A stretch of 64,000 bases of DNA from Candidatus Lightella neohaematopini (GTDB lineage: Bacteria; Pseudomonadota; Gammaproteobacteria; Enterobacterales; Enterobacteriaceae): NCBI GenBank assembly GCA_025728315.1, contig JAOBJW010000001.1, forward strand, positions 153,439-217,438. The letters are read 5' to 3'. The notes beneath the pieces are model-generated. The model was given only the letters and a program-made list of their open reading frames with translations, was not told the DNA's origin and did no database searches. Positions 1 through 64,000 of this stretch are shown here, in pieces. A program made the position numbers and the translations under genes. Position 1 is the first letter of the stretch, and every line of letters starts with the position of its first letter.

Positions 1-230
1 CAAATATATTGGTTCGTATAATACAAAATAGATTAATGTTAATTATTAATAATAAATTTAATAATAAACAAAATATTAATAATACTGAATATAGTATATA
101 TTTTAATAATGAGAAAATTAAAAATATTATTAATATACTTTATAATATGGAATTAGATATAAAATGTTATAGAAATAAATTTTTTTTTATTAATATTATC
201 AAGTTAGTAATGTTAGTGTACTATAATTAA
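1..230 (+). CDS. holA: DNA polymerase III delta subunit, C-terminal end (partial)
   Basis: An open frame enters from the left edge (codons begin at base 3) and stops with TAA at 228-230. The translated tail resembles the last helices of HolA: ILVRIIQNRLMLIIN against the LLRTLLQELLLLVN segment, and KIKNIINILYNMELDIK against QLRQAVQLLTRTELTLK. HolA is the clamp-loader delta subunit that opens the beta clamp. Enterobacterial holA lies a few genes upstream of lipB, so the position fits after loss of nadD, dacA and ybeD. The TTG at 9-11 is internal and is not a start. The similarity is modest and judged by eye, and the gene cannot be assessed for integrity because it is cut by the window. Confidence 0.5.
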   Translation, partial: NILVRIIQNRLMLIINNKFNNKQNINNTEYSIYFNNEKIKNIINILYNMELDIKCYRNKFFFINIIKLVMLVYYN

Positions 231-327
231 TTTATTAGATAAGTTGTACTAAGTTTTATATTTTATTAGCTGGTATTACTTATTAAGTATATTATATACT
301 TTCATTAGTTATTTAAATGGAATTTTA

Positions 328-968
328 ATGTTATTAAATACTATAATTGTAAGACAATTGGGATTACAACCATATAAAAAAATTTTATTATCAATGCAAA
401 CATTAACCGAAAATCGTGATTATAATACTGTGGATGAAATTTGGTTATTACAACATTATCCAGTATTTACATGTGGATATAATTATAACAACTATAAATT
501 AACTATTCATAATATTCCAGTTGTTAAAACTGATCGTGGTGGTAAAATTACATTTCATGGACCAGGACAACAAATTATGTATGTATTAATAGATTTACAT
601 CGTAGAAAAATTAGTGTTAGTTATTTAATTAATGTATTAAATTACGTAGTAGTTAATACTCTAAAAAAAATAGGAATAAATTCTTATTATTCTAAAAAAA
701 TGCCTGGTGTATATGTGTCAAAAAAAAAATTTGTTCTATTGGATTAAGAATAAGTAAAGGATGTTCATTACATGGTATAGCTATAAATGTGTCGATGAAT
801 TTAACACCATTTAATTATATAAGTCCATGTGGATATAGTAAATTACGTATGACACAAGTAAGTGATATTGTGCCTAATATAAATTTATATATTATATCTA
901 AATTTTTAATACAGGAATTTTTGTATATACTTAATATTAGTAACACTAAATATTATGATCATTTATAA
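328..968 (+). pseudogene. lipB: Octanoyltransferase LipB, reading frame broken in a poly-A run
   Basis: LipB moves octanoate from octanoyl-ACP to lipoyl-dependent enzymes. The frame from ATG 328 matches LipB throughout (VRQLGLQPY, EIWLLQHYPVFT, DRGGKITFHGPGQQ, PGVYV) but hits TAA at 745-747 after 139 residues. The rest of the protein continues without a break in another frame to TAA 966-968, with [21 protein letters not shown] and the ISPCGY motif. The shift lies in ten A residues at 720-729. Eleven A would restore an exact alignment (KKKICSIG). The downstream frame is well conserved, so this is either a very recent mutation, a sequencing error, or a gene rescued by polymerase slippage. The end overlaps the region upstream of lipA, which acts next in the pathway. 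Confidence 0.85.
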
Positions 969-978
969 CATTATTATA

Positions 979-1860
979 ATGAATAAGAATTACTTTTTAA
1001 ATAAACCTAATTGGATAAGAATTAGAATTCCCCAAAAATATAGAAATATAAAGAATACTGAAAATATTATAAGTCATTATCGTGTTAATACAATATGTCA
1101 ATCAGCTAATTGTCCTAATATTATTAACTGTTTTAGTTATGGTATTGCTACATTTTTAATTTTAGGTGATTTATGTACTCGTAATTGTAGATTTTGTAAT
1201 GTTAAACACGGTTTACCAGATAAACCAGATAATAATGAACCTAATAGATTAGCTAAAGCTATATATCAAATGAAATTAAAACATGTAGTTCTTACTTCAG
1301 TTAATAGAGATGACTTATATGATGGTGGTGCAAGTCATTTTGTTAAATGTATTAATACTATTAAAAGATATAATAATAATATTAGTATAGAAATATTAGT
1401 ACCAGATTTTCGTAATTGTTTAAAAATAGCATTAAATTTATTTCAAGAATCTTTACCAGATATATTTAGTCATAATATAGAAAGTGTTCCAAGATTATAT
1501 TCTTTTATTAAACCAGGTTTTAAGTATCTAAATTCTTTAAAGTTATTAAGATTATTTAAAATTAAATATCCTAATATACCAACTAAATCTAGTATTATCG
1601 TTGGGTTGGGAGAAACTTTAGAAGAAATAATAAATACTATGTATGATTTATATAATAATGGAGTAAGTTTACTAACTATAGGACAATATTTACAACCAAC
1701 AAATAAACATTTATCTGTAAAACGTTTTTTTAGTAAAAAAGAATTTTCCTTTCTTAAAAAAGAGGCATTAGTTATTGGATTTAGTTATGTTGCTAGTGGA
1801 CCATTAATTAGATCATCTTATAGGGCAGATCTACAATCATGTGGAGTATTGATAGATTAA
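979..1860 (+). CDS. lipA: Lipoyl synthase LipA (radical SAM)
   Basis: LipA inserts two sulfurs into protein-bound octanoyl chains to make lipoate for pyruvate and 2-oxoglutarate dehydrogenases. The auxiliary-cluster cysteines (ICQSANCPNIINCF), the radical SAM motif CTRNCRFC and the terminal RSSYRADLQ serine motif are all present. I chose ATG 979, which puts NKPNWIRIRIP where other LipA proteins have RKPEWMKIKLP. An in-frame ATG at 955 would overlap the end of lipB by 14 bases and add eight unalignable residues. The protein lacks about 30 N-terminal residues found in E. coli LipA. The lipB-lipA order is enterobacterial, with the intervening ybeF deleted. Confidence 0.95.
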   Translation: MNKNYFLNKPNWIRIRIPQKYRNIKNTENIISHYRVNTICQSANCPNIINCFSYGIATFLILGDLCTRNCRFCNVKHGLPDKPDNNEPNRLAKAIYQMKLKHVVLTSVNRDDLYDGGASHFVKCINTIKRYNNNISIEILVPDFRNCLKIALNLFQESLPDIFSHNIESVPRLYSFIKPGFKYLNSLKLLRLFKIKYPNIPTKSSIIVGLGETLEEIINTMYDLYNNGVSLLTIGQYLQPTNKHLSVKRFFSKKEFSFLKKEALVIGFSYVASGPLIRSSYRADLQSCGVLID

Positions 1861-1891
1861 AATTTGAATAAAATATTATTCTAATAAATTA

Positions 1892-2746
1892 TTAATTCTT
1901 AATAATATAAGAATGAATAATTATAATTATGCCTGTAATAAACATAGGTATAGATAGTAATTGACCAATACTTACTTTATAAATTAATATATTAATATCA
2001 GTTGATTGACGAAAATTTTCTACTAAAATACGAAATGTACTATAACAAACTAAAAATAAACCAGAAATACTACCAACCGGTAATTTAAAATATTTTTTAA
2101 AAACTTGAATTACAAAAAATAATAAAATACCTTCAGTCATTAACTCATATAATTGTGATGGATGTCTTGGTAAAGCATGATAAAGATTAAAAAATGATTC
2201 TAATTTATGATTATTCATTAATTCAATTAAATCATCATAATATGCGTTTGGAAATATTACTGCTAACGGAGCATAATGATTAATTACTTTCCCCCATAAC
2301 TCACCATTAATAAAATTTCCTAATCTACCAATTCCTAAACCAAATGGAATAGTAGGAGTAATAATATCAGTTATATAAAAAAATTTTATATTATTTTTAT
2401 ATGAAAAAATTTTTATTACTAAAATTACACCAATTAAACCTCCATGAAATGACATTCCTCCATTCCAAACTTTAAATAAAGTTAATGGATTATCTATTAA
2501 TAAAGATAGATTATAAAATATCATATAACCTATTCTACCACCAAGCAATAATCCCAAAAAACAATAGTATAATAAATTATCTAAATTATGCTTATTAATT
2601 AATAAATTATTACTTTTGTTGACTAACTTATATCTAGTATAAAAAAATGCTAATATATACATTAATCCATACCATCTAATGGATACAAAACCAATACTAA
2701 ATATAACTGGGTTAATTTTATTAAAAAATAAAATACTATATTTCAT
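1892..2746 (-). CDS. lgt: Phosphatidylglycerol:prolipoprotein diacylglyceryl transferase
   Basis: Lgt attaches diacylglycerol to the lipobox cysteine of prolipoproteins in the inner membrane. The 284-residue protein (E. coli 291) has several hydrophobic membrane segments and the family signature GRLGNFINGELWG. Other conserved pieces are IRWYGLMYI near residue 25, GGRIGYM, GGMSFHGG and RHPSQLYE. The start ATG at 2746 gives the normal N-terminus. It converges on lipA with a 31-base gap. It fits with at least one lipoprotein in this window (LpoB), which still carries a lipobox. Confidence 0.95.
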   Translation of the reverse strand: MKYSILFFNKINPVIFSIGFVSIRWYGLMYILAFFYTRYKLVNKSNNLLINKHNLDNLLYYCFLGLLLGGRIGYMIFYNLSLLIDNPLTLFKVWNGGMSFHGGLIGVILVIKIFSYKNNIKFFYITDIITPTIPFGLGIGRLGNFINGELWGKVINHYAPLAVIFPNAYYDDLIELMNNHKLESFFNLYHALPRHPSQLYELMTEGILLFFVIQVFKKYFKLPVGSISGLFLVCYSTFRILVENFRQSTDINILIYKVSIGQLLSIPMFITGIIIIIHSYIIKN

Positions 2747-2849
2747 GATTATTAAATTTTTTAATTTAGAATATAATAAATTTTATACTAAATTAGTAAT
2801 TTTAATTTAAAATTAAAAATATTTAAAAATTAAATTTTTTAAAATATTT

Positions 2850-4757
2850 TTATGATTTAATTATTTTATATTTTTTATATTTACTACAAAAACTATTATT
2901 TTTTGTCTTATTATTATGGTTTAATACTTTATTATTGTAAGTAAGATTATTTTTTTTTCTTATTTTTTTGTCTTTATGAAAATAAACTAACTTACTTATA
3001 TAAGTAAGTGCATTTTTAATAAAATTAAAAAAAAATATTAGTAATTTTATTTTTTTACAAAAATATTTTACTTTTAATAAAAATGTTTTAATTTTTAAAA
3101 CGTTTGATGTATTAGTTGTATTATGTTTTTCATATTTTATAAAGTTATTAATTTTATTATATCTAATATTAGCTATTTTATTATTAATAGGTTTTAATTC
3201 AGTTTTACTTTCTAGATAACGAAAATTTTTTATTGTATATAATTTAGATGAAAAATAATTTATGTTAGGTAATTTTTCTCCTTTACGTAATCTTAATACT
3301 ATAAAATGGGGAGTTTGCATCTTATCGTCTGGAACTATTATAGTTCGTACTCCACCTTGTCTTTTTTCAATTGCGTTAACTTCTGCTCGTTTTTCATTTA
3401 ATAAATAAGAAGCAATTGGTACAGGAGCGATTGCTCTTACTTCGTAAGTATTTTCTTTTAAAGCTTCTTCTTCAATTAATCTTAATATTGATAAAGATAG
3501 TGACTCGTTATCTCTAATATGTCCTGTACCATTACATCTAGGACAAATATAGTGGCTTAATTCTCTTAATGATGGACTAAGACGTTGTCTAGATAATTCT
3601 AGTAATCCAAATTTAGAAATTCGTCCTATTTGAATACGTGCTCGATCAATACGAACAGCTTCTTTTAATGAATTTTCTACTTCTCTTTGATGAGAAATTG
3701 TAGACATATCAATAAAATCAATAACGATTAATCCACCTAAATCTCTTAATCGTAACTGACGAGCTATTTCAAGTGTTGCTTCTATATTAGTATTAAAAGC
3801 AGTTTCCTCTATATCTAAACCTTTAGTTGATTTAGCTGAATTAATATCAATTGCTGTTAATGCCTCTGCTGTGTCAATTACAATGGATCCCCCAGAAGGT
3901 AAAAATACCTTACGTTGAAAAGCAGATTCAATTTGTGATTCAATATGATAGTGGCTAAATAGTGGAATATCACCATTATATAATTTAATTTTATTTATAA
4001 AATCTGGTCTACCTAAAGTATTAATATGTTTTTTTGCTATATTTAATGTATCTTTATCATCAATTAGTATTTCTCCTATATCAGGTCTTAAATAATCTCT
4101 AAAAGTACGTACTATTACGTTGCTATCTTGATGAATTAAAAAAGGTGCTTGTTTTTTACTAGCAATTTGTTTTATCATCTGCCAATGTTTTAATCTTAAC
4201 GATAAATCCCATTGTAGCGCTTCTACTGGTTTACCAATACCAGCTGTTCTAATAATAATACTCATACCTAGTGGTATTTCTAATATTGATAATATTTTTT
4301 TTAGTGCAATTCTATCATAACCTTCTATTCTTCTAGAAATACCAATTGGACGAGGATTATTTGGCATTAATACTAGATAACTACCAGCTAAATTAATAAA
4401 AGTAGTTAATACAGCTCCTTTATTACCTCTTTCTTCTTTATTAATTTGTATAATAATTTCTTGTCCTTCAAACAAAATATCTTTTATATTTTTTTTATTA
4501 GCAAGATAATTTTTATTATTTATAAAATATTCTTTAGAAATTTCTTTAAATGGAAGAAATCCATTTCTTTCTGTTCCATAATCGACAAACACAGCTTCTA
4601 AACTAGGTTCTATACGAGATATTTTACCTTTATAAATATTAGATTTTTTTTGCTCGTAACTAAAATTTTCAATATTTAAATCATATAATTGTTGTCCATC
4701 TACTAATGCTATACGTAATTCTTCTTTTTGTGTTGCATTAATTAACATTCTTTTCAT
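2850..4757 (-). CDS. rne: Ribonuclease E, catalytic half with short basic tail
   Basis: This endoribonuclease starts mRNA decay and processes rRNA and tRNA. Residues 1 to about 510 follow E. coli RNase E closely: S1 domain (NIYKGKISRIEPSLEAVFVD), 5'-sensor/RNase H region, catalytic DNase I-like part (AIDINSAKSTKG, VIDFID) and Zn-link CPRCNGTGH. It is RNase E and not RNase G by the N-terminus MKRMLINATQKEELRIALVDG and by its place opposite rpmF. E. coli RNase E is about 1061 residues and this one is 635, so the scaffold that binds RhlB, enolase and PNPase is missing. The remaining tail is Lys/Asn-rich. At about residues 572-590 it contains a hydrophobic segment (LLIFFFNFIKNALTYIS) matching the position and pattern of the membrane-targeting helix. 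Confidence 0.95.
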   Translation of the reverse strand: MKRMLINATQKEELRIALVDGQQLYDLNIENFSYEQKKSNIYKGKISRIEPSLEAVFVDYGTERNGFLPFKEISKEYFINNKNYLANKKNIKDILFEGQEIIIQINKEERGNKGAVLTTFINLAGSYLVLMPNNPRPIGISRRIEGYDRIALKKILSILEIPLGMSIIIRTAGIGKPVEALQWDLSLRLKHWQMIKQIASKKQAPFLIHQDSNVIVRTFRDYLRPDIGEILIDDKDTLNIAKKHINTLGRPDFINKIKLYNGDIPLFSHYHIESQIESAFQRKVFLPSGGSIVIDTAEALTAIDINSAKSTKGLDIEETAFNTNIEATLEIARQLRLRDLGGLIVIDFIDMSTISHQREVENSLKEAVRIDRARIQIGRISKFGLLELSRQRLSPSLRELSHYICPRCNGTGHIRDNESLSLSILRLIEEEALKENTYEVRAIAPVPIASYLLNEKRAEVNAIEKRQGGVRTIIVPDDKMQTPHFIVLRLRKGEKLPNINYFSSKLYTIKNFRYLESKTELKPINNKIANIRYNKINNFIKYEKHNTTNTSNVLKIKTFLLKVKYFCKKIKLLIFFFNFIKNALTYISKLVYFHKDKKIRKKNNLTYNNKVLNHNNKTKNNSFCSKYKKYKIIKS

Positions 4758-5195
4758 GTAGTATTACTCATATTTAATAATTATATGAATGATATATTAA
4801 TTATATTAACAATAATTAATTAATATATTGTTATACTTAAATATTAGATTTAGTAATTTTAGAGTATTACAATTGTTGATATTATTATAGTTAATATTAT
4901 AAATTTTTTATATATAATATATTATTACAATAATATAAAAAGTATTAATTATTATTAAATAAATTTAGTTAAAAATAGAATATTAATTTGTTGGATTATA
5001 TTATATAATGTTAGTTTAACTATTTATTATTAGTATCTACTATTCATATTACATATTAATATATTTTAATATAGTCATTTATGTAATATTAATGATATAT
5101 AATACCAATAGTTTTACAATTAAAAGTTATTTATTAATTTAATAATTATTAATTAGTTTTATAAAAATTTATTTTAAATAATATAGGAATTATTT
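4758..5195. other. Divergent intergenic region between rne and rpmF
   Basis: These 438 bases separate the divergent rne and rpmF genes, where enterobacteria carry rluC, yceF and yceD. I see no open frame or remnant resembling those genes. The region must hold the promoters of both units. A TATAAT occurs at 5004-5009, but no convincing -35 box precedes it, and such hexamers are common in DNA this AT-rich. A long rne 5' leader used for autoregulation is known in E. coli, but I cannot recognise its hairpins here. Confidence 0.5.
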
Positions 5196-5369
5196 ATGGC
5201 TGTTCAACAAAGTAGATCAACAAGATCAAAAAGAGGTATGAGAAGATCTCATCATGCATTATCTAGTGTAAATTTATCACTAAATAAGTATTCAAATGAA
5301 ATACATTTAAGACACCATATTACATCTAGTAAAATTTATAAAAAATATAAATTATTTACTAGTAAATAA
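5196..5369 (+). CDS. rpmF: 50S ribosomal protein L32
   Basis: This small gene encodes 57 residues, the same length as E. coli L32. It begins [20 protein letters not shown] and keeps the LRHHIT motif near the end. An AGGA at about 5186-5189 lies upstream of the ATG. L32 belongs to the large ribosomal subunit. In enterobacteria rpmF is followed by plsX and fabH. Here plsX is gone and fabH follows after 67 bases, so ribosomal and fatty-acid genes probably still share a transcript. Confidence 0.96.
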
Positions 5370-5436
5370 ATTGATAATAAGCATAATTAATCGTTTTTAT
5401 TTAGTTTCATTAATTAAAATATAAGTAATTACATTT

Positions 5437-6387
5437 ATGTTTACTAAAATTATTGGTACTGGTAGTTATTTACCTAAAAATATTAGATCTAATAAGGATC
5501 TAGAAAAAATGATTAATACTTCTGATGAATGGATTATCACAAGAACTGGTATTAAAACTAGACATATAGCAGATATAAATGATACTGTATCTAGTATGGG
5601 TAGTTGTGCAGCAAAACAGGCATTAATTATGGCTGATATTGATTTTAATCAAATTGATATGATTATTACAGCTACTACATCATCTAGTCATGCTTTTCCT
5701 AGCTCTGCTTGTCAGATTCAACTTAATTTAAATATAAATAATAGTATATCATTTGATATAGCTGCTGCTTGTACTGGATTTATATACGGATTAAGTATTG
5801 CTAATAGTTATATTAAAAGTGGATTAATTAATTACGCATTAGTTATTGGTTCTGACGTTTTAAGTAAAACCGTAGATATTAGTGATAGAGAAGCAATAGT
5901 TCTATTTGGTGATGGGGCTGGAGCAGCTGTGTTATGTAAATCTGATACTCCTGGTATTATATCTACTAATCTACATGCAGATAGTACATATGGACATTTG
6001 TTATCATTACCATATTATAATTATGATTATAAAATAATACCTACTTTAAAAATGGCTGGTAATGAAGTATTTAAAATTGCAATTAATAAAATGGTAAATT
6101 TAGTTAATGAAACATTATATATAAATAAAATTAATCTCAATAATGTTGATTGGTTTATACCTCATCAAGCTAATTTACGTATGATTACAGCTATTTCTAA
6201 AAAATTAAATATAGAAATGGATAAAATTATTATTACTGTTAATAAACATGGTAATACTTCTGCTGCGTCTATTCCTCTAGCTTTAGATGAAGCAATAAGA
6301 GATGGTAGAATAAAATTAGATGATCTTATATTATTAAAAGCATTTGGTGGTGGATTCACATGGGGGTCAATATTATTAAGATTTTAG
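5437..6387 (+). CDS. fabH: 3-oxoacyl-ACP synthase III
   Basis: FabH starts fatty-acid synthesis by condensing acetyl-CoA with malonyl-ACP. The 316-residue protein has the catalytic triad of the family: Cys112 in [11 protein letters not shown], His in [11 protein letters not shown] and Asn in [10 protein letters not shown]. The glycine-rich end GGGFTWGS is intact. It is first of the fabH-fabD-fabG-acpP block, and fabD begins three bases after its stop, suggesting translational coupling. Confidence 0.97.
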
Positions 6388-6390
6388 CTT

Positions 6391-7335
6391 ATGAACAATA
6401 TTGCTTTAGTTTTTCCCGGACAAGGAATACAATCTATCGGAATGTTAAATAAATTTAGTAAATTTTTTCCATTAATAAGAAATACTTTTATTGAAGCGTC
6501 AACAGTATTGAATTATGATTTATGGTACTTGTTAAATTATGGTCCAATTGAAGAATTGAATAAAACTTATTTAACTCAGCCAATTATATTAACAAGTTGT
6601 ATATCTATATGGCGAATATGGAACAGTATTTGTAAAATAAAACCAATAGTAGTTGCAGGGCATAGTTTAGGAGAATATACAGCTTTAGTATGTAATGGTT
6701 GTTTAGATTTTAGTTTAGCGTTAAGAATAGTATATTTTAGAGGTAAATTAATGCAAAAAATTATATCTAATAATGATGGAATTATGTTAGCTGTTATTGG
6801 TTTAAATAAAAATCAAATTAGTTATGCATGTAAACAAGCAGCAGAAACTCAAGTAGTAGTTATATCAAACTATAATTCATATGATCAAATTGTTATTTCT
6901 GGACACAAATCAGCAGTATTACGTACTGAATTAATATGTAAAAAGCTTGGTGCTAAATATACAAAGATATTACCTATTAGCATTCCATCTCATTGTATTT
7001 TAATGAAACCAGCAGCAAAAATATTTAAAAAATATTTGGAAAAAATTAAATTTAATAATTTTACAATACCTATTATTCATAACACAACTAGTAATATAAA
7101 TAATTGTAATAAAAAAATATTTGAGTTATTAACTAAACAATTATATTATCCAGTAAATTGGATTAAAATAATTAATTATATTGTAAGAGTAATTAAAATT
7201 AATAAAATAATAGAAATTAGTCCTATTAATATACTTACTAAATTTAATATTAATATAACTTGTAATAATGTATTTTGTGTTAGTATAAATAGTGCTAAAT
7301 CATTAGTAAAGTTGGCGAAAGAAATTAGTATATAA
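6391..7335 (+). CDS. fabD: Malonyl-CoA:ACP transacylase
   Basis: FabD loads malonate onto ACP. The N-terminus ALVFPGQGIQSIGML, nucleophile motif AGHSLGEYTALV (Ser near residue 92) and the catalytic His in SIPSHCILMKPA are present. At 314 residues it is near the E. coli length (309). It is tightly packed between fabH (3-base gap) and fabG (7-base gap). The C-terminal third is more diverged and Asn/Ile rich, as is usual in this genome. Confidence 0.96.
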   Translation: MNNIALVFPGQGIQSIGMLNKFSKFFPLIRNTFIEASTVLNYDLWYLLNYGPIEELNKTYLTQPIILTSCISIWRIWNSICKIKPIVVAGHSLGEYTALVCNGCLDFSLALRIVYFRGKLMQKIISNNDGIMLAVIGLNKNQISYACKQAAETQVVVISNYNSYDQIVISGHKSAVLRTELICKKLGAKYTKILPISIPSHCILMKPAAKIFKKYLEKIKFNNFTIPIIHNTTSNINNCNKKIFELLTKQLYYPVNWIKIINYIVRVIKINKIIEISPINILTKFNINITCNNVFCVSINSAKSLVKLAKEISI

Positions 7336-7342
7336 ATTAACT

Positions 7343-8077
7343 ATGAATAATAATACTAAAATAGCATTAGTAACAGGAGCTAGTAGAGGTATTGGTTTTG
7401 CTATAGCAAGATTATTATCTTTAAATGGTTTTATAGTAATTGGTACATCAACTAATGAATATGGATTAAAAGCTATTAATAATTGTTCAAAATCTAATAT
7501 AATAGGTAAGATATTAGATTTATCTGATCCTAATAGTATTGATAATTTTTTAAGTAATTTATTTAATGAGTTTAGTAACATAGATGTATTAATAAATAAT
7601 GCTGGTATTACCAACGATAGTTTATTTGTACGTATGTCAAGTAAATTTTGGCAATCAGTAATTAATGTTAATTTAACATCAATATTTCATATTACTAAAG
7701 CTATAGTAAAACGTATGATAACCAATAAATTTGGTAGAATAATTAACATAGGTTCAGTTGTAGGTAGTGTTGGTAATATTGGACAAGTAAATTATGCAAC
7801 TGCAAAATCAGGTATAATAGGATTTAGTAAATCTTTAGCTAAAGAATTAGCAAGATATAATATTACGGTTAATGTAATATCACCAGGATTTATTATAACA
7901 GATATGACAAAAAATTTAAATGATAAACAAAAAAGTCATATTTTATCTAAAATCCCTTTAAATCGTTTTGGTACTCCAGAAGATATTGCACATGTCGTTT
8001 TATTTTTATCTTCTAATAATTCATCTTATATTACTGGAGAAACTATTAATGTAAATGGTGGTATGTATATGATATAA
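7343..8077 (+). CDS. fabG: 3-oxoacyl-ACP reductase
   Basis: FabG reduces 3-ketoacyl-ACP with NADPH in each elongation round. It is a classic short-chain dehydrogenase of 244 residues, the same size as in E. coli. The nucleotide motif TGASRGIGFAIA, the NNAG motif, catalytic Ser in INIGSVVGS, the YATAK active-site pair and the C-terminal GETINVNGGMYM are all visible. It lies between fabD and acpP as in other enterobacteria. Confidence 0.97.
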   Translation: MNNNTKIALVTGASRGIGFAIARLLSLNGFIVIGTSTNEYGLKAINNCSKSNIIGKILDLSDPNSIDNFLSNLFNEFSNIDVLINNAGITNDSLFVRMSSKFWQSVINVNLTSIFHITKAIVKRMITNKFGRIINIGSVVGSVGNIGQVNYATAKSGIIGFSKSLAKELARYNITVNVISPGFIITDMTKNLNDKQKSHILSKIPLNRFGTPEDIAHVVLFLSSNNSSYITGETINVNGGMYMI

Positions 8078-8133
8078 TGGAATTACAGATTATTAGTTTA
8101 CATTAAATTTTATAAAATATAGGAGTTAATATT

Positions 8134-8373
8134 ATGAATAATATTGAAGAACGTGTTAAAAGTATTATAGCTGAACAATTAAGTATAAAAAAAGAAGATA
8201 TAATTAATAGTTCATCGTTTGTTGATGACCTAGGAGCTGATTCATTAGATACTGTAGAACTAGTTATGGCTTTAGAAGAAGAATTTAATATAGAAATTCC
8301 TGATGAAGAAGCAGAAAAAATTACTACTGTGCAAGCAGCAATAGATTTTATTCAATCACATACTAATGAGTAA
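8134..8373 (+). CDS. acpP: Acyl carrier protein
   Basis: ACP carries growing acyl chains on a phosphopantetheine arm. The 79-residue protein is acidic and strongly conserved. The attachment serine is Ser37 in [21 protein letters not shown] good ribosome binding site, AGGAG at 8121-8125, precedes the ATG by eight bases, which is unusual for this window and suggests high expression. fabF, which follows acpP in enterobacteria, is absent. FabB at 50.2 kb is the only elongating condensing enzyme seen here. ACP also feeds octanoyl groups to LipB. Confidence 0.98.
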
Positions 8374-8476
8374 ACTATTACTACTCATGAAAAATATTTT
8401 TTTGATAAAATACTTTAGTATGTAATTAATAAAGGTAATATTTATTTTACATAATTTATTTTTATAGTTACATCTA

Positions 8477-9292
8477 ATGTATTTTATTAATGGTATTGAA
8501 TATCGTTATCCTGTACCAAATAGTCGTTATTTAAAATTTGGTGATGGTTTTTTTACAACTATTAAGTTGGTTAATGGTAAGTTATTATTATTAGATTGGC
8601 ATATTAATAGATTAACTTATACTGCAAAAAAATTATTATTTTATACATTTGATCCTGATATTGCTTATCAGGATATATTAAATTTTAGTAATAATAAAGA
8701 TAATGGTATTATTAAAATACTTATAAGTAATATTGTAAGTAAGGATTTTATAATTAATATTAATAATCGAAAGTTACTGTATGTTCTTTCTTTTACTAAA
8801 ATACCAAAATATTATAACACATGGTGTTCAAATGGTATAACTTTAGGTATTAGTCCAATAAAATTATCTCATAATACTCTATTAGCTGGATTAAAACATA
8901 CTAATAGATTAGAACAGTTATTGATATCTTCATATATAAAAAGTGTTAATGTTGATGAAGTAGTAGTTTTAGATATAAATAAAAATATCATAGAATGTTG
9001 TAATGCTAATATATTTTGGCGTAAAGGAAATATAATTTATACACCATTACTTACTTACGCTGGTGTTTCTGGTATTATGAGAAAATTAATAATCTCATTA
9101 TTACCAAAATTCAATTACATGTTAAAAGAAGTTTCTGTTTCTTTAGAAGAAATAATTACTGCAGAAGAAGTATTTATTACTAATTCTTTAATATTAGTTA
9201 TATCAGTAAATAATATTATTAATTATTTTTTTTATAAAAAAACGTTATTTAAAATTTTAGTAGAATATTTTACCAGTATTAATTTTATGTAG
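8477..9292 (+). CDS. pabC: Aminodeoxychorismate lyase
   Basis: PabC releases pyruvate from 4-amino-4-deoxychorismate to give p-aminobenzoate for folate. It is a fold-type IV PLP enzyme. The PLP lysine is Lys140 in LLAGLKHTNRLEQ, and the product-site region EVFITNSL is conserved. Length is 271 (E. coli 269). It follows acpP with fabF deleted. Its partner PabB is encoded at 22.1 kb and FolC at 46 kb, while pabA is not in the window. Confidence 0.93.
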   Translation: MYFINGIEYRYPVPNSRYLKFGDGFFTTIKLVNGKLLLLDWHINRLTYTAKKLLFYTFDPDIAYQDILNFSNNKDNGIIKILISNIVSKDFIININNRKLLYVLSFTKIPKYYNTWCSNGITLGISPIKLSHNTLLAGLKHTNRLEQLLISSYIKSVNVDEVVVLDINKNIIECCNANIFWRKGNIIYTPLLTYAGVSGIMRKLIISLLPKFNYMLKEVSVSLEEIITAEEVFITNSLILVISVNNIINYFFYKKTLFKILVEYFTSINFM

Positions 9293-9604
9293 AAATTAAA
9301 TTTTTATTATTTATTAATATTTTATTTGTATATTTTGGCTTATATTAAATATAACTTTTTAAATTTAATTATATAAAATATAATTAGTTATTAATATAAT
9401 ATATTAAAAGTCTAAACTTCACCCAAAATTAAAAATATAAATAATTATAATATTACAAATTATTTAAAGTATTATATAAATGTTAATTTACAAACTATAA
9501 AATATTTTATTAAAAAATTACCATTAACATAAAAATTAATGATGCTTAGTATATTTATTTTGATTAATTTTTAGATTAAAAAATAAATTATTAAATATAT
9601 TAAT
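9293..9604. other. Intergenic region pabC-tmk, possible remnant of mltG
   Basis: Enterobacteria carry mltG (yceG) exactly here. No gene is left in these 312 bases. Two short stretches on the plus strand weakly recall the end of MltG: LHPKLK from 9417, and INVNL followed by QTIKYFIKKL ending at TAA 9530-9532, against AAHPAKTPY and FNTNLASHNKSVQDYLKVL. They lie in different frames. The match is suggestive mainly because of its position, and random similarity cannot be excluded. Confidence 0.3.
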
Positions 9605-10255
9605 ATGAGTATTTATAATGGAAAATTCATAGTAGTAGAAGGATTAGATGGAGCTGGTAAAACTAGTGCTACTAAACAAATATTAAAAATATTACGTTAT
9701 TATGGTATAGTAAATGTTAATATTGTTCGCGATCCTGGTGGAACACCATTATCCGAAATACTAAGATTACTTATTACTGGTAAGTTTAATTATAATATTG
9801 ATGAACCTACTAATTATGCAGAATTATTTATGTTATATGCTGCTAGAGTTCAGTTAATCGAAAAATTTATTAAACCTAAATTAAAAAAAAATTATTGGGT
9901 TATTAGTGATAGATATTATCTTTCTTCTTATGCATACCAAAGTGGTGGTAGATGTATTAATAATCAAATATTAAAATTTTTAGATAATATAATATTACAT
10001 GGAGTTTATCCAGATTTAACTATATTTTTAGATGTATTACCTAAAACTGGTTTAAATAGAATAAGAAATAATAATACTAGGTTAGATCGTATAGAAAATG
10101 AGTCATTAAATTTTTTTTATCGTGTGTATAATTATTATAAAAAATTAGTTAAATTTAATAAAAATATTATTTGTATTAATGCTAATCAATCTTTATCTAT
10201 AGTAAACCAAGAAATTAACTATTATATATCAAAATGGCTTATGAAAATAATGTAA
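9605..10255 (+). CDS. tmk: Thymidylate kinase
   Basis: Tmk phosphorylates dTMP to dTDP. The Walker A motif VEGLDGAGKTSA lies at residues 11-22, followed by VRDPGGTPLSE, the DR motif (ISDRYYLSSYAYQ) and LDRIE in the lid. Length is 216 (E. coli 213). The last 22 bases overlap holB, so translation is probably coupled. It belongs with Udk and NupC to the nucleotide salvage genes of this window. Confidence 0.96.
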   Translation: MSIYNGKFIVVEGLDGAGKTSATKQILKILRYYGIVNVNIVRDPGGTPLSEILRLLITGKFNYNIDEPTNYAELFMLYAARVQLIEKFIKPKLKKNYWVISDRYYLSSYAYQSGGRCINNQILKFLDNIILHGVYPDLTIFLDVLPKTGLNRIRNNNTRLDRIENESLNFFYRVYNYYKKLVKFNKNIICINANQSLSIVNQEINYYISKWLMKIM

Positions 10256-11208
10256 GTAATTTTACGTGGTATCCTTGGTTAAATAACCAATATAAGAAAA
10301 TTATTAACTTTTATAATAAAAATAAACATAATGCGATAATTATATATAATTCGATTAATGATAATAGTAATAATTTACTTTGTTATGCAGTTAGTCGTAG
10401 ACTAATATGTCAAAATAGTAATTACTATAAATCTTGTAATACATGCAGTAATTGTATATTAATGTCTAATAACAATTATCCATACTATTATAAATTAAAC
10501 TATTTAACGTTAAATATACAAAAAATTAGAGATATTATTGTTGATATTAACAAACTTAGTTTTAAACAAGTAAAAGTTATACATATTACTAACATTGAAA
10601 AATTAACATATCAAACAATTAGTACATTATTAAAAATTATAGAATATCCCCCATCAATGACATATTTTATTTTGTCATGTAATAATATTTCAATTGTACC
10701 TATGACAATAAGAAGTAGATGTATTTGTTGGAATATGCAAATTCCTAATGAAAATTATAGTATTAAGTGGCTAAAAACTGTTATTCATAACAAGGAAATT
10801 ATTCTTCGTACTTCTCTACGTATTTGTAATGGTAGTCCTATTAATGCAATATTATTACTAAAATCTAAATTATGGAATAGTAGATATATATTACTTAATC
10901 AAATAAATAATGCCTTATTAAAAGACGATATGTTATTATTATTACCTATTTTAAACTCTAGTAAGAACGAAATAATATATTTGTTAATTACGTTTATTAG
11001 TGATATTATTAAGTTAATGAAAAATACTAGCGAATCATTTTTAGTAAATCTTGATTCTATTAATAAAATCAAGAGTTTTTTATATATAAATAACATTTAT
11101 AAAATATATAAATTATGGAGTAACTTAATTAATTGTTGGTATTATTTAAATTATAAAAATAATATAAATCGTGAATTATTAATATTACATCTTTTAGTTA
11201 ATTGGTAA
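10234..11208 (+). CDS. holB: DNA polymerase III delta' subunit
   Basis: Delta' is the stator of the clamp loader. The N-terminus WYPWLNNQYKKII matches HolB, and four zinc-binding cysteines are kept (LICQ, then SCNTCSNC). The AAA+ core contains STLLKIIEYPP and the SRC motif (RSRCICW). The Walker A loop is eroded (IYNSINDNSNN), as it also is in functional delta', which lacks ATPase activity. The C-terminal collar domain ends INRELLILHLL. The start overlaps tmk by 22 bases. The polymerase partner delta is probably the gene cut at the left edge. Confidence 0.93.
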   Translation: MAYENNVSNFTWYPWLNNQYKKIINFYNKNKHNAIIIYNSINDNSNNLLCYAVSRRLICQNSNYYKSCNTCSNCILMSNNNYPYYYKLNYLTLNIQKIRDIIVDINKLSFKQVKVIHITNIEKLTYQTISTLLKIIEYPPSMTYFILSCNNISIVPMTIRSRCICWNMQIPNENYSIKWLKTVIHNKEIILRTSLRICNGSPINAILLLKSKLWNSRYILLNQINNALLKDDMLLLLPILNSSKNEIIYLLITFISDIIKLMKNTSESFLVNLDSINKIKSFLYINNIYKIYKLWSNLINCWYYLNYKNNINRELLILHLLVNW

Positions 11209-11217
11209 TTTTAAATT

Positions 11218-11997
11218 ATGTTTTTAGTTGATTCTCATTGTCACATTGATAAATTTCATTACAATGAAATTGTAGATTATAACTTAAAAAATTTAGTACT
11301 TAATGCTGAGTTAAATAATGTAAAGCTATTATTAACAGTATGTACTAGATTAAATTATTTTCATGAATTAATTAATATTAATAAAAGTTATAACAATATA
11401 TTAATTTCTTGTGGTGTACATCCTCTATTTATTGATAGTAATTATAATTATCATAAATTATTAGATTTATCACTAAATAACAATGTCATTGCAATTGGGG
11501 AAACAGGATTAGATTTTTTTTATGAAACAGATTTAATAAAAAAAAATATACAAAAAAAAGTATTTATTGATCATATACTAATAGCAGAAAAATTAAATAA
11601 ACCAATTATTATACATACTAGAAATTCATTTCAAGATATCGTAAATATACTAAATAATTACAATAAATTATCTGGAGTGTTCCATTGTTTTAATGAAGAT
11701 ATTAGATGTGCTAGTTTAGCACTAGATATTGGTTTTTATATATCGTTTTCTGGAATTTTAACATTTAAAAATGCTAAAGTAATTAGAGAAACATTAAAAT
11801 ATGTACCGTTAAATAAATTATTACTAGAGACAGACTCACCATATTTAACTCCTGAACCATATAGGGGTACTTATAATCAACCAGCTTATTTAAAAAATAT
11901 TATTGAGTGTGTTTCAATAATAAAAAATATCTCATTAAAAAAATTATCTAATATATTATTAAACAATTTTTTACAATTATTTAAAATTAATATATAG
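11218..11997 (+). CDS. ycfH: TatD-family metal-dependent hydrolase (YcfH)
   Basis: This 259-residue protein belongs to the TatD amidohydrolase family. Metal ligands are visible in DSHCHID (residues 5-11), the Glu in GETGLDFFYE, IIHTRN, FHCF and the late TDSPYL. It corresponds to the copy next to holB in enterobacteria (ycfH) and not to tatD of the tat operon, both by position and by the N-terminus MFLVDSHCH. Family members are proposed to act as DNases or in tRNA quality control. The physiological role is unsettled. Confidence 0.9.
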   Translation: MFLVDSHCHIDKFHYNEIVDYNLKNLVLNAELNNVKLLLTVCTRLNYFHELININKSYNNILISCGVHPLFIDSNYNYHKLLDLSLNNNVIAIGETGLDFFYETDLIKKNIQKKVFIDHILIAEKLNKPIIIHTRNSFQDIVNILNNYNKLSGVFHCFNEDIRCASLALDIGFYISFSGILTFKNAKVIRETLKYVPLNKLLLETDSPYLTPEPYRGTYNQPAYLKNIIECVSIIKNISLKKLSNILLNNFLQLFKINI

Positions 11998-12006
11998 AGT
12001 ATTACA

Positions 12007-12351
12007 ATGAATAAGCATTATGTTTTTATGAATATTATAAATAAAAAAACTAATACTAAAATCTTATATCAGGATAGTTTCGTCACTGCTTTTCATGATA
12101 TTAATAAGAAAGCTCCAATACATATATTAATTGTAACTAATAAGTTAATTGCTTCATTAAATGATGTTAATGATAGTGATACTATTTTATTAGGTAAATT
12201 ATTAATTGTTGCTACTAAAATGGCTAAAAAATATCATATAGATAAAAGTGGTTATAGATTAATTATAAATTGTAATTTTCATGGAGGACAAGAAATTAAT
12301 CATTTACATATACATTTATTAGGTGGTAAACCTTTAGGTAGTATATTATAG
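12007..12351 (+). CDS. hinT: HIT-family purine nucleoside phosphoramidase
   Basis: HinT hydrolyses AMP-lysine and other adenosine phosphoramidates. The histidine triad is clear in the C-terminal HLHIHLLGG. The 114-residue length is close to E. coli HinT (119). The start is about nine bases after the ycfH stop. Its stop codon shares one base with the GTG start of lpoB, and hinT lies immediately upstream of the ycfL/lpoB region in enterobacteria too. Confidence 0.95.
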   Translation: MNKHYVFMNIINKKTNTKILYQDSFVTAFHDINKKAPIHILIVTNKLIASLNDVNDSDTILLGKLLIVATKMAKKYHIDKSGYRLIINCNFHGGQEINHLHIHLLGGKPLGSIL

Positions 12352-12905
12352 TGAGAGTTAAATTATTAATTAATACTATATTGATTACTATAGTACTATC
12401 TATACTGAGTAGCTGTTCATTTAATAAGATAAAAAATTTAAATATTAATAAATTAAATAAATTTTATCATAAATCTAATGTTAACTATCTAACTAATAAT
12501 AAAATTAATAATTGGTATAATTACTTTTCAGTGATATTTAAACGATCATCAAAATTAAATATTATTAAAAATAATGAGTTAATATTAGTCGATAGTATTA
12601 TTAATAATACTAATAGTTATTTAAACATAGAAAGTGTTACTGAAGAATTAATAAAAGCACTAAGTAATTTTTTAGATAAAAAGCAAATAGTAAGTATTCA
12701 ACAATTAAAACTAGCTTATAGTAAATTAGGTAGTGAAATTAATTCGATACCGGTATCAATAAATAAATCGATATGGTTAAGTAATTATTTGCATAGCAAA
12801 TACATAATGTACACCACTATTAGTAACCATAACATTTTTCCTAATATAGAAATACAAATTTTTAATACTAAAACAGGAGAAATAGTATGGTCTAATAACT
12901 TTTAG
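12351..12905 (+). CDS. lpoB: Penicillin-binding protein activator LpoB, outer-membrane lipoprotein
   Basis: LpoB spans the periplasm and activates PBP1B during peptidoglycan synthesis. It starts with GTG, one base overlapping the hinT stop. Residues 1-21 form a lipoprotein signal with lipobox LSSC (Cys22), followed by an Asn/Lys-rich linker. The folded domain aligns with LpoB: LILVDSIINNTNSYL against VLLVDNVKNNTNGSL, SIQQLKLAYSKLG against SSQQLSAARQTLG, and the end TGEIVWS. The locus order hinT-(ycfL)-lpoB also agrees. Its retention implies that PBP1B is encoded elsewhere. Family assignment was by visual alignment. Confidence 0.85.
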   Translation: MRVKLLINTILITIVLSILSSCSFNKIKNLNINKLNKFYHKSNVNYLTNNKINNWYNYFSVIFKRSSKLNIIKNNELILVDSIINNTNSYLNIESVTEELIKALSNFLDKKQIVSIQQLKLAYSKLGSEINSIPVSINKSIWLSNYLHSKYIMYTTISNHNIFPNIEIQIFNTKTGEIVWSNNF

Positions 12906-13738
12906 ATTAAATTTTCTAACCAATGTATTTCATTTATCCAATTTTTTGGTGGGGTTTCTATAATTATAGGAATTTTATTTAACTCATTATTTAACATAAT
13001 CCACTTAAACATTTTAGCACCTATCATTCCTTGTCCTAGAGATGCGTGTCGATCGATTCTACTATTACATTGATTTTTTGAATCATTAAGATGGATAGCT
13101 TTTAAGTATTTTAATCCAATAATATTATTAAATTTATTAAATACTTCGTAGTAATTATTACTTATATCATAACCAGCTGCAAAAGCATGACAAGTGTCTA
13201 AACATACACCAATTCTATTTTTATCATTAACCATATTAATAATATTAGATAAATGTTCAAAATTAAATCCTACACTACTACCCTGTCCAGCAGAATTCTC
13301 CATAATTAATATAACATCATTAAATTTATTTAATGCTAAATTAATTGATTCTGCTATTCTGGTTAAACAATTAGCAATATTAATTTTATATAAATGATTA
13401 CCTAAATGAAAATTAATTAATTTTAATCCTAGTTGTTTGCATTTATATAGTTCATTAAAAAATAAGTATCTTGATCTATTAATACCATTAGTTACTGGAT
13501 GACCTAAATTAATTAAATAACTACTATGGACTAAAATTTGATCAGATGAATAATTATATTTTTTACAATTATTACGAAAATTAATAATTTCTTTTATATT
13601 TAAAAATTTATTCACTGAATTAGTATCCGTTAAAAATAATGAGAACGATTTAATTTTTAATTTATTAGCAATTAAAACTACATTAGATAGTCCATATTTT
13701 GTTGTAATATGAAAACCAATTAATTTTTTATTTTTCAT
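12902..13738 (-). CDS. nfo: Endonuclease IV (AP endonuclease)
   Basis: Nfo cuts DNA at abasic sites in base excision repair. The 278 residues keep all metal-binding positions of the family: HSSYLINLGHP, NFHLGNH, MENSAGQGS, CLDTCHAFAAGYD, IHLNDSKN, RIDRHASLGQG and the last Glu in IIETPP. It converges on lpoB with a four-base overlap of the stop regions. Its presence with ligA suggests that a minimal repair pathway survives. Confidence 0.96.
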   Translation of the reverse strand: MKNKKLIGFHITTKYGLSNVVLIANKLKIKSFSLFLTDTNSVNKFLNIKEIINFRNNCKKYNYSSDQILVHSSYLINLGHPVTNGINRSRYLFFNELYKCKQLGLKLINFHLGNHLYKINIANCLTRIAESINLALNKFNDVILIMENSAGQGSSVGFNFEHLSNIINMVNDKNRIGVCLDTCHAFAAGYDISNNYYEVFNKFNNIIGLKYLKAIHLNDSKNQCNSRIDRHASLGQGMIGAKMFKWIMLNNELNKIPIIIETPPKNWINEIHWLENLI

Positions 13739-13794
13739 GTAATAGTCAAAAATAAATATTATAAAAATTTACGATTTTAAATATAATTAATTAT

Positions 13795-15525
13795 CTAAAA
13801 TATTTTTAGTCCAACCTTTTTACTTATTAAAGTTTTTACTATAACTAAATTAGTTTTATCTTGAAAAAAATCATATATATTTCTTGCTGTTTTTAAACCA
13901 ACCCCTTTAATTTTCATTAATATTTTAATATCACTAATAATTAATGAATTAATATTTTTGTAAAATTTTGACAGCAAAATTGATGTGACAATTCCCACTC
14001 CATTTATTCCTAATGAATATATAAAATTGGGTAAATTAATATTTTTTTTAGATTGTTTTATTTCATAAATAATTTTTTTCGCTAATTTATAATTTATACC
14101 ATTAATTTTAATTAAATCAACTTCTTGTAAATAAAATATATCTATTAAATTTGATATAATATTATTACTTATTAATTTAGATATTAGTTTATTTCCTAAA
14201 CCAGGGATATTAATAGCATCTTTTGATACAAAATGTTTAACTAGTTCAGTAAATTGAGCACTACAACTTAATTTACCAGTACAAATTAACTTTGTTTTAT
14301 TAAAATTATATTTAGTAGCAGAATTACATACAGGACATTTATTTGGTATCTTTATTCTTATAGTATTTTTATTTCTTTTGTATAATAATACTTTAGTGAT
14401 TTTAGGTATCACATCACCTATTCTGCTAACAATTACAGTATCATTTATCATTATATCTAATCTTTCTATTTCATTAAAATTATGTAAACTAGCACTAGTT
14501 ATGGTAGCACCAGCAATATTAATCGCATTTAACTTAGCTACTGGAGTAATAACTCCAGTTCTACCAACTTGATATACAACATTTTTTATAGTAGTAATTT
14601 TTTCATATGAAGGAAATTTATATGCTATAGCCCATTTATGAATTTTATTAGTTATACCTAATTTTTTTTGCATTGCAAAAGAATTTATTTTAACTACTAT
14701 ACCATCAGTACTAAAGTTAAGTAGTGACTTTTTTTTATACATATCGTTATAAAATTCTATTATGTCTTTAGTATCAGTAAAACAACTAATATACTTACTA
14801 ATTGGTATCTTATATAATTTTAAATGTTGTAATAAATTATAATGATAATCAAAAAAAAATTCCTTACTGATAATATCAGCACTATAACAATAAAAACCTA
14901 ATAATTTTTTATCAGAAACATTTAAATTAGATTTTCTTAATGTCCCAGCTGCATTATTACGTTCATTCAAAAAATTAGATTTACTATTTCTAATTAAAAA
15001 TACTTCACCTCTAATTTCTAACAATGACGGAATTTTAGTAATGTTATTTTCTATTGATAATGGAATACCACTTATATTAATAATATTATTAGTTACATTT
15101 TCTCCAATATAACCATTACCTCTTGTAACTGCATATTTTAATTTACCATTTTTATATAAAATACTTACAGCTACTCCATCAATTTTTGGTTCACAACAAT
15201 ATATAACACGATTAATTTTAAACATATTACGTATTTTATTATCAAAACTTATTAAATCATTATACTTATATATACTATTAAATGATAACATTGGTGAGAT
15301 ATGATTAATACTATTGCGAAAATTTTTAATATTTACGTTTATTCTTTGAGTTGGTGATTCTGGTGTAATTAAATCTGGTCTACAATTTTCTAATAAAATT
15401 AGTTCTTTTATAGCTTGATCATATTCATAGTCTGAAACAATTGGTTTATTTTTTACATAGTATAAATAGTTCCAATAATTAATTAATTTACGTATACCAC
15501 TAATTCTTCTTTTAATTTTACCCAT
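13795..15525 (-). CDS. ligA: NAD-dependent DNA ligase, lacking the BRCT domain
   Basis: LigA seals nicks in replication and repair. The adenylation lysine is Lys114 in CEPKIDGVAVS. The OB fold, the four zinc-finger cysteines (CPVC, then CTGKLSC) and the helix-hairpin-helix region (NGVGIVTS, KIKGVGLKTA) are present. The protein stops at residue 576, just where the C-terminal BRCT domain of the 671-residue E. coli enzyme begins. A loop of about ten residues before RNNAAGTLR is also deleted. BRCT loss usually leaves some ligase activity, so I treat it as functional. Confidence 0.95.
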   Translation of the reverse strand: MGKIKRRISGIRKLINYWNYLYYVKNKPIVSDYEYDQAIKELILLENCRPDLITPESPTQRINVNIKNFRNSINHISPMLSFNSIYKYNDLISFDNKIRNMFKINRVIYCCEPKIDGVAVSILYKNGKLKYAVTRGNGYIGENVTNNIINISGIPLSIENNITKIPSLLEIRGEVFLIRNSKSNFLNERNNAAGTLRKSNLNVSDKKLLGFYCYSADIISKEFFFDYHYNLLQHLKLYKIPISKYISCFTDTKDIIEFYNDMYKKKSLLNFSTDGIVVKINSFAMQKKLGITNKIHKWAIAYKFPSYEKITTIKNVVYQVGRTGVITPVAKLNAINIAGATITSASLHNFNEIERLDIMINDTVIVSRIGDVIPKITKVLLYKRNKNTIRIKIPNKCPVCNSATKYNFNKTKLICTGKLSCSAQFTELVKHFVSKDAINIPGLGNKLISKLISNNIISNLIDIFYLQEVDLIKINGINYKLAKKIIYEIKQSKKNINLPNFIYSLGINGVGIVTSILLSKFYKNINSLIISDIKILMKIKGVGLKTARNIYDFFQDKTNLVIVKTLISKKVGLKIF

Positions 15526-15719
15526 ATAAATTTTTTAATGTGATAGTATTTATAATATATAAATTTCTACCTAATTATAAACTAATTTAATTAATTAATA
15601 TATTTAATTCATTAAAAAATTGATTTTATACTAATTATGAAATAATTGATAATATATAATTAATTATATAAAATTCTATCTAAAATATTTAACTAAATTA
15701 TAATTATAGGTAATGAATT

Positions 15720-16673
15720 TTGAAACAACTAAAATTTTTAAAAAAAAGTATTAATTTATCTATAGATACTGGCAATATTAATTATATTAAACATTATATG
15801 GTTGATCATGTAACTACAAATCCATCAATAATTTTTAAAATTATTAATTCTTATAGTTATAGGAATCTTTTAGATAATGCAATATTGTACGCAAGAAAAA
15901 AAAGTATTTTTTTAACAAGAAGAATAAACTATGCTATAAATAAGTTTTTAATTAATTTAATTAATAAAGTTTTAAATATTATATCTGGTACTATTTCTGT
16001 AGAAATAGATGCTAGATTTTCTTTTAATATTGATTTATGTATAAGAAAAGCACAAGAATTAATAAATATGTGTAAGGAATATGGTATTGATAAATCACGT
16101 ATTTTAATAAAAATAGTTTCTACTTGGGAAGGAATAAAAGCAGCTGAAGAACTTCAAAAAAGTGGTATAAATTGTAATTTAACATTAATATTATCTTTTA
16201 TTCAGGCTAGAGCTTGTGCTGAAGCTGGAGTATATTTAATATCTCCTTTTATTAGTAGAATTAATGATTGGTATATTAATAATAAGGGTAATAATCATAA
16301 TATTAATTATGATTACGGCGTACATTTAGTAAAAAAAATAAATAAATTTTATAAGTACTATAATTATAAAACAGCAATAATGGGGGCTAGTATACGTAAT
16401 ATTGATCAAGTTGTTTCATTAATTGAATGTGATTATTTAACAGTTCCTCCAAATATATTATCTAAATTAGAAAATATTAGCTTTATAAAAAATTCTATAA
16501 TTAATAAATATAGTTGTAACAGTAAAAATAAATTACCATATATATCAGAAAATGAATTTAAAACTAAATGTAGTAAAAATCTAATTATTATGAATAAATT
16601 ATATGAAGGAATAAATAAATTTATTTCAGATCAAATTAATATAGAATATTTTTTGGCATCTAAGTTGTATTAA
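15720..16673 (+). CDS. talA: Transaldolase (TalA type)
   Basis: Transaldolase moves dihydroxyacetone units in the non-oxidative pentose phosphate pathway. The Schiff-base lysine is Lys131 in RILIKIVSTWEGI, and DTGNI, VTTNPS, NCNLTL and the QARACAEAG motif are conserved. It starts with TTG at 15720, because the ATG at 15713 is out of frame. I prefer talA over talB because of STWEGIKAAEEL, the ending FLASKLY, and the neighbouring tktB, which is the enterobacterial talA-tktB pair. It supplies erythrose-4-phosphate used by AroF and by the pathway of PdxB. Confidence 0.93.
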   Translation: MKQLKFLKKSINLSIDTGNINYIKHYMVDHVTTNPSIIFKIINSYSYRNLLDNAILYARKKSIFLTRRINYAINKFLINLINKVLNIISGTISVEIDARFSFNIDLCIRKAQELINMCKEYGIDKSRILIKIVSTWEGIKAAEELQKSGINCNLTLILSFIQARACAEAGVYLISPFISRINDWYINNKGNNHNINYDYGVHLVKKINKFYKYYNYKTAIMGASIRNIDQVVSLIECDYLTVPPNILSKLENISFIKNSIINKYSCNSKNKLPYISENEFKTKCSKNLIIMNKLYEGINKFISDQINIEYFLASKLY

Positions 16674-16738
16674 TTAATATAATAATACAATTTTTGATCT
16701 TAATTATTTTAGTTAAATAGATATCAATTGAAATATTT

Positions 16739-18727
16739 ATGATAAGTAGAAAAATTTTAGCAAATGCTATTCGTATATTAAGTATTGATGCTATACAAAA
16801 TGCTAACTCTGGTCATCCTGGAACTCCTTTAGGTATGGCTGATATAGCTGAAGTACTTTGGAGAGATTATATAAATCATAATCCATTAAATCCATTTTGG
16901 TTTAATAGAGATAGATTCGTTTTATCTAACGGTCATAGTTCAATGTTATTATATGCAATATTACATTTAACTGGTTATGATATTTCAATAAATGACTTAA
17001 AAAAATTTCGTCAATTATATTCTAATACTCCTGGTCACCCAGAATACGGTATAGGAGTTGAAGTAACTACAGGGCCATTAGGACAAGGATTCGCAAATGC
17101 GGTTGGTTTAGCTATCGCTGAAAAATTATTATCAGCAAAATTTAATAAACCAAATTATGACATTATAGATCACTATACATATGTTTTAGTTGGTGATGGA
17201 TGTATGATGGAAGGAATATCACATGAAGCAGGATCGTTAGCTGGAGTAATGCAATTAGGTAAATTAATTGTATTATATGATAGTAATAATATATCAATAG
17301 ATGGTGATACTAAAGATTGGTTTGTTGATGATACAGCATTAAGATTTAAATCTTATCGTTGGCATGTTTTAGATAACATAAATGGACATAATAGTAAAGA
17401 AATTAGTCAAGCAATAAAACTTGCACAAAATATTACTGATAAACCATCATTAATTATTTGCAAAACTATTATTGCATTTGGATCACCTAATAAAAGTGGT
17501 AAGTCTATTTCTCATGGCTCTCCATTAGGAGAAGAGGAAAATGTTAAAGTAAGAAAGTCATTAAACTGGTACGATATGTCTTTATTTAAAATTTCAGAAA
17601 AAATTTATAGTTTGTGGAACGCTCGCAATATAGGTAGACAAAAAGAATTAGATTGGAATAATAAATTAATACAGTACACTAGACATTATCCTCATTTGGC
17701 TAAAGAATTAAAAAGACGAATAATAAGTAATTTGCCAAAAAATTGGATTGATGTTAATAATCATTTAATTAAAAAATTTTTAAAAAATAATCATAATTCT
17801 TCTACAAGACATATATCTCAAAAGATATTAAATTATATTGGTGATTATTTGCCAGAATTAGTTGGTGGATCTGCAGATTTATCAGTTAGTAACTGTGTCT
17901 TATGGTCTAAGTCTAAATCTATTAATAGTAATATTTTTGGTAATTACATTAATTATGGAGTACGTGAATTTGGTATGACTGCAATTGCTAATGGTATATC
18001 ATGTCATGGTGGGTTATTACCATATACTGCTACATTTCTAGTATTTTCTGATTATGCAAAGAATGCTATACGTATGGCAGCTTTAATGAAAATACGTCAT
18101 ATTATGATATATACCCATGATTCCATAGGCGTAGGAGAAGATGGGCCTACACATCAGCCAATAGAACAATTATCAAGTTTACGTATTATACCCAATTTAG
18201 TAGTTTGGAGACCATGTAATTATATAGAGACATTATTTTCATGGAAATTTGCTATTGAGTATCAGGGTCCTACTGTTTTAGTTTTATCTAGACAAATAAT
18301 AAAACAAAAATATAATGTACCAAAAGTTGAATTATCAAATATTATTAAAGGAGGTTATATAATAAGAGATTGTATTAGATTACCTGAATTAATAATTATT
18401 GCTACAGGATCAGAAGTTATATTAGCAATTGAAGCTTATTACTTATTAAGTCAGGAAAATTATAATATTCGTGTAGTATCATTACCATCAACTAATATTT
18501 TTGATTTACAAAATAATGATTATAAAGATCATGTATTACCTAATTTAGTAACTAAACGTATTGCTATAGAAGCTGGTATTAGTGATTTTTGGTATAAATA
18601 TGTTGGTATTAATGGAATTGTTATAGGAATTAATGAATTTGGTAAATCAGCTAAGGCAGAAGATTTATTTAATTTATTTAAATTTAATGTCAGTAATATT
18701 GTTAATCAAGCAAAGAAACTATTGTAA
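16739..18727 (+). CDS. tktB: Transketolase (TktB position)
   Basis: Transketolase exchanges two-carbon units between sugar phosphates with thiamine diphosphate. The 662-residue protein shows the substrate motif SGHPGTPLGMAD, the cofactor motif GDGCMMEGISHEAGS and the second-domain motif FGMTAIANGIS with its catalytic Glu, then THDSIGVGEDGPTHQP. The loop between GHPEYG and GVEVTTGPLGQG is two residues shorter than in E. coli. The gene follows talA, as tktB does in enterobacteria. I cannot rule out tktA from sequence alone. Confidence 0.94.
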   Translation: MISRKILANAIRILSIDAIQNANSGHPGTPLGMADIAEVLWRDYINHNPLNPFWFNRDRFVLSNGHSSMLLYAILHLTGYDISINDLKKFRQLYSNTPGHPEYGIGVEVTTGPLGQGFANAVGLAIAEKLLSAKFNKPNYDIIDHYTYVLVGDGCMMEGISHEAGSLAGVMQLGKLIVLYDSNNISIDGDTKDWFVDDTALRFKSYRWHVLDNINGHNSKEISQAIKLAQNITDKPSLIICKTIIAFGSPNKSGKSISHGSPLGEEENVKVRKSLNWYDMSLFKISEKIYSLWNARNIGRQKELDWNNKLIQYTRHYPHLAKELKRRIISNLPKNWIDVNNHLIKKFLKNNHNSSTRHISQKILNYIGDYLPELVGGSADLSVSNCVLWSKSKSINSNIFGNYINYGVREFGMTAIANGISCHGGLLPYTATFLVFSDYAKNAIRMAALMKIRHIMIYTHDSIGVGEDGPTHQPIEQLSSLRIIPNLVVWRPCNYIETLFSWKFAIEYQGPTVLVLSRQIIKQKYNVPKVELSNIIKGGYIIRDCIRLPELIIIATGSEVILAIEAYYLLSQENYNIRVVSLPSTNIFDLQNNDYKDHVLPNLVTKRIAIEAGISDFWYKYVGINGIVIGINEFGKSAKAEDLFNLFKFNVSNIVNQAKKLL

Positions 18728-18739
18728 AAATTTATATTA

Positions 18740-19891
18740 ATGGATAATTTTAATATATTAAATTCAGTATTATTCTTAACAAAAAAATTAATTAAAAGAA
18801 AATCTATTAGCCCAATTGATAATGGTTGCCAAAAAATTTTAATAGATAGATTAAATAAATTAGGTTTTGTAATTAAATTACTTCCTAGTAAAAGTACTAG
18901 TAATTTTATTGCTTGGCATGGTAATAAAGAACCAACTTTAGCATTTTCTGGTCATACTGATGTAGTTGGTCCTGGAAATATTTATAATTGGTATTTTAAT
19001 CCTTTTAATCCTACTATATATAATGGAATGTTATATGGTAGAGGTTCCGTAGATATGAAAGGAGCATTATCAGCTATGATAATAGCAACAGAGTATTTTT
19101 TAAAATATAATCCACATCATTTAGGTACTTTATTGTTTCTGATTACTTCTGATGAAGAATCAGAAGCTACCAATGGTACTATTAAAATAGTTGATAAATT
19201 AATTAGTATAAATAAAAATATAAACTATTGTATTATTGGAGAACCATCTAGTATTTATAAATTAGGTGATAATATAAAAAATGGACGTAGAGGATCATTA
19301 ACTTGTAATTTAACTATTTACAGTAAACAAAAACATGTTGCTTATTGTAGTATTTTAAATAATCCTGTTTATCAAGTAATAAGTATAATTCATCAAATCT
19401 CAAAAATTATAGAAAATTTAAATTTATCAAATTTAATGACACCACCAACTACTTTTCAAGTTATTAATATTACTACTAATAATAGTTATATTAATACAAC
19501 TCCAAAAAGAGTAATAATACAACTTAACTTTCGTTTTAATTATAAACTTAAAGTATCTATTATTAAGAATAAAATTGAATTGTTGATTAATAAATATAAT
19601 TTAGATTATGAAATTAATTGGATAGTATCTAGTAATGCTTTTATTAGTCATACTGGTAAATTATTAAATATAGTTAAAGAAGCAATTAATTTTTATCAAG
19701 GTATTGTTCCTAGTATTAATAATAATGGTGGTACTTCTGATGGAAGATTTATTAATAAATTAGGAACTCAAATAATTGAATTAGGCTTAATAAATAAAAC
19801 TATTCATCAGGAAAATGAATGTGTAAGTATAATTGACCTGCAACAACTAGTAAAAATATATTATCGTATTATAGAGAACATATTAACTTAA
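18740..19891 (+). CDS. dapE: Succinyl-diaminopimelate desuccinylase
   Basis: DapE releases LL-diaminopimelate, a precursor of both lysine and peptidoglycan cross-links. It is a dizinc M20 enzyme. Ligands are visible in SGHTDVVGPG, RGSVDMKGA, the SDEESEATNGT pair of glutamates, GEPSS and the last His in TIHQENE. Length is 383 (E. coli 375). It follows tktB after 12 bases, a junction that retains enterobacterial order after intervening genes were lost. It converges with pmbA three bases away. Confidence 0.95.
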   Translation: MDNFNILNSVLFLTKKLIKRKSISPIDNGCQKILIDRLNKLGFVIKLLPSKSTSNFIAWHGNKEPTLAFSGHTDVVGPGNIYNWYFNPFNPTIYNGMLYGRGSVDMKGALSAMIIATEYFLKYNPHHLGTLLFLITSDEESEATNGTIKIVDKLISINKNINYCIIGEPSSIYKLGDNIKNGRRGSLTCNLTIYSKQKHVAYCSILNNPVYQVISIIHQISKIIENLNLSNLMTPPTTFQVINITTNNSYINTTPKRVIIQLNFRFNYKLKVSIIKNKIELLINKYNLDYEINWIVSSNAFISHTGKLLNIVKEAINFYQGIVPSINNNGGTSDGRFINKLGTQIIELGLINKTIHQENECVSIIDLQQLVKIYYRIIENILT

Positions 19892-19894
19892 AAA

Positions 19895-21253
19895 TTATAA
19901 ACCAGCAACGTTCATATTATTAACTAATAATGATCCACATTTAATATTACCTCTTAATTCAATATCATTACTAATACTACTAATATTACTAAACATATCA
20001 CTTAGATTACTAGCAATAGTTATTCCACTTATTGGATAAGAAATACAACCATTTTTTATTAAAAATCCGAATGCTCCTTTAGAATAATTACCATTATTAA
20101 TATTTACTTCATGCCCCATTAATTCTGTTACTAATATACCATTATGCATTAATTTTAATAAATCACTAAAATTAATATTATTATTTGTTACATACCAGTT
20201 ATAAATTCCTCCAGCATGCCCATTATTGTTAAGATTCAATTTTCTAGATGAATAACTATCTAATAACCAAGTATTTAGCACCCCATTTTTTATAATAAAA
20301 ATATCATTAGTTTTTACTCCTTCATAATCAAACGGAGTTGATCCAAGTTCATATGGAATATTAGGGCGTTCAATAATATTTAACCAACTAGGAAATATAA
20401 TTTTTCTAAATTTTTTTATTAAAAAAGTAGATTTTTTATATACATTATATCCATTAATAGCTTTTGCTAAGTAATAAAATAATTCAGTAGCTACTTCTGA
20501 TAAAAATATTACAGGATATCTTTTAGTTTTTATTATATTAGAATTAAGTCTTTGTATAGCACGATATGCTGCTCTTTCACCTACTATAGTATATGGTTCT
20601 AATTTATTAAAATCAGAATTTATAGTATAATAATAATCTCGTTCCATACTATTATTATTTTTTGCAATTACCTGACAATGCATTTGATAACAACTATAAG
20701 TATAACTTTGTAACATACCATAACTATTACCAAATGTTCGTGTATTGTAATAGTAATTAAAATATCCATAAGTACTATTGATTAATTTACTATATTTTTT
20801 AGCTGATTGTTCAACTAAATTTATTAGATCTATACACTTATTAGATGTTAATTTATATGGATTAAATAAACTTAAATTTGGTATTTTATTGATAGCTAAT
20901 TGTTTTAAGTCTGCTAGATCATGAGCATCATCTGGAGATAAATGTTTTGTTACAACAATTAAGTTATGTACTATTTTAATTAATTCTTTTAATTTAGTAT
21001 TACTTGATGAAGTACTACTTTTTTTATTTTTAAAAAAAATATCAATAGTAATATTACTATGATTATGCGATTTAATATATTCTATTTTATTATTATATGT
21101 ACTAAATGTACTACCAATAGTAGTAATAAAATTAATTGCTGCAGTAGCAGAATAACCACTAACTAGTGTTAGTAATTCGTTAATAATTTTTTTTGCATAA
21201 TAGATTTTTTCTTTTATTTCTAATAAATCAATCATATTAATTTTATTAACCAT
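19895..21253 (-). CDS. pmbA: Metalloprotease-like subunit PmbA/TldE
   Basis: PmbA (TldE) forms a heterodimer with TldD. The complex processes the microcin B17 precursor and degrades CcdA in E. coli. The sequence matches PmbA across its length: FGNSYGMLQ, MERDYYYT, VGERAAYRA, EVATELF, STPFDYEGV, GHAGGIYNW, TELMGHEVN, IKCGSLL. TldE itself lacks the HExxH metal site, as expected. I used ATG 21253, because a TTG three codons upstream is less likely. The partner TldD is encoded 8 kb away at 29.4 kb, so both halves are kept. The natural substrate here is unknown. Confidence 0.94.
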   Translation of the reverse strand: MVNKINMIDLLEIKEKIYYAKKIINELLTLVSGYSATAAINFITTIGSTFSTYNNKIEYIKSHNHSNITIDIFFKNKKSSTSSSNTKLKELIKIVHNLIVVTKHLSPDDAHDLADLKQLAINKIPNLSLFNPYKLTSNKCIDLINLVEQSAKKYSKLINSTYGYFNYYYNTRTFGNSYGMLQSYTYSCYQMHCQVIAKNNNSMERDYYYTINSDFNKLEPYTIVGERAAYRAIQRLNSNIIKTKRYPVIFLSEVATELFYYLAKAINGYNVYKKSTFLIKKFRKIIFPSWLNIIERPNIPYELGSTPFDYEGVKTNDIFIIKNGVLNTWLLDSYSSRKLNLNNNGHAGGIYNWYVTNNNINFSDLLKLMHNGILVTELMGHEVNINNGNYSKGAFGFLIKNGCISYPISGITIASNLSDMFSNISSISNDIELRGNIKCGSLLVNNMNVAGL

Positions 21254-21408
21254 ATTTAACAATAAATACTTTTAGTAGTTTTTTATATATTAAAAATATT
21301 AATTCAATAAAAAATATCTTTACTAATTTATAATTAGTAAATCTTTTGAAATTATTTTTCATATGCAAATTTATCATAATTAAGTATTTTAATAAAAAAT
21401 ATTACTAA

Positions 21409-22062
21409 CTAAATATATATTGGTACTATATTTTTTAATTTAGTTAATTTATTTACATTAAATTTATTTATCACTAACGCACACATATCTAATATATTAC
21501 AATTATTACTATTTAGTATAGTAAATTTATTACTTATAGATTTTTTTCTAGGATATAAAAACCAAAAATTACCAGTTAATACCCAATTACCTAATAAGTT
21601 ATTACAAAAAGCTACAATATCTTTAATATCTAATAAAATAATTTTATTCTTTAAATACCAATTATTACTATTTTTACAATACTTAGCAACATATAATTTA
21701 TTATTATATGCATAGTTAGCAACTAATATCTTTTTAATCTTAGTACAACGCCATGCTCCTTCGGCTAACACAACAAGATTAGATATACTAATTAATGGTA
21801 TATTATTACTAAATGATAATCCTTGAGCTATACTATTAATTATTCTAATTTTAGTAAAACTACCTGGCCCATTATTAAATGCTAACGCATGTAGTTCTTT
21901 TAAAGAAATATTGGAAGTAAAAAAAACATTATTAATTGTTGTTAATAAATAATTAATGTAATCATTGTTATTTATTGTAATACCACATAATATTATATTA
22001 TATTTATTTATTAAAGCTATCGAATAATCAGTTGTTGAATTATTAATAATTAGTATATTCAT
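21409..22062 (-). CDS. tsaB: tRNA t6A biosynthesis protein TsaB
   Basis: TsaB is the non-catalytic partner of TsaD in making threonylcarbamoyladenosine at position 37 of ANN-decoding tRNAs. The ASKHA-fold N-terminus (ILIINNSTTDYSIALI), LHALAFNNGPGSFTKIRI and the region AQGLSFSNNIPLISIS match the family. The usual ILAIDTAT strand has become ILIINNST, so it is diverged. Length is 217 (E. coli 231). It is divergent from pabB with 64 bases between them. tsaB and pabB are close neighbours in E. coli too. Confidence 0.9.
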   Translation of the reverse strand: MNILIINNSTTDYSIALINKYNIILCGITINNNDYINYLLTTINNVFFTSNISLKELHALAFNNGPGSFTKIRIINSIAQGLSFSNNIPLISISNLVVLAEGAWRCTKIKKILVANYAYNNKLYVAKYCKNSNNWYLKNKIILLDIKDIVAFCNNLLGNWVLTGNFWFLYPRKKSISNKFTILNSNNCNILDMCALVINKFNVNKLTKLKNIVPIYI

Positions 22063-22126
22063 AATTAAAATATATTATACTAATTTTAGTTGTATTTTAA
22101 ATATAAATTTAATACTATTATAATAT

Positions 22127-23497
22127 ATGTCATTAAATTTAATAACTTTACCATACAAAGATAATTTTTTATTATCTTTATTACTAAAATTATATGATAA
22201 ACCATGGACAATGTTATTACATTCTGGAGGAAGTAATAATCAAAATTGTCGTTATGATATTTTTGTAACTGATCCAATAATTAAATTGGTTACATATGGA
22301 AAAATAACTAAAATACAATATAAAAGTAATATTTTATTTAGTAATAAAGATCCTTTTTTATTAGTTAATAACTATTTAAATAAATTAAAAATTAAAACTA
22401 GTTTTAATAGTGAAATACCATTTCAAGGTGGAGCGGTTGGTATCTTTGGTTATGATTTAATACGTAATATTGAATATATACCCACAATTACTAAAAATGA
22501 TATATATATTCCAGATATGATAGTTGGTATTTATAATTGGGCTATAATAACTGATCATAAAAGGAAAATTAATATTTTAATTGGTCATAATAATTTAAGT
22601 AAAATATTGAGTAATATTAAAATATTAATAAATAATAATATTAAAATTAATACTAATTTTTCAGTAAAATCATGGAAATCTAATATGACTTTATCTGAAT
22701 ATAAAAATAAATTTAATTATATCAAGCAATGTCTATATTCTGGTGAATGTTATCAAGTATGTTTAGCACAACGATTTAGTACTATATATTATGGAAATGA
22801 AGTAATTGCTTTTAATAAATTATTAAATCATAATCAGGCTCCTTTTTCAGCTTTTATAAAATTTGATAATTGTTCTATTATTAGTTTATCTCCAGAAAGA
22901 TTTATAAAAGTAAATAATGGAAATATTACTTCTAGCCCAATTAAAGGTACCATAAAAAAATTAGATAACATTAATGATAATAATTTACAAATTACTAAAT
23001 TACTAAATTCTACTAAAGATAAAGCCGAAAATATTATGATTGTTGATTTAATACGTAGTGATATTAGCAAATTATCTATACCTGGCAGTGTGTATGTATC
23101 ATCATTATTAAAATTAGAAACTTATAAATCTGTACATCATATAGTCAGTACTATTAATGCTAAATTAATGAAGCAATATAGTAATCTTGAACTATTAAAT
23201 TCATGTTTTCCTGGTGGATCAATTACTGGAGCTCCTAAATTAAAAGCTATAAATCTTATAGAACAATTAGAACCTAATAGAAGAAATTTATGGTGTGGTA
23301 GTATTGGTTATATTAGTTATTGTGGTAATATGGATACTAATATTAGTATTAGAACCTTAATTATGAATAATAATAAAATTTATTGTTCTGTTGGTTCTGG
23401 TATTGTATTAGATAGTGATGTAAAATCTGAATTTGATGAAATGTTAGCAAAAGTCGATTCAATTATCCCTATATTAAGTAAAAATAATTTTTACTAA
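22127..23497 (+). CDS. pabB: Aminodeoxychorismate synthase component I
   Basis: PabB, with the glutaminase PabA, converts chorismate to 4-amino-4-deoxychorismate for folate. The N-terminus keeps WTMLLHSGG and the PFQGGAVGIFGYDL motif. The catalytic domain has SGECYQVCLAQRF, SLSPERFI, the nucleophilic lysine in SSPIKGT, DLIRSDI and FPGGSITGAPK. Length is 456 (E. coli 453). The PIKGT lysine and LHSGG mark it as PabB and not TrpE. It works between AroC and PabC, both encoded in this window. Confidence 0.95.
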   Translation: MSLNLITLPYKDNFLLSLLLKLYDKPWTMLLHSGGSNNQNCRYDIFVTDPIIKLVTYGKITKIQYKSNILFSNKDPFLLVNNYLNKLKIKTSFNSEIPFQGGAVGIFGYDLIRNIEYIPTITKNDIYIPDMIVGIYNWAIITDHKRKINILIGHNNLSKILSNIKILINNNIKINTNFSVKSWKSNMTLSEYKNKFNYIKQCLYSGECYQVCLAQRFSTIYYGNEVIAFNKLLNHNQAPFSAFIKFDNCSIISLSPERFIKVNNGNITSSPIKGTIKKLDNINDNNLQITKLLNSTKDKAENIMIVDLIRSDISKLSIPGSVYVSSLLKLETYKSVHHIVSTINAKLMKQYSNLELLNSCFPGGSITGAPKLKAINLIEQLEPNRRNLWCGSIGYISYCGNMDTNISIRTLIMNNNKIYCSVGSGIVLDSDVKSEFDEMLAKVDSIIPILSKNNFY

Positions 23498-23500
23498 AAA

Positions 23501-24142
23501 TTATTTAAAAAATTGACTAATTTTTGCTTTTAAAATATCTATTGCTACTCTGTTTTTTCCTCCTTTAGGTACAATAATATCAGCATATTGTTTAGATGGT
23601 TCAATAAATTGAAAAAACATTGGTCTAACTGTTTTTTTATATTGATATATTACTGAATCTATTGATCTACCTCGTTCATTAACATCACGTTTAATACGTC
23701 TTACTAAACAAATATCTAGTGGGGTATCTATAAAAATAGAAAAATTCATTTCTTTTCTTAATTTTATATTAGTTAAAAGTAATATACCTTCTAAAATTAT
23801 AACTTTTTTTGGTGATAAGTATCTTGTAATTCGTGTTCTTGTATGCTCTGTATAACTATAAATAGGTACTTTAATTGGTAATCCGGATTTTAATTTATAT
23901 ATATGTTGTAATAATAAATTATGATCCATAGAATTTGGATGATCATAATTTGTTTTTGTTCTTTCAATAATTTTAATATTACTTTGATCTTTATAGTAAC
24001 TATCTTCTGGTATAATACCTATGTTATGATCTCCAACCTGTTCTCGTAGTTCTTTATATAAAGTACTAGCAATAAGACTTTTTCCAGAAGCAGAAGCACC
24101 AGTAATACCAATTATAATACATTGGTTAAATTTATTGATCAT
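23501..24142 (-). CDS. udk: Uridine/cytidine kinase
   Basis: Udk phosphorylates uridine and cytidine to UMP and CMP. The Walker A motif [11 protein letters not shown] is at residues 12-22, followed by [28 protein letters not shown] and [13 protein letters not shown]. The 213-residue length matches E. coli. It converges on pabB with a three-base gap and is divergent from metG, its neighbour region in enterobacteria. With the transporter NupC at 53.9 kb it suggests uptake and salvage of host pyrimidine nucleosides. Confidence 0.96.
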
Positions 24143-24331
24143 AAAATTAAATATAAAATATAAAAATATTTTTCATTATAGTAAATTTAATAATAAAAAT
24201 GAATTAATATATATTTTATAAAATAATTTATTTTGTTTTTTTAATACATATTAAATATAGTATTTAACTATTGTATAATAAAATATAAATTATTGTTTTT
24301 AATTATAATTTAAAAAATTAAGTAGTTAATA

Positions 24332-25960
24332 ATGGATAAAAAAATACTAGTAACATGTGCATTACCATATGCTAACGGACCAATTCATTTAGGTCATATG
24401 TATGAACATATACAAGCTGATATATGGGTACGTTATCAAAAATTAATTGGTAATATAGTTTATTTTATTTGTGCTGACGATGCTCATGGAACACCAATTA
24501 TACTGCATTCAAAAAAATTAGGTCTATCTATAGATAATATGATTCATCAAATATATTTAGAACATACCAATGATTTACATAAATTTAATATTAATTACGA
24601 TAATTATTATTCGACACATAGTATTGAAAATAAAGAATTATTAATTAGCGTTTACACAAAATTAAAACAGAAAAAATTAATATACAGTGATATAATAGCT
24701 CAATTATATGATGTTAAATATAATTTATTCTTACCAGATCGATTTATTATTGGTACTTGTCCTAAATGTTTTTCTTCTAAGCAATATGGTGATTTTTGTG
24801 AAATTTGTAGTACTACATATAACGCACTAGAATTAATAAATCCTAAATCTGTATTGTCTAATACAACTCCAGAAATACGTATGTCTAAACATTTATTTTT
24901 TAATTTACCAATATTTAATAATATATTATATGAATGGATTAATTCTGGTGTTTTAGATTATTGTATAATAAATAAAGTTAAAGAATGGTTTCATGTTGGA
25001 TTAAAACCATGGAATATATCTAGAGACGCTCCTTATTTCGGTTTTTTGATACCTAAAGAAGTTAATAAATATTTTTATGTATGGTTAGATGCTTCTATTG
25101 CTTATATAAGTACCTTTAAAAATTTTTGTCAAAAAAATAGAAACGTTAATTTTTATGAATTTTGGTGTGAGCATTCTAATACATACTTATATCATTTTAT
25201 TGGTAAAGATATTGTATATTTTCATAGTTTATTTTGGCCGGCAATTCTTCATAGTATTAATTTTCGTAAACCTAGTAAATTATTTGTACATGGACATGTT
25301 AATATTAACGGAGAAAAACTATCCAAATCTAAAAATAATTTCATTACAGCTAATTCATACTTATCTGTATTAGATGCTGATTATTTGCGTTATTACTATG
25401 CTAGTAAATTAACATTAGGTATTAATGATATAAATTTTAATTTAGAAGAATTTGTACAAAAAATTAATAATGATATTATTAATAAAATAATTAATTTGGC
25501 AGCAAGAAGTGCTAAATTTATAATAGATAAATTTAGTGGATATTTGTCAAAAAAAATATTTGATCAAACACTAAATAATATTTTTATTAATTCATCTAAT
25601 GACATTCAAATAGCTTTTGAACAATTAAATATTAGTTTAGTAATAAGAAAAGTTGTATATTTAGCTGATTTAGCTAATATTTTTATTCACAACAAAAAAC
25701 CATGGTTATTAACAAAAAAGGATAATTATCATGATTTACAAGGTATTTGTTCTATGGGTATACACTTATTTGCTATTATTATGGCTTACCTTAAACCTAT
25801 TCTACCTACTTTAGTAGAGAAAACAGAATTATTCCTTAATACTAAGTTAGTATGGGTGGATCATGTTAATTATTCTAAATTAATTACTAATAGAATTAAT
25901 TCATTTACGCATTTAGCAAAACGAATAGAACTAACACAAGCTAAATTAATTATGAAATAG
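24332..25960 (+). CDS. metG: Methionyl-tRNA synthetase without C-terminal dimerisation domain
   Basis: MetG charges tRNA-Met. The HIGH motif is HLGH (residues 20-23), the zinc knuckle is CPKC...CEIC, and the KMSKS loop is KLSKS. The anticodon-binding helical domain follows, including KKPW. The protein ends at residue 542, whereas E. coli MetG has 677 residues with a C-terminal tRNA-binding, dimer-forming domain. That domain is absent, so the enzyme is probably monomeric. The E. coli core alone is active, so function is expected. Confidence 0.95.
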   Translation: MDKKILVTCALPYANGPIHLGHMYEHIQADIWVRYQKLIGNIVYFICADDAHGTPIILHSKKLGLSIDNMIHQIYLEHTNDLHKFNINYDNYYSTHSIENKELLISVYTKLKQKKLIYSDIIAQLYDVKYNLFLPDRFIIGTCPKCFSSKQYGDFCEICSTTYNALELINPKSVLSNTTPEIRMSKHLFFNLPIFNNILYEWINSGVLDYCIINKVKEWFHVGLKPWNISRDAPYFGFLIPKEVNKYFYVWLDASIAYISTFKNFCQKNRNVNFYEFWCEHSNTYLYHFIGKDIVYFHSLFWPAILHSINFRKPSKLFVHGHVNINGEKLSKSKNNFITANSYLSVLDADYLRYYYASKLTLGINDINFNLEEFVQKINNDIINKIINLAARSAKFIIDKFSGYLSKKIFDQTLNNIFINSSNDIQIAFEQLNISLVIRKVVYLADLANIFIHNKKPWLLTKKDNYHDLQGICSMGIHLFAIIMAYLKPILPTLVEKTELFLNTKLVWVDHVNYSKLITNRINSFTHLAKRIELTQAKLIMK

Positions 25961-25974
25961 ATTAAACTTAATCT
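25959..25974. terminator. Possible bidirectional terminator between metG and accC
   Basis: A perfect inverted repeat, AGATTA-AACT-TAATCT, begins at the last bases of the metG stop codon in the 23-base gap between two convergent genes. The stem has six pairs and only one GC pair, and no strong T-run follows on the plus strand. The position suits a shared terminator, but in DNA this AT-rich such repeats arise easily. Confidence 0.25.
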
Positions 25975-25983
25975 GTAATAAAA

Positions 25984-27309
25984 TTATAGATGTTTTATGT
26001 TAAACATACCTTGTTGTTGGAAGTAACTATTATTAATAATTAAATCAATAAATTTAATATTTGTATTTATTCCATTTATAATTAATTCATCTAAAGCATT
26101 TTTCATACGTAAAATAGAAATATTTCTATTTTTACCAAAACATATTAGTTTACCAATCATAGAATCATAATATATAGGAACTTCATATCCACTATAGATA
26201 TGAGATTCCCAACGAACACCTAATCCTCCAGGAGGATGAAAATAATTAATTCTACCAGCACTAGGTATAAATTTATTAGAATCTTCTGCATTAATTCGAC
26301 ATTCAATAGCATGACCTAAAATATTAATATCATTTTGTTTTATTGATAATGGTTGTCCAAGTGCAATTAATAATTGTTCTTTTACTATATCTATACCAGT
26401 AATCATTTCAGTTACTGTATGTTCCACTTGAATTCTAGTATTCATTTCTATAAAATAGAACATATTATCTTTATATAAAAATTCAAATGTACCTACCCCT
26501 CTATAATTAATTGCAATACAAACTTCAATGCATTTATCTCTAATACTCTTTAATAAATTATTATCGATATTAAATACCGGAGCTTCTTCTATAATTTTCT
26601 GATAACGTCGTTGTATTGAACAATCTCGTTCATATAAAGTAACTACGTTACCATAATTATCAGCTATAATTTGTACTTCAATATGTCTAAAATTATCTAA
26701 ATATTTTTCGATATAAATTGAGTAACGACTATTAGTAATTTTTTCTTCTGTTTTTATAAAATTCAGTGATGAAATTAAATCTTTATCGTTATGTACAATA
26801 TACATATTTTGACCACCACCACCATATGCTGATTTAATTATTAAAGGATAACCAATATTATTAGCTATACTAATATTTTTTTTTGTATCATCTAATGATA
26901 GATAACCTGATCCTAGAATACATTGTATTCCCATTTTTTTCATAGTTTTTCTAGCAAGGATTTTATTACCCATTAGTCTTATAGTACTAGCTTTTGGTCC
27001 AATAAAAATAAATCCAGATTTTTCTACCTGTTCAGCAAAATTAGCATTTTCTGATAAAAAACCATAACCTGGATGAATGGCCGTTGATTTAGTAATTTCT
27101 GCTGCAGATATAATTGCTGGAATATTTAAATAACTATTTTTAGGTTCTGGTAAACCTATACATATTGTTTCATCTGCTAGAAATACATGCTTTAAATTTT
27201 TATCTATAGTTGAATATATAGCTACTGTTTTAATATCTAACTCTTTACATGCTCTAAGAATACGTAAGGCAATTTCTCCTCTGTTAGCAATAATGATTTT
27301 ATGTAACAT
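25984..27309 (-). CDS. accC: Biotin carboxylase subunit of acetyl-CoA carboxylase
   Basis: AccC carboxylates biotin on AccB with ATP and bicarbonate. The N-terminus [16 protein letters not shown], the glycine-rich ATP loop [42 protein letters not shown] and [12 protein letters not shown] are all present. I chose ATG 27309, which gives the canonical start. A TTG four codons earlier is unlikely. It overlaps the end of accB by 11 bases, so the two are translationally coupled. The protein has 441 residues (E. coli 449). Confidence 0.96.
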
Positions 27310-27733
27310 GATTATTTTCAAGAATTATTAATGGTTCATCAAATTCTACTGGTTGTCCATTATTTAGTAAAATATTTTTTATTACACCTGATTTTTCTGA
27401 TTTAATTTGATTCATTACTTTCATTGCTTCAATAATAAATAAAACATCACCCACATTAATTTTTTGTCCTATTTGAATAAATGGTTTTGCATTTGGATAA
27501 GGTGTGTAATAAAAAGTACCTACCATAGGCGATCTTATTATATTATTTTCATTTATATCTTCTGATTTATTATTTATTTGATTATTATTTTTATGTTGTT
27601 TTATTAACTTATGATTTATATCAAAATTATTACGGCTTAATTTAATAGTTTCCTGATTTTCTTTAATTTCTAATTCTAGAATACTAGAATTTTCAATTAG
27701 TGCTATTAATTTTTTTATTTTATTAATATTCAT
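27299..27733 (-). CDS. accB: Biotin carboxyl carrier protein
   Basis: AccB carries the carboxybiotin between AccC and the AccA/AccD transferase. The biotinyl lysine is Lys105 in [11 protein letters not shown]. The N-terminal helix ([21 protein letters not shown]) and the core [14 protein letters not shown] are conserved. The linker is Asn/Lys rich instead of Ala/Pro rich. The start is ATG 27733, because the TTG four codons upstream has no counterpart in the family. The order aroQ-accB-accC is typical of many gammaproteobacteria. Confidence 0.95.
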
Positions 27734-27758
27734 AACATAATCCAAATTATAAAATTTA

Positions 27759-28208
27759 TTATTTACTTACTAAATATTTTACTGCTTTTTGTAAAGCAAA
27801 ATAATATCCTTCTGATCCTAAACCTGATATTGTACCTAATGCAATATCAGAAAAATATGAATAATTACGAAAATATTCTCTTGCATATATATTAGAAATA
27901 TGTATTTCTATAAATGGTATATTAACTGCTATTAATGTATCTCTTAATGCAATACTAGTATGTGTAAAAGCTGCTGGATTAAACAATATGAAATTAACAT
28001 TATTGTATGACTGTTGAATACAATTAATTATTTTATGTTCCGCATTAGATTGAAAATAATTAAAATTAACTTTTAATTTATTTGCTAATAATTTAAGATT
28101 ACGTATAATATTATTAATATTAATGTTATTATAATATTTACTTTCTCTTAATGATAGAATATTAATGTTAGGTCCATTAATTAGTAGTATATTAAATTTA
28201 TTGTGCAT
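27759..28208 (-). CDS. aroQ: 3-dehydroquinate dehydratase, type II
   Basis: AroQ dehydrates 3-dehydroquinate in the shikimate pathway. The motif [15 protein letters not shown] with its active-site Asn and Arg, [15 protein letters not shown] and [14 protein letters not shown] match the type II family. Length is 149. E. coli uses the unrelated type I enzyme AroD instead, so the ancestor resembled those enterobacteria that keep aroQ beside accBC. AroF and AroC of the same pathway are also in this window. Confidence 0.95.
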
Positions 28209-28358
28209 ATTTTTTAATTATGGTAATTTAAAAAATCTAAATTTATTAATATTTTATTACTTATTATATTAATATTAAAGTAATAGAGTATATATATTTT
28301 ATCTTAAATTTAAAATGTATATTTAATTTATTTTTATTAAAAAATAAATAAATTTTAA

Positions 28359-29435
<1,077 letters not shown>

Positions 29436-29445
29436 GAAAATTTTC

Positions 29446-30891
29446 TTATTTTATTTTAGTTCCTCCAACTACCATTTGATCTATTTTTATCGTTGGTTGA
29501 CCTACAGTAACTGGAATAGTTTGTCCATTTTTACTACATAAACCAATTCCGCTATCTATTTTTAGATCATTACCAACCATAGAAATTTTGTTCATAATTT
29601 CAATACCTGATCCAATTAATGTCGCATTTTTAATTGGTTTATTTATATATCCATTTTTTATTAAGTAAGCTTCTGAAGTTGAAAATACAAACTTACCAGA
29701 AGTAATATCTACTTGCCCTCCACTAAAATTTACAGCATATATACCATAATCAACACTTTTAATAATATCTTGAGTATTAATATTACCTGGTAACATATAT
29801 GTATTAGTCATTCTAGGTATTGGTAAATGTGCATATGATTCTCTACGAGCATTACCAGTTGGATGTAATCCCATTAATTTAGCATTTAATTTATCTTGCA
29901 TATATTTTATTAAAAAACCATTTTTAATTAATACATTATATTGACTAGGAGTACCTTCATCATCAATTATTAATGATCCTCTAGAATCTTTTAAGGTACC
30001 ATCATCAACAATAGTACATAGTTTTGATATAACTAATGTATTCAATTTATTACTAAATACTGAACTACCTTGTCGATTAAAATCACTTTCTAAACCATGT
30101 CCTACAGCTTCATGTAGTAGCACTCCTGGCCAACCTGATCCTAACACTACAGGCATTGTACCTGCAGGAGCCGGAATAGCAGATAAATTAACTAATGCAA
30201 TTTTTAGGGCATTATATATTAAATCATGCATACAAATATTTTTTCCAAGAAAATATTTATAATCTGTTCTTTTACTATTACTATTCGATCCCCATTCAAT
30301 TTTATTATCTTGTTCTACTTGAATATTTATTGATAAATTTACTAATGGTCTAATATCAGCAGTTAATATTCCATCTGATGTAGCAATTAATATATATTCA
30401 TATGAACTAGATAATGCTATAATAACCTCTTTTACTCTCCGATCCATATTTCTTGCTGTGTGATTTATATCATGTAATAATGATATTTTATCATCCATAT
30501 TTAAACTATTTAACGGGTTATTATGAGAATAAATATTATGCTGTATGTTTTGAGGAGTTAATATTTTTACTTTAAAAGTACCGTGTTGATCAGTAATATC
30601 ACGAGCTAATATAATACTTTTTTGTAATATATTATTGTTAATTTGATTAGCATAAGCAAATCCAGTTTTATTATTACGAATAACTCTAATACCAATTCCA
30701 TTATCAATACTATAGTTACTATGTTTAATGATATTATTTTCCATTACTAATCGTTCATAGTATGATAATTGTATATATATATCAGAATAATGTATATTAT
30801 AATTATTAACAGATGCTAATGCAGAAAATAAATCACTATGTGTAATTTTATTTTGTGTTAATAATATGTCAGTAACTTTATCTAATATCAT
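29446..30891 (-). CDS. tldD: Metalloprotease TldD
   Basis: TldD is the catalytic half of the TldD/TldE peptidase. The metal motif HEAVGHGLE is at residues 260-268, and later conserved stretches include DDEGTPSQ, RRESYAHLPIPRMTNTYM, NFSGGQVDITSGKFVFS and GNDLKIDSGIGLCSKNGQ. It has 481 residues, the same as in E. coli. It sits beside mreB, as in an enterobacterial mre-rng-yhdP-tldD locus after deletion of the middle. The partner PmbA is encoded at 19.9 kb. No peptide substrate gene is recognisable nearby. Confidence 0.96.
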   Translation of the reverse strand: MILDKVTDILLTQNKITHSDLFSALASVNNYNIHYSDIYIQLSYYERLVMENNIIKHSNYSIDNGIGIRVIRNNKTGFAYANQINNNILQKSIILARDITDQHGTFKVKILTPQNIQHNIYSHNNPLNSLNMDDKISLLHDINHTARNMDRRVKEVIIALSSSYEYILIATSDGILTADIRPLVNLSINIQVEQDNKIEWGSNSNSKRTDYKYFLGKNICMHDLIYNALKIALVNLSAIPAPAGTMPVVLGSGWPGVLLHEAVGHGLESDFNRQGSSVFSNKLNTLVISKLCTIVDDGTLKDSRGSLIIDDEGTPSQYNVLIKNGFLIKYMQDKLNAKLMGLHPTGNARRESYAHLPIPRMTNTYMLPGNINTQDIIKSVDYGIYAVNFSGGQVDITSGKFVFSTSEAYLIKNGYINKPIKNATLIGSGIEIMNKISMVGNDLKIDSGIGLCSKNGQTIPVTVGQPTIKIDQMVVGGTKIK

Positions 30892-30954
30892 ACTAATATA
30901 AAATAATTTAAGTGTAAATTAACGTAAAATATCATAATAAAATAATAATTATAT

Positions 30955-32394
30955 TTACATATAAGTCTTGAATAAATTAAATAATAAGTTTGGGCATACA
31001 CCTAGTATTAATAATAATAAAGAGAGAATTATTGTATATATTAAACAAATTATTTTAGTTATATCATAACTAATAACATTATTATAATTTATTTGTTTAT
31101 AAGTACTACCAATAATACGTAAATAATATACAAAACTAATTATAGTAGTTACTACCATAGTAATCATTAACCACCAGATATGATAATTACTAATATATAA
31201 AAACATATAAAATTTATTAATAAATCCTAAAGTTATTGGGATACCAGATAACGATAATATATTAACTATTAACAAACTTGTCAATAGTGGATATTTATAA
31301 AATATTCCATAGTACGATGATAGTGATAACATATTATGTTTCTTATCTCGATAATTAGTAATTATATGTATAATTGTAATAATATTTAAATTAGTGATAA
31401 TATAATTCACTATATTACTAAATACTATTGGGATAAAATTATTATTATAATATGCAATTACTAATCCAATTGATAAGTAACCAATATGCGATATTGAGGA
31501 ATAAGCAATTATTTTTCTAAGATTAGTTTGACTTAGTGTCATAAAATTACCTATAGTAATAGACAAAACAGAGATAGCCATAACTATATGTACAAAATCA
31601 TTGTTACTTAATAAAGTATATAATATTAACTTGAATAATATAACAAATGTAGCTAGTTTAACTGTTATATTAAGTATAACTAGGATTGGAATTGGTACAT
31701 GTTGATAAATACTGCTAATCCATAAATGACATGGTACTAATGATAATTTAAAACAAATACCAATTAATAGTATAATTAATCCTGATGTATAGATTTGTTC
31801 ATTACTGATAATATGTCTTGTGATTAGTAATAAACTATGACTACTATTATAAATTAATAATGTACCTAACATAATTAATAATAATGTTACAACAGAAATA
31901 ATCATATATTTAATTGATATACTAACTATATAATAACTAGTTTTATAGTTTAGTACTCCAATTAAAGATATAGACGTTAATTCCATACATAATAATATAA
32001 CTGCTAAATGATTAGTATTTATTAATAAGTAAGAACTAATAATTGTAATTAAAATAAATAAATAAACTTCGTCATATTTAATATTAGATAATTTCATCCA
32101 ATTATTAATTTGCATAATATTAATTATACTAATTATTAATATTAGTATGTTAAATAATTTTGTATGACTGTTAATAACAATTAAATTATTAATATTAATT
32201 ATATTATGTTTATTAATAATTGTAGTTATTAATGCACAAAATACTCCAACAATAGTAATTATATAGTTAATTACTGTTGTACAGTTTAATATAATTGTAC
32301 ACGTAACTAAAAATATTGATCCACCAATAATAATTAATGGTAGTAATGTAAATAATTCATAATTAATCATAGTATTAAAATACTCATATATCAT
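30955..32394 (-). CDS. nuoN: NADH-quinone oxidoreductase subunit N
   Basis: NuoN is one of three antiporter-like proton channels in the membrane arm of complex I. It is highly hydrophobic with about 14 predicted membrane helices, and has the central motif SLVPCHLWISSIYQHVPIPI and RKIIAYSSISHIGYL. The length of 479 is near E. coli (485). It is the last gene of the nuo operon and starts three bases after the nuoM stop. An alternative ATG at 32370 would match the E. coli N-terminus slightly better. Confidence 0.95.
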   Translation of the reverse strand: MIYEYFNTMINYELFTLLPLIIIGGSIFLVTCTIILNCTTVINYIITIVGVFCALITTIINKHNIININNLIVINSHTKLFNILILIISIINIMQINNWMKLSNIKYDEVYLFILITIISSYLLINTNHLAVILLCMELTSISLIGVLNYKTSYYIVSISIKYMIISVVTLLLIMLGTLLIYNSSHSLLLITRHIISNEQIYTSGLIILLIGICFKLSLVPCHLWISSIYQHVPIPILVILNITVKLATFVILFKLILYTLLSNNDFVHIVMAISVLSITIGNFMTLSQTNLRKIIAYSSISHIGYLSIGLVIAYYNNNFIPIVFSNIVNYIITNLNIITIIHIITNYRDKKHNMLSLSSYYGIFYKYPLLTSLLIVNILSLSGIPITLGFINKFYMFLYISNYHIWWLMITMVVTTIISFVYYLRIIGSTYKQINYNNVISYDITKIICLIYTIILSLLLLILGVCPNLLFNLFKTYM

Positions 32395-32397
32395 TTT

Positions 32398-33864
32398 TTA
32401 CTTAAACAAAATATTTAAAATTAACTGTGGATATAAACCTAATAATAGTATTATTATTACTAATAGTAATAGTACTAATTGATCCTTTTTAGTAACACTA
32501 AAACTAAATTTATTAGCTAATTTACATTCACCATAACATACTAATTGTATTACTTTTAATGCAGGTATAACTAATAGTAGTAAACTGATAATAACAATTA
32601 TTGTTAGTATCGGATTAATGTTAAAATTAGTTAATAATATTATAAATTCACCAATAAAATTACCAGTACCAGGTAATCCAAATATAGAAACAACTAGTAT
32701 TATTAATAATGCTGGCACAATACCCATGTTATCCCATAATCCACTAATACTATTAATATTTCTTGTACCTAAATATTTATGAAAATATCCTGTTACAATA
32801 ATTAACCCGGCAGTAGACACACTATGTGATAGTATAAATATTACGATACCAAAATAAGCAATATTATAAGTGTTATATATTGCTATTAATAATAGCCCCA
32901 TATGGGATATATTCATATATGATATTATTCTTTTTATATCTGTTTGATTAAATGACATTATGGCACCATAAAGAATATTAAATATACCAATTACAGATAT
33001 AATTAATATAAATTTATTAGAACTAACCGGAAAAAATGGTATACAAAAACGTATAATACCATATATTGCTATTTTTAGTAAAAATCCATTTAAATCCATA
33101 GCTCCATTAGCTGGAGCATATGTTTGTATGTCTACATACCAGTTATGTAAAGGTATAACAGGTATCTTAATAGCGAATGCTATAAATAGTGTCAACATTA
33201 ATAAATATTCGGTATATTTGTTTAAATTTAGAGATATCAAATCTTGATAATTAAAACTCCATACACCACAATAATTATGATATATACTAGCTAAGGTGAC
33301 AATAACACTCAATATACATAAACTACTAATTTGAGAATATATAAAAAATTTAGTTGCAGCTTTTAAACACAAAGTCTTATTAACCAATTGATTATAACCA
33401 AAATTAGTAGTTAAAAAATATATCGGGATATTAACTATTTCCCAAAAACATAAAAATAAAAACATATTAATTGATAAAAACATACCAATAGTACTACTAA
33501 TAATAATTAGTATATTAAGATAAAATAGTCCTATATTAGGATAATCATTTATTGATATACATAATATTGATATTAATCCTAATAAGATTGTTAACAATAA
33601 CATCACAATTGTCAAATTATCTATAGCTAAAATAAAATTAATACCAATAGTTGGTATCCAAGGAATATTGTACATTAATAACCATGATGTGTGATTAGAG
33701 TATATTGTATTTTGACATTTTTGGTATATTAAAATAAACAATAATACTTCTACAAGTAAAGTAATAATTGCAATAATGTGAGGTAAAATATTATTAATAC
33801 GCTCACATTGCCAACACAAAATACCACCAATTATAGGAATAATTATTAACCAGAGTAATAACAT
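32398..33864 (-). CDS. nuoM: NADH-quinone oxidoreductase subunit M
   Basis: NuoM is a proton-channel subunit of complex I. The 488-residue protein shows the conserved transmembrane Glu region (CFWEIVNIPIYFL) and the lysine helix (FAIKIPVIPLHNWYVDIQTYAPANGA). RIISYMNISHMG and LPGTGNFIGEF are also kept. In E. coli the equivalent of YAPANGAMDL reads HSQAPTAGSVDL, so this loop has changed, but the channel Lys and Glu are in place. It follows nuoL with a 25-base gap. Confidence 0.95.
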   Translation of the reverse strand: MLLLWLIIIPIIGGILCWQCERINNILPHIIAIITLLVEVLLFILIYQKCQNTIYSNHTSWLLMYNIPWIPTIGINFILAIDNLTIVMLLLTILLGLISILCISINDYPNIGLFYLNILIIISSTIGMFLSINMFLFLCFWEIVNIPIYFLTTNFGYNQLVNKTLCLKAATKFFIYSQISSLCILSVIVTLASIYHNYCGVWSFNYQDLISLNLNKYTEYLLMLTLFIAFAIKIPVIPLHNWYVDIQTYAPANGAMDLNGFLLKIAIYGIIRFCIPFFPVSSNKFILIISVIGIFNILYGAIMSFNQTDIKRIISYMNISHMGLLLIAIYNTYNIAYFGIVIFILSHSVSTAGLIIVTGYFHKYLGTRNINSISGLWDNMGIVPALLIILVVSIFGLPGTGNFIGEFIILLTNFNINPILTIIVIISLLLLVIPALKVIQLVCYGECKLANKFSFSVTKKDQLVLLLLVIIILLLGLYPQLILNILFK

Positions 33865-33889
33865 AACAAGTGATTTTAAAAATATAACA

Positions 33890-35689
33890 TTATAGGATAA
33901 TATATATAAATAATATCGTAACTAATCCTATTAATATACTATTAATATACCGATGTAGTACATTAGTCTCAGTATATAATATAATATTACTAATGCATTT
34001 TAACATAAAAATAATAAAATTAATTAATTTTACTAATGGATCAAATCTTAATTGATTAGTAACTAAATAATAAAATTTTACAATAGTATTTTTATACAAT
34101 TGATCTAATCCATGTAATAATAAGTACTTTATAAACAAATAGTAGTAATTATTATTAATAAAGAATATTTGGTAATACCAAATACTAATAGATATAATAA
34201 GACTAATAATATTAATTATAATAAAAATTAATTCTAATAATACATGATTAACAGAATTATTATAATCAATAATATTAATTTTATGAGAAACTATTGTTGC
34301 TCCAATAGCGGTAGCTAATATAATTAATATAATGATTGGTGTATCACGATAAATATTAAAATTATTTAATATCTTAAATTCAATACTAACTTTATTGTAT
34401 ATAGTTAGTATAACACGAAAAATATACATTGTAGTTATTATAGTACTAAATATCATAATATAAAATAAATAATGATTATTATTGATCAAAATATGATTAA
34501 TCATGTTACTTTTAGAATAAAAACCAGCTGTAATAATTGGAAATGCTGATAAAGAACTTCCCCCGATTAAAAAACCTATGTATGGCACAATAGGTAATTT
34601 ATTTATTGAAGATAGTTTAAATATATGTTGTTCATTAAAGACATTAATTAGTACCCCGGCAGAAAGAAATAATAATGATTTACAAAATGCATGTATAATC
34701 AAATAATATAAAGATGCGTTCCAAGCGCCAATACTTAATGTTATAAACATATAGCTAATTTGACTAATAGTAGAATATGCTAATATTTTTTTAATGTTAT
34801 TATGTAATAATGCTGACAAACTAGCTATAATTATTGTTATAATTCCTATGTATTGCATAAATAACAATGCAGTTGGTGTAAGTATAAAAATTTTATGAAT
34901 ACGAATAACTAAATATATTCCAATAGTTACCATAGTAGTAGAATGAATTAAAGCTGATACTGGAGTTGGTCCTACCATTGCATCTTTTAGCCATGAATAT
35001 AATGGAAATTGTGCTGATTTACCAATAATACCAATAGTTATCATATATGTAATTAGCGATAAAATAATTTTACTATGATAATGATTTAAATGATTATTAA
35101 TATCATTAAAATTAAAACTACTAAATTCATAATAAATCAAAAATATTGCTATCATTAAAAATATATCGCTAAATCGATTCATAATAAAAGATTTCATAGC
35201 AGAATAGTAATTACTATCTATGCGATAATAGAATCCTATTAATAGATAACTACAAAAACTTACTAATTCCCATCCAAAAAACATAAAAAATAAATTATCT
35301 GCTAGTATTACTATTAACATACTAGTAATAAATAAATCAATGTAAGCAAAAAATCTTGAGTAACCCTCTTTTTTATTCATATACCATAATGAATATATTT
35401 TAATTAATGATCCTATTCCTATAGTTAACCAAGACATTGTTAATGATAATTGATCTAAATATAATGAATATGTTAGTGTTATTTGGGGTAGAAGTAATTT
35501 CCACAACGTTTGTTTTATTATTACAGTATTATTACTATAACAAATAGTAACTATTATAATAGTTACTATTAATAATCCAATAATGAAGAAATTGATAAAA
35601 TTTATTGATAAATAATTATTTTTATTAACGCAACAAAATAATAGATACCCTATAAATGGAAATAATATCAATAAATATAATAAGCTCAT
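33890..35689 (-). CDS. nuoL: NADH-quinone oxidoreductase subunit L
   Basis: NuoL is the distal proton pump of complex I and carries the long lateral helix. Motifs include FFGWELVSFCSYLLIGF, GKSAQFPLYSWLKDAMVGPTPVSALIHSTTMV and KKILAYSTISQISYMF. It has 599 residues (E. coli 613), with the C-terminal helices diverged and Asn/Tyr rich. A clear Shine-Dalgarno AAGGA lies eight bases upstream of ATG 35689 on the minus strand. Confidence 0.96.
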   Translation of the reverse strand: MSLLYLLILFPFIGYLLFCCVNKNNYLSINFINFFIIGLLIVTIIIVTICYSNNTVIIKQTLWKLLLPQITLTYSLYLDQLSLTMSWLTIGIGSLIKIYSLWYMNKKEGYSRFFAYIDLFITSMLIVILADNLFFMFFGWELVSFCSYLLIGFYYRIDSNYYSAMKSFIMNRFSDIFLMIAIFLIYYEFSSFNFNDINNHLNHYHSKIILSLITYMITIGIIGKSAQFPLYSWLKDAMVGPTPVSALIHSTTMVTIGIYLVIRIHKIFILTPTALLFMQYIGIITIIIASLSALLHNNIKKILAYSTISQISYMFITLSIGAWNASLYYLIIHAFCKSLLFLSAGVLINVFNEQHIFKLSSINKLPIVPYIGFLIGGSSLSAFPIITAGFYSKSNMINHILINNNHYLFYIMIFSTIITTMYIFRVILTIYNKVSIEFKILNNFNIYRDTPIIILIILATAIGATIVSHKINIIDYNNSVNHVLLELIFIIINIISLIISISIWYYQIFFINNNYYYLFIKYLLLHGLDQLYKNTIVKFYYLVTNQLRFDPLVKLINFIIFMLKCISNIILYTETNVLHRYINSILIGLVTILFIYIIL

Positions 35690-35698
35690 ATAATATCC

Positions 35699-35989
35699 TT
35701 AATGTATATCATAAATATTAATAATATTATATGTACGATATGCTTTTAATATTAATGATAAATTAATACTAGTATCAACAGCGGCAATACTAATTATTAC
35801 TAGATACATAATAAAACCATCAATTTGTCCTAAATAATTACCTAATACTATAAATGCTAAAGCTATAGCATTTAACATAATTTCTATACTAATTAACATA
35901 AAAATCATATTATAGTGTAATACTAATCCAACAAGTCCTATTATAAATATAATAAATGTAATAATTAATCCGTAAGATAATGAAATCAT
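35699..35989 (-). CDS. nuoK: NADH-quinone oxidoreductase subunit K
   Basis: NuoK is a small three-helix membrane subunit linking the pump modules to the quinone module. The two buried glutamates typical of the family are visible in ISIEIMLNAIALAFIVLG and in neighbouring residues. The length of 96 is close to E. coli (100). It lies between nuoJ and nuoL, separated by only a few bases on each side. Confidence 0.94.
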   Translation of the reverse strand: MISLSYGLIITFIIFIIGLVGLVLHYNMIFMLISIEIMLNAIALAFIVLGNYLGQIDGFIMYLVIISIAAVDTSINLSLILKAYRTYNIINIYDIH

Positions 35990-35993
35990 GTTT

Positions 35994-36458
35994 TTATTTT
36001 CTATTAATACATAATACTAACACTATAGTAGTTAGTAATAATAACGAAATTAATTCAACCAATAATATATAATGCTGAAAAAGAAACATACTAATATCAT
36101 TAATAGTAAATAATACTTCTTTATATTCTATAAAGTTAACATTATTAATATAAATTAATAATATTAACATAATTAATGGTATTAACATACATAAGATAAT
36201 TTTTTTATATATTATATAATTACTAAAATGTTCATTAAATAACATAATAATTATAGTAAATAACACAACAATTGCATTAGCATATAAAATAATTTCTAAT
36301 ATTCCAGCTAATTCCATTTTTAGTAAAAATAATATACATGATGTGAAACATAAAGATAATGCAAAATATAATAAAGCATGCATAATATTATTAGTAAATA
36401 CAGTTAAAATACTAAATATAACTAATAATATAGTAATAATATAAAATAATAATATCAT
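35994..36458 (-). CDS. nuoJ: NADH-quinone oxidoreductase subunit J
   Basis: NuoJ is a membrane subunit whose third helix twists during the catalytic cycle. The signature MHALLYFALSLCFTSCIL and LAGILEIILYANAIVVLF are recognisable. The usual YAGAI reads YANAI here, a change of a small glycine to Asn in that helix. Length is 154 against 184 in E. coli, with a shorter C-terminus. A ribosome binding site AAGGA precedes the ATG by six bases. Confidence 0.93.
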   Translation of the reverse strand: MILLFYIITILLVIFSILTVFTNNIMHALLYFALSLCFTSCILFLLKMELAGILEIILYANAIVVLFTIIIMLFNEHFSNYIIYKKIILCMLIPLIMLILLIYINNVNFIEYKEVLFTINDISMFLFQHYILLVELISLLLLTTIVLVLCINRK

Positions 36459-36486
36459 TTAATTCCTTATACTTTACTTAAAATAT

Positions 36487-37035
36487 CTAAGGTAATAAAC
36501 TTTTAGTATCTACTAGTTTAGTTTTACATTTATAATTACATTTATTAGTTTTTAATAATCCAGATTTATGATGAAAATTATAATTATGATATTTTCCGGT
36601 ATTAGGAACTAACAAATTATGTTTTTTATATAATAAATTATTACGATTATAACTACCTAACTCAAAATCTTTAGTTAATTGAATAGCTAAAGTAGGACAT
36701 GCTTCTTCACAAAAACCACAAAATATACATCTTGCCATATTAATTTGAAAAATTTTTGGATACCAACGACCATTATCATCTTCGGTTTTTTGTAAGTAAA
36801 TACAATTTACTGGACAAACTACGGCACATAAACCACAAGCTACACAACGTTCTGTTCCATCATTATTTTGTGTTAATACTATTTTACCTCTAAATTTATT
36901 AGATAAATGAACAGCTTGATCTGGATATAAAATGGTTTCCCTTTTATTTAAAGCTTGTAATCCTACTAAATAAATACTACGTACTATTGTACCTATAGTA
37001 ATAATTACATTTCTAATTTTTTTTATAATAAACAT
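36487..37035 (-). CDS. nuoI: NADH-quinone oxidoreductase subunit I
   Basis: NuoI holds two 4Fe-4S clusters that pass electrons to NuoB. Both ferredoxin motifs are complete: CVACGLCAVVCP and CIFCGFCEEACP. RYPDQAVHLSNKFRGKIVL-like N-terminal residues and the RCIFCGF region match the family. Length is 182 (E. coli 180). It lies between nuoH and nuoJ in standard order. Confidence 0.96.
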   Translation of the reverse strand: MFIIKKIRNVIITIGTIVRSIYLVGLQALNKRETILYPDQAVHLSNKFRGKIVLTQNNDGTERCVACGLCAVVCPVNCIYLQKTEDDNGRWYPKIFQINMARCIFCGFCEEACPTLAIQLTKDFELGSYNRNNLLYKKHNLLVPNTGKYHNYNFHHKSGLLKTNKCNYKCKTKLVDTKSLLP

Positions 37036-37059
37036 AAATATAACCTAAATTATTATTTC

Positions 37060-38010
37060 CTACTTATTAAGTAAATATACAAATGTGGTAACTAATAAAT
37101 TTATTAAAGATGTTGGCAAACAAACTAACCAACTAAATGTTATAATGTGATCATATTTTGGTCTAAGTAATGATGCTCTAATCAAAATAAATAACATAAT
37201 ACAGAATATTAGTTTTATAATAAACCATAAATAAGCAGATAGTAGTGGTCCATAACCACCACCAAGAAAAATGATTACCATCATAGTTGATGTTGCAATC
37301 ATACTAATATATTCACCTGTAAAAAACAAACTAAATTTTATACCAGAATATTCAATATGATATCCACTAACTAATTCTTGTTCTGATTCAGGATGATCGA
37401 AAGGATGACGATGACAAATAGCTAAACTAGCTATGAAAAAATTAATAAATCCTAAAAATTGAGGTATAATATTCCATAAGTGTTGTTGTGATTCAACTAT
37501 ATTTACTAAATTAAATGACTTAGATTTAACTACTACTCCCATAATAGATAGTCCTAAGAACACCTCATAACTAATTACTTGTGCTACAGCTCGTACAGCT
37601 CCTAGTATAGCATATTTATTATTACTAGCCCAACTAGCTAATATTATCGGGTAAACAGATATTCCTGAAAGAGCTAGAAATAATAATATACCTATGTCTA
37701 ATCTAGACAAAAATATATCAGCTGTAATCGGTACAATAATGAATATTGGTAACATATAGATAAATGACATGATTGGAGCAATATTAAATAAATATTTATT
37801 ACTAAATTTTGGTGTCCAATCTTCTTTAAATAATATTTTAATCATATCAGCTACTACTTGTAATATTCCATACGGACCAACTCTATTAGGTCCGTATCTA
37901 TGTTGTACTAATGCTAGTATTCGTCTTTCAATAAAACTAATATAAGCAGCAGCTATTACTATAGTTAGTAATAGTATTACTAGTTTTATTAAGTTAATTA
38001 AATTAAACAT
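37060..38010 (-). CDS. nuoH: NADH-quinone oxidoreductase subunit H
   Basis: NuoH anchors the peripheral arm and forms most of the quinone chamber. Conserved segments are FIERRILALVQHRYGPNRVGP, VVADMIKILFKEDWTPKFS, AQVISYEVFLGLS, HPFDHPESEQELVSGYHIEYSG and ILIRASLLRPKYD. The 316 residues form eight membrane helices by family comparison. The gap to nuoG is nine bases. Confidence 0.96.
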   Translation of the reverse strand: MFNLINLIKLVILLLTIVIAAAYISFIERRILALVQHRYGPNRVGPYGILQVVADMIKILFKEDWTPKFSNKYLFNIAPIMSFIYMLPIFIIVPITADIFLSRLDIGILLFLALSGISVYPIILASWASNNKYAILGAVRAVAQVISYEVFLGLSIMGVVVKSKSFNLVNIVESQQHLWNIIPQFLGFINFFIASLAICHRHPFDHPESEQELVSGYHIEYSGIKFSLFFTGEYISMIATSTMMVIIFLGGGYGPLLSAYLWFIIKLIFCIMLFILIRASLLRPKYDHIITFSWLVCLPTSLINLLVTTFVYLLNK

Positions 38011-38019
38011 AATATGTAG

Positions 38020-40671
38020 TTATTCTCTTATATTATTAACAGTTAATCCAGATAAACATGTTGGAATTCCAGGTAATCCTATTGGTAATCCTATATGACC
38101 AGAACATAATTTATCACTTAACTTTACAGGTAAAGTAAAATTATTACCCATGCAGGTAAAAGTAACTAATGAATTATTTTTAATACTAAGTACTTTTGCA
38201 TCTTCGTAACTAATTATGATACATACTGATGAAGTAACTTGTTTAATTACTTTTACTTTTTGTGATGTTTCTTCACTACCAAACATATTCCAATACGGAA
38301 CAATTAACCATTTACCAGATTCTTTATTATTATTTATGTAATTAAAATAATGCATATCTCCAATTTTTTTATTAAATATTTTAACATTTGTATTAACATA
38401 ATTGTAATATTCATTACCTAATATACTTACATTAATATCATTATATTTTATTTCGTAATTGTTTATATTTTTTTGTTTATTAAAAAATTCTTCATCAGTA
38501 AAAAAACACTTACTTTTTTTAGCACATAAATTATTATTTAAAGCATTATAACCACAATTACGTGGTATATTTGTAAATGATTCCTGTTTTTTTGAATTAT
38601 TATTATTTGTGTTTATAATATTAATATTACTTAATTTAGATATATGTTTAGTTAATGATTTAGTTACATCATTAATATTTTTCCATTTTATTTGTGTATT
38701 TAAATACTTACTATTTATAGTATGTAACCAATACCAACTGTCTAATAGATAATTTTTATTATCTAAATATTTATCATATGGTTTAAAAAATCTTTGAATT
38801 CTACCTTCATAGTTGATTACAGTACCACTACTTTCTATACTACTAGTAGTTGGTATAATAATATTAGCTTTTTTCATAATATTATTATATTTATAATCTA
38901 ATATAATTATTGTATTAATATTATTTAGCGAATTATCTAATCTATTTTTTAATACATATCTATATAAATCATTTTCTAATATAATTAGCCCATCTGCTAT
39001 TTTATGCTTTAATAAATTTAAAGCTTGTTCTATACTACCTTGATTTTTAATTAAAGATAAGCCCAGACTATTTGCATAATTAGTAATAAAATTAATACCT
39101 ACATTAATCTTTTTATTTTTTAGTGCAATTGCAATATTTGCAGCTGCTTTAATTACATTTTTGTTAGTGGTAGTACCACTAATGATCAATACTTTATTTG
39201 CATGAATTAAACTATAAGCAATATCATGAATTTTTTTTACTAATTTATCATTTGTATTAATAACTTTAGGTGCTGTATTATCTATTATATTAGCTAATGT
39301 AAATCCAAAACGTGCTTGATCATCTAATGATGCATAATAACACCAGGTTGCAATGTCGTCTAAATTAGTTACATCAACATTGGTAATAAATAATAAATTT
39401 TTTCTTTCCTGAGTATAATTTTTTATTGCATCACTATGCCAATTTTTTATATTTATTTTACTAGTTATATTTGATATATTATTTACTGCTTGTCTAACAG
39501 ATAAAGCCATTCTAGCTCCAGTTTCTGAAATATTTTCTCCTAATACCAGAATAGCATCATAATTTTCTATCTCTAATAAAGATGGTATATAGATACCACT
39601 ATTATTTAGTATTTGTAATATTAATGATATTAATTCATATTCATTTTGAGATATACCTAAATAAAAATTATTTGTACCAACTAATTTACTTAAAGCAAAA
39701 TTATTTTCCATACTTGCTCTTGGAGAGCCTAAACCAATAATTCTTTTAGAATTTTTCATTAGATTGGCAACTATTTTAATAGTATCTTTAATGTTAATTG
39801 AAGATATTCTATTTATATTACGATATATTGGGTAACGAATAAAATAAGATTTGTTTAATGAATAACCAAAACGACCTAAATCACATAAAAAAAAACCATT
39901 AATATCACTATGATATCGATTTTCTATATAACGTAATGAACCTAAATAAGTACCAATATTAATATTACAACCTATGCTGCATTTTAAACATATACTAGGT
40001 GTTAGATTTATATCCCACTTTCTAACATATACTTTAGAATATATTCTATTAGTAAATACTCCAGTTGGACAAACTTCTACTAAATTACCAGAAAATCTAT
40101 TTTCTAATACTCCATCATTCACACGACCAAAATATATATTATTACCTGATCCATAGACACCAAAATCACTACCTCCAGAATAATTACAATAAAATCTTAC
40201 ACATCGATAACAACCAATACATCTATTCATGTGGTGATTAATAAATGGACCTAAATATTGATTTTTATATATACGCTTACTAAAACGATATCTTCTTATA
40301 AAATGTTTGTTTAATATAGTCATATTTTGTAGATGACAGTCTCCAGCTTCTTCACAAATTGGACAATCATGTGGATGATTAGTCATCATTAATTCTGTAA
40401 TATTTTTTCTAAAATTAATAATATCACGATGATTAGTTGAAATAATCATATTTTTATCTATTGTAGTCATACAGGACATAACTATACTACCTATGTTATC
40501 ATGTTGATTATTATATTTTTTAACAGCACACTGTCTACATACCCCAATACTACCTAATGCAGGATGCCAACAAAAATATGGAATATTAAATCCTAAAGAT
40601 AAACAAATATGTAATAAGTTATTATTTTCACTAACTGAATAATAATTTCCATCTATATTTATGATAATCAT
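38020..40671 (-). CDS. nuoG: NADH-quinone oxidoreductase subunit G
   Basis: NuoG carries several iron-sulfur clusters in the peripheral arm. The 2Fe-2S motif FCWHPALGSIGVCRQCAVK, NHPHDCPICEEAGDCHLQ, the 4Fe-4S motif HMNRCIGCYRCVRFYC, and the extra enterobacterial cluster CLKCSIGCN are present. A molybdopterin-oxidoreductase-like domain without catalytic function follows. Length is 883 (E. coli 908). The stretch around residues 690-760 is rich in Asn and Lys and poorly conserved, while the C-terminus (SGHIGLPIGLPGIP) is again well matched. Confidence 0.95.
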   Translation of the reverse strand: MIIINIDGNYYSVSENNNLLHICLSLGFNIPYFCWHPALGSIGVCRQCAVKKYNNQHDNIGSIVMSCMTTIDKNMIISTNHRDIINFRKNITELMMTNHPHDCPICEEAGDCHLQNMTILNKHFIRRYRFSKRIYKNQYLGPFINHHMNRCIGCYRCVRFYCNYSGGSDFGVYGSGNNIYFGRVNDGVLENRFSGNLVEVCPTGVFTNRIYSKVYVRKWDINLTPSICLKCSIGCNINIGTYLGSLRYIENRYHSDINGFFLCDLGRFGYSLNKSYFIRYPIYRNINRISSINIKDTIKIVANLMKNSKRIIGLGSPRASMENNFALSKLVGTNNFYLGISQNEYELISLILQILNNSGIYIPSLLEIENYDAILVLGENISETGARMALSVRQAVNNISNITSKINIKNWHSDAIKNYTQERKNLLFITNVDVTNLDDIATWCYYASLDDQARFGFTLANIIDNTAPKVINTNDKLVKKIHDIAYSLIHANKVLIISGTTTNKNVIKAAANIAIALKNKKINVGINFITNYANSLGLSLIKNQGSIEQALNLLKHKIADGLIILENDLYRYVLKNRLDNSLNNINTIIILDYKYNNIMKKANIIIPTTSSIESSGTVINYEGRIQRFFKPYDKYLDNKNYLLDSWYWLHTINSKYLNTQIKWKNINDVTKSLTKHISKLSNINIINTNNNNSKKQESFTNIPRNCGYNALNNNLCAKKSKCFFTDEEFFNKQKNINNYEIKYNDINVSILGNEYYNYVNTNVKIFNKKIGDMHYFNYINNNKESGKWLIVPYWNMFGSEETSQKVKVIKQVTSSVCIIISYEDAKVLSIKNNSLVTFTCMGNNFTLPVKLSDKLCSGHIGLPIGLPGIPTCLSGLTVNNIRE

Positions 40672-40727
40672 TTTTATACCATAAGTACATTAAAGTAGTT
40701 ACTATATCATAACGATAAATATATTTA

Positions 40728-42005
40728 CTATTTTAATCCTGATTTAAATTCAAAGTAAAAATATTTTATTGCACTTTTTAATGGTTCAATTGCCCCTGGT
40801 GCATGTGCACAAAAACTTTTACCATACATTAAAGTAGAACATAATTGTTTTAATGTTAAAATATCATATTTAGTACTTTGATGTTGTTTAATTGATTTTA
40901 GTAATTTTACAATCCATGGTAACCCTTCACGACATGGAGTACATAAACCACATGATTCTCGTGAAAAAAATTCTTCTATATTACAAATAAAATCTATAAT
41001 ATTAGTAGTATCATCTATAGCAATGGCCATTGCTGTTCCTAATCTACTACCAACATTAGATATATTAGCAAAATCCATAGGTACATCTAAATGTTTATCT
41101 AACAACAAAGCTGTACTAATACCACCAGGTAACCAAGCTTTTAATTTTTTATTATCTATTATTCCTTCAGCATAATCTTCTAATAAATTACGAGCAGTAA
41201 TACCAAAAGGTACTTCCCACAATCCGGGATTATTTACATGACCAGAAAAACCCATTAATTTAGTACCATGATCATGACTATTATTTATAGAAATACTTCT
41301 ATACCAATTAGATCCATATAATACTATTGCAGGTATATTACATAATGTCTCAACATTATTTACACATGTAGGTTTTCCCCATAATCCGATATCAGTAGGA
41401 AATGGTGGCTTATATCTCGGATTTGCTCTACGTCCTTCAAGAGAATTAATTAATGCGGTTTCTTCTCCGCTAATATAACGTCCAGCTCCACTGTGAGTAA
41501 TTAATTCAAAATCAAAATTACTATCCAAAATATTTTTACCTAACAAGTTATTATGTAATGCTTCATTAATGGCATAGTTTAAATTATTTAATTCATTATG
41601 ATATTCACAACGTAAAAAAATATACCCCTTATTAATATTTAATGCATAAGCTGATATTAACATTCCCTCTATTAATAAATGAGGTAACTGTTCTAATAAT
41701 AATCGATCTTTATAAGTACCAGGTTCCATTTCATCAGCATTACAAATTAAGTAACCAGCATTATCTATTGTATTTTTTAAAGTAGCTAACCACTTATAAG
41801 ATGTAAAAAAACCACTACCTCCACGACCTCGTAATTTGGACTGTTCTACTATATCAATTATTACCTTATTATGCATAGTTAATGCTTTTTTAGCTCCTTG
41901 ATACCCATATTTTGTCATATATTCAGACAACCATACTGGCTTATTATCACTACGTAATCTCCAAGTTAATGGATGTGTATATTCTGTTTTTTTTATATTA
42001 ATCAT
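40728..42005 (-). CDS. nuoF: NADH-quinone oxidoreductase subunit F
   Basis: NuoF binds NADH and FMN and holds the N3 4Fe-4S cluster. The NADH/FMN region includes [48 protein letters not shown] and RYKPPFP. The cluster motif is [11 protein letters not shown] plus a later Cys in [11 protein letters not shown]. The start codon overlaps the nuoE stop in an ATGA arrangement (42002-42005), so the two are translated together. Confidence 0.97.
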
Positions 42006-42466
42006 AAATATTTGTTTATTATATTAATAATATTTTTTTTTAGAACTTTATTATAAATATCATAATTAATCATTATAATTGGGCTATGATCACATCTTCC
42101 TAAACAACCAGTGGGTAAAAACGTAAATTTATTATTCTTAGTAGTTTGACCTAATTTAATATTTAATATTGATTCAATACTTTTTTTAATACCATCACAA
42201 CCATTTAAATAACATACAATACTATCACAATAATATATAATATTTTTACCTACCGGTTTACGAAATATTTTACTATAAAATGTTGCTATTGATTCTATTT
42301 CACTAATTGATAAATTTAATATTTTTGCAATATAAATAATCTCTTTATTTGATACCCAACCATATTTAGTTTGCGCAATTTTTAGAGCTTCAATTACTAA
42401 TGATCTTGAATGTTCATATAATTTCTTTTTTTGATTTATAATTTTATATTCTTCTTTTACTAACAT
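42002..42466 (-). CDS. nuoE: NADH-quinone oxidoreductase subunit E
   Basis: NuoE carries a 2Fe-2S cluster beside NuoF. The four ligands are seen in CDSIVC and in the [11 protein letters not shown] region, and [15 protein letters not shown] is conserved. Length is 154 (E. coli 166). It overlaps nuoF by four bases and follows nuoCD after 31 bases. Confidence 0.95.
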
Positions 42467-42497
42467 ATTTATATTTTATATTAATATTGTTTTTATT

Positions 42498-44279
42498 TTA
42501 TCTATCAACATCTGACATTACAAAATCTATACTACCAAGATAAGAAATTAAATCTGGAATAAAACTTCCTTTAATTACACTAGGAATTTGTTGTAAGTGA
42601 GGAAAACTAGGAGTACGAATTCTAGTTCTATAACTCATAACACCACCATCACTAATTAAGTAATAACTATTTATTCCTTTAGTAGCTTCAACCATTTGTA
42701 ATGATTCGTTAGCTAATATACTTGGTCCCCAAGAAATATTTATAAAATGGTTTATTAAAGATTCTATATTATTTAAAGTATAACTCTTATTAATAGGAGT
42801 AGTTACACTATGATGTATTTTAGATGGTCCGCTAGGCATATTATTTAAACATTGTTTTAAAATATTAATACTCTGAAATATTTCTTCTATTTTTAATATT
42901 AATCGATTATAACAATCGCTGATTCCATTGCCGATTGGAACATCAAAATCAAAATTTTCGTAACCAGAATATGGACGACATTTACGTATATCAAAATTAA
43001 TACCAGTAGCTCTTAAAGCAGAACCAGTTACTCCCCAATTAATAGCATCTTTGCTATTATATGCAGCAACTCCTTTAGTACGATTACGTAATATACTATT
43101 ATTTATAGAAATTTTTATATAATTATTTAATCTTTTAGGTAACCAATCTATTAATTCTTGTAGTAATTTTTGCCACCCTTTTGGTAAATCACTAGCTAAA
43201 CCACCAATACGAAACCATGCTGGGTGCATTCTAGCACCAGTAATATGTTCTATAATATTATAAATTTTTTGTCTATCAGTAAAAATTAAAAATATTGGAG
43301 TCATGCCACCTAAATCATGAATATAAGTACCTATATACAACAAATGACTATTAATTCTAAATAATTCAGATAACATTACTCTTATTACTTTTATACGTTC
43401 AGATACTTTAATTCCAGCTAATTTTTCTATTGCTAGTATATATGGCATTTCATTTATACATCCACCAAGATATTCTATACGATCAGTATATGGTATATAA
43501 TTATGCCATGTTTTGAATTCACTAATTTTTTCTGCTCCCCGATGATGATATCCAATATCAGGTATGCAATTAATAATTTGTTCTCCTTTTAATTGTAAAA
43601 TTAAACGAAATACACCATGCACAGATGGATGATTAGGCCCTAAATTAAGAATAGTAGAATTTTTTTGTTGATTATTATTTTTCGTGTTTATTTTCCATAT
43701 ATCAGGATTAAAAGGTATTTCATTATTCATAATAACATTATCATGATAGTCATTATTATTATAATTATATTCTTGTTCAGTCGCTTTAACTAAATAATCC
43801 TTACGTAATGGATAACCAATCCAATTTTTAGGCATAATAAGACGAGTTAAATTAGGATGATTTATAAATTTTATACCGAACATTTCCCAGGTTTCACGTT
43901 CATACCAATTAGCATTAATAAATATATTACTTATAGTTGGTACATATAAACTATTCTTTGATAATGCTACTTTTAATATAATATCATGATTTCTTTCTAT
44001 AGAAATTAAATGATAAAATACAGTATAATCTAATTTAGGTATATTTTTAGTATTTTTTCTTAATCTTTCATCTATACCATGTAAATCATATAACATAGAA
44101 TATGGTTTACTTAATTTTTGTTTCAAAAAAATAATTGTTTTTATTAAAAAGTCACGATTTATCCATATTATTGGATATTTTATTTTAGTTTTTTGTACAA
44201 TTAAATTATTTAAACATAAATAAGTCTTTAATTGTTCGATTAATAAATAATTTTTGTTATTTTTTGATTCTTTTATCAT
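42498..44279 (-). CDS. nuoC: NADH-quinone oxidoreductase fused subunit CD
   Basis: This is a single 593-residue protein in which NuoC (about 1-180) and NuoD (about 210-593) are fused, as in E. coli and other enterobacteria. The C part shows [20 protein letters not shown] and YPLRKDY. The D part shows [46 protein letters not shown] and the end [11 protein letters not shown]. NuoD helps to form the quinone-binding site. The linker near residue 180-205 is Asn rich. Confidence 0.96.
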
Positions 44280-44315
44280 AATTAATTTATGATACTTTAA
44301 TACTTTTATAATAAT

Positions 44316-44912
44316 CTAAATATTACTTTTTATGTTATTATGTTTTTTATAATAGTTTACATTATCATTAACAATCCATGATAATGGACGTTTTTTACTT
44401 TTTATAGATTTTTGTAATAATAATAATGCTTGAATATATGCTTCTGGACGAGGAGGACAACCAGGTATATAAACATCAACAGGTATAATTTTATCTACTC
44501 CTTGAACTACAGAATACACATCATACATACCACCAGAATTAGCACAGGATCCCATAGATATTACCCATTTAGGTTCTAACATTTGTTCATATAATCTTTT
44601 TATTATTGGTGCCATTTTAACAAATGGAGTACCAGCTATAACCATTAAGTCAGATTGCCTTGGTGATGAACGAATTACTTCCGATCCAAATCTAGCAATA
44701 TCATGAACAGCAGTAAAAGTAGTAGTCATTTCTACATAACAACATGATAGTCCGAAATTGTATGGCCATAAAGAATTACTTAACCCCCAATTAACTAATT
44801 TAGTTAAACTACTTTTTAATTTACCAAAAAAGATACTTTTTTTAAATATTAAGTTAGTTATACTAAATTTTTTATTTTTGCAATTATATTTAGTTTGTGA
44901 AAAATTGTCCAT
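44316..44912 (-). CDS. nuoB: NADH-quinone oxidoreductase subunit B
   Basis: NuoB holds cluster N2, the last electron donor to quinone. The ligands are present: tandem Cys in [11 protein letters not shown], Cys in [12 protein letters not shown] and Cys in [19 protein letters not shown]-type and [13 protein letters not shown] segments are intact. Length is 198 (E. coli 220), with a shorter C-terminus. It lies between nuoA and nuoCD. Confidence 0.96.
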
Positions 44913-44936
44913 GATTTAAATTAAAATAACCACTAT

Positions 44937-45323
44937 CTACTTATTAAATTTAAAAATATTATTACGTGTAATATAAAATAATCCTACTAATATAGTAGCT
45001 ACAAACTCTATCATACAAAAGAAAATATTCCAACCTAAATTAATAGCATTGATAGACCAAGTATATAAATAAATACATTCGGTATCAAATAAAATAAATA
45101 TTATAGATGTCAAATAAAATTTATTATCTATACAAGATTTAGATAAACCTATGGGATTGATACCACTCTCAAATGGTGTATTTTTATTATCTGTACTTAA
45201 GGATTGTGAATAATTATTTAATATAAATTTTAATGACATCATTACACAACATAATATTAAAGAAACGATAATTAATATAATGAGTAAACAAATAAAATTA
45301 GTATTAGTAGAAATATGTAACAT
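44937..45323 (-). CDS. nuoA: NADH-quinone oxidoreductase subunit A
   Basis: NuoA is a small three-helix membrane subunit next to NuoH. TPFESGINPIGLSK, FYLTSIIFILFDTECIYLYTW and the C-terminal helix match the family. ATG 45323 gives 128 residues. A TTG five codons upstream (45338) would also be in frame but has no support. As first gene of the operon it should carry the nuo promoter, but I could not pick out convincing boxes. The upstream neighbour is the decayed ubiX. Confidence 0.93.
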   Translation of the reverse strand: MLHISTNTNFICLLIILIIVSLILCCVMMSLKFILNNYSQSLSTDNKNTPFESGINPIGLSKSCIDNKFYLTSIIFILFDTECIYLYTWSINAINLGWNIFFCMIEFVATILVGLFYITRNNIFKFNK

Positions 45324-45387
45324 AATAATTTTATCCAATAAAAACTTTTTATAAAAAAATAATCATTTTATACTATGATAATTTATA

Positions 45388-45939
45388 CTATTTCCAACGT
45401 AAAAATGAGTCATAAGACAATTTTATATCAAAAAAATCTAATATACGATTAATAAAATAATTAATTATATCATTAACACTTTTAGGATAACAATAAAAAG
45501 CTGTTGTTAATGGATAAATAACTGCACCTAATTTTGATACATGTAATAATAATTTCAAATGACCAGTATGTAATGGTGTTTCTCTTATAGCTAATAATAA
45601 GTTTTTTTTCTTTTAATGTAATATTAGTTGTTCTAATTATAAGATTATCATTATAACTATTAGTAATTCTAGATAATGTCTTAATAGAACATAATAAAAT
45701 AATTATACCATAAATATTAAATGAACTAGAACTAATACTAGTAGTAATATTATTATTATCATATATTATATCTGATAATTTTTCTATTTTTTATTGGTAG
45801 ATTTGTTTCTAGTTCTATAGTTTTTAGCTGCATTACTTATAATTAAGTGTGTTTGTATATTTGATATTTCTTTTAAGATTTGTAGTAATCTTATTTCGTA
45901 AATTACTCTACCAGATCTACTAATATTGATAATTAGTTT
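45388..45939 (-). pseudogene. ubiX: Decayed flavin prenyltransferase gene ubiX
   Basis: Read on the minus strand, three pieces in different frames rebuild UbiX in order. The first is SGRVIYEIRLLQILKEI followed by IQTHLIISNAAKN. The second is LSDIIYDNN, TTSISSSSFNIYGIIIL and CSIKTLSRITNSY. The third is LLLAIRETPLHTGHLKLLLH, LGAVIYPLTTAFYCYPKS and the ending DSFLRWK with TAG at 45388. At least two frameshifts occur, one next to the eight-base T run at 45602-45609, and a stop codon replaces the start region. UbiX makes prenylated FMN for UbiD in ubiquinone synthesis. The position between folC and nuo agrees with the enterobacterial folC-dedD-cvpA-purF-ubiX order. Confidence 0.88.
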
Positions 45940-46041
45940 TTAGTATATTTATAACATTAATTAATAAATCTTAATTAATAATTGATTATTACATAGTCAT
46001 ATATAACTATAATAATATTAATAATTATTTTTACTAAAAAA

Positions 46042-47304
46042 TTACTTTGATGACACTAAAATATTATCATAGAATACTGTCTTATTATTAATTATTTTAA
46101 AAATATTACTAACAGTTATAAATGATCCTAATACTACAGCTACATCATTATAATTAATGCTATTTATCATATAATACCAAGCATCTTTAATATTACTAAA
46201 TGATAAGCTATTCATATTAGTATATTTAATTAAATCAATATAACTAGCTGACCTATAATGATCAATATTAGTACAATACCATTTGTCAACTAACGGATTA
46301 AGTATATTAATTATTTTTGCAAAATCTTTATCACGAAATATGCCTATTAGTACATGTATTTTCCCTGATATTGGTAACTTTTTTAATAAATTAACTAAAT
46401 ATTTAACAGCATGAAGATTATGTGCTACATCTAAAATAATATATGGATTTACATTAATTATATTAAATCGACCTGGTAACCATGCATTAATTAAACCATA
46501 ACAAATATTTTCTCTTGTTATAACAAATGGTAATTTATTTATAACAGCTATAGCTATAGCTGCATTTTTTATTGGAATGCTTGTAGGTATTGGCAAATTA
46601 TTTAATTTTATATTATGATCTTGCCAACACCAATAATTATTATTATATATTAACCACCAATCATATTTATAATTATATAGTATAGTTCCAATAGCATCTG
46701 CTGTTTCGTAAATACTAACTGGTATGTTACTATCACCTATAACTGCTACTATATTAGAACGAAATATACCAGATTTTTCTTTAGCAATATCATTTCTAGT
46801 TAATCCTAGAAATTTAGTGTGATCTAAGTCTATATTTGTAATTATAGCTAAATTAGCATTTACAATATTAGTTGCATCTAATCTACCACCTAACCCAACT
46901 TCTAGTATTATAACATCTAATTTAAATTGACTGAATATGTATAATGCTGATAGAGTAGTAAATTCAAAATAACTTAATAAAGTTAATTTTCTAACATAAT
47001 TTATAATATTAAATGATTTAATATGTATTAAATTATTTACTTCTTTTCCATTAATTCTAATTCTTTCTTTATAGTGTATTAAATGTGGCGAATTATATAC
47101 ACCAACACGCATTCCTCTATGAAGTAATATTAGTTCTATAAGACGACAAGTTGTACCTTTTCCATTAGTACCACTAATAGTAATAATAAATGGTGATAAA
47201 GGTAATATATTTAATTTATTAGCTACAAAAGATATTCTATCTAATGTTAGATCAATTTCTTTATAATGTATATTACTAATATAACGTAACCAATGATTAA
47301 TCAT
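46042..47304 (-). CDS. folC: Bifunctional folylpolyglutamate/dihydrofolate synthase
   Basis: FolC adds glutamate to dihydropteroate and extends folate polyglutamates. The P-loop SGTNGKGTT lies at residues 44-52. VGVYNSPHLIHYKERIRING, EVGLGGRLDATNI, NIDLDHTKFLG, KSGIFR and ILDVAHNLHA follow in order. Length is 420 (E. coli 422). It heads away from the ubiX remnant and lies downstream of accD. With PabB and PabC it indicates that folate synthesis is kept. Confidence 0.95.
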   Translation of the reverse strand: MINHWLRYISNIHYKEIDLTLDRISFVANKLNILPLSPFIITISGTNGKGTTCRLIELILLHRGMRVGVYNSPHLIHYKERIRINGKEVNNLIHIKSFNIINYVRKLTLLSYFEFTTLSALYIFSQFKLDVIILEVGLGGRLDATNIVNANLAIITNIDLDHTKFLGLTRNDIAKEKSGIFRSNIVAVIGDSNIPVSIYETADAIGTILYNYKYDWWLIYNNNYWCWQDHNIKLNNLPIPTSIPIKNAAIAIAVINKLPFVITRENICYGLINAWLPGRFNIINVNPYIILDVAHNLHAVKYLVNLLKKLPISGKIHVLIGIFRDKDFAKIINILNPLVDKWYCTNIDHYRSASYIDLIKYTNMNSLSFSNIKDAWYYMINSINYNDVAVVLGSFITVSNIFKIINNKTVFYDNILVSSK

Positions 47305-47316
47305 ATAATTTATTAG

Positions 47317-48174
47317 CTAATTAGGTAATATTCTATGAGTTAATTTTGCTAGTATTTTAGCTATACGTATTCGTATATCTAACCTATGTATTATCAAATC
47401 TATTGCTCCTTTTTCTAATAAGAACTCACTTTTTTGAAAATTATCTGGTAATTTTTTACGTATGGTTTTTTCTATAATACTTGATCCAGTAAAACCAATT
47501 AATGCCTTTGGTTCAGCAATATTAATATCACCTAGCATTGCTAGACTTGCAGATACACCACCCATAGTGGGATTAGTTAATATTGTAATATAAGGTAAGC
47601 ATCTTTTTTTTAAATGATATATTGCTGCACTAACTTTAGCCATTTGCATAAGAGCTAATATATCTTCTTGTATTCTAGCTCCACCACTTGCACTAAAACA
47701 TATTAACGGGCAATTATCTTTTAATGCCTGATTAACAGCCATTATAAATTTTTCACCTACTGCAACTGACATAGAACCACCAATAAATTTAAATTCAAAC
47801 GATATAGCTACTACTGGCATATTATATAATGTGCCTTTTATAACTATTAGTGCATTATTTTCCTTAGTTAATTTTTTTGCCATTAATAATCGATCATGAT
47901 ATTTTATTCTATCTCTAAAATTAAATATATCTTTATCTATAATATTAACACCTAATTCTAATTTTTTCTTACTATCTAAAAATGTATTTAGTCTTAGTCT
48001 AGCTGGTATATACATATGATAATCACATTTGGGACATACATTTAAGTTTTTTGTTAATTCTTTTTTGTATAGAATTTGATTACAATAATCACATTTTGTC
48101 CATATATTATTTGGTACATTTGATTTATTAATTGTTGTAACGTTCTTTTTTATAATTTTATTAATCCAATTCAT
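47317..48174 (-). CDS. accD: Acetyl-CoA carboxylase carboxyltransferase subunit beta
   Basis: AccD with AccA transfers the carboxyl group from biotin to acetyl-CoA. The N-terminal zinc ribbon has [13 protein letters not shown] and CPKCDYHM. The crotonase-like core has [51 protein letters not shown] and ALIGFTG. Length is 285 (E. coli 304). The order truA-accD-folC is enterobacterial, with dedA removed. Confidence 0.96.
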
Positions 48175-48214
48175 ATAAGTTATAAATTATAGTAAGACTT
48201 TATATTAGTTTTCA

Positions 48215-48994
48215 TTAAAAAAAATATTTAACGTTAAAATGTCTTGGAATTAAAAATTTATGTGGGTAGTATACTAATACTAGATATAAACCATTTGCTG
48301 AAGCAGTTTTAATTAAATTTATCTTTTTATTTACATTAATAATATTTTTTATCCAGTCTATTGATTTTTTTCCGGAACCAATATCTAGTAATACTCCTAC
48401 AATATTTCTTACCATATGGTATAAAAACGAATTTGCTTTAATATCAATTATTAAGTAATCACCATATCTATTAATAGATAGATTATATATTTTTCTCCAA
48501 GATGATATAGATTGACAACCTGACTGTTTAATTGAAATAAAATTATGTTCTCCTATTAAATAACTTGCTGCTCTTTTCATACTAGACTCATCTAATAAAT
48601 AATATACATGATTAACTCTGTTATAATATAAAGATGAACGTATTTTATTATTGTATATAATATATTGATATCTTCTAGCATAAGCACTATATCTAGCATG
48701 AAACGAATCTGGTACTTTTTTAATCCACTTAATAGAAATATTATTAGGTAAATTAGAATTTATTCCCATTATCCAAGCTTTGTTAGGTAAATTAGTATTT
48801 GTCTCAAAATGAATTACTTGTCCAATAGCATGTACTCCAGCATCTGTTCTACCAGCACAAATAATATTAACTTTCTCGCTAGTTATATGAAATATTGCTT
48901 TTTCTATTTCCTCTTGTATACTAGGTAAATTTTTTTGTTTTTGCCAACCATAATAGTTAGTACCAACATATTCAACACCAAGTGCTAGTTTCAT
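48215..48994 (-). CDS. truA: tRNA pseudouridine(38-40) synthase
   Basis: TruA makes pseudouridines in the anticodon arm of many tRNAs. The catalytic aspartate is Asp51 in CAGRTDAGVHAIGQV. FHARYSAYARRYQYIIYN, FLYHMVRNIVGVLLDIGSGK and the end GLYLVLVYYP are conserved. Length is 259 (E. coli 270). The gap to accD is 40 bases, and pdxB lies upstream, as in enterobacteria after loss of usg. Confidence 0.96.
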   Translation of the reverse strand: MKLALGVEYVGTNYYGWQKQKNLPSIQEEIEKAIFHITSEKVNIICAGRTDAGVHAIGQVIHFETNTNLPNKAWIMGINSNLPNNISIKWIKKVPDSFHARYSAYARRYQYIIYNNKIRSSLYYNRVNHVYYLLDESSMKRAASYLIGEHNFISIKQSGCQSISSWRKIYNLSINRYGDYLIIDIKANSFLYHMVRNIVGVLLDIGSGKKSIDWIKNIINVNKKINLIKTASANGLYLVLVYYPHKFLIPRHFNVKYFF

Positions 48995-49043
48995 ACCTAA
49001 TTTAGAACTATTAATTTAAATATAAATTATATTAATTATATTT

Positions 49044-50162
49044 CTATTTGATAGTAAAACCAATATTAAAAAGTTTTTTAAGTATAGCAATATTATTAGA
49101 AGTAATATTAATTGTCGACCATTCATCACGATATTTATAATTTTTTCTCAATAAATTAAAATTACCGAAATTTTTTACTGTATTTCTTAATTTTATATCA
49201 TCATTTTTTATATTATATAATGTATTAATTAATAATCTCAAAATATCATCATTTAGTGAAGTACAATTTACATTATATTTTATTACATTAGCTGGTAATA
49301 ATTTGTACCAACTATTATCTAGATTTAAATTGAAGAAATTAATACAATCACTAAATACTTTAATTATTCCTTTTATTTTACTATTTAATGTATAGCCAGC
49401 AATATGAGGAGTACCAATAATAACTTTATCTAGTAGTTGAATTGATATATTTGGTTCATTTTCCCAAACATCTAAAATTATATGTATTAATTTACCATTA
49501 TTAATTGCCTTTAATAAAAATTCATTATCTATTATTGATCCTCTAGCAGTATTAATAATAATACTGTTAGTTGGTATAATATCTATAATATCTTTATTAA
49601 TTAAATGCCAAGTAGGATATTTACCATACTTATTTAATGGGGTATGTAATGTAATTATATTAGATTTAGTAATTAATTTTTCTAACGATACTAAGTTATA
49701 ATTAGTTTTTTCTTCTAAAAATGGATCACATAACATTGTTTTTACGCCATACGTATTTAATTTATGATATAGACAACTACCAATATTACCTACGCCAATT
49801 ATACCAATTACTTTATCATTTAAAAAAAAATTATTTATTTTTGCGACATATAGTATTGCAGCAAAAACATATTCAGCTACTGCATTAGCATTACAACCAT
49901 TAGCAACGGATAATTTAATTTTCATATTTTTTAAAATTGAAAAATTAATATGATCAGTTCCTGAAGTTACTGATCCTATAAATTTTAATTTACTATTTTT
50001 TAATAATTTTTGATTAACTTGCGTAACAGATCTAATAATCAAAATATCTACGTTACGTAATATTTTTGATGATATTTTCGTACTACTTATTAAATTTACT
50101 TGACCAATTAGATTAAATAATAATTTACCGTATGGTATTTCTTCATCTATTACAATTTTCAT
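49044..50162 (-). CDS. pdxB: Erythronate-4-phosphate dehydrogenase
   Basis: PdxB oxidises 4-phosphoerythronate in the DXP-dependent vitamin B6 pathway. It belongs to the D-2-hydroxyacid dehydrogenases: FIGSVTSGTDHIN, the NAD motif GIIGVGNIG, catalytic Arg in NTARGSIIDNEF, Glu in VWENEPNI and His in TPHIAGYT. The C-terminal domain is diverged. Length is 372 (E. coli 378). It starts two bases after the fabB stop, suggesting one transcript with fabB. Confidence 0.95.
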   Translation of the reverse strand: MKIVIDEEIPYGKLLFNLIGQVNLISSTKISSKILRNVDILIIRSVTQVNQKLLKNSKLKFIGSVTSGTDHINFSILKNMKIKLSVANGCNANAVAEYVFAAILYVAKINNFFLNDKVIGIIGVGNIGSCLYHKLNTYGVKTMLCDPFLEEKTNYNLVSLEKLITKSNIITLHTPLNKYGKYPTWHLINKDIIDIIPTNSIIINTARGSIIDNEFLLKAINNGKLIHIILDVWENEPNISIQLLDKVIIGTPHIAGYTLNSKIKGIIKVFSDCINFFNLNLDNSWYKLLPANVIKYNVNCTSLNDDILRLLINTLYNIKNDDIKLRNTVKNFGNFNLLRKNYKYRDEWSTINITSNNIAILKKLFNIGFTIK

Positions 50163-50164
50163 AA

Positions 50165-51373
50165 CTATATCTTTTGCATTATTAATGAAGCATTAGTGCC
50201 ACCAAATCCAAAACTATTACTCATAACTGTTTTTAATAAACAATTAGTTGTTTCTGTTATTAAATTCATATTTTTTACTTTTGGATCTAATATTTCTATA
50301 TTAATACTAGGAGCAATAAAATTATTTTCTAACATTAATAATGTAAATATTACTTCATGTACTCCGGCTGCTCCCAATGAATGACCTGTCATAGATTTAG
50401 TTGATGAGAAAGCTGGATGTTTATTACCAAATGTTTTTTTTATAGCTTCTAGTTCTTTTATATCACCTAATATTGTTGATGTACCATGAACATTAATATA
50501 ATCTATTGGAGTATTAATATTTTTTAATGCCATTTTCATACAACGTACAGCACCATCTCCAGATGGTATAACCATGTTAATCCCATCAGATGTAGCTCCA
50601 TAACCAATGATTTCAGCATATATATGAGCATTACGTGCTATAGCATGTTCTAATTCTTCTACTACTATAATACCGCCTCCTCCAGCTATTACAAAACCAT
50701 CCCTATTAATATCATACACTCTAGATGCTTTTTCTGGTACCGCATTATATTTAGTAGATAAAGCTCCCATGGCATCGAATTCACAAGCCATTTCCCAACA
50801 TAATTCTTCTCCACCACCAGCAAAAATTATATCTTGTTTACCGTATTTAATAATTTCCATAGCATGACCAATACAATGTGCTGAAGTAGCACAAGCTGAA
50901 CTAATAGAGTAACTTATACCTCTTATTCCAAAAAACGTTGATAAACAGGCAGATATACCTGAAGACATAGCTTTTGTTACTAAATATGGACTAACTCCAC
51001 GTAGTCCTTTAGATTTCATATTAATAGAACCTATAACTTGATTTCTAGGAGATCCTCCTCCAGAACCAACAATTAATCCAGTTCGATTATTAGATATCAT
51101 ATTTTTTGTTAAATTAGCATCTATAATAGCTTGTTCCATGGATAAATAAGCATAAATAGAAGCATCACTCATGAAACGAGATATTTTTCTATTAATAATA
51201 TCTTTAGTGTTTAATTTAATATTTCCCCAAATATGACTACGCATGCCAGAATCTTTTAATTCTTGAGAAAAAGTTATTCCTGACCTACCATTTTTTAATG
51301 ATTTTATTACCTCTATTTTATTATTACCAATACTTGATATAATACCTAATCCGGTAATAACCGAACGTTTCAT
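50165..51373 (-). CDS. fabB: 3-oxoacyl-ACP synthase I
   Basis: FabB elongates acyl-ACPs and is needed for unsaturated fatty acids. The catalytic Cys is in [14 protein letters not shown], and both histidines are in [11 protein letters not shown] and [12 protein letters not shown]. The N-terminus [14 protein letters not shown] and [16 protein letters not shown] identify FabB and not FabF. A clear AGGAG lies eight bases upstream of the ATG. With fabF missing after acpP, FabB is the only elongation synthase seen here. Confidence 0.97.
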
Positions 51374-51500
51374 TAATTACTCCTATATTGTAATAATTAA
51401 TAAGTTAATTTTAATATATAAGTAATCTACTATATTAAACAATAGTTTTATACAACTAGTAATTAAAATACTATAATTTAATATAACAATAATTTTTATA

Positions 51501-52565
51501 TTATTTATTTATATATTGTATTTGTTGACGTAATACATGATCCATTAATACAATTGCTAGCATAGCTTCAGCTACTGGAATTGCTCTAATACCGATACAC
51601 GGGTCATGTCTTCCATTATTAGATAAATTAACACTAATATTACTATAATTTATAGTTTTTATTGGTATCTTTATACTAGAAGTTGGTTTAATTACTAAAT
51701 TAATAATAATAGGTTGTCCATTACTAATTCCTCCTAAAATACCTCCTGAATGATTACTAGCAAAACCATTAGGTTTTATTTCATCTCTACTATTACTACC
51801 TAACATATTAGCAAATTTAAAACCGTCACCAATTTCTATTCCTTTAACTGCCCCAATACTCATTAATGCATGAGCAATATCTGCGCTTAATTTATCGAAT
51901 ACTGGCTCTCCTAATCCAATCGGTATATTTTTTGCTATAATTTTAATTTTTGCACCTACTGAATTTCCTGATTTTTTTAATGTATTTAAAAATTTGTTAA
52001 GTCTATAAATTTTATTTTTATTTAAGCAATAAAATTTATTATTTTTTATATGTAAAATATTTGGTGCTTTAAATTTTATATTACCAATTTGTGTTAAATA
52101 TCCATTAATTATAATATTATGGTAATTTAATAAAAATTTTTTAGCTATAGCTCCAGCAGCAACTCTAACAACTGTTTCTCTAGCTGAAGCTCTACCACCA
52201 CCTCTATAATCATAATATTTATATTTTTTATGATAGGTAAAATCAGCATGTCCTGGTCTGTAAATATTTTTTATATATTTATATTCATGAGAATTATATC
52301 CATTATTCATTACTAATAATCCTATACTAGCTCCAGTAGTTTTTCCTTTGAAAACTCCAGATAAAATTTTAATATGATCTAATTCTTTTCTTGGAGTAAC
52401 AAAATTAGATGTTCCTGGTCTTCTACGATTTATATCATATTGTAAATCTTTTTCACATAAATCAATTCCAGAAGGCACTCCGTCAACTACAGCTCCTACA
52501 CAAATACCATGTGATTCACCAAAAGTAGTTACACGAAACAATTGACCAATACTATTTCCAGCCAT
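51501..52565 (-). CDS. aroC: Chorismate synthase
   Basis: AroC converts EPSP to chorismate using reduced FMN. The N-terminus [62 protein letters not shown] and [17 protein letters not shown] contain the family signatures. Length is 354 (E. coli 361). It follows prmB after 29 bases, the usual prmB-aroC pair. In this window chorismate has one evident use, pABA through PabB. Confidence 0.97.
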
Positions 52566-52594
52566 ATATCAAATTATTTTGTTTTTTATTCAAT

Positions 52595-53509
52595 TTAAAT
52601 AGTTTTAAAATAGTCTTTATAAAATAATAATTGTTTTTTTGTTAAATAAAAAATATTACTATCGTATATTTTAATCCAATTAAATAATATCTTTGGATAT
52701 TGTTTAATTAATTTATATTTGTTTGTTCCTATTTCACAAAATAATAATCCATTTTTACGTAAATACTTACTTGAGTAAGATATAATTTTTTTTATTATAC
52801 ATAAACTACTATTACCAGATAATAAACTAACTACTGGTTCATAATAAAATTCTTTTGGTAAATAATTAATTTCTTTTCTACTTATATAGGGTGGATTTGC
52901 TATAATTAAATCATATTGACTATTAGGTGATAATACTTGAAATAAATCTGAACAAATTGGTGTAATTTTTTTATCTAAATTATAATTATGTATATTTATT
53001 TCAGCTACATCTAGAGCATCATAAGATATATCTATTGCATCAACTAAAATATTTTTGTATATATTAGTCATTAGTATAGCAAGACAACCACTTCCAGTAC
53101 ACATATCTAATATATACTTAGGCTTAAATTTTAATATATTAGAAAATTTATTAATAATCAATTTTCCTATTGGTGATCTTGGAATAATTACATTACGATT
53201 GATAAATAATTCTAATCCATAATACCAGGCTATGTTAGTTAAATATGGAACTGGTATACGTTTATTAATACGAAAATTAACTAAATTAAATATATAATCT
53301 TTTTCTTTTGAAGTTAACTTAGCATGATATACTTCTTTTGGTGTATCTATGGGTAGATTTAAGCTACTAAATACTAAATAAAAAGCTTCATCCCAAGAAT
53401 TATTGGTTCCATGACCGTAATAAACATTTGAATTATTCAATTTACTAGAAATCCATCTTATCATATCCAATATAGAATATAATTCTTTTGTTTCTATTTT
53501 TAATAACAT
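52595..53509 (-). CDS. prmB: Ribosomal protein L3 glutamine methyltransferase
   Basis: PrmB methylates a glutamine of ribosomal protein L3. The N-terminal substrate domain includes YYGHGTNNSWDEA, which is typical for PrmB and not for PrmC. The methyltransferase part has IPRSPIGKLI, the SAM loop DMCTGSGCLAI and the NPPYI motif for the target glutamine amide. Length is 304 (E. coli 310). Its position upstream of aroC supports the call. Confidence 0.94.
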   Translation of the reverse strand: MLLKIETKELYSILDMIRWISSKLNNSNVYYGHGTNNSWDEAFYLVFSSLNLPIDTPKEVYHAKLTSKEKDYIFNLVNFRINKRIPVPYLTNIAWYYGLELFINRNVIIPRSPIGKLIINKFSNILKFKPKYILDMCTGSGCLAILMTNIYKNILVDAIDISYDALDVAEINIHNYNLDKKITPICSDLFQVLSPNSQYDLIIANPPYISRKEINYLPKEFYYEPVVSLLSGNSSLCIIKKIISYSSKYLRKNGLLFCEIGTNKYKLIKQYPKILFNWIKIYDSNIFYLTKKQLLFYKDYFKTI

Positions 53510-53920
53510 GTGTAAATAAAAATTTATTAATAACTATGTTAGTAATTAATACTAATTAATATATAATATAATTAATTATGTAACGGAGCAATTATATATA
53601 TAGTTATTGATTATGTAAATATTAAGCTAGATAGCATAATCTAAAAATTATTATGTTTATTTAAGAATATAATAATTTTAAAAAAATTAATTATACTTAA
53701 CATTTTATTAATACTTAATTAAGTAATTATAGTGTAGAATATATTTATTTTTACAAAATATATTAATATTGGTTTTTTATTATATTAATTTAGTAAGTTT
53801 TATTTTTGATATTTATGAAATTTTATAATAATTAATATAATAATTATCTTAATTAATATATTATATTAGTAATAATCATTATTTTTATATTATTTTAAGT
53901 AAAAATATTTTAGTAGCGAG
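53510..53920. other. Divergent intergenic region between prmB and nupC
   Basis: This 411-base spacer separates two divergent genes and joins two enterobacterial neighbourhoods (aroC region and nupC-gltX region). I see only AT-rich sequence without an open frame, tRNA-like fold or recognisable gene remnant on either strand. It must contain start signals for both genes. Confidence 0.5.
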
Positions 53921-55117
53921 ATGTTTATGTTTTTTAATTTTTTACATTTTTTGTTAACTATTATTATAATAATATTTTTAACTACAGTATTAAACAAAAA
54001 ACGTAGAGAAATTAGAGTAAGATTTATATTACAATTATTATTAATAGAAATTTTATTAGCATATATATTATTACATTCATCAGTTGGATTAATATTAATA
54101 AGTTTATTGTCAAATATTTTTAATAAATTATTAACTTTTGCTTTTTCAGGTACTGAATTTGTATTCGGTGGTATGTATAAATATAAATTAGCATTTTTTT
54201 TCATCACTGCTTTATGTCCAATTATATTTGTTTCTATGCTAATTGGTATTTTACAATATATTCGTGTATTGCCTATAATAATAATCACTATTGGCACAAT
54301 ATTATCAAAGATTAGTGGTATGGGTAAATTAGAATCATTTAATGCTATTAGTTCTTTGATGTTAGGACAATCAGAAAATTTTATTGCTTATAAAAATATT
54401 TTATATAAAATACCAAAGAATCGTATGCATAATATGGCTATTACAGCTATGTCAACAGTATCCATGTCTATTATTGGTTCTTATATAAGAATACTTTCTC
54501 CAAGATATGTAATTACTGCAATTATTTTAAATATATTCAGTACTTTTATTATTTTATTATTATTAAACCCATATAATATAAATTATGAAGATGATATTAA
54601 TATTAAAAATTTGCATGAAAATAAAGGTTTTTTTGAAATGTTAAGTGATTATATTATAACTGGTTCTAAGGTAGCTATTATAATAGCAGCTATGTTAATA
54701 GGTTTTATATCATTAATATCTATGATAAATTATTTATGTAACTTAATAATAGGTATTAACTTTCAAGAGTTATTAGGTTATATTTTTTCACCATTTGCTT
54801 GGATTATAGGTATTCCGGAAAAGGATGTATTAAATGCTGGTAGCATTATGGCAACTAAATTAGTATCAAATGAATTTGTTGCTATGATAGATTTAAAAAG
54901 AATGTCTAATAATCTGTCATCTAGATCTATAGGAATTTTATCAGTATTTTTAGTATCATTTGCTAATTTTTCTTCTATTGGTGTAATATCTGGATCTATT
55001 AAAAGTTTAGATAAAAATCAGGGAGATACAATTGCTAAATATGGTTTTAATCTTGTATATAGTTCTACTTTAGTTAGTGTATTATCTGCTGCTATTTCTG
55101 GAATAATAATTAAATAA
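53921..55117 (+). CDS. nupC: Nucleoside:proton symporter NupC
   Basis: NupC imports pyrimidine nucleosides and adenosine across the inner membrane. The protein has many hydrophobic helices and long matches to E. coli NupC: ILIGILQYIRVLP-type helix, KISGMGKLESFNAISSLMLG, QSENFIAYKNIL, NRMHNMAITAMSTVSMSI, SIMATKLVSNEFVAMIDL and FLVSFANFSSIG. Length is 398 (E. coli 400). ATG 53927 is an alternative start that sits better after the GCGAG at 53916-53920. nupC lies near gltX in enterobacteria. With Udk it indicates nucleoside uptake, the only solute transporter apparent in this window. Confidence 0.95.
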   Translation: MFMFFNFLHFLLTIIIIIFLTTVLNKKRREIRVRFILQLLLIEILLAYILLHSSVGLILISLLSNIFNKLLTFAFSGTEFVFGGMYKYKLAFFFITALCPIIFVSMLIGILQYIRVLPIIIITIGTILSKISGMGKLESFNAISSLMLGQSENFIAYKNILYKIPKNRMHNMAITAMSTVSMSIIGSYIRILSPRYVITAIILNIFSTFIILLLLNPYNINYEDDINIKNLHENKGFFEMLSDYIITGSKVAIIIAAMLIGFISLISMINYLCNLIIGINFQELLGYIFSPFAWIIGIPEKDVLNAGSIMATKLVSNEFVAMIDLKRMSNNLSSRSIGILSVFLVSFANFSSIGVISGSIKSLDKNQGDTIAKYGFNLVYSSTLVSVLSAAISGIIIK

Positions 55118-55125
55118 ACTAAAAT

Positions 55126-56535
55126 TTACTTTTTAATTAATTCAATAAAATTTTTTATTCTATTAATAATATTAAGTTTTCCGATAATATAAATTATTTG
55201 ACTTAATGGTGGTGAAGCATAATTATTAGTAACTGAAAAACGTAGTAGTTGATAAAAAATATTTTTATTTTCTTTGTTTAATAATACCTGATCTAAAATA
55301 TTTTGTATTTTATACACACTCCAACTATCAGACCTCTTTAAATTTAACAAAAAATTTTCAAACGCATTTATAAAAATTAATTTATCTTTAATATTAAAAT
55401 TATTTAAATAATTTAAATTTAAATTAACTTTATTACTATACAAATACTGATAATTATCAATAATTTCTTTCATTGTACTACATCTTGATATAGTTAATTT
55501 CAATAAATCTTTTATTTTTGTATTTTTGTCGAAACTTAAATTTAAAAATTTAGTGTAGTTTATAAAATTATTAACTATATAATTAATTGATAAGTTATTC
55601 ATATAGTATTTATTATACCATAGTAACTTATTTATATCAAATTTAATAGGAGCCTTATTAATTTTATTTAAATTAAATAAATTTATTACTTCTTTTAAAT
55701 TAAAAATTTCTTTATTACCATATGACCAACCTAATTTTATTATATAATTAAGTAAAGCTTCTTTTAAAATACCATTATTATAATAATACATAATATTATT
55801 AGATTTATTACGCTTAGATAATTTTTTACCATTATTATCTAACAATATAGATAAGTGAGCATAATTTGGTAAATTCATATCCAGCGACTTTAATATATTT
55901 ATTTGACGAGGAGTATTATTAATATGTTCTGCTCCTCTTATAACATGAGTGATTCCCATATCGTAATCATCAATTACTGAACAAAAATTATACGTTGGTA
56001 TATTATTTGTACGTAATATTATTAAGTCATCTATTTCATTATTATTAAATGATATTTCTCCTCTTATTAAATCCTTAAAAATAACACAACCATTATCAGG
56101 ATTACGAAATCTTATTACATAATTAATACTACTATTATTAATATACCTTATATTTCTACAATGCCCATCATATTTAGGTTTAATTTTATTAATTAATTGT
56201 GATTGTCTTAATACTTTTAATCTATTTTCTGTACAAAAACATTTATAAGCAATATTATTTTTTAACATATAATCAATAATAGAATAATACCTACTTAGCC
56301 TATTAGTTTGATAATAAGGACCATAATCCCAATTTATACCTAACCAAGTCATACTATCTAATATATGTTGTTTATAATGTTGTTTATTTGATCTAACTAC
56401 ATCAGTATCTTCTATACGTAGAATAAATTTACCATTCTTACTGCGAGCAAATAACCATGAATATAAAGCAGTACGAACACTTCCAATATGTAAGTATCCA
56501 GTTGGGCTAGGAGAAAATCTTGTTATAATATTCAT
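55126..56535 (-). CDS. gltX: Glutamyl-tRNA synthetase
   Basis: GltX charges tRNA-Glu. The HIGH motif is in FSPSPTGYLHIGSVRTALYSW, with LRIEDTD after it, and the KMSKS equivalent is KKLSKRN. YNFCSVIDDYDMGITHVIRGAEHINNTPRQ is well conserved. Length is 469 (E. coli 471). It is divergent from the tRNA-Val gene, reproducing the gltX/valU neighbourhood of E. coli. The gene converges on nupC with eight bases between. Confidence 0.97.
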   Translation of the reverse strand: MNIITRFSPSPTGYLHIGSVRTALYSWLFARSKNGKFILRIEDTDVVRSNKQHYKQHILDSMTWLGINWDYGPYYQTNRLSRYYSIIDYMLKNNIAYKCFCTENRLKVLRQSQLINKIKPKYDGHCRNIRYINNSSINYVIRFRNPDNGCVIFKDLIRGEISFNNNEIDDLIILRTNNIPTYNFCSVIDDYDMGITHVIRGAEHINNTPRQINILKSLDMNLPNYAHLSILLDNNGKKLSKRNKSNNIMYYYNNGILKEALLNYIIKLGWSYGNKEIFNLKEVINLFNLNKINKAPIKFDINKLLWYNKYYMNNLSINYIVNNFINYTKFLNLSFDKNTKIKDLLKLTISRCSTMKEIIDNYQYLYSNKVNLNLNYLNNFNIKDKLIFINAFENFLLNLKRSDSWSVYKIQNILDQVLLNKENKNIFYQLLRFSVTNNYASPPLSQIIYIIGKLNIINRIKNFIELIKK

Positions 56536-56625
56536 TAATATTAATTGTTATATTTAATGTTAATATACAATATAATACATTATAATGAATGATAATTCAA
56601 TTAATAATTTATCTATTATTAATTA

Positions 56626-56654
56626 TTGACTAAAATAATAGTTAAATATATTAT
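56626..56654 (+). promoter_or_regulatory. Sigma-70 promoter of the tRNA-Val gene
   Basis: TTGACT at 56626-56631 and TATTAT at 56649-56654 are separated by exactly 17 bases, a near-consensus -35/-10 pair. Initiation would fall close to 56661, some seven bases before the mature tRNA begins at 56668. Good -35 boxes are rare in this window, and the location directly upstream of a stable RNA gene makes this the best supported promoter here. It may also read through into mnmA. Confidence 0.65.
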
Positions 56655-56667
56655 TAATTAACATTAA

Positions 56668-56740
56668 AGGTGATTAGCTCAGTTGGTAGAGCACCTCTCT
56701 TACAAGGAGGAGGTCGACGGTTCGATTCCGCCATCACCTA
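56668..56740 (+). tRNA. tRNA-Val (anticodon UAC)
   Basis: The sequence folds as a cloverleaf very close to E. coli tRNA-Val1. The acceptor is AGGTGAT/ATCACCT, the D stem GCTC/GAGC, the anticodon arm CCTCT-CTTACAA-GGAGG with TAC, and the T arm GACGG-TTCGATT-CCGCC with discriminator A at 56740. The 3' CCA is not encoded, so it must be added by a nucleotidyltransferase. The second T-stem pair is A opposite C, where E. coli has G-U. mnmA begins 28 bases downstream, and MnmA thiolates a different set of tRNAs. Confidence 0.96.
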
Positions 56741-56767
56741 TTTTATTTTACAAATTTTAGTATTGTT

Positions 56768-57862
56768 ATGAAAAAGAAAAAGGTTATTATAGGATTATCC
56801 GGTGGTGTTGATTCTTCTGTTTCTGCTTGGTTATTACAACAAAAAGGATATTATGTAGAAGGTTTATTTATGAAAAATTGGGAAGATAATGATACCATAT
56901 ATCAATGTTCTTCCGCTCAAGACTTATATGATACAGAGTTAGTTTGTGAAAAATTAAATATTAAATTAAATATTGCTAATTTTTCCTGTGAATATTGGGA
57001 AAATGTATTCAGATTATGTTTAGTTTATTATAAGTTAGGTTATACACCAAATCCTGATATACTATGTAATAAAGAAATAAAATTTAAGGTATTTCTTAAT
57101 TTTGCTTTAAAAAAGCTAAAAGCTGATTATATTGCAACTGGTCATTATGTTCGTTCAGTTATTACTAATAATAATTATTCTTTATTAAGAGGTATTGATA
57201 AAAATAAAGATCAAAGTTATTTTTTATATACTATAAACAGCGATATATTAGAGAAAGTTTTATTTCCTGTTGGAAATTTAACAAAGTTTCAAGTAAGAAG
57301 TATTGCTAATAGAATTAATTTATCTAATGCAAATAAAAAAGACTCTACTGGTATATGTTTTATAGGTAAAAAAAAATTTAGTAGTTTTATTAGTAGATAT
57401 TTAAAATCTAAACCAGGAAAAATTAAATCTGTTAATGGCAATGTTTTAGGTAATCATGATGGATTAATATATTATACTATTGGTCAACGTAAAGGTATAG
57501 GTATAGGTGGTATTTCTGGTATGCTTAATAAGCCATGGTATGTTGTTGACAAAGATATTATAAATAATGTATTAATAGTTACTCAAAATCATAAAGATAA
57601 AAAATTAATGTCAAATATAGTAATTGTTAATCAGGTAAATTGGATTAATCAAAAAAAATTAAAAAAACCTTTGCAATGCACTGCAAAAGTACGTTATCAA
57701 CATAAAGATATAAAATGTTTAGTAATACCAAATAAAAATAATCTCTTAGTGTATCTTTATGAATTAGTATTAGCAGTAACTCCAGGACAATCAATAGTAT
57801 TTTATTCGTCAGAATATTGTTTAGGTGGTGGTTTTATAAAAAGATGTATCTTGTGTGAATAA
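56768..57862 (+). CDS. mnmA: tRNA-specific 2-thiouridylase
   Basis: MnmA thiolates U34 of Lys, Glu and Gln tRNAs. The PP-loop is IGLSGGVDSSVSAWLL near residues 8-23. The two catalytic cysteines are Cys100 in TPNPDILCNKEIKF and Cys197 in DSTGICFIGKK. ATGHYVR, KDQSYFLY and GQRKGIGIGG are conserved. Length is 364 (E. coli 368). It follows the tRNA-Val gene on the same strand and may be cotranscribed with it. Confidence 0.96.
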   Translation: MKKKKVIIGLSGGVDSSVSAWLLQQKGYYVEGLFMKNWEDNDTIYQCSSAQDLYDTELVCEKLNIKLNIANFSCEYWENVFRLCLVYYKLGYTPNPDILCNKEIKFKVFLNFALKKLKADYIATGHYVRSVITNNNYSLLRGIDKNKDQSYFLYTINSDILEKVLFPVGNLTKFQVRSIANRINLSNANKKDSTGICFIGKKKFSSFISRYLKSKPGKIKSVNGNVLGNHDGLIYYTIGQRKGIGIGGISGMLNKPWYVVDKDIINNVLIVTQNHKDKKLMSNIVIVNQVNWINQKKLKKPLQCTAKVRYQHKDIKCLVIPNKNNLLVYLYELVLAVTPGQSIVFYSSEYCLGGGFIKRCILCE

Positions 57863-58007
57863 AGAAATAATGTATCTTATTAATAAGATTAATTTTAAGA
57901 TAGAATTATTTTTTTATTAGAAGCTACTTTAATAGTTGTTTTATATTATATTAATGTATATTTAATATAGTATTTTATAAAATAATTTAAATAATTAGAA
58001 TAATTAA

Positions 58008-59345
58008 ATGTTTAATAATTTATCAAATAAATTAAGTAAGATAATTAATAGTATTAGTAATAAAAGTTTACTATCTAGATATAATGTTAATGATTCCATA
58101 GAAAAAATAAAAATTACTCTTTTAGAATCAGATGTATCACTATTGGTAGTAGATGATATTGTTAATAGAATAAAAAACAAAATTAAACAAAATAGCGATA
58201 TTAGTTTTACTAATGGAGAACAATTTATTCATGTTATACATCAAGAATTAGTTAATACTATAAAAAATAACACTAAAATATCTTTAGTTGGTAAATTAAA
58301 ATCAATATTATTAATTGGAGCTCCAGGATCAGGAAAAACTACTAGCGCTATTAAAGTAGCTAAATTGATACAAAACACAGGAAAAAAAGTTTTGGTTACT
58401 TCTATTGATATTTACAGACCTGCAGCGTTTAATCAATTAAAATTATTGTCTAAATTAGCTAAAATAGACTATCTATTATTGGATAATTATATTGATACAA
58501 TAGATATTATAAAACAAGTATTAATTTATTTTAAATTAAAAAATTATGATATATTATTAATTGATACTGCTGGTAAAATTTATAACCATGACTATATAGA
58601 AAATATAAAAATGGTACATAATTTATTAAAATCAAATGAAATTATGTTAGTTACAGATGTTACTATAGGTCAAGATATTACTAATTTAGCTAAAAATATT
58701 AATAATCATTTGTTAATTAATAGCATAATGATAACTAAAATGGATAGTGATGCTAAAGGTGGTACTATATTATCATTAAAACATATAATACATAGTCCGA
58801 TAAAATTTATTGGTACTGGAGAAAAAATTAATGAAATAGAGTTATTTGATCCAAATAAAATAATAAATAGAATATTAGGTACAGTAGATACTTTATCTTT
58901 AAGTAATACTAATTATAATTATTTAAATAATAAGCATAATAATAAAATCAATAATAATTTTAATTTATCTGATTTTCTAAAACAATTAAAGAAAATTAAT
59001 AGAATTAGTGGTATAAATGGTATCTTAAGTAAGATACCAGGTATTGCTAATGTATTTGATAATACCAAATATGGTATTAATAATATTGATACCAAATTTT
59101 TGATTAAAGCAGAAGCTATTATAAATTCAATGACTAATTTAGAAAGAAATAATCCACTTATAATAAAAAGTTCTCATAAAAAACGTATATCTAAAGGTTC
59201 TGGTGTTAATATTCAAGATATTAATATATTATTAAAACAATTTTTTTTAGTTCAAAAAACGATAAAAAAAGTGAAAAATAATAATTTTTTAAAAATATTA
59301 AATAATATGAATAAATTAGTTGCAAGCAAATTTTATAAAAGATAG
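58008..59345 (+). CDS. ffh: Signal recognition particle protein Ffh
   Basis: Ffh binds signal sequences and 4.5S RNA to deliver membrane proteins to FtsY. The N domain (1-90) is followed by the GTPase domain with G1 GAPGSGKTT at 104-112, DIYRPAAF, G3 DTAGK, G4 TKMDSDAKGG and G5 GTGEK. The M domain keeps the RNA-binding motif KKRISKGSGVNIQDINILLKQF. However, it has only two methionines in its last 150 residues, whereas the E. coli M domain is methionine rich. Length is 445 (E. coli 453). It heads the ffh-rpsP-rimM-trmD-rplS series. Confidence 0.95.
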   Translation: MFNNLSNKLSKIINSISNKSLLSRYNVNDSIEKIKITLLESDVSLLVVDDIVNRIKNKIKQNSDISFTNGEQFIHVIHQELVNTIKNNTKISLVGKLKSILLIGAPGSGKTTSAIKVAKLIQNTGKKVLVTSIDIYRPAAFNQLKLLSKLAKIDYLLLDNYIDTIDIIKQVLIYFKLKNYDILLIDTAGKIYNHDYIENIKMVHNLLKSNEIMLVTDVTIGQDITNLAKNINNHLLINSIMITKMDSDAKGGTILSLKHIIHSPIKFIGTGEKINEIELFDPNKIINRILGTVDTLSLSNTNYNYLNNKHNNKINNNFNLSDFLKQLKKINRISGINGILSKIPGIANVFDNTKYGINNIDTKFLIKAEAIINSMTNLERNNPLIIKSSHKKRISKGSGVNIQDINILLKQFFLVQKTIKKVKNNNFLKILNNMNKLVASKFYKR

Positions 59346-59383
59346 ATTATTATAAATAAAATATTTTTGGTGAAATTATAATT

Positions 59384-59626
59384 ATGGTAAAAATTAGATT
59401 ATCCCGTTGTGGAATAAGAAAGAAACCATTTTATCATGTTATTGTTACTGATGCGAGAAATCCTCGTGATGGTCGTTTTATTGAACGTATTGGATTTTTT
59501 AATCCAATAATAAATACAAATAATTCAGTATATATAAACATTAATCGTTTAAAATATTGGAAGTCTTGTGGTGCTTCTATATCAAAAAGAGTTTTATATA
59601 TATTAAATAATTATTATAATAATTAA
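59384..59626 (+). CDS. rpsP: 30S ribosomal protein S16
   Basis: S16 is an early-binding protein of the small ribosomal subunit. The 80 residues (E. coli 82) start MVKIRLSRCGIRKKPFYHVIV and contain DARNPRDGRFIERIGFFNP. It is followed after six bases by rimM, giving the standard rpsP-rimM-trmD-rplS operon. Confidence 0.97.
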   Translation: MVKIRLSRCGIRKKPFYHVIVTDARNPRDGRFIERIGFFNPIINTNNSVYININRLKYWKSCGASISKRVLYILNNYYNN

Positions 59627-59632
59627 TTTTTA

Positions 59633-60175
59633 ATGATATATAAATTAAATAGTCCAATAATAGTTGGTCAAATAAGATCAACTTATGGAATACTTGGATG
59701 GTTAAAGATATGTTCTTTTACAAAAAGAAAGATGGACATTTTTTCTTATCAGCCATTTTTTGTTAAAAACATTAATACTAATAATAATTGGAAAAAATTA
59801 AAGGTTAATTCTTGGAAATTTAATAAAAATTATATAATATTAAAAATTAATAATATTCATAATAAGGAAAAAGCTAGATTATTAACTAATTGTTATATTT
59901 TCATTGATAAAAAACAATTACCAGTATTAAGTAATAACGAATATTATTGGGTAGATATTATTGGTTTAAAAGTAGTAAATATAGAAAATTATTTTTTAGG
60001 TGTGGTTTCTAATATTATAGAAACTAAAGCTAATGATGTTTTAATTGTTAAAAAAAATGTTGATGACTATTTCAATATTTATGAAAGATTTATTCCTTAT
60101 TTACATAATAGGGTTATAAAAAAAATAGATATGAAAAATAAAATTATAATTGTTATTTGGGATCCTAAATATTAG
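59633..60175 (+). CDS. rimM: Ribosome maturation factor RimM
   Basis: RimM helps to assemble the head of the 30S subunit and binds S19. The N-terminal part has VGQIRSTYGILGWLKICSFT, and the PRC-barrel part has YYWVDIIGLKVVN with the conserved tyrosine pair. The end ERFIPYLHNRVIKKIDMKNKIIIVIWD-like stretch keeps IPY and the closing WDPKY. Length is 180 (E. coli 182). It lies between rpsP and trmD. Confidence 0.94.
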   Translation: MIYKLNSPIIVGQIRSTYGILGWLKICSFTKRKMDIFSYQPFFVKNINTNNNWKKLKVNSWKFNKNYIILKINNIHNKEKARLLTNCYIFIDKKQLPVLSNNEYYWVDIIGLKVVNIENYFLGVVSNIIETKANDVLIVKKNVDDYFNIYERFIPYLHNRVIKKIDMKNKIIIVIWDPKY

Positions 60176-60186
60176 TATTATTATTT

Positions 60187-60936
60187 ATGTTAATTAGCAT
60201 AATTAGTTTGTTACCAAAAATGTTCGATTCATTTATTAAATATGGTATAATAAAAAGAGCTATAGAAAAAAAAGTTTTATCAATAAATTGTATTAATATT
60301 TATAATTTTACTGAAAATAATTATCATTCAATAGATGATAAGCCATATGGTGGTGGTTCAAGTATGGTAATTAAATTTGATCCTGTTTATCGTGCTATTT
60401 CCTATGCTAAAAAAAATATTAATATTAAAACAAAAATTATTTACTTATCCCCTCAAGGAAAAAAATTAGATCAATATGATATAAATAGAATATCTAATAC
60501 TGAACATATGATATTGTTATGTGGACGTTATAAAGGTATAGATGAGAGGTTACTTATTAAAGTAGTTGATGAAGAATTATCTATTGGTGATTATATTATT
60601 AGTAATGGAGAACTAGCAGCTATGATATTAATAGATGCAGTATGTAGAATGTTACCTAAAATAATTAAGCATGAATCTTTAGTAGATAATTCTTTTTATA
60701 ATGGATTATTAAGTTATCCTCAATATACTAGACCAAAAATAGTAAAAAATATGTCAGTACCATCTGTTTTATTATCTGGTAATCATGATAAAATAAATAA
60801 GTGGAAATTAAAACAGTCTCTTGGTCGTACTTTTTTAAGAAGACCAGATTTATTAAGTAAAATTACTTTATCTAATGAACAAAAAAAGTTATTATTAGAA
60901 TTTAAAGAAGAAAATAATTTAATATATTACAAATAA
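60187..60936 (+). CDS. trmD: tRNA (guanine37-N1)-methyltransferase
   Basis: TrmD methylates G37 in tRNAs reading CNN codons, which prevents frameshifting. The knotted SAM site shows ISLLPKMFDSFIKYGIIKRA, DKPYGGGSSMVIKFDP, YLSPQGKKLDQ, LLCGRYKGIDERL and SIGDYIISNGELAAM. Length is 249 (E. coli 255). It is 11 bases downstream of rimM. Confidence 0.97.
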   Translation: MLISIISLLPKMFDSFIKYGIIKRAIEKKVLSINCINIYNFTENNYHSIDDKPYGGGSSMVIKFDPVYRAISYAKKNINIKTKIIYLSPQGKKLDQYDINRISNTEHMILLCGRYKGIDERLLIKVVDEELSIGDYIISNGELAAMILIDAVCRMLPKIIKHESLVDNSFYNGLLSYPQYTRPKIVKNMSVPSVLLSGNHDKINKWKLKQSLGRTFLRRPDLLSKITLSNEQKKLLLEFKEENNLIYYK

Positions 60937-60966
60937 ATTTAACTATTTTGATAGTACTTATTATTT

Positions 60967-61335
60967 ATGAATAAAATTGATATTATAAAATTAGTAGAAG
61001 AAAAATACCTTAAAAAGAATATTCCTAATTTTAGGACTGGTGATACAGTACAAGTTAAGATATGGATATTAGAAGGAGATAAAAAAAGAATACAATCTTT
61101 TGAAGGAATAGTTATTAGTATTCATAATCATAGATTAAATTCATCATTTACTGTTCGTAAATATTCTAATAATGAAAATATAGAGCGAGTATTTTTATTA
61201 CATTCTCCCATTATTTATAATATAATTGTTAAGCGTTATGGATTTGTACGTAGATCAAAATTATATTATTTACGTAAATTATCTGGTAAAGCTACCCGTA
61301 TAAAAGAAAGGTTAAAAAAAAGTAATAAAAAGTAA
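60967..61335 (+). CDS. rplS: 50S ribosomal protein L19
   Basis: L19 lies at the subunit interface of the ribosome. [46 protein letters not shown] and [19 protein letters not shown] are diagnostic. The 122 residues slightly exceed the E. coli protein (115) through a Lys-rich C-terminal extension. It closes the ffh-rpsP-rimM-trmD-rplS cluster. Confidence 0.97.
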
Positions 61336-61359
61336 TTTTAATTATATAAAATTTTTATT

Positions 61360-62394
61360 TTGGTTCATATATTATATAAATATTTTATGATTACTCCAAG
61401 TAAGCTGAAAAATATTCTTCCAACAAGTAAAGTTATTAAAAATTTTGTTTTAAAATCCAGAAAAATTATTAAAAATATTATTAATGGTAAAGATTCAAGA
61501 TTATTAGTTATATGTGGTCCTTGTTCAATCCATGAAATAAAATCTGCTATTGATTATGGAATAAGATTAAAATTTTTATCAGAAAAATTAAATAATAAAC
61601 TATACATTATAATGAGAGTATATTTAGAAAAATCTCGTACTGTTAATGGTTGGAAAGGATTAATTAATGATCCATATATTAATCAGTCATGCGATATTGA
61701 ATCTGGATTATTTATAGCACGTAATTTATTATTAACTTTATTAAGACTAAAGTTACCACTAGCCACAGAAATTTTATCTATAAATAATTACCAGTATATT
61801 AATGATTTAATCAGTTGGGGAGCAATTGGAGCTAGAACTGTTGAGTCTCAAATTCATAGAGAAATAGTATCTGGTATACCAATACCAGTAGGTTTTAAAA
61901 ATAATACTGATGGTGATATAATGAAAGCCATAAATGCTATAAAAGTATCTAGGTTAAAACATAGTTTTATTAATATAAATCAACATGGAAAAATTACTAT
62001 AGTTAATACTAATGGTAATTATAATAGTCATATTATTTTACGGGGAGGTAAAACACCTAACTATTACGATAGTAATATAAATTTTTGTAAACAACAAATG
62101 ATTAATTTTAATTTACCAGCTAAATTATTAGTAGATTGTAGTCATGGTAATGCAAGTAATAATTATTTAAATCAACTAAAAGTAGCTAGATCCATAATAA
62201 CACAAATAAATAATAACGATCGCGATATTATTGGTATTATGTTAGAAAGTAATATAAACTCAGGTAATCAAAAATTAACTTTACCAAAATATTTAAAATA
62301 TGGAGTTTCTATTACTGATCCATGTATTAATTGGGATACTACTCATAAGATATTATTTGAAATATACAAAAATTTATCTTTTAAGAATAATTAA
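61360..62394 (+). CDS. aroF: 3-deoxy-D-arabino-heptulosonate 7-phosphate synthase (AroF type)
   Basis: This enzyme joins PEP and erythrose-4-phosphate at the start of the shikimate pathway. LLVICGPCSIHE, IIMRVYLEKSRT, GWKGLINDPYINQS, GARTVESQIHRE, PVGFKNNTDGD and ILRGGKTPNY are family motifs. VDCSHGNAS and MLESNINSGNQ resemble AroF more than AroG or AroH, and aroF lies near rplS in E. coli. The TTG start at 61360 puts VHI and MITPSKLK at the same spacing as VHI and MTPEQLK in E. coli AroF. ATG 61387 is the alternative start. Whether tyrosine still inhibits it cannot be told. Confidence 0.9.
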   Translation: MVHILYKYFMITPSKLKNILPTSKVIKNFVLKSRKIIKNIINGKDSRLLVICGPCSIHEIKSAIDYGIRLKFLSEKLNNKLYIIMRVYLEKSRTVNGWKGLINDPYINQSCDIESGLFIARNLLLTLLRLKLPLATEILSINNYQYINDLISWGAIGARTVESQIHREIVSGIPIPVGFKNNTDGDIMKAINAIKVSRLKHSFININQHGKITIVNTNGNYNSHIILRGGKTPNYYDSNINFCKQQMINFNLPAKLLVDCSHGNASNNYLNQLKVARSIITQINNNDRDIIGIMLESNINSGNQKLTLPKYLKYGVSITDPCINWDTTHKILFEIYKNLSFKNN

Positions 62395-62399
62395 TTAAT

Positions 62400-63014
62400 T
62401 TAATAAGTTTTTATATTAAGATGTAAATATGAATATTTAATTATTAATTTTATTTTTTTTAATATTTTTTTATTATTAATATAATTAATAATTTTGTTAG
62501 ATCTATTAATTACAGCCATATAATTATGATGATGTAAATAGTATTTAATAATATCAATTTTTTTTTTCAATATTATCTTTTTAGTATACACTAAGTAGTA
62601 ATCTAATAATTTACAATTTTTAAAATGTAAATTATTTTTTTGTAAGTTATTAAATATTTTAAATGCGTATATTATATTTTGATAATTATGTTTATTTAAA
62701 TCAAGTAAATTACCATGATATAATCTAATATATATTAATCCTTTTAGATATAATAATTTATTAATATTTGTACATGTTTTAGATTCTTTTTTTATAAATA
62801 CATTAATATTAACTAATAATTTACGTAATTTATTTAAATTAAAATTATTAATTATTAATTTTTCATTAATATTTTTCTTATATTTACAAATAATATTTAT
62901 AATTTTATTATCTTCACTTATATTATTATTATAATATTGTTTTCCTATAGATGAAGTAATATTACTGAATAATAATATAAAAATTAAACATTTTTTTAAA
63001 ATAGATGCAAGCAT
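62400..63014 (-). CDS. bamD: Strongly diverged outer-membrane assembly factor BamD
   Basis: BamD is the essential lipoprotein of the BAM complex that inserts beta-barrel proteins. The assignment rests on its place divergent from rluD, as in enterobacteria, and on local matches: LLYLKGLIYIRL to VMYMRGLTNMAL, NIIYAFKIFNNL to ARAAFSDFSKLV, and NYMAVINRSNKIINYI to AWVAVVNRVEGMLRDY. It is predicted to be helical, consistent with TPR repeats. Residues 1-20 are hydrophobic, but no lipobox cysteine follows, since the only early Cys is residue 9 inside the hydrophobic segment. Length is 204 (E. coli 245). It may be a secreted or anchored form, or be decaying. Confidence 0.7.
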   Translation of the reverse strand: MLASILKKCLIFILLFSNITSSIGKQYYNNNISEDNKIINIICKYKKNINEKLIINNFNLNKLRKLLVNINVFIKKESKTCTNINKLLYLKGLIYIRLYHGNLLDLNKHNYQNIIYAFKIFNNLQKNNLHFKNCKLLDYYLVYTKKIILKKKIDIIKYYLHHHNYMAVINRSNKIINYINNKKILKKIKLIIKYSYLHLNIKTY

Positions 63015-63034
63015 AATTTTTAAAATATTAATTA

Positions 63035-63949
63035 ATGAAAATAAATAGTATTTTTTATGTTCTTAAAAAAGAACAACATAGAGAAAGACTAGATAAAGTA
63101 ATTACAAAATTAAGTAAAATATATTCTAGAACAAAAATAAAGCACTTTATACTACATGGTTTAGTAAAAATTAATGATATTATTGTATTTGATCCTAATA
63201 AGAAAGTTTATAACAATGATAAAATAGAACTTAATATTAATTTATCTAATAATAATATTATTGCACCTAAAAATATTAGATTAAATATTATTTATGAAGA
63301 TCATAATATACTAATAATAAATAAACAGAATAACTTTGCCATGTATTCTAGTCACGAAAAATATAATACTATATTAAATGGTATATTATATTATTATCCA
63401 CTAAACATTAATCTACCTAGGGTAGGCATTGTACATAGATTAGATAAAAATACAACTGGTATATTAATAATAGCAAAAAATTCATTTACTCAACACAAAT
63501 TAACACAACTAATAAAAAATAGACAAATCATTAAAGAATATTTAGCAATAGTGCATGGACGTACTAAAAAATATGGGTCTATAATTAAACCAATATCTAG
63601 GAATATACATGATAGAACTTGTATGAAAGTATGTAATTTTGGAAAATTAGCTATCACTCATTATAAAGTCATAAAATACTTTAAAAATTATACTTATTTA
63701 CGTATAATATTAGAAACTGGTAGAACTCATCAAATTAGAGTACATATGTCATATATTAAACATCCAGTACTAGGTGATGTAAAATATAATATTTTTTTTA
63801 AAAATAAGGAAAATAATATAAATTTTAATAGGCAAGCATTACACTCATATAAATTAAAATTTAATTATCCATTTAATAATGGTGAGAAAGTATGGTGTGC
63901 TCCTTTACCTAAAGACATGAAAATTTTATTAAAAAAATTATCTACATAA
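63035..63949 (+). CDS. rluD: 23S rRNA pseudouridine(1911/1915/1917) synthase
   Basis: RluD modifies helix 69 of 23S rRNA, important for ribosome assembly. The S4 domain occupies residues 17-75, followed by the catalytic Asp137 in GIVHRLDKNTTGILI. KEYLAIVHGR, LETGRTHQIRVHMSYIKHPVLGD and RQALHSYKL are conserved. Length is 304 (E. coli 326). It is divergent from bamD with a 20-base gap. Confidence 0.95.
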   Translation: MKINSIFYVLKKEQHRERLDKVITKLSKIYSRTKIKHFILHGLVKINDIIVFDPNKKVYNNDKIELNINLSNNNIIAPKNIRLNIIYEDHNILIINKQNNFAMYSSHEKYNTILNGILYYYPLNINLPRVGIVHRLDKNTTGILIIAKNSFTQHKLTQLIKNRQIIKEYLAIVHGRTKKYGSIIKPISRNIHDRTCMKVCNFGKLAITHYKVIKYFKNYTYLRIILETGRTHQIRVHMSYIKHPVLGDVKYNIFFKNKENNINFNRQALHSYKLKFNYPFNNGEKVWCAPLPKDMKILLKKLST

Positions 63950-63966
63950 TATTTAAGATAAATATC

Positions 63967-63994
63967 TTGACACAATTAAAAAATAGCGTACTAT
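63967..63994 (+). promoter_or_regulatory. Candidate sigma-70 promoter at the right edge
   Basis: A perfect TTGACA at 63967-63972 is followed after 16 bases by TACTAT at 63989-63994 (four of six consensus positions). The sequence then becomes locally GC richer and leaves the window. Consensus -35 boxes are very scarce here, and the only comparable case is in front of tRNA-Val, so this may drive a stable RNA or strongly expressed gene just beyond the edge. A small inverted repeat AAGATA-AA-TATCTT (63955-63968) after the rluD stop overlaps the -35 box by two bases. Confidence 0.4.
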
Positions 63995-64000
63995 ACGCCA

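Follow-up and report, generated by a model that had tools for sequence, protein, structure and literature searches.

The lipB gene of Candidatus Lightella neohaematopini is probably a working gene that carries an old, fixed deficit of one base in a run of ten A, corrected by slippage of the RNA polymerase. According to the available text of its description, Lightella lives as an obligate symbiont in chipmunk sucking lice and has a G+C content of 22% (PMC9376444). The window, i.e., the whole stretch of 64,000 nucleotides analysed here, corresponds to positions C7:153439-217438 of the draft L469 (G000), which comprises 463,572 bases in 7 contigs and is 94.94% complete.

The lipB gene consisted of two overlapping open frames on the forward strand, 328-747 and 729-968, meeting in a run of ten A read directly in the window sequence at positions 720-729. 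The upstream frame encoded 139 residues and ended with a TAA stop after KKKFVLLD. The run, where the frame changes, specifies KKK before the conserved IC. The downstream frame provided 79 residues from the ATT at position 729, included the conserved PCG, and was open until the stop at 966-968. On the NCBIfam LipB profile NF010922 (215 positions), the upstream piece covered positions 4-137 and the downstream piece positions 136-210, so the two pieces meet at the A run. The original prediction, that lipB is broken exactly in this tract and that the two frames together make a complete LipB, was borne out by the sequence and by this nearly end-to-end coverage, and the gene looks complete but for a one-base deficit at the run. 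The KKIC and PCG motifs were both present in the seven Lightella drafts, the Lys being encoded within the tract and the Cys by the downstream frame; we take these to be the catalytic residues of LipB. The PCG motif aligned with the solved lipoyltransferase chains 2qht and 2qhs. With the catalytic Lys in the run and the conserved PCG Cys beyond the frame change, the short 139-residue product is unlikely to be active. The 3' end of holA, which starts before the window and is open in L469, lies upstream on the same strand (3-230). On the downstream side, lipA (lipoyl synthase, 955-1860, forward strand, start at ATG 955 or 979) was intact as anticipated: it was open in all seven drafts and scored 364.9 bits against TIGR00510, above the cut-off of 310.25.

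A DNA search for the locus in 40 genomes, the L469 draft included, recovered lipBA in all six congeners, with 87-93% identity to L469. The pairwise DNA identity among five drafts was 86-93% over 188 kb. In the alignment, the A10 run and the frame offset were identical in the seven Lightella drafts: everywhere the upstream frame closed just past the run and the downstream frame was open to the same stop, and no stop or additional indel was present in the downstream frame of any of the seven. In the outgroups, represented by 15 loci from eight genomes, lipB was intact in every genome, six being intact by motif and two (G012 and G018) on further examination. One outgroup (G020) possessed nine A in frame at the KKIC motif. 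The simplest reading is that the break arose along the Lightella branch and predates the divergence of the seven drafts. The comparison with related strains had been proposed as a check together with the original prediction, and both frames and the tract were kept throughout, with no further decay downstream. The idea of a newly dead gene, raised at the same time, fits poorly with a break common to seven drafts, none of which has a downstream stop or indel.

The whole L469 draft was scanned for frame breaks at runs of at least 7 bases flanked on either side by 30 or more open codons, and the hits were judged by eye. Three cases, lipB, dapB and lptB, were taken as genuine, all at A10 runs and all one base short. 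These three were the cases in which both halves were checked against families, and the family matches to both halves support the names dapB and lptB. Most of the hits, dropped by eye according to gene identity, look like overlapping neighbours or antisense frames. The dapB break (G000:C7:91632-91641, outside the window) was found in the seven drafts; in G005 the tail of the short dapB product was not conserved. The lptB break (G000:C6:63403-63412, reverse strand, also outside the window) was found in five of seven. The two intact lptB alleles, in G001 and G005, had interrupted runs, and the five broken alleles had an uninterrupted A10. Overall identity groups G001 with drafts in which lptB is broken, which implies that the frame state of lptB has changed more than once or reverted. 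For lipB and dapB, no change of frame state was seen across the seven drafts. A comparison of five drafts, the list of which was read by eye and may leave further single-draft cases, added two breaks each restricted to one draft: holA at a run of nine A (G005:C2:64186-64194, L059) and murB at a run of eleven A (G006:C6:9943-9953, L112). Both genes were open in G003 and G004, and these two of the five loci could be recent. A seeming break near the end of rnpA, at a T9 run, was attributed to variability of the gene end and left out. The sign of the deficit was identical at the five loci: all lack one base, the kind of deficit which insertion-type slippage corrects.

Insertions predominated in the slippage reported on homopolymer runs in Escherichia coli and Buchnera (PMC5574713, in part), and the accessible part of a review puts the corrected share of transcripts at 12-50% in endosymbionts of an aphid and of an ant (PMC5009743). 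We propose the following course of events for lipB. Most transcripts would carry ten A and would be translated into the 139-residue product, devoid of the C-terminal third. The RNA polymerase would slip on the run and add one A in a fraction of the transcripts. These A11 transcripts would be read straight through to give the full-length octanoyl (lipoyl) transferase, in an amount sufficient to lipoylate the E2 subunits of the pyruvate and 2-oxoglutarate dehydrogenases. We infer the slippage itself, its direction and its amount, as well as the activity of the product, from the DNA.

Such a situation has precedents. Genes frameshifted in poly-A tracts and rescued by slippage were described in Buchnera and Blochmannia (Tamas et al. 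2008 and Wernegreen et al. 2010, as cited in PMC3017870). As in Lightella, the available text of that article describes AT-rich reduced genomes, a one-base change in a long A run of a gene otherwise intact, and a frame offset common to several species. The Lightella cases differ by the symbiont genus and, as far as seen in that text, by the genes concerned. Intact alleles with an interrupted run standing side by side with broken alleles with an uninterrupted run, as observed for lptB, were likewise a difference from the cases presented there. In Blochmannia vafer, eight genes frameshifted at homopolymers were listed, as compared to three in L469, and were judged potentially functional on similar grounds, four of them evolving without unusual acceleration; three genomes were compared, as against seven Lightella drafts, and lipB, dapB and lptB are unnamed in the portion available (PMC3017870). 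The tssM1 gene of Citrobacter rodentium, in which slippage on an A11 run yields about 20% of full-length product, is similar in that the A run shortly precedes the stop of the first frame with no Shine–Dalgarno sequence or structure nearby, but both products are required there, according to the part of the article at hand (PMC4256274), whereas no sign of a use of the short product was seen in Lightella.

The main rival would place the correction in translation, by a -1 ribosomal frameshift on A AAA AAA instead of an RNA polymerase event. The dnaX-type -1 frameshifting relies on an A-rich slippery heptamer, an upstream Shine–Dalgarno-like stimulator and a downstream structure. The heptamer was recognized by eye, in frame, within the lipB, dapB and lptB runs of L469, and a ribosomal shift would correct the same one-base deficit. 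A GG was also present 12 nt before the run in the seven lipB alleles. However, in the 19 A10 alleles (seven lipB, seven dapB and five lptB) the 25 nt preceding the run contained none of the 4-mers AGGA, GGAG, GAGG, AGGG or GGGA, unlike dnaX. The folding of the 71 nt following the run, compared with shuffled sequences in one draft per gene, was at chance level for lipB (z -0.10) and lptB (z 0.18), and borderline for dapB (z -1.52, with 13 of 200 shuffles as good). In the consensus fold of lipB, none of the 21 pairs was compensatory. Of the dnaX-type signals, lipB thus displayed the heptamer, with neither the Shine–Dalgarno-like stimulator nor the conserved downstream structure, and the element common to lipB, dapB and lptB was the run itself. 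A ribosomal origin of the correction appears unlikely on this basis, and we take transcriptional slippage to be the most likely mechanism, unstimulated ribosomal slippage being its main competitor.

Slippage alone does not explain why the frame has not returned in lipB and dapB. It is conceivable, although we regard it as rather improbable, that the A10 of lipB, dapB and perhaps lptB is kept on purpose, the slipping fraction setting a low dose of enzyme. Selection would then hold the run at ten and uninterrupted, barring a return of the frame. This would explain the lack of frame change in two genes and the pairing of the intact lptB frame with an interrupted run.

The evolution of the shifted frame was compared among the drafts. 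The dN/dS of the downstream piece in its shifted frame was 0.342, 0.418, 0.319, 0.388, 0.140 and 0.240 in six pairwise comparisons, which together involved every one of the seven drafts except G004. The values of the upstream piece ranged from 0.16 to 0.32. For the background, four pairs including G000 with 391-398 ORFs each gave medians of 0.166-0.247 and 95th percentiles of 0.331-0.435. The downstream piece of G000 reached 0.342 against G001 and 0.418 against G002, the corresponding background 95th percentiles being 0.340 and 0.331. Since its two closest pairs lie at or above that percentile, the constraint on this piece may be somewhat relaxed in L469. The variable sites among the seven drafts were distributed as 17, 15 and 36 over the three codon positions of the shifted frame, with the highest number at the third position. 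In a neutral simulation with substitutions only, no indels and rough branch lengths guided by pairwise dS, the 82-codon downstream frame was open in all seven tips in none of 2000 replicates (mean 0.38 of 7). The original statement that the downstream frame is conserved thus holds, the frame being open in seven drafts and constrained in the pairs tested. These results argue for purifying selection on the downstream frame of a gene otherwise intact.

The purity of the run was considered as a proof of selection and rejected: the amino-acid constraint on KKK explains part of it, and it was kept as weak support. Among codons that are AAA in G000 and still specify Lys elsewhere, 70.5% were AAA in all five drafts compared, and three such codons in a row would survive in about 35% of cases (hand calculation). 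As AAA Lys codons are often unchanged anyway, run purity is weak evidence by itself. In G000 ORFs, 6 of 81 control runs with 9 or 10 A on the sense strand were identical in all five drafts, versus two of the three frame breaks (hypergeometric probability of about 0.02, calculated by hand); among A10 controls alone, 2 of 12 were identical.

A need for LipB is suggested by the remaining gene content. In the L469 draft, 94.94% complete, PF21948 (LplA/LipB catalytic domain) matched nothing but the two halves of lipB, and no salvage ligase was found by this profile search. Three matches to PF00364 (biotin/lipoyl domain) corresponded to AccB, an AceF and a SucB, and aceF and sucB were open. Lipoylation should therefore depend on LipB, lipA being intact, the E2 genes kept and a salvage ligase not found. 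The argument made earlier, that an intact lipA speaks for a pathway still in use, is strengthened by this single LplA/LipB source and by the presence of aceF and sucB. AceF, whose single PF00364 match lies at G000:C7:115344-115550, is encoded by an open frame of 388 aa and shows GKA at the lipoyl-lysine motif, which is usually DKA. As for the other two genes, two LptF/LptG-family genes, partners of LptB, were open in L469, and lysine synthesis, which needs DapB, is counted as retained in the published Lightella reconstruction (PMC9376444, text available in part).

In this context it is very unlikely that lipB is a pseudogene in a bacterium obtaining lipoate in some other way. The frame is indeed broken in the DNA, two G000 pairs reach or exceed the background 95th percentile in their downstream dN/dS, and other Lightella genes are eroding, such as ubiX, ubiD and a ubiF-like gene, which are open in G002 but broken in both G000 and G001. 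But the ubiX remnant, in contrast to lipB, has scattered indels, and the downstream lipB frame is open in seven drafts with a dN/dS of 0.14-0.42 and variation biased towards the third position, in a genome which has kept lipA, aceF and sucB with no second PF21948 match. The ubiX remnant was located at about position 45,600 of the window on the reverse strand (about C7 199,040), and corresponds to an open frame of 193 aa in G002 (C7:17992-18573). With ubiD and the ubiF-like hydroxylase also open in G002 and broken in the other two drafts, some Lightella lineages may be losing the ubiquinone pathway in parallel.

The remaining question was whether the deficit could be a sequencing or assembly error, the true genomes having eleven A. 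The L469 draft contained 587 A or T runs of 7, 260 of 8, 83 of 9 and 16 of 10, and no run above 10 over its whole length. In addition, the drafts were all produced by one group with one assembler, as the available text indicates (PMC9376444). Against an artefact, the run-length counts drop steadily with no pile-up at 10, and nine A11 runs were present in the four other fully read drafts, which indicates that the assembler can report A11. For eight of these nine, the frame containing the run is open over 40 or more codons to either side, and each of the four drafts has at least one such run; the murB break of G006 accounts for the ninth. Three drafts share one A11 at an identical position in the gene. 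Furthermore, the seven drafts, which come from separate lice, all have the A10 of lipB, and the read lengths of 100 or 160 nt, as given in the portion of the article available, far exceed the run (PMC9376444). A systematic loss of one A is unlikely, and an error at the origin of the lipB break, an option left by the original prediction, is accordingly highly improbable. A mutational trap, in which A11 would always contract to A10, was also considered and is weakened by the A11 found in an open frame in three drafts. Each of the 16 A10/T10 runs of L469 fell within an ORF of 60 aa or more, with A on the sense strand in 15 cases, and a single one of the 99 runs of 9 or 10 was intergenic. A profile search with MutS (PF00488) gave no match in the G000 genome. 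L469 probably lacks mismatch repair of errors in run length, and the failure to find MutS fits with unstable runs.

The possibility that LipB functions as two separately translated, associating polypeptides, for which the conservation of both pieces could speak, is extremely unlikely, as the first ATG, GTG or TTG of the downstream frame in the window is the GTG at 789 (59 aa), with the loss of the first 20 residues of this piece, including ICSIGLRI, and dapB and lptB would need the same arrangement.

Transcriptional slippage on the A10 run, the first of the three options named with the original prediction, is thus our preferred explanation for lipB. The kind of phenomenon is already known from Buchnera and Blochmannia, the additions being the genus Lightella, the genes lipB, dapB and lptB, and the paired lptB alleles. 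In the available text of the Lightella paper (PMC9376444), a term search showed no mention of lipB, frameshift or slippage, and no report of the Lightella cases was found in the literature covered, to which most subscription journals did not belong. The lptB alleles represent a natural test, the sister drafts allowing the comparison of A10 and interrupted tracts.

Lipoylation, the synthesis of lysine and cell-wall precursors, and the export of lipopolysaccharide involve genes that bacteria can seldom spare. In automatic annotation, such genes may end up labelled as broken and the corresponding pathways as incomplete. The present observations extend probable slippage-dependent expression to a symbiont of blood-feeding lice.
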